Positions 1-32,500 of a stretch of 32,500 bases of DNA are shown in pieces. Source of the stretch: an archaeon. GTDB lineage: Archaea; Undinarchaeota; Undinarchaeia; Undinarchaeales; JALTGF01. Location: the NCBI GenBank assembly GCA_027077325.1, contig JALTGF010000068.1, forward strand, positions 1 through 32,500. The letters run 5' to 3'. The notes under the pieces are model-generated. The model was not told the DNA's origin and searched no databases. It saw only the letters and a program-made list of their open reading frames with translations. Made by a program: the position numbers and the translations under genes. The first letter of the stretch is position 1, and every line of letters begins with the position of its first letter.

Positions 1-1387
1 AAAAATCACCGGCAGAGATCAGAATGTCGCCCAAACTAATGATTCGAATGACATTGTTTTTAATTTTTTTTGCATCTTCATAACTGTCAACTTGTAGAAC
101 AGATCCATCTTTAAGTAGCACTGTGGGACCGTTTAGTCCATCACAAGGTGTTACAATCCCCGCTTTTCCTGGCAACTCTAATCTGATTTGGGTCCCTATT
201 GCAATAAAATCATCTAAAAGGTGCATTGTTGCAGGGTTCATTGCAACCGCTGCATAACCACTTGCCCTTGTTCTGCCATATCTTAAGTTAAAACCACCCT
301 TTCTTCTAGGGTATGAAAAAACAGGCCTTCCAGCAGGGACTTCTCTTAAAAATTTGTCACTTCCTTTTGCTTGCGGCTCTTCTTCAATATAATCTTCCAT
401 TATATCAATAGAGCCCGCTTTTACAAGATTTGTGAACTCACCGATGGTCAGTAAATTTTTTTCAAAAGAATTTTGGAACTCTTCTGGCATTTCACTTTCA
501 ATTAAGTTTGAAAGTTTTTTTTGGATGCCTGGCTTTTTTTTGGATGCTCGTTTTACAAGCAACCCTTCTAACCAAGACCAATCAAGCCCATATTTTTCTT
601 GAATTGGCTTAAGCCGTTTTAGCAACTTTGGGGCCTTTTGGGCAATTCCCTCTGCTAGGACAAGACACATACCGCCCCGGACTCGGTTTGTTTCAACGCG
701 CCCAAGATTTCTATAGTTAGAGACCTCATAGTCTTCTGTTGGCTCGCCATCTATGCAAACAGGAACATTCTTAACAATTGTCTCAATTTCCTCTTTTGTA
801 GGGAGATATTGCAAGTGTTGGCGGCGATTGTACCAGTTTATTTCTTCAACATACCTGCCAATCTCACTAAGTGTTGGCTTATATTTACTCAAGCCAAGTG
901 CTTTTCTTGTGTAGTCGGCAACAACAACAGAAATTGCCTCGGCAGTTCCACCAGCAGCGCGAATTGGTCCAGCATAATAAACAGATAGGTATTCAGAATC
1001 ATCAGGATTTTTTAAAATTTTAATTTTTGCAATTCCTTCAAGAGGGGCTGCAACAGATCCCTGCGTTAGGAATGCCAGGGCAGCTCGCACTGCAGTATCT
1101 GCGACTTTTTCTTTTCCTTCTTTTTCTAAATCACTTAAAGAAACTACCTTGTCAACAAGTTTAAACGCGATCTCCTCTTCGTTTTTTGTTTCTTTTTCAA
1201 GTTCCCTGATTACTTTTGCAATCCCTTTAAATTCAATAAGCCCCTCAACTTTGTCAGCTAGGTCTTTTGCAATATAAATTTCGGGGCTGCTGGTCATTTC
1301 AACACCAACAGACCGCGCAGCTTTCGCTATTTCAACCTCTTTTTGGACAATTGCTTCAATTTTCCTGATGTACTCTTTTTGATCCAT
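1..1387 (-). CDS. polC: DNA polymerase D large subunit (DP2), N-terminal part; gene runs off the left edge
   Basis: Reverse-strand translation from ATG at 1387 (MDQKEYIRKIEAIVQKEVEIAKAARSVGVEMTSSPEIYIAKDLADKVEGLI...YYAGPIRAAGGTAEAISVVVADYTRKALGL...GRVETNRVRGGMCLVLAEGIAQKAPK...) is open to position 1 and has DP2 N-terminal motifs; not in the ORF track because it lacks an in-window stop. Start overlaps the DP1 stop (TAATG). Confidence 0.93.
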   Translation of the reverse strand, partial: MDQKEYIRKIEAIVQKEVEIAKAARSVGVEMTSSPEIYIAKDLADKVEGLIEFKGIAKVIRELEKETKNEEEIAFKLVDKVVSLSDLEKEGKEKVADTAVRAALAFLTQGSVAAPLEGIAKIKILKNPDDSEYLSVYYAGPIRAAGGTAEAISVVVADYTRKALGLSKYKPTLSEIGRYVEEINWYNRRQHLQYLPTKEEIETIVKNVPVCIDGEPTEDYEVSNYRNLGRVETNRVRGGMCLVLAEGIAQKAPKLLKRLKPIQEKYGLDWSWLEGLLVKRASKKKPGIQKKLSNLIESEMPEEFQNSFEKNLLTIGEFTNLVKAGSIDIMEDYIEEEPQAKGSDKFLREVPAGRPVFSYPRRKGGFNLRYGRTRASGYAAVAMNPATMHLLDDFIAIGTQIRLELPGKAGIVTPCDGLNGPTVLLKDGSVLQVDSYEDAKKIKNNVIRIISLGDILISAGDF

Positions 1388-2838
1388 TAGAATTGTATTA
1401 AGATTAAATTCCTATTTTTTAGGTTTATAACAGGCACCCTCGCAGGGGTTGGCTCGTGCCCGAGAAATACCTGGAACTCTGTTTTGGCTTGCCAAGTCCC
1501 TCCATTTACTAGGGTAACCCCACGGTAGTTCAACGCGCCATTTGAATGAACGTGCCCAGTTTGGAATATGTCAACATCGCTCGGGATTATCAAGGGGTCA
1601 CCATTGTTTGGTTGGGGGATCAAGTTTGTTTCATACGGTGGTGAAAGATGTCTTCTTTTTAACATAGCAAGCATAACTTTTTCTGGATGTTTGTATCCAT
1701 CCTTTAAGCTGGGTATCATTGGGATCAATGAGTCCATGCTAGTCCCATGATACAGCAAGACATTAAAGCCACCATTAAGCTCTTTTTCAATTTTTAAATA
1801 GCATGGATTGCTAACCATTGAAACATTTGGCAGTTCATAAAGGTCTGACGCGATTTCTTTACTTATTGGTGGCTGTGGCTCAGCAAGACGGACATAATCG
1901 TGATTTCCAGGACTGATAAATACTTTAATTTTTTCTGGGATCTGGCTTAAAATGTTTGCAGCTTCTTTGTATTGCTTGTAAATATCAGGGATCTCTAAAT
2001 CATCATATTGAGTTGGGTAAACACCTACGCCGTCAACAATATCCCCTGCAATGAAGAGGTATTTTATATTTTCAGATAATTGTGGATAAAGCTCTGTTTT
2101 TTTGTTTACTTTTCCATTTAGCCAATTTAAAAAAGTTTGGAACTTGTCACTTAGGAAATTTTTGCTTCCTATATGCAGGTCTGAAATAAAAGCAACATTT
2201 GTGTCGTTGTTTGGATCTTTTTTTTCCTCTTTAATTGGAATGTCTGGCCAGACAATCTCATCAATAAAAAATACATTGTCTCCTGCCGAGCCAACAAAAC
2301 CAAGAACATCATCATACACAACTGATTCCGCAATTTGCTTTACTTTTTCACCCACAGCAATTGCCTTTATTTGGCCACTGTAATCTTCCAGGGTGAACAT
2401 ATAGTTACCGTTGCGCGTTTTTGTCTTGTTTGAGACAATTGCAATTAAACTTATTTTGTCCCGCCCGGATTTCCTTAAGTTAGAAATTGAGATGGTGTTG
2501 CTAAGCCTTCCACGGAGCTGTTTTTTAAAGTAGTCTAATCGCGCTAAGAAATACGCAGACATGTCCTCTATTCCAGTGATGTGATAAGTCTGTGTGTAAT
2601 TTTTTAATATCCGGTAAGATGATTTTTTGCTTGTCTCTTTTTTTAGATTATTAGCTTTAATATCGTCTGGAAGTAAAATCGTTCGGTTTTCATTTTTTAA
2701 ATTATCAATTAGTGTTTGGGAATATGATAGAGGGTGATCTGATTCAAGTAATTTGTTTAAAGCGTCTGGAGAAACCTGTATCTGATTTTTTAAAAACAGA
2801 TTTAATAGATTAAGTTTTGGATTGTTTTGGTTCTTCAT
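1387..2838 (-). CDS. polB: DNA polymerase D small subunit (DP1), calcineurin-like phosphoesterase/proofreading exonuclease
   Basis: OB-fold region followed by phosphoesterase motifs VAFISDLHIGS, FIAGDIVDGVGVYP, ISPGNHDYVRLAEPQPP, LLYHGTSMDSL, QTGHVHSNG; adjacent to DP2. Confidence 0.95.
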   Translation of the reverse strand: MKNQNNPKLNLLNLFLKNQIQVSPDALNKLLESDHPLSYSQTLIDNLKNENRTILLPDDIKANNLKKETSKKSSYRILKNYTQTYHITGIEDMSAYFLARLDYFKKQLRGRLSNTISISNLRKSGRDKISLIAIVSNKTKTRNGNYMFTLEDYSGQIKAIAVGEKVKQIAESVVYDDVLGFVGSAGDNVFFIDEIVWPDIPIKEEKKDPNNDTNVAFISDLHIGSKNFLSDKFQTFLNWLNGKVNKKTELYPQLSENIKYLFIAGDIVDGVGVYPTQYDDLEIPDIYKQYKEAANILSQIPEKIKVFISPGNHDYVRLAEPQPPISKEIASDLYELPNVSMVSNPCYLKIEKELNGGFNVLLYHGTSMDSLIPMIPSLKDGYKHPEKVMLAMLKRRHLSPPYETNLIPQPNNGDPLIIPSDVDIFQTGHVHSNGALNYRGVTLVNGGTWQAKTEFQVFLGHEPTPARVPVINLKNRNLILIQF

Positions 2839-4028
2839 AATAATTCTCGTTTTAGCACTTCTTTGCTTTTTTCAAATGCAGTTGGGGAGATTTCCAGTTT
2901 TATTTTTCGTGTCCTGCCATATCTCCCCTTTGAGATTACTGTTGCATTTATGAGCCCTAGCATATCAAGTTCTGAAACAAGATCAGAAACCCTTCTCTGC
3001 GTCAAAGGAGTTAAGTTAAGTTGCCGGCATATGTTTTTATAAACTTCATAAACATCGCCAGTAGCTATGTCTTGCTTGTTTAATTCTTTTAGGTAAATGA
3101 TGCTGTATAGGACAACTTGTGATTGCCTTGGCTGTGTTTTCACAACTTCTACTATCCTATCTACATCTAGTTTTTTCTGGGCCTTATCAACATAATCAAG
3201 CGTAACTTTTTCTTGCCCCTCCCTCTCAGCAATTTCACAAGCAACCCTTAACAAGTCGAGCGCACGACGCGCGTCCCCATGCTCCTGTGCAGCCAGTGCA
3301 GCACATTTTTCGATGGTTCCTGAAGAAAGCGCACCAGGAACTAATGCCACCGCTGCTCTTTGTGTTAGAATGTCTTGAAGTTGGACTGCATTGTATGGAG
3401 CAAAAACTAATTCTTCCTCTGATAAACTTGACTTCACTCTTGGGTCTAAGTCATCAGTAAAGGAAAGATTGTTTGAGATCCCAATAATGCTAATTCTTGA
3501 ATTTTTTAGTTGGGTGTTTATCCTTGTTAAATCATAGAGGATATTTGTGTCGGTTATTGAGTCAATTTCATCCAAAATTAACAGGTAGATACTCTTTTTT
3601 GAATCGACTGTATTTAAAAACGTTTTGTAAACCTGGTCTGTTGGAAGGCCTGTTGCTGGGATTTCTTCACCCAACTCATTTAAAAAGTGAGCAAAAAGTC
3701 GGTATGATGTGTTCACTTTTTCCATTTTGCAATTTAAGTAAAAAGTTTTTAGGTGCTTGTTGTCTCTTTGTGCTCTTGCTTCCAATTCCTGCGCAACATA
3801 CTTGCAAACCAATGTTTTTCCAGTTCCAGTTTTCCCATAGATAAAAACATTGGATGGCTTTTCCCCCCGTAAAACAGTAACAAGAATAGAAGCCAACTGC
3901 TTTATTTCGTTTTCTCGGTGAGGAACAGTTTCTGGGGTGTACGCCGCCTGGAGTGCTTCCTTGTTTATGAAAATAGATTGTTTGTTTAAGAAGTTGTCAA
4001 ATAGATCTTGCAATGTCTTTTGTGCCAT
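2835..4028 (-). CDS. orc1/cdc6: Orc1/Cdc6 origin-recognition AAA+ ATPase
   Basis: Walker A FIYGKTGTGKT, Walker B LLILDEIDSI, sensor region and C-terminal winged helix; 4-nt overlap with DP1; SD-like GGTGGG before ATG. Confidence 0.95.
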   Translation of the reverse strand: MAQKTLQDLFDNFLNKQSIFINKEALQAAYTPETVPHRENEIKQLASILVTVLRGEKPSNVFIYGKTGTGKTLVCKYVAQELEARAQRDNKHLKTFYLNCKMEKVNTSYRLFAHFLNELGEEIPATGLPTDQVYKTFLNTVDSKKSIYLLILDEIDSITDTNILYDLTRINTQLKNSRISIIGISNNLSFTDDLDPRVKSSLSEEELVFAPYNAVQLQDILTQRAAVALVPGALSSGTIEKCAALAAQEHGDARRALDLLRVACEIAEREGQEKVTLDYVDKAQKKLDVDRIVEVVKTQPRQSQVVLYSIIYLKELNKQDIATGDVYEVYKNICRQLNLTPLTQRRVSDLVSELDMLGLINATVISKGRYGRTRKIKLEISPTAFEKSKEVLKRELL

Positions 4029-4095
4029 ATACCCACCAAAAGTTGCATAGGAAATTATGGTTTATAAACTTTTGTATGTTAATGAATATTATACT

Positions 4096-4126
4096 CACCC
4101 CCACCCCCTACATTTCCTATGGAAAA
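4096..4126 (-). promoter_or_regulatory. Inverted ORB with C/G string
   Basis: CACCCCCACCCCCTACATTTCCTATGGAAAA; minus strand reads TTTTCCATAGGAAATGTAGGGGGTGGGGGTG, i.e. ORB dyad plus downstream G-string. Confidence 0.75.
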
Positions 4127-4284
4127 TAAGAACATATGACGGTATTTAATAAAAAGAAGCATTATATCGGTTTTTTTGCAAATTTAAAGTTTTAAACAAA
4201 CGTTAAATCGTGCTTTCTTTCTTTAAAAACCTAAATTTTTTTAATATTTTGCCAAAAAAAGTTTAGAAATGATTTCTTTTTTAT

Positions 4285-4325
4285 TCTAGTGGAAATAAAG
4301 GGGTTTTCCAGTGGAAATAAAGGGG
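4285..4325 (+). promoter_or_regulatory. Tandem ORB pair (22-bp period)
   Basis: TCTAGTGGAAATAAAGGGGTTTTCCAGTGGAAATAAAGGGG; direct repeat GTGGAAATAAAGGGGTT at 4289 and 4311. Confidence 0.85.
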
Positions 4326-4356
4326 TTCCGGGTTTTGTTTGCAAATGAATTTTTTT

Positions 4357-4373
4357 CTATATGGAAAATAAAT
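4357..4373 (+). repeat. ORB-like dispersed repeat copy 1
   Basis: CTATATGGAAAATAAAT, identical to copies at 5944 and 9983. Confidence 0.8.
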
Positions 4374-4453
4374 ATATATAATTATTTTCCATAAAGATAA
4401 TAAATAATAATTAAAAAAACAACAAAAATAAATGGGGCCTAAACAAACCTATA

Positions 4454-4466
4454 TTTCCTGTGGAAA
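4454..4466. promoter_or_regulatory. mini-ORB-like dyad
   Basis: TTTCCTGTGGAAA, dyad similar to the other ORB cores, no adjacent G-string. Confidence 0.5.
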
Positions 4467-4564
4467 TCTTTAACAAGTTTATCATTATGGTGTGCTAATT
4501 TATAATTAATTTAACCTAAAAACAAAATAACTATAAATAATAATACTGATTATTAGGTTTTGTT

Positions 4565-5209
4565 ATGATACGAGACATATTTAATCTTGCCACGCTGCAC
4601 AAACTTCTTATATCACTTACTTCTGTTGTGTCTGGTTTTGGGTATCTGGGGATAGTGATACTTATGTTTTTGGAAAGCTCTTTTTTTCCATTTCCTTCTG
4701 AAATTATTATGATCCCAGCAGGGTATCTAGCTGCGATTGGCAATATGAATATTATTTTGGTGATTTTTTTTGGGATTTTTGGAAGTTTAACTGGTGCTGT
4801 CTTTAATTATTATCTTGGCTACAGGCTTGGAAAGCCGTTCTTAGTTAAATACGGCAGGTATATGCTAATCAAAAAAGAGACATTGGATAAAATGGATGCC
4901 TTATTCGACATACATGGGGAAATCATAACTTTTGTTGGTCGTTTGTTGCCCGGTGTAAGGCAGTATATCTCGCTTCCTGCTGGGATCTCAAAAATGGCTT
5001 TTCCAAAATTTGTGTTGTACACCTCACTTGGAGCGGGAATTTGGGTCACTATCTTATCTTTGCTTGGTTATTTTGTTGGGCAAAACCAACATTTAATCCA
5101 CATTTACCTATCCAAAATTACTTATTCAATCCTAATCTTTTCAGTTATTGTAGCCGTTTACTACATTGCAAAATACAAACTTAAACAAAAGCAACATATA
5201 CAAAGCTAA
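4565..5209 (+). CDS. DedA/SNARE-associated family membrane protein
   Basis: DedA-type motifs: LESSFFPFPSEIIMIPAGYLA, NYYLGYRLGK, FVGRLLPGVRQYISLPAGISKM, multiple TM segments. Confidence 0.9.
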   Translation: MIRDIFNLATLHKLLISLTSVVSGFGYLGIVILMFLESSFFPFPSEIIMIPAGYLAAIGNMNIILVIFFGIFGSLTGAVFNYYLGYRLGKPFLVKYGRYMLIKKETLDKMDALFDIHGEIITFVGRLLPGVRQYISLPAGISKMAFPKFVLYTSLGAGIWVTILSLLGYFVGQNQHLIHIYLSKITYSILIFSVIVAVYYIAKYKLKQKQHIQS

Positions 5210-5229
5210 TAAAAATTAATCATTTTAAT

Positions 5230-5318
5230 GTCCCTACAAGTCCTACACCTCACGAGAATATGGCAGATCAACTAAACTACTAAATCTCCATGCGAAGCCA
5301 AGGTCTCGGTGGGTCCCT
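5230..5318 (-). ncRNA. Candidate structured non-coding RNA (strand uncertain)
   Basis: G+C-enriched patch in AT-rich intergenic DNA; ATGGcAGAT (5260-5268) pairs with ATCTCCAT (5284-5291); outer ACCTCACGAGA (5247-5257) pairs 9/11 (one G-U) with TCTCGGTGGGT (5304-5314). Confidence 0.4.
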
Positions 5319-5344
5319 ATTTATTTACCATATGGAAAATAAAT
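5319..5344. repeat. ORB-like 26-bp dyad, copy 2
   Basis: ATTTATTTACCATATGGAAAATAAAT: near-perfect palindrome centred on CATATG. Confidence 0.8.
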
Positions 5345-5387
5345 AACCCATCCAAAATACAATAAAAAAATTTAAAGCAAACAATGC

Positions 5388-5927
5388 CTACTTCTTTTTC
5401 TCCTTCTTTATCTGCGCCTTCAAGTTAACAATGACATCAACTTTTTTGTAGCCAAGGCCTTCAAGCCACTTTGTTATGCTGTCAATTTTCTCAGCAATCT
5501 TTTTGTCGCTGCCGGTCTTTGTTTTTATTTTTTCTAGGTCTTCCTTGATCTCTTTAACATATCTTGAAATAACATCGTCCCAAACCACAAAATCCTTTGG
5601 CTCTTTTCTCTTAAAGCCAAGTTTTTCAGCTGCTTTTTCCAATTCAGGAGTCGTGCGCGAGGTTGCCTGCGGTCCAAGCAGGTAATACTTTCGTATGCTG
5701 ATGTCCCCCCAAGTAAACTGACCCTTGACTTGCTTAACGCCAACTTCCTCAAATTCGCCAAGTTTTACGCCCTTCGCCAAATGATAATACATTGACCTCA
5801 AATCAACGGGCTCAAAAACCTCATTGTAAAGCTTAAAAATTTCATAACCATAGGTAACCCCAAGCGTGTCAACAATCGCCTGCATCCGCTCCCGGATCAA
5901 ACTTTTAACTGGTCTCCCTTTTGCCAT
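5388..5927 (-). CDS. Conserved-looking archaeal protein of unknown function, possible winged-helix
   Basis: ORF track starts at 5963 but MAKGRPVKSLIRERMQAIVDTLGVTYGYEIFKLY at 5927 has an SD-like GGTGGGG upstream; coding-like composition. Confidence 0.7.
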   Translation of the reverse strand: MAKGRPVKSLIRERMQAIVDTLGVTYGYEIFKLYNEVFEPVDLRSMYYHLAKGVKLGEFEEVGVKQVKGQFTWGDISIRKYYLLGPQATSRTTPELEKAAEKLGFKRKEPKDFVVWDDVISRYVKEIKEDLEKIKTKTGSDKKIAEKIDSITKWLEGLGYKKVDVIVNLKAQIKKEKKK

Positions 5928-5943
5928 ACCCCACCTTTTTTTG

Positions 5944-5960
5944 CTATATGGAAAATAAAT
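5944..5960 (+). repeat. ORB-like dispersed repeat copy 3
   Basis: CTATATGGAAAATAAAT; lies 17-33 nt upstream of the 5927 start codon. Confidence 0.8.
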
Positions 5961-6096
5961 CAAGAGTATTTAAATACTTTAGGTTTTGCCTAAATTCCTG
6001 TATTTTTCAATATTTTTCTAAAAATTTTATAAATCCTAAAAATAAATTATTACTAACCTAAACTAAATTACTTGTTTAGTTTTATGAGGTATTATA

Positions 6097-6840
6097 ATGG
6101 GACCAGTACAAATAATGACTTACATACTAATCGGGGCATTTGCTGGATTTCTAAGCGGTTTATTTGGCATTGGTGGGGGCTCAATAAGAATCCCACTCTT
6201 ATATGCATCAGGTATCCCCTTGCTTACTGCTTTTGGGATTGACTTGCTTATAATTCCCTTTTCTTCTCTGGCTGCCTCATTTGCCCACCGAAAAAATATC
6301 GATTTTAAAAATGCTAAATGGGTTATACTTGGGGGTTCTCTTGGAACTATAGGAGGCGCTTTTCTAATTGGTTCTGTTCCAGAAGTTTTACTGGCAGTCC
6401 TTTTCCTTATTGTAGCAGTTCTGACCGTTCTTGCAGTTTATTTTCGGATGGTTTTTCCAGCAATTGCCAAGCATGTTAAACCAAATGCGAGAGCTATTAC
6501 AACTGGGACTTTTTTAATTAACTTCCTAATAGTTATGCGAGGAGGTAGTGGGGGCAGCTTATTTTCCCCTTTTTTAAGGATAATGGGCTTGGATATTAGG
6601 GAAGCCATTGCAACATCTCTGTTCTCAACAATTTTTACCTCAGCAATTGGTGCAGCAGTATTCTGGTTTTATGGTTATTACCTACTTTCAGTTGCATTTT
6701 TCTTGATGATCGGTTCAGTTATTGGCGCTGAACTTGGAAGCATTGCCTCTTTAAAAGCAAAGCCACATTGGTTAGAAAAAGGGCTCATTCTTTTTATACT
6801 CCTCCTAGCAGTATTCGTCTTACTTAAAGCACTGCTTTAA
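6097..6840 (+). CDS. TSUP (TauE/SafE) family sulfite/anion permease
   Basis: GAFAGFLSGLFGIGGGSIRIPLL N-terminal signature, repeated half GGSGGSLFSPFLRIMGLDIREAIATSLFST; many TM helices. Confidence 0.88.
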   Translation: MGPVQIMTYILIGAFAGFLSGLFGIGGGSIRIPLLYASGIPLLTAFGIDLLIIPFSSLAASFAHRKNIDFKNAKWVILGGSLGTIGGAFLIGSVPEVLLAVLFLIVAVLTVLAVYFRMVFPAIAKHVKPNARAITTGTFLINFLIVMRGGSGGSLFSPFLRIMGLDIREAIATSLFSTIFTSAIGAAVFWFYGYYLLSVAFFLMIGSVIGAELGSIASLKAKPHWLEKGLILFILLLAVFVLLKALL

Positions 6841-7312
6841 TAGTCTTTTCAATTGACGTGCCCTTTACAACTTTTTCAAAAACAGTTGCCTCTTGCTCTT
6901 CTGTCAGGTTTTTCTCCCTTAGCTTTTTCTTAGTCTGATTAATCTTGTTTTGATAAAAATAATAAGCAAGCAATGCAGCGATCAATGCTGCCCTCTCATG
7001 GGCATTTTTAATCTTAATATCCCTGCTTTCCACATACTTTTTTGTTAGTCGTATTTTTTCGCTTGTATAAATGTTTTTTTCAGGATTAAATATAACTGCC
7101 CCGACTTCGGCAGATAACTTGCTAATTGATGCTGGAATCTTATGAACATCTGTGGCAATAACAACTACCGATCCAAAACTCGTTATAAATTTTACAATAG
7201 AATTTAAAGAAAAGTGTTTCTTGCTATATATCTTTATTAAATCCCCCTCGAAATCTAATATAGCAACTCCGACAGTTGTCCCAGGATCTATCCCTACAAT
7301 CAAGGGTCTCAT
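6824..7312 (-). CDS. DUF460-type RuvC/RNase H-fold protein
   Basis: LIVGIDPGTTVGVAILDFEGDL, VVVIATDVHKIPASISKLSAEVGAVIF, NAHERAALIAALLAYY; start at MRPLIVG (7312) more likely than the track start at 7336. Confidence 0.75.
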   Translation of the reverse strand: MRPLIVGIDPGTTVGVAILDFEGDLIKIYSKKHFSLNSIVKFITSFGSVVVIATDVHKIPASISKLSAEVGAVIFNPEKNIYTSEKIRLTKKYVESRDIKIKNAHERAALIAALLAYYFYQNKINQTKKKLREKNLTEEQEATVFEKVVKGTSIEKTIKAVL

Positions 7313-7350
7313 ACAAAATTTTAAGTACTTAAACATTTATCTCTTTAACT

Positions 7351-7764
7351 ATGGTCCTAATAAATGAAGTTGAAGCAAAAGTCAGAGAGATTAGGCGTGA
7401 GTGCAAGGCAGCAATAAGCCCTGATACTGGAGAAGTGGATTCAGCAAAAATAAACCTAAAAGCAGAGGAACTAAAGCAATTGTTGCATGACTTTGAAACT
7501 CTATTCATAAAAAAAGCAAAAGAAAACCCAATAAAGGCAGAAACAATTGTAAAGAAAGGACGAGAATTTTTAGAGGAGGGCTGGTTTACTTATGAAGTCT
7601 TAATTGAGCTTGGAATGAAGGCCGGTGAGCCAGAGCCAGCACAGGTTAGATGGGAAGCTCTCCCCGAGGGAGTGGTCCCACTCGATTTAAAAGCACAAGC
7701 AATTATGCAATTAGACAACCTTTACAAAAAATTTAATGATTTTAAGAAAACTACTCTTTTCTAA
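7351..7764 (+). CDS. Hypothetical protein, 137 aa, helical
   Basis: Coding-like ORF, TATA-like sequence about 18-25 nt upstream of ATG, converges on hef; no family recognised. Confidence 0.65.
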   Translation: MVLINEVEAKVREIRRECKAAISPDTGEVDSAKINLKAEELKQLLHDFETLFIKKAKENPIKAETIVKKGREFLEEGWFTYEVLIELGMKAGEPEPAQVRWEALPEGVVPLDLKAQAIMQLDNLYKKFNDFKKTTLF

Positions 7765-9932
7765 TTTAATTTATACTTCTCTAAAATAACTTTTTTTATT
7801 GCTCTTGCTTTCTTTTTCCCAAGATTTTCAACTTTCTTTAGCTCTGTTTCAGATGCATTAAATACCGCCCAAACACTCCCAAAATGCTCTAGTAGTTTTT
7901 TTGCAAGTTTTGGGCCTACATATGGAAGTGACTCTACTATAAATTGCTGCATATCCCCCAACTCTTTTGGCTTTTTTTCACCACGCAATTGGACTTCTCG
8001 TTTTAATTCAAATTGCTCTCTCTTTGCAATCAGTTCCAAGAAAATTGCAGTTTCCTTTACATCTTTAGTATATATAATCGGGATTTTAAAATCAATAGAA
8101 AGTGACGCCAAGGCACCTCTAACTGCGTTTGGGTGAACATTCCCTGCGCCATACAAATTTTCGCCTTCTACAATAATCACTGGGCGTTCAAATGTTTCAA
8201 CAAGACTTTGTGCTTGTGATAAAAGTCGCCCATCTATCAAAGACCTAACAAAATCCGAACTGCTTTTTCTTTCTATGCCAACTCTGTCTGAAACTTGAAA
8301 ATCTGCAACATCTAACCTTTTTATTCTGACATCAACTCCCAACTCGTTTAATTCCTTTAGAACTCCTGAGCTAGATTCTCTTGTATCTGCAAATATTATG
8401 ACCTGTTTGTTTTTCTCATTTGAAAATTTGTCCAGTGTTCGCTGTGCCTTTCCTAATTTGACATTCCTAATTGTTCGCTCCATATTCCTTTCTTTATAAA
8501 AAGAACTCCAATAATACGCTTCATCTCTTGTGCCCTTTGTCATTAAAACTACAATTTTTCCGGGGCGATGCCTTGCAGTTCTCCCTGCACGTTGGATGCT
8601 CCTTATTGCTGAAGGCACTGGCTCATAAAATACAACTTGATCTACTTCGGGGATGTCAAGGCCTTCTTCCCCAATGCTTGTTGCAACTAAAACTTGGTAA
8701 GATCCCTCCCTAAACTCTTCTAAGCGCCTAATCTGCTCCTTTTGTGTAATGCCTCCCTCGCGGCCCCTTGATTGTCCAATCAAACTTATTGCGCTTATAC
8801 CAGCAGATTCCAATTTTTTTAGGATATACTCTACTGTGGCCCGATAATTTGCAAATACAATTGATTTTTTTTCTTTGCTTATAATCCCAATTAACTTTTC
8901 AATTTTTGGGTGTTCCACCCCCTTTTCTTTTAGATGATTTGTTAAGTCAATTGCTCTTCTAAAATCTGGATGCAGTAGCAAATTTTTTGCTGCCTTTGTC
9001 CTATCTTTTTCAATCTTCCTAAAATATTCGCTAAGTTGCTCAATGCCTTGCGTTTCAACAAGCTCAATGGCATGGTACACCTTTAAGATGGCGGCAACTG
9101 CGCTTAGATATTGATAATAGTCACTATCCTGAGATGCTTTTCTTAATAAACTTGACTGAAGCTCTAGGAGTATTTTTTTTCTAACAAAATCTTTTGAAGC
9201 TGTTTTAATAATGTTATTTTGCTTCAAGTACCTAAGATACTCTTTGATAACAACTTCCAGAAATGACCTAATCCTAACAAAATCCTTTGGCATATCTATT
9301 TTAACCCACTCAAAATCTCGCTTTTTTATGTAATCCCTGACTTCTGAATCACTTCTGCTTCTGCTCTCAATTTTTTCAATATAAAGCGCTTTGCACATTT
9401 GCTCAATCTCATCTTTCCTATATCCAGGTGATGCAGTAAGCGCCAGAATTCTGAGATTTGGGGAAGACTCAACAAACTTTTTTGCAATAAATCCATAGGG
9501 GTATTCCCCAACAGCCCGATGGGCCTCGTCAATTATTAAAAGTGAAACTTCTTGAATGGGAAACCTGTTTGAAATAATGTCATTTTGGATCACTTGCGGT
9601 GTCGCAAAAATAAACTGAGGATCTCTATAAAACTTCTCCCTCTTTTCTGGAGAAAGTTGGCCTGTAAAAACTTGAAATTCATCCTCATCAAGGTTAAATA
9701 CCCTTTTCCAGGTTGAGCGATGCTGCTCTACAAGTGGCTTGGTTGGGGCTAAAAACAAAATTTTTTGTCTTGGATACTTTTCAAGATATACTGCGGCCAA
9801 AAGCGCCGCAATGTATGTCTTTCCAAGCCCTGTTGGGAGGACCACTAGCGTGTTATATTTTACTGCAGTCCCTAAAATTGTTTCTTGATAAAGCCGCGGT
9901 TCAATCGCGCCTGGTTTTAAAAATTTGTTCAT
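7761..9932 (-). CDS. hef: Hef: SF2 helicase fused to XPF/ERCC4-type nuclease and HhH domain
   Basis: Helicase motifs LPTGLGKTYIAALLAA, LLIIDEAHRAVGEYPY, LALTASPG, QRAGRTARHRPGKI; nuclease IIFADTRE...DRVGIERKSSSDFVRSLIDGRL (GERKxxxDF-like); C-terminal HhH YVGPKLAKKLLEHFGSV. Confidence 0.95.
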   Translation of the reverse strand: MNKFLKPGAIEPRLYQETILGTAVKYNTLVVLPTGLGKTYIAALLAAVYLEKYPRQKILFLAPTKPLVEQHRSTWKRVFNLDEDEFQVFTGQLSPEKREKFYRDPQFIFATPQVIQNDIISNRFPIQEVSLLIIDEAHRAVGEYPYGFIAKKFVESSPNLRILALTASPGYRKDEIEQMCKALYIEKIESRSRSDSEVRDYIKKRDFEWVKIDMPKDFVRIRSFLEVVIKEYLRYLKQNNIIKTASKDFVRKKILLELQSSLLRKASQDSDYYQYLSAVAAILKVYHAIELVETQGIEQLSEYFRKIEKDRTKAAKNLLLHPDFRRAIDLTNHLKEKGVEHPKIEKLIGIISKEKKSIVFANYRATVEYILKKLESAGISAISLIGQSRGREGGITQKEQIRRLEEFREGSYQVLVATSIGEEGLDIPEVDQVVFYEPVPSAIRSIQRAGRTARHRPGKIVVLMTKGTRDEAYYWSSFYKERNMERTIRNVKLGKAQRTLDKFSNEKNKQVIIFADTRESSSGVLKELNELGVDVRIKRLDVADFQVSDRVGIERKSSSDFVRSLIDGRLLSQAQSLVETFERPVIIVEGENLYGAGNVHPNAVRGALASLSIDFKIPIIYTKDVKETAIFLELIAKREQFELKREVQLRGEKKPKELGDMQQFIVESLPYVGPKLAKKLLEHFGSVWAVFNASETELKKVENLGKKKARAIKKVILEKYKLN

Positions 9933-9973
9933 CCTCTCCCCCCATGTCTATATACTCTTTTTGTATTAAACCT

Positions 9974-9999
9974 ATTTATTTTCTATATGGAAAATAAAT
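9974..9999. repeat. ORB-like 26-bp dyad, copy 4
   Basis: ATTTATTTTCTATATGGAAAATAAAT: perfect 10-bp inverted arms around TATATG; in the hef upstream region. Confidence 0.85.
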
Positions 10000-10044
10000 C
10001 ATAAAAACATTTTTAAACTAAAACACTACCTATTATTAGTTAAA

Positions 10045-10299
10045 ATGAAACATACTCGCTCTAAAAAAATCCCAAATCATGTTTCTACTAGTAAAAAAAC
10101 TAAAAACTATTCTAAAGTTCCAACGTGGTTTAACTTTTTTTCAAATAAATTACTGCCACCCCTATTCTTCCTCCTAATTGCTTTAATCTCTCTTCACTAC
10201 ATATCCCTAACTAATTCTATCTCCCTTAAACTGAATCTTGGAGCGGTAACTGTTGCATCAAGTAGTTTGTCAATATACATAACTTCTTTAATGCTCTAA
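10045..10299 (+). CDS. Small hypothetical protein with probable TM segments
   Basis: 84-aa ORF with basic N-terminus and hydrophobic stretches (LLPPLFFLLIALISLHYI); weak evidence. Confidence 0.45.
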   Translation: MKHTRSKKIPNHVSTSKKTKNYSKVPTWFNFFSNKLLPPLFFLLIALISLHYISLTNSISLKLNLGAVTVASSSLSIYITSLML

Positions 10300-10342
10300 T
10301 CTATCCAGAAATTTTATATACAAACTAAGTGTACCTCTACCT

Positions 10343-10822
10343 ATGGGTATAAAATCAATTGTTAAAACTGTTTTTGGCAGGGTAAAAAAAGCAACCAGCG
10401 ACGAGCCAATAGATGAAGACCTAGACAAAGAGCTAGCTCCTGAGCTAGACCTTAAAGAACCCCTTGAAAAGAATGAGGCTGTGGCGGAAGAGCCATCAGA
10501 ACCTCAAAGAGAACGCCCAGAAGAGACTTTTACAGAAATACAAGAACCAGAAGAGCGCATGGGATCATCAAGGCAAGAGCCATCAGAACCATCCGAGTTT
10601 GAAACAATTTCCCCAGAAATACAATCAATAAAAAATGAGCTTGAAAACATAAGTGAGAAAATTGAAATTCTCGAAACACACTTCCAAAAATTAGAAAGCA
10701 AGTATGACCTTCAAAAAACAGAAACAGACAGAGACATTCAATATCTAACTCTAATTAATGAAAAACTAAACACGCTTGAGCAAGAGTATTCTGAGCTTGA
10801 GAGATTAATTAAAAGAAAATAA
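10343..10822 (+). CDS. Acidic, low-complexity plus coiled-coil protein
   Basis: Glu/Pro-rich middle, C-terminal heptad-like region (ELENISEKIEILETHFQKLESKYDLQ...); stop overlaps next ATG. Confidence 0.7.
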   Translation: MGIKSIVKTVFGRVKKATSDEPIDEDLDKELAPELDLKEPLEKNEAVAEEPSEPQRERPEETFTEIQEPEERMGSSRQEPSEPSEFETISPEIQSIKNELENISEKIEILETHFQKLESKYDLQKTETDRDIQYLTLINEKLNTLEQEYSELERLIKRK

Positions 10823-11400
10823 TGAAACTTACAAACCAACTGCAGCTGTACTTGTTTGCGGCTTTTCTAGTTGGGATTTCAGCATTAATTATTATTTCAA
10901 TTGTCTATCTTGGGCAGTACTTTAAAATTTTTGGTTTGTGGATTTTTTCAGTGTTGCTATTTGTACTGATGCGACTTCCAGATAGTTGGAAAATTGGGCT
11001 AGAACTTTTTTTCTTCTTAACTTTTGCTTATTCCTATGTGTTTGGCTTGTTATTCACCCTCCCTTTAATTTATGTCTCCTTGTTGTTTGTCCTAAAAATC
11101 CGCCCAGATGAGGGAAATGGGCTCTTTGTTCATGCTATTGTTCTAACTGGTGTTGCACTTTTTGCAAAATATTTTTCAAGTTTATATGGTGTCTCAATTA
11201 CGCCAAACCAACTGGTGTTTTCAGCAATGCTAACAATTGGCATATGGCTTGTCATAGATACAATAATCGCTGTAAGGACTGCACCAGTTCCACTCCCAAA
11301 ATTAATGATAAACCATACACTCGACTTTATGGTAAATTACTTCTTTATAACCTTGTTTGGGTTTAAGGTCTTGTCCTACTTGTTATTACAGTACCCTTAA
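10822..11400 (+). CDS. Polytopic membrane protein of unknown function
   Basis: 192 aa, about six hydrophobic segments, TAATG coupling to upstream gene. Confidence 0.7.
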   Translation: MKLTNQLQLYLFAAFLVGISALIIISIVYLGQYFKIFGLWIFSVLLFVLMRLPDSWKIGLELFFFLTFAYSYVFGLLFTLPLIYVSLLFVLKIRPDEGNGLFVHAIVLTGVALFAKYFSSLYGVSITPNQLVFSAMLTIGIWLVIDTIIAVRTAPVPLPKLMINHTLDFMVNYFFITLFGFKVLSYLLLQYP

Positions 11401-11431
11401 CTTAATATACTAAAAAGCACACTAATCAACT

Positions 11432-11617
11432 ATGAAAATTTCAGACCAGCACATCAAAAAGGTAGCTGAGACATTTAGCATAAACCCCAAAACATTAAAA
11501 GATGCTGTTGAGGATGTTCCTGGTTTTAGGCACCTTGATCCAATTGATCAAGGAATTCAGCTTGCCTTAATTGCAAAAGAAATTGCAGACCACGCTGCAG
11601 CTAGAAAACGGCATTAA
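11432..11617 (+). CDS. Small hypothetical protein (61 aa)
   Basis: Coding-like helical ORF, 3' end overlaps purB 3' end by 17 bp. Confidence 0.5.
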   Translation: MKISDQHIKKVAETFSINPKTLKDAVEDVPGFRHLDPIDQGIQLALIAKEIADHAAARKRH

Positions 11618-12947
11618 TCTCTTTTAAAACATTTTTAATTTGCTCTTCAATTGTTCCGAGATAATTCTCTGGATCCATTGATTTTTCTATTTCTTCTTCA
11701 GTGAGGTATTTTTTAACTGTGCTGTTCTCCTTTAAAACAGATTCCAGATCCATATCGTTCTTAAATGCAATCATCGAGCAGGTTCTAACTAACTCGTGAG
11801 CTTCTTGCCTGCCCATCCCCTTTTCTGCAAGTTTAATCATAACTGCTTCAGACATCTCAAATCCTCTCGCTCTCTGAATATTTTTCTTCATATTTTCAGG
11901 ATAAACCTGCAAATTCCTCAAAATATTTTTCATTGACCTTAAACTGTAATGAATTAAAACAAAACTTTCAGGGAACAAGATTCTTTCAGCAGATGAATTT
12001 GCAAGGTCGCGCTCGTGCCAGCTTATCATATTCTCAAGAGCAATTGAGACATTGCTTCTTAAAACTCTTGCAATCCCACAAATTTGTTCGCATTTAACTG
12101 GGTTTCTCTTAGCAGGCATTGTTGAGCTTCCAACCTGATTTTCTATATTGAAGCCTTCTGCCACCTCCCCAATTTCTGGTCTTTGCAAGTTCCTGATTTC
12201 TGTTGCTATCTTGTCTAAAGTGCTTGAAGTTGATGAAATCCAAAATATAATCTCTGCGTGTCTGTCTCTTTGCAAGATTTGTGTAGTGACAATTGGCTCT
12301 TTTAGTCCAAGTTCTTTCATAACAATTTTTTGAAGTTTCAGTCCGTTTTCACCAAAAGATGCTTGAGTGCCAACGGCCCCAGTCATTTTTCCAACTAAAA
12401 TCCTTTTTTTAATTTCCTGCAATCTTTTGTAATGCCTCAAAATTTCAGAAGCCCAAACAGAAACTTTAAATCCAAAAGTAATTGGGTTTGCATATTGGCC
12501 ATGTGTTCTTCCGAGCATAATTGTTCCCTTATATCTCTTAATTAAGTCTTGCATAACCTTAAGCAATTCTTTAATTTCTTTTTCAAGAAGCTTAATTGCA
12601 TCCTTAAAAATTAACGCCCAGGCAGTATCGACAATATCGTAAGATGTTGCACCAAGGTGAACATACTTCCCAGAATCTCCACAGACCTCTGAAAGCGCCT
12701 TAACAATTGCCATAACATCGTGTCCAATCTCTTTTTCAATTTCCTTTACCCTTTCAATCTTTACTGCCTTTACATTTGCATTTTTTGAAATTACTTTGGC
12801 GGCTCTTTTTGGGATCTCCCCAAGCTTTGCATGAGCGCGGGCAAGTGCTGCCTCAACATCTAACTTTTTTTGTAAAATATTCTCTTCAGTAAAAAGAGCG
12901 TACATTTCTGGGGTGTTATAACGGAACTCAATTGGGTGGATTGCCAT
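11601..12947 (-). CDS. purB: Adenylosuccinate lyase
   Basis: Fumarase/aspartase superfamily motifs: HLGATSYDIVDTAW, GRTHGQYANPITFG, and SSTMPAKRNPVKCE signature loop. Confidence 0.95.
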   Translation of the reverse strand: MAIHPIEFRYNTPEMYALFTEENILQKKLDVEAALARAHAKLGEIPKRAAKVISKNANVKAVKIERVKEIEKEIGHDVMAIVKALSEVCGDSGKYVHLGATSYDIVDTAWALIFKDAIKLLEKEIKELLKVMQDLIKRYKGTIMLGRTHGQYANPITFGFKVSVWASEILRHYKRLQEIKKRILVGKMTGAVGTQASFGENGLKLQKIVMKELGLKEPIVTTQILQRDRHAEIIFWISSTSSTLDKIATEIRNLQRPEIGEVAEGFNIENQVGSSTMPAKRNPVKCEQICGIARVLRSNVSIALENMISWHERDLANSSAERILFPESFVLIHYSLRSMKNILRNLQVYPENMKKNIQRARGFEMSEAVMIKLAEKGMGRQEAHELVRTCSMIAFKNDMDLESVLKENSTVKKYLTEEEIEKSMDPENYLGTIEEQIKNVLKEINAVF

Positions 12948-12999
12948 AACAAAACTTAATCCTAATAAGTATAAATAAATTCAGGTACATAAAATTATT

Positions 13000-13422
13000 A
13001 TGGGCAAAAAAGATTGTCTTAAAAAGGCAAGAGAGCTTGAAAAGTCAAATGCAACCTATGGGCTTTTTGTTGCTTCTTATTACTATTTTGCAGCAGAAGA
13101 ATACGGTCTTATGCGAGATGCTTTAATAAAATATCACTCCTTACTTGGGAAGCATTCTCCCAAAAGAAAAAGTATCGGTGGTATCATAAAATCTCTTAAA
13201 TCCTCTGCTCTTCCAAATCTTCGCGCATTTTTATTTGATAAGCATCTTCTCCCAGATAATTTTGTTAAAAGAGACGCAGATCACCTAAAGTCAATGCTTT
13301 TAAATTATGCCTATAATTTAGCTCTCTACATCTCTCCAGAAAATATGATAAACTATCTTGCAATGTATGTGACTGAAGATCCAGCAAATTTCTTAAAGGC
13401 AAGAGACCTACTTCTAAAATAA
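13000..13422 (+). CDS. Helical hypothetical protein (140 aa) in operon with Get3
   Basis: Stop overlaps Get3 start (TAATG); aromatic-rich helical sequence; no family recognised. Confidence 0.65.
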   Translation: MGKKDCLKKARELEKSNATYGLFVASYYYFAAEEYGLMRDALIKYHSLLGKHSPKRKSIGGIIKSLKSSALPNLRAFLFDKHLLPDNFVKRDADHLKSMLLNYAYNLALYISPENMINYLAMYVTEDPANFLKARDLLLK

Positions 13423-14351
13423 TGACTCAATTTATCTTGTTTGGTGGGAAAGGCGGTGTTGGAAAAACAACCTGTGCTGCAGCGACGGCTTTAAAACTAT
13501 CTGAAGAGGGGGATAAGATTTTAATTGCCAGTACGGATCCCGCGCATTCTCTTTCTGACTCTTTTGAAAAGAAGATTGGCTCAAGGGAAAAAGAAATCTT
13601 CCCTAATCTTTGGGCGGTTGAAATAAATCCAAAAGAGGAAATGCAAAAATTAAAAGAAAAACTTGCAGACGCCCCTGAGATGCCAAATATGCCTGGGCTT
13701 CCCGGGATGAACCCGGCAGAAATGCTTGGCGGGCTTTCTGACATGGGATCAATGCCTGGAATGGATGAGATGGCTGCCTTTGATCTCTTTTTAAAATATA
13801 TGGATTCTGAAGAATACGACTATGTAATTTTTGACACTGCCCCAACTGGGCATACATTAAAGTTCCTAAGCCTGCCCGAGCTTATGGATTCCTGGGTTGG
13901 AAAAATGATTAAGTTTAAGCTGCAAGTTTCAAACGCGCTGAACATGTTTAAGCAGCTTCTTCCGTTTACAGAGCCAAAAGAGGACAAGTCCCTTGAGAAC
14001 CTTGAAAAAATGAAAGCAAGAATTGAGAAGGGAAAGTTGATTTTAACAAATCCCAGCAAGACAAATTTTGTAATTGTCACAATCCCACAAGAAATGGCAA
14101 TTTCAGAATCAGTCCGGGCGGTAAAGCAATTAGAGGAATTTGGGATTCCTGTTAAGAAAATAATAGTTAATCAGATCCAGCCAGAACACAAGAGTTGCGC
14201 CTTTTGCACTGCAAGAAGAAAACTGCACAAAGAAAAGTTAAATGAAATACACAAGAAATTTAAAAAGAAGCAAATTGTTGAAGTAGAGCTTTCAAAAGAT
14301 GAAATAAAGGGAAAAAAGAAGCTTGAGGAGTTTGCGCGCGTGTTAAAATGA
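13422..14351 (+). CDS. get3-like: Get3/TRC40/ArsA-family ATPase
   Basis: P-loop GGKGGVGKTTCAAATA, DTAPTGHTLKFLSLP, VNQI, and C-terminal CxxC (KSCAFCTARRK) typical of Get3. Confidence 0.9.
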   Translation: MTQFILFGGKGGVGKTTCAAATALKLSEEGDKILIASTDPAHSLSDSFEKKIGSREKEIFPNLWAVEINPKEEMQKLKEKLADAPEMPNMPGLPGMNPAEMLGGLSDMGSMPGMDEMAAFDLFLKYMDSEEYDYVIFDTAPTGHTLKFLSLPELMDSWVGKMIKFKLQVSNALNMFKQLLPFTEPKEDKSLENLEKMKARIEKGKLILTNPSKTNFVIVTIPQEMAISESVRAVKQLEEFGIPVKKIIVNQIQPEHKSCAFCTARRKLHKEKLNEIHKKFKKKQIVEVELSKDEIKGKKKLEEFARVLK

Positions 14352-15151
14352 AAGTAAAACATCTCCTCTTAATTTTAATTCTTGCAATTATTTTAATTCA
14401 CTCAGTCCAGGCAGAAAAGCTAAAGATAACTTTAGTTGCAAATTCAATTGATTACCAGGGCTCAACAGGGCTCTTTAAGTGCCTAAGGGCAAAAGGAATT
14501 GAAATGCAGAGAATTCCTCCAGCAAAACTAAACAACACAATAAAGAAAGAGTCATACCTAATAATTCTTGGCGGCCCGGATGCGCCAGGTGGAACTGGGG
14601 CAGTTGTTGAAAATTTGCTAAACAAAAGTGAAATTTCTGGATTAAGAGAAAAGGGGGTGAAAGCCCTTTATGTTAAAAAAGATGTCTGGGCGAGCCCTCA
14701 AAAAATTTTTATTGTTGCAGGAAACACAAGAAAGGAAACAAGCGAGGCCGGAGAAATTTATTGTTCAAATATTGCAAATCTCATTTTAAATAAATCAGAG
14801 AAAACATTAAACGCAAGTGTTCAAGTTGAAGGCACTGGTGTAAGGTATAATTCGACATATGGAGCCTATTTCATAAGATATGTTTTGTATTCTTTAGTAA
14901 ATACAGGAAACACTAAGTTTAATCCAACAGTTGATATTTTCATATACGGCGGGAAGAATTATTCTACTTTGATTTATTCAAACTCCCAAATAGAAAGCAA
15001 TCCAGGTAATTTGACAATAAACGCCCACTGGCTCGATAACTTTACATTAAACCAAAAAATTGACTCTGGGAATTATTTAATTGTTTTAAATGTCAGGAAT
15101 GGGACAAATCCAGAAATTGTTAATTCGAGCAAAGAGGAGTTTAGTGTTTAA
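14348..15151 (+). CDS. Secreted/membrane-anchored protein with S-layer-like N-terminal segment
   Basis: N-terminal signal/TM helix (HLLLILILAIILIHSVQA), LIILGGPDAPGGTGAVVENLL segment, then beta-rich N-glycosylation-sequon-rich region; ATGA overlap with get3. Confidence 0.65.
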   Translation: MKVKHLLLILILAIILIHSVQAEKLKITLVANSIDYQGSTGLFKCLRAKGIEMQRIPPAKLNNTIKKESYLIILGGPDAPGGTGAVVENLLNKSEISGLREKGVKALYVKKDVWASPQKIFIVAGNTRKETSEAGEIYCSNIANLILNKSEKTLNASVQVEGTGVRYNSTYGAYFIRYVLYSLVNTGNTKFNPTVDIFIYGGKNYSTLIYSNSQIESNPGNLTINAHWLDNFTLNQKIDSGNYLIVLNVRNGTNPEIVNSSKEEFSV

Positions 15152-15765
15152 ATCGACATGCATCCAATAAACGCAACAATTGCGATAACCAAAACAAGTG
15201 CCCAAACCTTAATATTCCACGCAAATATTTTTTGCCCGTCCAAAGGCGGGAATGGAATTAAGTTAAAAATTGCAAGCCATGCATTTACATACGCTCCTGT
15301 TGATCCTATAACTGCCAAAAGCCCAGATGCGAATATCCCTATTAACCCAAATATTGCAGACAAAATCAAGTTTACAATAGGCCCGGCAAGCCCGATTTTT
15401 GCTGTTTTTTCTAAGGTTGCCCGTGCAAAGCCGCCACCAAAATAGACCGCGCCGGGAGCAATGAAAATAAACTTGCCACTTGAAATTATGGTCACTAAAA
15501 TAGCAAAAAGTAGCCCTTGTGTCCACATTCGATATTCAGCAAAATATCCGTAACTTTGAGAAACAAACTTGTGCCCTAACTCGTGAAAAACAAATGCGGG
15601 TGCTATGATTAAAAATCCAACGCCAATGCCCACAAGTGTCGAAGCAATATTTCGGGAATACCCAAACCAGGAGTAAGAAACTAGAATAGACATAACTATA
15701 ACTGAAATTGTCAAGTGAATTATCTCTCTCCTAGAAAAATAATATGGACTTCTTCTCACATTCAC
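15148..15765 (-). CDS. Site-2-protease-like M50 metalloprotease
   Basis: VFHELGHKFVSQSYGY (HExxH) and NLIPFPPLDGQKIF second motif, TM helices. Confidence 0.88.
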   Translation of the reverse strand: MNVRRSPYYFSRREIIHLTISVIVMSILVSYSWFGYSRNIASTLVGIGVGFLIIAPAFVFHELGHKFVSQSYGYFAEYRMWTQGLLFAILVTIISSGKFIFIAPGAVYFGGGFARATLEKTAKIGLAGPIVNLILSAIFGLIGIFASGLLAVIGSTGAYVNAWLAIFNLIPFPPLDGQKIFAWNIKVWALVLVIAIVAFIGCMSI

Positions 15766-15767
15766 TC

Positions 15768-15977
15768 CTATATTGGTTTCACTTCGATTGATCGGCCTAA
15801 AACCAATTCTGCACTTCTCACAACGGAGCCACCCGGTCCGATTGCCCTTCCTATTTTCTCCTTGCTAACATAAACAACTAGCTTGTCTTCCGCCTCTTCA
15901 AATTTTTCAATTGTGGCATCAAGCATTTTCTCCAAAGATTTAATGTCTCCTTCAATATTTTTTTCGATTTTGCTCAT
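15768..15977 (-). CDS. Small KH-domain protein (NusA KH-like)
   Basis: VVYVSKEKIGRAIGPGGSVVRSAELVLGRSIEVKPI resembles a KH GxxG motif; 69-70 aa. Confidence 0.65.
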   Translation of the reverse strand: MSKIEKNIEGDIKSLEKMLDATIEKFEEAEDKLVVYVSKEKIGRAIGPGGSVVRSAELVLGRSIEVKPI

Positions 15978-16071
15978 CAAAGATCACCACACTTATTAAA
16001 TTCCTCTGATTTAAAAGCTTTTTTCTCTCATTATCAAAAATTATTTTAATACACTGTTTCACTATACCTCT

Positions 16072-17367
16072 ATGGCTAAAGTAAAAAGCAAGGATATCAG
16101 AGAAAGAATAAATGAGTACCTTAAGCAACTTCAATATTTTAAAGAAAAAATCCAAAATGAACAATCAGAGGAATCTGTCAAAGAAGCAATTGATTATATT
16201 CATGATGAAGGGCTTGGAAAACTAATTGAAAACGAGCAAGGTGAAAACCCTGCCTCTGCTTTAAAAAATTTAAGGAAGGATGACCTTGGTTGTGTAAATT
16301 TGGATGCAATTGTTGGGATAATCTCCTTTTTAATAATGCTTTTTACAATGATTAAAAAACAGTTAAAAAAATTGCATTATATTGCTCGTTGGAAGCCTGC
16401 TGAGGAAATACCTGACTATACCTATCACGTTAGTGAAAGTAACAACTTGTATGAAAACTTCGTAGAGTCTCTTAAAAGAACGCACGGCGTGAGGGAGCAG
16501 CCAAAAAAGAAAGGAAAAGTAAAGAAGGAGATTGGGCTTGTGTTTGGGGTTATACAAAGTAATCATGAATTAGTCATCCATGGACTTTTGCCTATTAAAA
16601 ATCTCCTTGCCCCAGCAGTTAGGAGATCCATAAATGATAGTGAATTTATTGAAGCATTAACAGAACTAAACTATGAACTAATCTCAGATAAACTCCGGGA
16701 GGAGCTTGTTATAAATACATTAAGGATAATCCTAGATAAATTTTTCTTTGAATCAAATGATGTTCTCTTTAGAAAAAAAATATTGCAATCTCTGTTTTCC
16801 TACGAGGGCACTGAATCCTACAGCAATCCTTTTAAAGCTTGGCTTTTTAAAAAGGAAAGCTCTCCGGAAAAAAGAAGAAAGTTTTTATACAGAAAATTTT
16901 TGGGGCTATACCTGTTTGAGGAGGGCGTCCTAGACCATGTCATAATCACCAAAGATATACTTAAAAAATTAAGGGAGTTGCACATGCTTCCAAAAATCCC
17001 ACAAAATGTTAGGAACCAGTTTAATATTAAAGATGAGGAGGATTTCCTTAAAATCATTGGACTAAATGAACTCCCCCGATTCCTATTTTTAAACTCCACT
17101 CAATTTAACCAAGTATCAACGCTTTTTGAAAGTTTTGAGCCTGTTTTAGAATCTAGAACTTGGCAGGCCCCACCAATCCTCTTGTGCTTTGATAATAAAG
17201 TTAAACATAATTGTATGTGTATTGGAAAAAATGACTTGTTTGGATTTCAAAGAATACGCCACATAAAGCACAAAAGAAATCCAACCAGACGCCAGCCAAT
17301 TAAAAGAGTATTAAACGCATATCCAGCCCTACTACCGCCAGTGACATATGCTACTCCTTCAAAATAA
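16072..17367 (+). CDS. Hypothetical protein, 431 aa, one predicted TM segment
   Basis: Long coding-like ORF, TM-like AIVGIISFLIMLFTMI; no recognised family. Confidence 0.8.
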   Translation: MAKVKSKDIRERINEYLKQLQYFKEKIQNEQSEESVKEAIDYIHDEGLGKLIENEQGENPASALKNLRKDDLGCVNLDAIVGIISFLIMLFTMIKKQLKKLHYIARWKPAEEIPDYTYHVSESNNLYENFVESLKRTHGVREQPKKKGKVKKEIGLVFGVIQSNHELVIHGLLPIKNLLAPAVRRSINDSEFIEALTELNYELISDKLREELVINTLRIILDKFFFESNDVLFRKKILQSLFSYEGTESYSNPFKAWLFKKESSPEKRRKFLYRKFLGLYLFEEGVLDHVIITKDILKKLRELHMLPKIPQNVRNQFNIKDEEDFLKIIGLNELPRFLFLNSTQFNQVSTLFESFEPVLESRTWQAPPILLCFDNKVKHNCMCIGKNDLFGFQRIRHIKHKRNPTRRQPIKRVLNAYPALLPPVTYATPSK

Positions 17368-18028
17368 ATATCTCCTTAAAAAATTCTTCCTGCTCTATAT
17401 CTATCTTTCCATCATTTGCTAAATGAAGCAAAGGCAGTAATGTGCCAATTACCTCTGATCTTGTTTTCTTACTTAACAAATTTGAAAATGCAATCTTCTT
17501 TAATTTTGATTTTAATATCTTTGCATACAATTCGTCAATTTTTTCACTAATGTCCTCCTCTTCTAGTTTTAGCTCAAATGGTTCTGGCTTGAATTTTATC
17601 GGTTTTTCTTTTTTGACTAGTGCTTTTTGCAAGTTGCTAATTAAATCCTCAAGCGTAACGCGCCTTGCTGGCTTTCTCCTAATCCTCAAATCTAAAATTG
17701 GAAACTCATCTTCTCCTTTTTCAGTATCCTCTTCTGTAAACTCTTCTTCTGAAAATAATTCTTCAAACCTCTCTTCTTCCTCATCGCTCATAATCAGTTG
17801 GTCTGATTGCATCTTAAGCAATATTGCAGCAGCAAGAATAATCCTGGCAGGAATTCTCAGGTCAAGCTCTTTCATCTTTTTAATCTTTTTAGTATATGTC
17901 TCAGTAAGTTTTGTTATGTCTATATCCCACGGGTCTAAGTCCTCTGTTCTGACTATGTCAAGCAAGATGTATTCCCATGCCCGTTCGGACTGCAATATCT
18001 GTTCTATGTTAAGTTCCACCTTCCTCAT
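17351..18028 (-). CDS. scpA: Segregation and condensation protein A
   Basis: ScpA-like acidic kleisin (LLDIVRTEDLDPWDIDITKLTETYTKKI..., RIILAAAILLKMQSDQL..., C-terminal winged helix); overlaps smc 3' end. Confidence 0.88.
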   Translation of the reverse strand: MRKVELNIEQILQSERAWEYILLDIVRTEDLDPWDIDITKLTETYTKKIKKMKELDLRIPARIILAAAILLKMQSDQLIMSDEEEERFEELFSEEEFTEEDTEKGEDEFPILDLRIRRKPARRVTLEDLISNLQKALVKKEKPIKFKPEPFELKLEEEDISEKIDELYAKILKSKLKKIAFSNLLSKKTRSEVIGTLLPLLHLANDGKIDIEQEEFFKEIFILKE

Positions 18029-20498
18029 CTCCCTTGATATGCTTTAGATCTATCCCAACAATCTTTGAAGCTCCGTTTGGACCCATTGAAACTCCAAAAA
18101 TACTGTCTGCTTCTTTAACGGTTGCATTATTGTGGCTAATGACAATAATTTGTGCGTCTTTCAATCGCTCGGCAAGCAATTTAGTGACCCTTACTGAATT
18201 TTTTTGGTCAAGTGCTGCATCTACCTCATCAAGAACATAAAATGGTGCCGGCTTGTACTCTTGAAGCGCAAGCAAAAATGCAAGTGCAGTTAGAGACTTT
18301 TCTCCACCACTCATCGCTTCCAAACTTAACACTTTTTTCCCTCCTGGGTTTGCATTTATGAAAAGACCCCCGCTCAATGGATCCTCTTCGTTTTCAATTT
18401 TAAGCTCGCCCCACCCTCCAGGAGAAAGTTTTGGATAAATGTTTGAAAATGCCTCTGAAACTTTGTTAAATACAGAATAAAATACCTCTTTCTTTTTTGT
18501 TTCAATTTCCTCAATAAACTCTATTACTGAATCCCGCTCTTTCTTTAATTTATTAAACTTTTCTTCAAATTTCTTAAATTCCTCCCATTCTCGAGCATAA
18601 AGTTCAATTGCTTTCATATTAACTGGCTCAAGCGAGGTGATCTGTTTTTCAAGTTCAGATAGCTGGTGTTCTATCTTTTCAATATCAACTTTTTCAAATT
18701 CTCTCCCTTTAAATTTTTCAATATTTATCTTGACATCAACAAGTTTTGCATCAACCCTAGCTTTTTCAATTCTTAGGTCGCTTATGTCTCTCTGTAAGGA
18801 ATTGTACTCAATAAGTGCCTCGTCTCTTTCATGTCTGGCTTTTTCAATTTCTTCTTCCACATTTGTTCTTGTCTCTTCAAGTTTTTTGAAATTAATCCCT
18901 GCCTCTTCTGCACGTGCTTCAGTTTCAGACAGCTTCTTTTTTAGGGACTCAATCTCAAGTTGTGTTTCTTCAATCTCGTCAAGTAACTTGTCTCTATTTT
19001 TGACATATTCTTCTATCTCATTGTTTGGCGCGCTTTCTCTTTTTTTATAACCCCCAGTTATTGCCCCGCTTCTTTCGGCAACGTCCCCATCAAGTGAAAC
19101 CATTCTAAATTTTCCAATAAGGCTCTTCACCTTTTTCAGCTCTTCAACAACATAGGTATTCCCAAATATATATGCAAAAATCCCTCGGAACTTGTCATCA
19201 AATTTTATAAGATTTACTGCAAGTCCTATTATGCCTTTTCCTCTCATCGGCTTAAGTATTGGGCCGTGTATCTTATTTAATGGGAGGAATGTTGCCCTGC
19301 CAATTCTATTCCTTTTTAAGTATTCCACACATTTTAGGGCGGTGTCTTCATTATCTACCACAATGTAACGCTTCCTGGAACCCATGGCAGAGTCAATTGC
19401 AGCTGCGTATTTTGGGTCAACCCTTATTAGTTCTCCAACGGTTCCATAAACACCATCAATCTCTTCCTTTAATGATTCGACTTTTTTTAGTCCGCGATCG
19501 TCAATAAATGACTGGAGCTTGCTTATCATTGAGTCAAGTCTGCTTATCTCTGCTCTTTTTGACTCAATCTTACTCTCATCTATTGATATCCTGCTTTGTA
19601 ATCTTTCAACTTCGTTTTTTATTGAGAGCTGTTCCTGTCCGCCTTCTTTCAAAAGTTTTCTGTCAAGTTCCTTTAGCTCTTTTTCTTTTTGTTCAATTTT
19701 TGACTCAATTTCTTTTAGCTCTTTTTCACTTTCTGATTTTTTACTCTCAGATTCCTCAATTTTCTTATTTAAGATCTCTTCTTGTTCTTCAATCTCTTTT
19801 AACTTAGAAAACGCAAGGTTTGCTTCTAATTTTGAGTATCTCTCCTTAAGTTCCTTGTATTTTTCAGCATCTTCTTTTTCATCTTTAAGGGCCTCTATAT
19901 GTTTCTTCCTTTCGGAAAGTAAAATCACAACTTCCTTAATCTTCTCCTCTACTTTGTCCAAATCTTTTTTAGCAGCGGCCTTCTTTTCATCATACTCTGA
20001 AATCCCGCTGAGATTGTCAATAATCTGTCTCCTCTGAATTGGATCCATCTCAATAAATGAAGTTATCTCTCCTTGTGGCACTATATTGTGCCCCATTGAG
20101 TCAAGTTGTGCACTTAAAAGAAAATCAACAAATCTTGCCCTCGTCACCCGCTCTCCGTTTATCTTATATGTCATTGTCCCATTTCTTGTAAGTCGCCGGG
20201 TAATCACAACTTCATCTGAATCAAAAGGATACTCTCTTTTTGAGTTATCTAGGACAATTGAGACCTCCAGATATTTTGCAGGAGTTGCATTTTCTCCTCC
20301 ATTGTAAATAAGGTGGGTAAGCCTTTCTGCCCTAAGTGTTTTTGCTGTTGGTCTTCCAAGGACAAAAAGAATTGCATCGCATATGTTTGATTTCCCAGAG
20401 CCATTTGGCCCCATGATTGCCGTGAACCCCTTAGAAAATGGAATAGACACTTTCTTACTAAATGACTTAAATCCCTGAAGTTCTAAGCGTTTTATCAA
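18009..20498 (-). CDS. smc: Chromosome segregation SMC ATPase with short arms (829 aa)
   Basis: Walker A GPNGSGKSN, signature LEAMSGGEKSLTALAF, Walker B FYVLDEVDAALD, hinge DGVYGTVGELIRVDPKYAAAIDSAMGSR...AERSGAITGG. Confidence 0.96.
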   Translation of the reverse strand: MIKRLELQGFKSFSKKVSIPFSKGFTAIMGPNGSGKSNICDAILFVLGRPTAKTLRAERLTHLIYNGGENATPAKYLEVSIVLDNSKREYPFDSDEVVITRRLTRNGTMTYKINGERVTRARFVDFLLSAQLDSMGHNIVPQGEITSFIEMDPIQRRQIIDNLSGISEYDEKKAAAKKDLDKVEEKIKEVVILLSERKKHIEALKDEKEDAEKYKELKERYSKLEANLAFSKLKEIEEQEEILNKKIEESESKKSESEKELKEIESKIEQKEKELKELDRKLLKEGGQEQLSIKNEVERLQSRISIDESKIESKRAEISRLDSMISKLQSFIDDRGLKKVESLKEEIDGVYGTVGELIRVDPKYAAAIDSAMGSRKRYIVVDNEDTALKCVEYLKRNRIGRATFLPLNKIHGPILKPMRGKGIIGLAVNLIKFDDKFRGIFAYIFGNTYVVEELKKVKSLIGKFRMVSLDGDVAERSGAITGGYKKRESAPNNEIEEYVKNRDKLLDEIEETQLEIESLKKKLSETEARAEEAGINFKKLEETRTNVEEEIEKARHERDEALIEYNSLQRDISDLRIEKARVDAKLVDVKINIEKFKGREFEKVDIEKIEHQLSELEKQITSLEPVNMKAIELYAREWEEFKKFEEKFNKLKKERDSVIEFIEEIETKKKEVFYSVFNKVSEAFSNIYPKLSPGGWGELKIENEEDPLSGGLFINANPGGKKVLSLEAMSGGEKSLTALAFLLALQEYKPAPFYVLDEVDAALDQKNSVRVTKLLAERLKDAQIIVISHNNATVKEADSIFGVSMGPNGASKIVGIDLKHIKGDEEGGT

Positions 20499-20562
20499 TG
20501 CTGCCTCCTTAAAGTGTTTGCATATATACTAACAGGCATGCGTCTATATAACTTTTTAGAAT

Positions 20563-21753
20563 TTATTTCAAAAGAAGTGGGACATACCTTAAAAGTGAAG
20601 GCCTCTTTGAAAGGATTTTTGCAAGTGCAGTAAATTTGCTTGCTTGTGTTAATTTAATGATGGTGTCTCCATCAATGTTCTCTGCTAAAAAGTTTAAGTC
20701 ATCATCTGAAAGTTGTTCAACAACCCTCCTCAACTTTACAATTCTCTTTAAGTTATTTCCCTCTGTTGAGTACCACTCATCTTCATATTTTTTCAAAACT
20801 TCCTTGCTTGCATCTCCCTTTTTAACTGCTTCTGCGGCAACTTTCCCTGCAATCCTTCCGGCAATAATTGCTTCCTTTATCCCTCCACCATGAATTGCAT
20901 TTACTTGATGTGCTGCATCTCCTATGACCATAAATCCATCTGTAACTAATGTTTCCAATGGCTCACCAACCGGGACACCTCCCCCATTTATCTCTATTAC
21001 GGAGCCATTCTTAAGTCCTGGGTGGTTTTTTATGAAATCAACTAAGTATTTATAAGCGCGTCCAGGCAAGTTTGCTCTTAGGCCAATCCCAACATTTGCT
21101 CTGTTTTCTCCTTTTGGGAATACCCAAACGTATCCGCCAGGTGCAACTTTGTTCCCCATATAAATTTCAAGCATATGTGGGTCTCTTAATTTAAGCCCGC
21201 CCATCTCAAACTGAAACGAGGAGCAAATGTCAGTAAGTTTGTGTGAAGAATTCAACCCTGCCCATCTTGCAGTCAAGCTTTCAACTCCATCTGCCCCAAT
21301 AACAACTTTTGCCTTTGCTTTAACTTTCTGTTCATCAAAGGTTAGAAGTTCAACACCAGTGATCTTTCCATCCTCTTTAATTAAAGAAGTAGCCCGTGTT
21401 CCTGCCAATACTTCTGCCCCGGCATCAACGGCCATGTATGCAAGTTTTTTGTCAAACATTTTCCTTTCAATAATGTATCCGGCAGTTTCAGTAAACCTTG
21501 CCTCAACAGATTTCCCGGAAGGTGCGTAAACATATGCTCCTTCTAGTTCTTGAATGGCCCAGGTTGGCTCTGGCTTTATTCCAATTAACTCCATTGCGTG
21601 AGAGCTAAGTCCTTCTCCACATCTTTTTGGAGCGCCAATCTCGTCTCTTTTTTCAACAACTAGAACAGAAGCTCCATTCTCAGCGGCATATCTCCCTGCA
21701 GTAGTTCCAGCAGGACCGCCTCCAATTACAACAACATCGTATTCTTCTTTCAT
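20563..21753 (-). CDS. Geranylgeranyl reductase family FAD-dependent oxidoreductase (archaeal lipid saturation)
   Basis: VVVIGGGPAGTTAGRYAAENGASVLVVEK, PKRCGEGLSSHAMELIG, GYVWVFPKGENRANVGIG, VIGDAAHQVNAIHGGGIKEAIIAG; start at MKEEYDVVV (21753), track start at 21813 reads through the ferredoxin gene in another frame. Confidence 0.9.
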   Translation of the reverse strand: MKEEYDVVVIGGGPAGTTAGRYAAENGASVLVVEKRDEIGAPKRCGEGLSSHAMELIGIKPEPTWAIQELEGAYVYAPSGKSVEARFTETAGYIIERKMFDKKLAYMAVDAGAEVLAGTRATSLIKEDGKITGVELLTFDEQKVKAKAKVVIGADGVESLTARWAGLNSSHKLTDICSSFQFEMGGLKLRDPHMLEIYMGNKVAPGGYVWVFPKGENRANVGIGLRANLPGRAYKYLVDFIKNHPGLKNGSVIEINGGGVPVGEPLETLVTDGFMVIGDAAHQVNAIHGGGIKEAIIAGRIAGKVAAEAVKKGDASKEVLKKYEDEWYSTEGNNLKRIVKLRRVVEQLSDDDLNFLAENIDGDTIIKLTQASKFTALAKILSKRPSLLRYVPLLLK

Positions 21754-21754
21754 T

Positions 21755-21946
21755 TTAATCCTTAATTGGTTTTCCAGGAACGCTAAGCGCGTGCATTGGG
21801 CAGAACTTTGCACATATATTGCAATCTGTACATTTCTTTGGATCTACAACAATCCTATTTCCCTGGTAATCAAGTGCTCCGACTGGGCAAACTGCTACAC
21901 ATCCAGTACATCTAATGCACAATTCCCGGTCAATCTTAACAGTCAT
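21755..21946 (-). CDS. 2[4Fe-4S] ferredoxin
   Basis: CIRCTGCVAVCP ... CTDCNICAKFCP: two CxxCxxCxxxCP motifs. Confidence 0.92.
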   Translation of the reverse strand: MTVKIDRELCIRCTGCVAVCPVGALDYQGNRIVVDPKKCTDCNICAKFCPMHALSVPGKPIKD

Positions 21947-21997
21947 TTTAGCAATTTTAATAAAGTTAAAAGGTTTTAAAGGTTTCTATATAAAAAA

Positions 21998-22663
21998 ATG
22001 ATTCAAAAATCTAAAAAGTTGTACCCAGCCTCAAAAGTTGAAATAAATGGGTTTCTAGCAAAGCATTATGATCCTCTAATCTCATTGGCAACTTTTGGAA
22101 AATATTACAAAATAATTGAAAAATCTGCCGATTTAATGAAAATAAACATTGATGATAAAATTGCAGATTTTGGAAGTGGGACTGGTCGGACGGCGTGCAT
22201 ATTTAGGAAGCACTTCTCTAAAAATGGGCAATTAATTGGCTTTGACATTGGCGATGATATGATCTCTCAATTTAAGAAAAATTGCTCTAACTACAAAAAC
22301 ATAAATGTTGAAAAAATGAGGATAGATAAGCCAATGTCGTATGACTTTTTCTTTGACAAGGTCTTTATGTCTTTTGTTCTTCATGGATTTCCGCAGGAAG
22401 CAAGAGAGCAAATAATTGAAAATGCCTTTAATTTGCTTGGCCCTGGCGGAGAGCTGTTCATTCTTGACTACAATGAATTTAATTATGAAAACTCCCCGTT
22501 ATATGTAAAAATTCCTTTCAAGTTAATTGAGTGCAGTTATGCTTATGATTTTATAAAGCGGGACTGGAAAAAAATTCTAAAAAAACATGGATTTAGGGAT
22601 TTTCAAGAGTATTTTTTCTTCAAGGGATATGTACGTCTTTTAAGAGCATTAAAAGGAGTTTAG
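21998..22663 (+). CDS. Class I SAM-dependent methyltransferase
   Basis: IADFGSGTGRTACIFRKHF motif I; LLGPGGELFILDYNEF. Confidence 0.85.
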   Translation: MIQKSKKLYPASKVEINGFLAKHYDPLISLATFGKYYKIIEKSADLMKINIDDKIADFGSGTGRTACIFRKHFSKNGQLIGFDIGDDMISQFKKNCSNYKNINVEKMRIDKPMSYDFFFDKVFMSFVLHGFPQEAREQIIENAFNLLGPGGELFILDYNEFNYENSPLYVKIPFKLIECSYAYDFIKRDWKKILKKHGFRDFQEYFFFKGYVRLLRALKGV

Positions 22664-23967
22664 GGTTTTATCCTTTTTACATCTCTTGGGAAGAGAACTG
22701 CCTCTCTTATATTTTTAACACCTGATATGATCATTGTCAATCGGTCAACACCAATTGCCCATCCAGAGTGAGGTGGCATCCCAAGTTTATAAAACTCTAC
22801 GATCTCCTTAAATTTATCCGGGTTAAGCCCTTTTCGTTTTATCATTTCGACATACATATCTGGATCATGAATTCTCCGCCCACCAGATGCAAGTTCAATC
22901 CCATCTAAAATGACATCAAACCCATAACTTAAGTTAGGATCACTTTCATGTGGATGGATATAGTATGGCTTTAATTCCATTGGCCATTCGTAAACAATTA
23001 CTGGTTTTTTGTAAATCTCAGAAAGTTTCTTTTCTCCTGCAGGCGGGATGTCATCCCCAAACTTAATTTTAATTCCTTCTTGTTTTAGAATATCTATTGT
23101 GTCTGCATAAGTAATTCTTTCAAATGGCTTCTTTGGAATTTCAAGGTTCCTCCCTAAAAGTTTTAACTCCTTTGGGCATTCATTCCTAACGTTTTTGTAT
23201 ATTGTTTCAAGAAGTCCTTCCATAACTTTCCAAGTATCTTCCTCTGTTGCAAAGCCCATCTCAATATCCATCTGGACAACTTCTGCAAGGTGCCTTGGGG
23301 TGTCTGATGGCTCTGCCCTAAAAATTGGGCCAATCTCATATACTTTTTCAAATGCAGATGTAAGAAGCTCTTTGTAAATTTGCGGGCTTTGCCTTAAAAA
23401 CGCTTCCTGCTCAAAATATTTCACTGGAAAGAGGTCAGCGCCGCCTTCAGTGGCGGTTGCAATTATCTTTGGAGTTTCAATCTCAAAAAATCCGTTTTCC
23501 TCAAAATAGCGGCGGGCAGAGCTTAAAATTTTATTCCTAATCTTAAATATTGCAATGACTTTTGGCTTTCTTAAATCAAGGACCCTCGCGTTTAATCTTG
23601 TGTCCAATTCTGCGGGGGTTTTTTCAGTAATCTCAAGCGGGAGTGGCTTTATTGATTTATTTAATATCTTTAAATCCTTTAGAATTACTTCAACGCCTCT
23701 AACAGATTTATCTGTCTTGTTAACAATGCCTTTGACCGCTATGACATCTTCTCTGTTTAGCTCTTTAACTTTTTCTAAAAATTTTTGGTCTTTAACTATT
23801 ACTTGCGCATCTCCTTCCCGGTCTGCAAGGATAATAAATGCAATCTTTGCATGAAGCCGGATTTCTCTTGCCCATCCCATTAAAATAACCTCTTTGCCGT
23901 CCAGTTCCGGAACTATCTGGGATGTGTAGTGTGTTTTCTTCCAATCTCCTAAACTTTCAATTTTCAT
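22660..23967 (-). CDS. aspS: Aspartyl-tRNA synthetase (archaeal type)
   Basis: OB anticodon-binding domain then class II motifs: [61 protein letters not shown]. Confidence 0.95.
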
Positions 23968-24011
23968 AATAAGCAATAGTTAACAAGCATATATAAGATT
24001 ATATCTCAGTA

Positions 24012-24323
24012 CTAGTGAATTAAAAAGCGATTGTACATTATTATCCAGGCAATCAACCAAAAGCCCATATAAATTAGGCCGCCATTTGACATCCACCATT
24101 TCATATCGTACTTCTTTTTTCCTTCAGAATCCTTTTCTTTTTTTAACTTAAATGCAAACTGAACAGCTTCACCAGTAATCCAAAGGAAAATTAACATTAG
24201 TATAAGGATTAATCCACTGCTGAGTTGATATGGGTCTGAACTAAGATACCCGGATAAAATGCCAACTAATGTTCCTGATACAGAATGGATAATGACTGAC
24301 TTTTGTTCTAAGTTTATTTCCAT
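24012..24323 (-). CDS. Small membrane protein (103 aa)
   Basis: Three or so hydrophobic segments; adjacent to rnhB. Confidence 0.6.
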   Translation of the reverse strand: MEINLEQKSVIIHSVSGTLVGILSGYLSSDPYQLSSGLILILMLIFLWITGEAVQFAFKLKKEKDSEGKKKYDMKWWMSNGGLIYMGFWLIAWIIMYNRFLIH

Positions 24324-24324
24324 T

Positions 24325-24981
24325 TTACCAACTGTCCAATGTTTTTTGTTTTTCCTTTTGTATAGCTCCGCTCACAGTACTCCACGTTTTTCTAACAATC
24401 TTTGGGAGCTTCTTATGTTCTTTAAGCCAGCTACTTAAAAAGCTTTTCGTTATGGGATCGCTTGGATATCCTGAGCCAATATCCTCACCATAAATCCTTT
24501 TTATCTCTTCAATGTCAGAATCCCTGGCCACTTTTGCAAGAATTGATGCAGCACTAACTATCGGAAATTTTTTGTCTGCCTCGTGCTTCGCAATTATTTC
24601 TGTATCCACCCTTAAATATTTCTTTAACCTGGATGCAAATTTTTTTTCAATTGGATCAACAGCATCAACATACACCTTGTCTGGTTGAAAATTATTTATT
24701 ATCCTTGCCATTTTCTTGACTTCTAGTTCATTTAAGTTTGTCCCAGATATCCTGCTAGAATCAATTTCTTCAGGTCCTATCCGAACTAATTCAAACCCGG
24801 ATAATGTCTCTTCAATAGGACCTTTCAATCCCACTCTTTGAAGTGGGCTTAGCTCCTTTGAATCTCTCACTTTTAGCTTTTTTAAATTTGCGATTTTCTT
24901 CTCTTCAATTAGCGCGCCACATATCACTAGTGGTCCTATAACTGCTCCTCGCCCAGCTTCGTCAATTCCCAGAATTTTCAT
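24325..24981 (-). CDS. rnhB: Ribonuclease HII
   Basis: ILGIDEAGRGAVIGPLVICGALI, KVYVDAVDP, KHEADKKFPIVSAASILAKVARD. Confidence 0.95.
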   Translation of the reverse strand: MKILGIDEAGRGAVIGPLVICGALIEEKKIANLKKLKVRDSKELSPLQRVGLKGPIEETLSGFELVRIGPEEIDSSRISGTNLNELEVKKMARIINNFQPDKVYVDAVDPIEKKFASRLKKYLRVDTEIIAKHEADKKFPIVSAASILAKVARDSDIEEIKRIYGEDIGSGYPSDPITKSFLSSWLKEHKKLPKIVRKTWSTVSGAIQKEKQKTLDSW

Positions 24982-25226
24982 ATTCTCTCTTTTAATCTCC
25001 TATGAAATATTTCAAGGGCAAGCTCAATATGCCCATTTGCTTCACTAAGTGATTTTTTCCAGAGCTCTTCGTGCTTAATTTTTTTATTTCCCTTGTGCTC
25101 TTTTATCAGCAATCTGGTTGCATATCTCAATGCATCGCTTATGCTTGCATAATATCCCTCTTTAACAAGCTCATTTAATCTTTCAATGTCTTTTTTTGGA
25201 AGTCGTGCGTGTACTACTCCAGTCAT
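24978..25226 (-). CDS. Ribbon-helix-helix (CopG/MetJ-type) transcriptional regulator
   Basis: VHARLPKKDIERLNELVKEGYYASISDALRYATRLLI RHH N-terminus; 4-nt overlap with rnhB. Confidence 0.85.
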   Translation of the reverse strand: MTGVVHARLPKKDIERLNELVKEGYYASISDALRYATRLLIKEHKGNKKIKHEELWKKSLSEANGHIELALEIFHRRLKERI

Positions 25227-25228
25227 AT

Positions 25229-25301
25229 GTATACAATCGTATACAAACTTAAATATCCTTCTATTTTTAATATTGTACTCTTATAGTATACAATAGTATA
25301 C
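25229..25301. promoter_or_regulatory. Paired operator: GTATACAATCGTATAC (25229-25244) and GTATACAATAGTATAC (25286-25301)
   Basis: Two near-identical 16-bp elements, each two GTATAC half-sites with 10-bp spacing, in the intergenic region between the divergent RHH and Cas4-like genes. Confidence 0.8.
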
Positions 25302-25348
25302 ATAAAAATTAGTAAAATATATACTCTTCTTTTCAGTATCCTAATTTC

Positions 25349-26023
25349 ATGATTAACTTCAACCAGATGATTGACAACTTTTTAAAAAGGGAGCGAAAGC
25401 CAAAAGGGATTGGAAAATATTATCCAAGCGAAATAGGAATGTGCTTAAGAAAAATATGGTATTCTTACAAGTTCCCACAAGAGGTTGAACCAACTATGCT
25501 AAAAATTTTTGAGATGGGGAATATGATACACGACTTTGTGGTAGAGGTACTAAAATCCGAAAAAAATCCTCATGTTGAGCTACTGAAATCTGAATTTCCT
25601 TTTAAGGTAAAAGTTGATGACTTTGTCATTTCCGGAAGAATTGATGATCTAATACTGCTAAAAACAAATGGGACAAAACTCCTTGTAGAAGTGAAAAGCA
25701 CAGGTGATGTCGGTTATATAAACGAGCCGTCGCCACATAACGTTGCTCAATTACAACTCTATCTACATTTCTTAAAAATTGAAAATGGTATCCTTCTATA
25801 TGTGGACAAAAGAAACCTTCAAAGCAGGGTTTTCAACATAAAGTATGATGAGAAGATTGCAAACAAGACAATTGATCGCTTTAAAAAACTGCACAAGCAC
25901 TTAGTAAGCAACACTTTGCCAGATCCTGAAGGCCGGATATTCCCAGAAATGAATTGGATGTGCAGGTTTTGTGAATATCGAGACAAGTGCTACAAGGCAA
26001 CTCCTGCAAATGTCTTGCCTTAA
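25349..26023 (+). CDS. Cas4-like / RecB-family PD-(D/E)XK nuclease with Fe-S cysteines
   Basis: CLRKIWYSY, ISGRIDDLILL, KLLVEVKSTG, VAQLQLYLHFL, and C-terminal MCRFCEYRDKC: one N-terminal and three C-terminal Cys. Confidence 0.85.
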   Translation: MINFNQMIDNFLKRERKPKGIGKYYPSEIGMCLRKIWYSYKFPQEVEPTMLKIFEMGNMIHDFVVEVLKSEKNPHVELLKSEFPFKVKVDDFVISGRIDDLILLKTNGTKLLVEVKSTGDVGYINEPSPHNVAQLQLYLHFLKIENGILLYVDKRNLQSRVFNIKYDEKIANKTIDRFKKLHKHLVSNTLPDPEGRIFPEMNWMCRFCEYRDKCYKATPANVLP

Positions 26024-26061
26024 TCAAAAGTTATTTAAAAAACAATTGACTACTCCAATCT

Positions 26062-26523
26062 ATGAAAAAAATATCATTTAGCAATATTATTGTTATCGCA
26101 ATAGTGTTTCTTCTAATTTTGTCAATGGGGTGCATAAAAACAAACCAGCAGTACTCCCCAAAAGCAAGTTTGGATATAAAGCCGGCAGTAATTCAAATTA
26201 AAAACGATACAATGTCGCCTCTAATAACCGCCACGATAACAAAAACTGACTCAGATAATATCCCTACAAAATTTATAATAAAATTTGTCCCATCAAACCC
26301 AAAATATGTAAAAGTAATTAATCCTGAAACTGATAAAAACATGACTCAACTAACAAGCGAGACACTTACCGAAAAAGGGCGGACTGATGTAAAGCAATTT
26401 AAGGTTTATGCTGAAAAAATTGAGGGCCAAGAAAAATCTGAATGGTCTGTTAATGTAGAGCTGGTGTATAACGGAACTGTTCTAAAAAAATCTACAAAAA
26501 CACTAAAAATCACGGTTGTTTAA
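26062..26523 (+). CDS. Putative lipoprotein / secreted protein
   Basis: Signal peptide followed by LILSMGC lipobox-like site, beta-rich remainder. Confidence 0.65.
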   Translation: MKKISFSNIIVIAIVFLLILSMGCIKTNQQYSPKASLDIKPAVIQIKNDTMSPLITATITKTDSDNIPTKFIIKFVPSNPKYVKVINPETDKNMTQLTSETLTEKGRTDVKQFKVYAEKIEGQEKSEWSVNVELVYNGTVLKKSTKTLKITVV

Positions 26524-26524
26524 T

Positions 26525-26881
26525 ATGAAACCAACCAAGAAGAATAGGTACTTGATCTGGACAATAATTTGGGGATTCTTATTTTTTGGGATTTTAGCAG
26601 TGTTGCCCTTTTACTATTTTTGGTATCTGCCACTTACCCTGGTGGTTATTATAACCCTTGCCTTGATAAAAGATGCAGTTGATTTCTACCTAATTGGAAA
26701 AGGTCTTGATTCTCTTTGGCACAAGTGGTTTGAGCATCTGCCACTTTCAATTATGATACTTTTATTCGGTCTTTATAATTTAGTAAAAACCAACGACCTT
26801 GGCTGGACAATCGTAGTTGCTGGCTCATTGATTGATGCAATTGTGGACTGGTACCAAGATCAACTCTGTTGCTGGGAATAA
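26525..26881 (+). CDS. Membrane protein of unknown function
   Basis: MKPTKKNRYLIWTIIWGFLFFGILAVLPFYYFWYLPLTLVVIITLALIK...; start chosen at second Met just after preceding stop. Confidence 0.65.
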   Translation: MKPTKKNRYLIWTIIWGFLFFGILAVLPFYYFWYLPLTLVVIITLALIKDAVDFYLIGKGLDSLWHKWFEHLPLSIMILLFGLYNLVKTNDLGWTIVVAGSLIDAIVDWYQDQLCCWE

Positions 26882-27069
26882 CCCGTTTTAACTAGATTGT
26901 ATATAATTACAATAAAAATTATTGTCACAAGAATCAATGCAAGGCTCTTAAATCCAAGATGCCAAATCCAAACCAGGAAGGCAATAAAAACTATAAGTGA
27001 GGTTAAAAAATTCTTGTTCCTAAGCAATTTAAAAAATGATTGTTTCATAGTATTTATTAGGCACTTCAT
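26860..27069 (-). CDS. Small membrane protein (69 aa)
   Basis: Two hydrophobic segments; overlaps 3' end of the convergent gene. Confidence 0.45.
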   Translation of the reverse strand: MKCLINTMKQSFFKLLRNKNFLTSLIVFIAFLVWIWHLGFKSLALILVTIIFIVIIYNLVKTGYSQQQS

Positions 27070-27099
27070 TTATATATTAAAGGATTTTAGGTGATGTAA

Positions 27100-27432
27100 A
27101 TGGATGAAATAACCTTTTCAGAATTCAAAAAAATTGACCTACGAGTTGGAAAAATAATAAAAGCCGAAAAAATTGAGGGAAAAGATAAACTTTACAAACT
27201 GCAAGTTGATCTGGGAAACTGCCAAAGGACACTTGTTGCAGGAATTGCCAAGTATTACTCCTTGGAAGAACTAGTTGGAAAAGAAATTGTAGTTGTTAAA
27301 AATCTAAAACCTGCAAAAATTGCTGGAATTGTTTCAGAAGGGATGCTTTTAGCAGCAGGTTCCATTAATTCAGATATGGCTGTTTTAGTGTCCCCCGAAA
27401 AAGAAGTGGCTCCTGGAACTGAAATTAGTTAG
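27100..27432 (+). CDS. Stand-alone tRNA-binding domain protein (MetRS C-terminal / EMAP-II / Trbp111-like)
   Basis: FSEFKKIDLRVGKIIKAEKIEGKDKLYKLQVDLG...RTLVAGIAKYY...VVVKNLKPAKIAGIVSEGMLLAA. Confidence 0.9.
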   Translation: MDEITFSEFKKIDLRVGKIIKAEKIEGKDKLYKLQVDLGNCQRTLVAGIAKYYSLEELVGKEIVVVKNLKPAKIAGIVSEGMLLAAGSINSDMAVLVSPEKEVAPGTEIS

Positions 27433-27474
27433 CATCAAAAGCATTATATAAACTCAAATAGAAAATAAAATTCT

Positions 27475-27549
27475 AGCGGGGTAGGGCAGCTTGGAGTGCC
27501 CGTCGGGCTCATAACCCGGAGGTCGATGGTTCAAATCCATCCCCCGCTA
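27475..27549 (+). tRNA. Initiator tRNA-Met (CAT), CCA not encoded
   Basis: Acceptor AGCGGGG/CCCCGCT with A1-U72, anticodon arm TCGGG-CTCATAA-CCCGG (three G-C pairs at loop), T arm GATGG-TTCAAAT-CCATC; TATATAAA about 27 nt upstream. Confidence 0.95.
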
Positions 27550-27560
27550 CTTCTCTACTT

Positions 27561-28019
27561 ATGGATTTAAACGAAATTAAGAGAAAATCGGCAAGTGGAA
27601 AAGAACTTGAAGAAATTATAAAAGAAGAGGATTGGAAAGAATTTGAAGCAATTGTTTCTAAAATTTTTGAAGAGAATGACTTCAGTATTAAAAGAAATCT
27701 CAGATTTACTGAAGGAAGAAGATTTGAAATTGATGTTGTTGCAGAATCTTTTAATGAAGTAATTTGTGTCGATTGCAAAAAATGGAGCTCCCGCCCCGGA
27801 AAAACAACTGCCTTAAAATATGCAGTAAGAAATCAAATTAAAAGAGTAGAGGCATTTAAAAATCATTTTAGAATTAAAAAAGAGATCTATCCTATGATTG
27901 TGACTTTCTTAGAAGAAAATATTTCCTTTGAAGAAAATGTCCCAATAGTTCCTGCTTGGAAATTGAATTCTTTCTTAACAAACTTTTATGAACTAAAAGA
28001 TAGTCTATATAACTGCTAA
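27561..28019 (+). CDS. Mrr/RecB-like PD-(D/E)XK nuclease-fold protein
   Basis: DWKEFEAIVSKIFEENDFSIKRNLRF...RFEIDVVAESFNEVICVDCKKW: D-x(n)-DxK-like core. Confidence 0.75.
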   Translation: MDLNEIKRKSASGKELEEIIKEEDWKEFEAIVSKIFEENDFSIKRNLRFTEGRRFEIDVVAESFNEVICVDCKKWSSRPGKTTALKYAVRNQIKRVEAFKNHFRIKKEIYPMIVTFLEENISFEENVPIVPAWKLNSFLTNFYELKDSLYNC

Positions 28020-28020
28020 T

Positions 28021-28584
28021 ATGGGCAAGCAGAAAATAACTCCAAAATTTCCAAAAGAACTAATTCAATATGTGGTCTTTATCTTTTTATTGATGGTTGC
28101 AACAATTTATGCAATTTTTTTCATTAGGTTTAACCTGCTTGACATACTAAAACTAGTCCTATTTATTGGGATTGGTGCAGCATCAAGGTTGCCTCAAAGA
28201 ATGAGCCCAATCTCTTTTGGAATTGAACTAGTTACGCTGGTTACAATAAGTTCTGCAATATTGTATGGCGGCTTAATTGGGGCATTTGTTGGTGTTTCTT
28301 GCTTCTTGCTCTCTGGTTTTTATACTCGTGAAAAACCTCAAGATGTCTTGGTTGCAATAATCGGAATGGCATCTGTTGGTTACTTCTCTCCGCTTGCATA
28401 TAGTACTTTCTCATCAATAGGGCTGACTGCATTAGTCCTGACCTTTGTCTATGACTTGTTCACAAATATTGCATATGTCCTCCTTGGTTCTAGCCCTTTT
28501 AGTTGTCTGAGGTTTTCAGTAGTCCATATACCAAGCAATTATTTAATCCTAAAATATCTTGGGCCTAAGCTAATTGGTTTATAA
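28021..28584 (+). CDS. Polytopic membrane protein, ECF-transporter S-component-like
   Basis: Five to six TM segments, FVYDLFTNIAYVLLG and pattern reminiscent of ECF S components; family call tentative. Confidence 0.5.
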   Translation: MGKQKITPKFPKELIQYVVFIFLLMVATIYAIFFIRFNLLDILKLVLFIGIGAASRLPQRMSPISFGIELVTLVTISSAILYGGLIGAFVGVSCFLLSGFYTREKPQDVLVAIIGMASVGYFSPLAYSTFSSIGLTALVLTFVYDLFTNIAYVLLGSSPFSCLRFSVVHIPSNYLILKYLGPKLIGL

Positions 28585-28597
28585 AAAAAGAAAAAAA

Positions 28598-28650
28598 TGG
28601 GCAGATTGCTTTTCTGCCCAGTTGTGACATATAGTTGCTTAGCAACTATA
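28598..28650. terminator. Two back-to-back stem-loops between convergent genes
   Basis: TGGGCAG-attgctttt-CTGCCCA (28598-28620) and TATAGTTGC-tta-GCAACTATA (28630-28650); the second overlaps the MC1 stop codon. Confidence 0.6.
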
Positions 28651-28957
28651 ACTTCTTAACATATTCCATCTTTATCTTTCGGACGGTTGGTTTCTTTACT
28701 TTGTCTGGTAACCAATCTGGTCTGTTTTCTGGTGCTCTAACGGACTTTACAGATCCTTTAAATACATGGATTGGGTATCTTCCATCCTTTAATCTCCTGC
28801 CCCTCTCTCTTAATCTAATGTCTGTAAATCCACGTGTTGCTGCCTTTAAAGCTGCTTGTCTTGGTGCAGAGCCACTAAAAACGTGTTCAGTGTCTCGGTT
28901 ACCTTTTCTGAGAACATAGTATTTCTTTGCCCTAGACTTCTTTCTTCTTCTGGCCAT
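28646..28957 (-). CDS. MC1-family non-histone chromosomal protein
   Basis: YYVLRKGNRDTEHVFSGSAPRQAALKAATRGFTDIRLRERG...IHVFKGS...APENRPDWLPDKVKKPTVRK matches MC1 pattern; start at MARRRKK. Confidence 0.92.
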   Translation of the reverse strand: MARRRKKSRAKKYYVLRKGNRDTEHVFSGSAPRQAALKAATRGFTDIRLRERGRRLKDGRYPIHVFKGSVKSVRAPENRPDWLPDKVKKPTVRKIKMEYVKKL

Positions 28958-29002
28958 GAATTTCACCTCCCCTTATTTGTTTTTAACAAGTTGCAGTAAG
29001 CC

Positions 29003-30139
29003 CTATGGCTTTATAAAGGTATCGCTTCGCTCTGGTCCAATACTTATAATTCTTACCTTTGTTTTTGTAATCTCCTCAATTCTTTCAATATAATTTCTTG
29101 CCTCAACAGGAAGCGAGGCATATCCAAACTCTAATGTCTTGTTTTTGTCTTTAATCTCAAAGCCATCTATCTCTTCATAAATAGGTTTGCAATTAGTTAG
29201 GTTTACTGGCATTCTCTCTAAAACTTTTCCATTGCACTCATACCCAATGGCAATCTTCAATTTTTTTAGTCCAGAAAGAACATCAAGTTTTGTTAGTGCG
29301 AGTTCACTAATGCCGTTAATCTTAACAGCATACTTAGCAACTACCGCATCAAACCAGCCACACCTTCGCGGTCTGCCTGTTGTTGTTCCAAACTCGTGGC
29401 CTTTCTCAAGCAGGTACTTGCCAACTTCATCATTTAATTCAGTTGGAAACGGACCCTCGCCAACACGGGTGGTGTATGCTTTTGCAACGCCAATTACCTT
29501 ATCAATTTTTGTCGGGCCAATCCCAAGACCAGTGCAGGCGCCGCCTGCAATCGTATTTGAAGAAGTAACAAATGGATATGTTCCATGGTCAATGTCAAGC
29601 ATTGTTCCTTGTGCGCCTTCAATTAAAACGTTCTTTTTATTTTTAATTGCATCATTAATTTCAAAAGTAGTATCTCTAGCAAACTTTTTAATGCTGGGAT
29701 ATTTTTCAATTATATCAATAATACGAATCCCCTTTCTGGATATTTTATCTGCATATGCTGGGCCAATCCCTTTCTTAGTCGTTCCAATCTTGCTGTCTTT
29801 TCCGTCAATTTCCTTATGTTTTTCTGTTATCACATGTGCTCTTTCACTTAGCATTATGTTTGATGTGTCAATGCCTTCCTCTTCAAGCATTTTAACTTCT
29901 TTCAAAAATGCATCTGGTTCAATTACCATTCCAGTTCCAAGAACAGCTATCTTCCCAGAAATAACCCCTGATGGAATAAAATGCAATTTAAATTTTTTAT
30001 CATTTACGACAACAGTATGCCCTGCATTATTTCCTCCCTGAAATCTTGCAACAATGTCAAAGTCCTTTGCTAAGAAGTCAACAATTTTTCCTTTTCCCTC
30101 ATCTCCCCATTGGGTTCCAACAATAACTGTTACAGTCAT
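29003..30139 (-). CDS. purA: Adenylosuccinate synthetase
   Basis: VIVGTQWGDEGKGKIVDFLA, GGNNAGHTVV, GTTKKGIGPAYADKISRKGIRI, EGAQGTMLDIDHGTYPFVTSSN, TTGRPRRCGWFDAV. Confidence 0.97.
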   Translation of the reverse strand: MTVTVIVGTQWGDEGKGKIVDFLAKDFDIVARFQGGNNAGHTVVVNDKKFKLHFIPSGVISGKIAVLGTGMVIEPDAFLKEVKMLEEEGIDTSNIMLSERAHVITEKHKEIDGKDSKIGTTKKGIGPAYADKISRKGIRIIDIIEKYPSIKKFARDTTFEINDAIKNKKNVLIEGAQGTMLDIDHGTYPFVTSSNTIAGGACTGLGIGPTKIDKVIGVAKAYTTRVGEGPFPTELNDEVGKYLLEKGHEFGTTTGRPRRCGWFDAVVAKYAVKINGISELALTKLDVLSGLKKLKIAIGYECNGKVLERMPVNLTNCKPIYEEIDGFEIKDKNKTLEFGYASLPVEARNYIERIEEITKTKVRIISIGPERSDTFIKP

Positions 30140-30486
30140 TATTTCCTCTTTTCAATTTCAAGTATTGCTTTTGCAATATCCCCACTTGAGCTTATCAGGG
30201 CTTCTCTAGCTTCATTTTCAGAAGCATTTGTCTGTTCTACAACTAATTTAATATCTTCATCACTTACCTCTTGCTTTTTTTCTCCTTCTGATTCCTCAGT
30301 GTTTCCAGTTATGGTAAATGTTTCTTGGCCTTGGAATTTTATTTTTGAAACTTGCGGGTCGCTTATTTTTATTTCACTGCCATCCCTTAATCTTATGAGC
30401 ACTTCATCTGCGTCTATTTTTGTCTCTGACATCCCTAACTGTTTCATCATTCTGTTCATCTGTCTTGGATTTAATTTTGGCATCAT
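30139..30486 (-). CDS. nac: Archaeal nascent polypeptide-associated complex (NAC) protein
   Basis: MMPKLNPRQMNRMMKQLGM N-terminus, NAC domain, C-terminal UBA (DIKLVVEQTNASENEAREALISSSGDIAKAILEI). Confidence 0.93.
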   Translation of the reverse strand: MMPKLNPRQMNRMMKQLGMSETKIDADEVLIRLRDGSEIKISDPQVSKIKFQGQETFTITGNTEESEGEKKQEVSDEDIKLVVEQTNASENEAREALISSSGDIAKAILEIEKRK

Positions 30487-30497
30487 CTTTTTACCCC

Positions 30498-31781
30498 CTA
30501 CTTTTCAGTTGCTATCTTTTCATCGTTTTTATTATCTTGGCTTTCAACCATTTTCCTTAAATATTGTATGTCAAATACATAAGTCCCTAATTTTCTTCTT
30601 AGTCCCCTTGTCTTTCTCTGGCCAATAACATACTTTATTTTCTTATTTGCTGCTTCATTCACTAGTGCTTGATCTACTTCCCATCCTACTAATATAGCAT
30701 CAACGCTACCTTCTTTTAGGTTCTTAAGGACCTCGCTAATGTCTGATTCAGGTACTTCCCCAATCTCAGTAAACCCACCACTTTTTTGTTTAAGCAAGAT
30801 GGCATTACCGTTCTTAACTTTTTGAAACATATCAACCAATGCAATATGTTCTGGATGCAGTTGGAATGTTTTTTGTTGAAACGTTGCTGGTTTTCTTGCT
30901 TGTCTTAATGTCCTGTTTGTCTTTTTATTTCTTAATGTGCTTTTCCTACTGTGATCTAAACCTTTGAGTGCCTCACCAATCGGCACCTTATTCCTAAGGC
31001 ATTTGATAATCTCTTTCTGAGGCAGCTCCTCAACCTCTTTTCCATTTGGTGCTCTTGCTACAAAATCTATCTTTGTTATCTGTTTGAGTTTTTTTAGGAT
31101 GAGATCTCCTCCCCGGTCTCCATCAAGAAAAACTGTCACCGTCTTGTCTTTGCACAAATCTTTAATTGACTTTGGAGCCGATGTACCGCCAAGACCTATA
31201 ACATTGGGTATTCCGCTTTTTAATAAACTAATGACATCTGCTCTGCCTTCAACTAGTATTATCTCTTTGTATGTCTCAATGTCCGGACCTGCCGGTAATT
31301 TATCTGGACCATACTCTGTTATTTCTGAAACTCTTGCTTTTTCTTTTACAAGTTCGCTCATTTCTTGTGATTCTGGAACTTTCTCTTCCATTTTTTCAAT
31401 TAGTGCTTTTGCTCTTTCTATAACATAGTCCCTTTTTGATGAGCGCACATCCTCAACATTTTCAACTTTAATTTTTGCATTACATGGGCCAACTCTTTCA
31501 ATTGTTTCCAAAGCAGCGGCTATTAATGCAGTATCCTCCTTACTTAAAGAAGTTGGAATTTCAATTGTCCCAGTTGACTTTCCATCCTTAGAACTGACAT
31601 TTACCTCAATTCTCCCAATCCGTCCACCTTTCTGTAATTCTCTTAAATCCAAATCTTCTCCAAGCAGCCCTTCTGTTTGTCCGAAAACAGCACCAATAAT
31701 GTCTGGTTTCTCAACAATGCCTTCGGCATCAATTCTGGCCTTAATTATATATTTTGTTGCAGCTAAACCAATTTTTCCCAT
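30498..31781 (-). CDS. dnaG: Archaeal DnaG primase (Toprim)
   Basis: MGKIGLAATKYIIKARIDAEGIVEKPDIIGAVFGQTEGLLG, Toprim EIILVEGRADVISLLKSGI and VTVFLDGDRGGDLI; start at 31781 has GGTGAT upstream, track start at 31829 unlikely. Confidence 0.93.
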   Translation of the reverse strand: MGKIGLAATKYIIKARIDAEGIVEKPDIIGAVFGQTEGLLGEDLDLRELQKGGRIGRIEVNVSSKDGKSTGTIEIPTSLSKEDTALIAAALETIERVGPCNAKIKVENVEDVRSSKRDYVIERAKALIEKMEEKVPESQEMSELVKEKARVSEITEYGPDKLPAGPDIETYKEIILVEGRADVISLLKSGIPNVIGLGGTSAPKSIKDLCKDKTVTVFLDGDRGGDLILKKLKQITKIDFVARAPNGKEVEELPQKEIIKCLRNKVPIGEALKGLDHSRKSTLRNKKTNRTLRQARKPATFQQKTFQLHPEHIALVDMFQKVKNGNAILLKQKSGGFTEIGEVPESDISEVLKNLKEGSVDAILVGWEVDQALVNEAANKKIKYVIGQRKTRGLRRKLGTYVFDIQYLRKMVESQDNKNDEKIATEK

Positions 31782-31949
31782 TTGTATCACCTTTAGTATG
31801 TGGTTTACATCCAGAAACAAATAAAACAAGCTCTATATGTATCCCTTGCGAGGTACGTTGTTTATTAGCATGAGTTATGATGAAAGTGATATGCTTTCAA
31901 ATGTTTCTGAATGATTTTACCTAATTTATGTTTTTGTTTTATATTGTGA

Positions 31950-31972
31950 AATCATTAAATTGTTTAATGATT
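31950..31972. repeat. Perfect 10-bp stem-loop
   Basis: AATCATTAAA-TTG-TTTAATGATT. Confidence 0.6.
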
Positions 31973-31976
31973 GTAG

Positions 31977-32079
31977 TGCCTTTCGTAAAGAGAAACTCTC
32001 TTTACGCTCGATACTAACACTTAGCTTCCTCGATTGAAGGTTCGTTCTCCACTAAGTAACCCTGTATCGAGAACAGGCA
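31977..32079 (-). ncRNA. Candidate structured ncRNA, about 103 nt, three-way-junction fold
   Basis: Closing helix TGCCT/AGGCA; hairpin CGTAAAGAGA-AAC-TCTCTTTACG; arm CTCGATAC/GTATCGAG containing ACTTAG/CTAAGT; minus-strand TATA-like AGTTTAAATATG centred about 26 nt upstream of the helix 5' end. Confidence 0.6.
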
Positions 32080-32120
32080 TAAAATAAGTTGTTTTGAGCA
32101 TATTTAAACTTTTGTTTTCC

Positions 32121-32500
32121 CTATGCCATGTTAGATTCAAGAATATCCCTTTCAGTAATTATCCCCACAACCTTATTGTCGCTTATAACTGGAAGTCCAC
32201 CTATGCCATTATCAACCATTATTTTTGCGGCATCACTAAGGGTGGTTTCAGGAGAAGTTGTTACAGGTTTTTTCATTATCCTATCTATCCTAATCTCTAA
32301 AAAATCTGGTGAAAATCTATCTGCAAAAGCGGAGACAATATCCCTTGTTGTAACAATTCCGACGAGTTTGTCCTCGCTTACAATTGGGAGCCTCCTAAAT
32401 CCATTTCTAACCATGACCTTTGAGATATCTTCAATTTTCATTCCAGTTGTGCCCAATATCAGGTCTCTGCTCATATACTCCCCAACTTTTTGTTCTGTTA
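32121..32500 (-). CDS. CBS-domain protein, partial (open to right edge of window)
   Basis: Two CBS motifs (FRRLPIVSEDKLVGIVTTRDIV; GGLPVISDNKVVGIITERDIL); frame stays open upstream of the track ATG (TEQKVGEYMSRDL). Confidence 0.88.
   Translation of the reverse strand, partial: TEQKVGEYMSRDLILGTTGMKIEDISKVMVRNGFRRLPIVSEDKLVGIVTTRDIVSAFADRFSPDFLEIRIDRIMKKPVTTSPETTLSDAAKIMVDNGIGGLPVISDNKVVGIITERDILESNMA

Follow-up and report, generated by a model that had tools for sequence, protein, structure and literature searches.

The window (the whole 32,500-nucleotide stretch of archaeal DNA analysed here) carries on its minus strand an smc gene with half-length arms (18009..20498), an open reading frame of 829 aa that begins with TTG and is free of internal stops. 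In alignment with its nearest relatives this TTG falls on their ATG, and no ATG is found in the short in-frame stretch upstream of it. The N-terminal ATPase head (residues 1-172; 19983..20498, on the minus strand as are all features of the gene) is delimited by an HMM boundary and consists, in the AlphaFold model, of strands and helices with pLDDT mostly of 80-93. It contains a conserved Walker A motif, GPNGSGKS (residues 30-37; 20388..20411), of which G30, G35 and K36 are invariant in alignment A1. HMM boundaries then give an N-terminal coiled-coil arm of 173 aa (residues 173-345; 19464..19982), a hinge dimerization domain of 139 aa (residues 346-484; 19047..19463; PF06470, and 185 bits with our own hinge HMM) and a C-terminal coiled-coil arm of 170 aa (residues 485-654; 18537..19046). 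The C-terminal arm includes the joint motif PVNMKA (residues 625-630; 18609..18626), which corresponds to the joint seen in 5xei, a head construct of the P. yayanosii protein. The C-terminal ATPase head follows (residues 655-829; 18012..18536; HMM match 655-819), with an invariant ABC signature MSGGEK (residues 729-734; 18297..18314; S730-K734 invariant in A1) and Walker B motif FYVLDE (residues 753-758; 18225..18242; Y754, D757 and E758 invariant in A1).

The split ATPase has the Walker A, Arg finger, Q-loop, SGGE signature, Walker B and His switch, and across 14 short SMCs the residues K36, R56, Q142, S730-E733, D757/E758 and H789 are invariant. Pfam SMC_N matches residues 2-811 and SMC_hinge (PF06470) residues 348-455 in the middle of the protein with 108 bits, and the curated cut-offs of both prokaryotic SMC models are passed (TIGR02169 SMC_prok_A, 811.9 bits against 729.4; TIGR02168 SMC_prok_B, 619.8 bits against 567.35). 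These matches and the invariant motifs bear out the preliminary description, made from the letters of the window, in which the heads, signature, Walker B and hinge were held to be intact. Among solved structures its best relatives are archaeal and bacterial SMC, headed by the head constructs 5xei, 5xns and 4i99 from Pyrococcus. The protein departs from the usual prokaryotic and archaeal Smc in arm length, having 173 and 170 aa where some 340 aa are expected, and its membership of the family stands because arm length is a known variable within it (PMC5344682). SMCs of the same order are colinear with it and 54-56% identical, and such identity between families of one order, together with almost no indels in the arms, implies purifying selection.

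Next to smc, and overlapping its 3' end by 20 bp, lies scpA (17351..18028, minus strand; 225 aa; PF02616, 67.7 bits), so the kleisin gene is indeed next door as first described. The two genes adjoin in each of the six genomes sampled from the window's phylum, and ScpA is the predicted kleisin partner of the protein. An scpB gene (PF04079 over cut-off) was found in 18/18 of the short-arm or hingeless genomes tested; it is not linked to smc-scpA in the window's phylum and is linked in the Nanohaloarchaeota. In archaea ScpA frequently fails to bind ScpB (PMC7055376), and so the complex may consist of Smc and ScpA only. Other neighbours in the window are housekeeping genes, among them those for an M50 peptidase, a class II tRNA synthetase and, for archaeal lipids, a geranylgeranyl reductase. 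Convergent with scpA is a 431-aa ORF (16072-17367, plus strand) with no Pfam match.

Arm length and the place of the missing residues

Arms were measured as the stretches between the N-head, hinge and C-head HMM matches, the domain HMMs having been cut from an alignment of 14 short SMCs and rebuilt on 120 short and long SMCs. By the same method the arms of full-length archaeal SMCs are 340.0 ± 8.4 residues (n=42; around 342 for the N-arm and 338 for the C-arm) and their hinges, at about 141 residues, are the same as in the short form. With a mean short arm of 171.5 residues here, the ratio of short to full-length arm is 0.50. N-arm and C-arm lengths follow each other closely (r = 0.99) among the 120 hinge-bearing SMCs, and so the shortening is symmetric. 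The earlier reading of an 829-aa SMC with both arms about halved, and halved equally, is thus upheld by HMM boundaries, which leave no room for arms of normal length with misjudged domain limits; its figure of 180-190 residues per arm overshot by some 10-20, since it took in some of the head-proximal coil.

Over 56 SMCs from three archaeal phyla the short arms measure 172.5 ± 3.4 residues, although arms from different phyla are only about 27-35% identical. So narrow a distribution, kept despite divergence to around 30% identity, suggests that arm length (or phase) is under selection and not decaying. Bacillota SMC arms come to 347-348 residues on the present HMM scale against a published 344 for B. 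subtilis (PMC5344682), which places the arm of the window's protein at about 167 on the published scale. A Woesearchaeota SMC (L063) within a long-armed group has intermediate arms of 217/223 aa, a separate shortening. At the other extreme are SMC-type proteins of about 1490 aa from Lokiarchaeota (L105, L110, L114, L122, L123), with very long arms and no hinge match, which may belong to the natural 515-aa arm mode taken up below.

The joint, a head-proximal break in the SMC coil (PMC5526789), gives a fixed point from which the loss can be located. The distance from PVNMKA to the C-head is 29 residues in all the short and long archaeal SMCs checked that carry the motif, whereas from hinge to joint there are 142 residues in the window's protein against 305-326 in most long archaeal SMCs (291 in one long micrarchaeote SMC). 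From the constant joint position and the shorter hinge-joint stretch it follows that about 168 residues per strand are missing between joint and hinge. In a single-gap profile alignment of short with long arms the 110-120 N-arm residues nearest the head are clearly homologous but the break points of the deletion are ambiguous, in the C-arm especially, and for this reason the deletion was placed by the joint motif. Loss of two superhelical periods was considered and rejected, since 168 residues are 1.85 times the 91-aa functional period (PMC5344682) and so no exact multiple. The AlphaFold monomer agrees with this: the N-arm is a single continuous helix (167-333), and after the hinge come helices 491-594, 606-623 and 630-691, interrupted at the joint by the breaks 595-605 and 624-629. 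Mean pLDDT is 79, confidence being low midway along the arms and where they meet the hinge, and a pTM of 0.47 makes the overall geometry of the model unreliable.

During arm measurement a number of SMC-type proteins came to light that have no hinge-HMM match at all. One set, of about 960-1025 aa, has normal SMC heads, full-length arms (around 325 aa) and a Rad50-like CPxC at the middle of the protein, except in a few frames that are lengthened or cut short. These occur in 8/8 Pacearchaeota/Nanoarchaeota (L071, L093, L094, L096, L097, L100, L102, L129), in L112 (Diapherotrites) and in 30/30 loci fetched from the phylum of G045 (L201-L230); among the 120 hinge-bearing SMCs the motif was seen in none. 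The two tested score 538-547 bits as SMC, far above their 113-137 bits as Rad50, and one gives a weak, sub-cut-off match to the Pfam zinc-hook model of Rad50 (E 0.002). From their sequences these proteins are probably natural zinc-hook SMCs in which a Rad50-like motif replaces the hinge, and they look like the natural counterpart of an engineered Smc with a zinc hook (PMC5344682); a literature search found no paper describing natural zinc-hook SMCs. A further hingeless form of about 725-780 aa lacks any CxxC and is nearly phylum-wide in the phylum of G018 (L045, from G018 itself, and L181-L200), where one genome, G199, has an 1144-aa form instead; scpA and scpB adjoin smc where checked. The hingeless form occurs also in L046 (G040).

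Distribution, alternatives and origin

In the window's phylum, sampled as six genomes of one order and four families, a short colinear SMC is present in 6/6. Essentially all of about 115 sampled genomes of Aenigmatarchaeota (the phylum of G031) have a short SMC and no full-length SMC was seen among them, complete smc genes encoding some 800-860 aa except for frames of about 1330-1390 aa in which the match is divided at the P-loop, as it would be by an intein. Every complete smc gene in 28 genomes of Nanohaloarchaeota (the phylum of G043) is likewise short, and short SMCs occur too among named genomes of Aenigmatarchaeota and Nanohaloarchaeota, the complete SG9 genome of the latter included. 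Five bacterial MAGs labelled Bipolaricaulota, Acetothermia or Atribacteria carry a short-arm smc (L065, L066, L067, L069, L070), followed in L067 and L069 by scpA and scpB downstream. The short-arm trait is therefore shared by no fewer than three phyla of archaea and by a bacterial lineage, and the natural half-length SMC first described is real without being a peculiarity of one genome. Long insertions at the Walker A GK|S, giving smc frames of 1330-1790 aa, were met in G066, G109, G125, G132, G140 and G151, and also in G194, G024/L053, G246 and G264; they are probably P-loop inteins.

Overall the best explanation is that the window's protein is a bona fide SMC-ScpA(B) condensin belonging to a distinct and stably inherited short-arm class, to which we give a probability of roughly 0.88. 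That it should instead be an assembly deletion, a frameshift remnant or a decaying pseudogene might be thought from the state of the genome, a fragmented MAG of 769 kb in 186 contigs and 76% complete. However colinear SMCs of equal length in every sampled genome of the phylum and in closed genomes of other phyla, a frame with no internal stop, a full set of catalytic residues and a loss that is equal in both arms leave such an artefact with practically no chance, and the preliminary description was correct in setting aside frameshift and truncation. Nor have the relatives proved to be full-length, as a deletion of the assembly would have it. Rad50, RecN, MksB and ASRP/coalescin proteins have shorter coils, and the protein gives weak matches to ASRP/coalescin (NF045487, 126.5 bits, below the cut-off of 300) and to Rad50 (92 bits, below 700), from which it might be taken for another SMC-like ATPase with the true SMC encoded elsewhere. 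Against this it passes both SMC models (812 and 620 bits), it has an SMC hinge and not the Rad50 zinc-hook CxxC, and scpA adjoins its gene. A second SMC of matching score was found neither in the window's genome, where at 76% completeness its absence rests on the relatives, nor in the closed short-arm genomes: the single-contig G022 and G043 have the short SMC only, plus distant ABC or Rad50-like matches. Misassignment to the SMC family is thus very improbable.

A further possibility is that genome reduction alone shortened the arms and that their length carries no functional meaning. Most short-arm genomes are indeed of 0.5-1.3 Mb, but G011 and G033 are equally small (0.8 Mb) and keep SMCs of 1133-1137 aa, as G044 (0.6 Mb) keeps one of 1039 aa and G055 (0.9 Mb) a frame of 1245 aa. 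Since small genomes with long SMCs exist, reduction alone is not enough as an explanation, and erosion should in addition scatter the lengths and not hold them as tightly as the 56 sequences do. We regard it as unlikely, though less remote than either of the two preceding alternatives, and retain a stably inherited short-arm condensin as the preferred reading.

How many times the class arose is a separate matter. A head-plus-hinge tree joins the Nanohaloarchaeota and Bipolaricaulota SMCs in one group (support 100/99), sets the Aenigmatarchaeota SMCs in a clade of their own and puts the window's phylum, with weak support, among long-armed SMCs. That the short form arose once and then spread, by descent and by transfer to the Bipolaricaulota, is favoured by the well-supported grouping of the Nanohaloarchaeota and Bipolaricaulota SMCs and agrees with the AU test, by which a single clade of all short SMCs is not rejected (p 0.386; 36 rows). 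The alternative of repeated convergence on a permitted length draws on the place of the window's phylum in the free tree, on the mild rejection of a clade of that phylum with the Aenigmatarchaeota alone (p 0.033) and on a parsimony count of three changes, and with these set against it we hold the chances of a single origin to be even. The grouping of the five bacterial smc genes (L065, L066, L067, L069, L070) with Nanohaloarchaeota possibly reflects a transfer between domains.

Mechanism and relation to known condensins

The protein would serve the cell as its sole chromosomal condensin ATPase and be orthologous to the Smc of Smc-ScpA(B), each of its two antiparallel arms having lost about 168 residues from the stretch that links hinge and head-proximal joint. 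Taking 0.1485 nm per residue, its arms would be about 25 nm long against about 50 nm in full-length forms. Its cycle is most likely that of a normal SMC: two copies are predicted to dimerize via the hinge, ScpA to bridge the neck of one SMC to the head of the other and ATP to engage the heads, upon which the joint would open the rod and DNA would be captured and then moved between the arms. Loop extrusion by the short form is similarly a prediction, and because the ring is about half as long, the DNA segments that it takes in and passes on in each cycle should be shorter.

Models of loop extrusion disagree as to what depends on arm length, be it step size, communication between head and hinge or the opening of the ring, and arm-length tests so far are engineered truncations, mostly failing. 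Evolution has halved both arms while keeping joint, hinge and kleisin and so offers ready-made short versions of the motor, and step size, ATPase coupling and DNA capture can be compared directly between natural short and long homologues. With an estimated mass of about 95 kDa, going by its 829 residues, the protein also lends itself to solving the structure of an intact arm. A literature search, among open-licence papers, found none describing short-arm SMC lineages, and no purified or imaged protein of the class was found.

Tentatively, and with the odds somewhat against it, one may go further and propose that the short class has a condensin geometry of its own. Archaea would have come to arms of about 172 residues on more than one occasion, a bacterial lineage would share them, and selection would keep them at that length. 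The 25-nm ring would then extrude loops in correspondingly smaller DNA steps, with arms so short that engineered B. subtilis Smc does not work with them.

Burmann 2017 (PMC5344682) gives natural prokaryotic SMC arm modes of 238, 341 and 515 aa, and "possibly" 163 and 423. The 163-aa mode, very near to the arm length of the short class, appears there as a "possible minor mode" to which, in the main text at least, no lineage, operon context or conservation is attached. The short class probably accounts for it, judging by length; a natural short class had thus already shown itself in arm-length statistics.

In common with full-length Smc-ScpAB of B. subtilis and Pyrococcus, the short form has the head motifs, hinge, head-proximal joint, adjacent scpA and an scpB in the genome, and it differs in its arms (171.5 residues against about 340-348) and in the span from joint to hinge (142 against about 310). 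Closer in design is the engineered B. subtilis Mini-Smc (PMC5344682), in which head and hinge are likewise intact and arm has been removed between the head-proximal and hinge-proximal parts. Engineered B. subtilis Smc is functional with arms of 253-267, 330-373 and 407-435 aa, no function being reported below 253 aa (PMC5344682), and so a 170-aa arm may work somewhat differently. Functional Mini-Smc versions therefore stop at 253 aa whereas the natural class has about 172 (around 167 on the published scale), and unlike Mini-Smc the natural class is the sole SMC of whole phyla. Smc5/6 and MksB also have arms below the 341-aa class, those of eukaryotic Smc5/6 centring near 272 aa (PMC5344682), but belong to other subfamilies with other partners.
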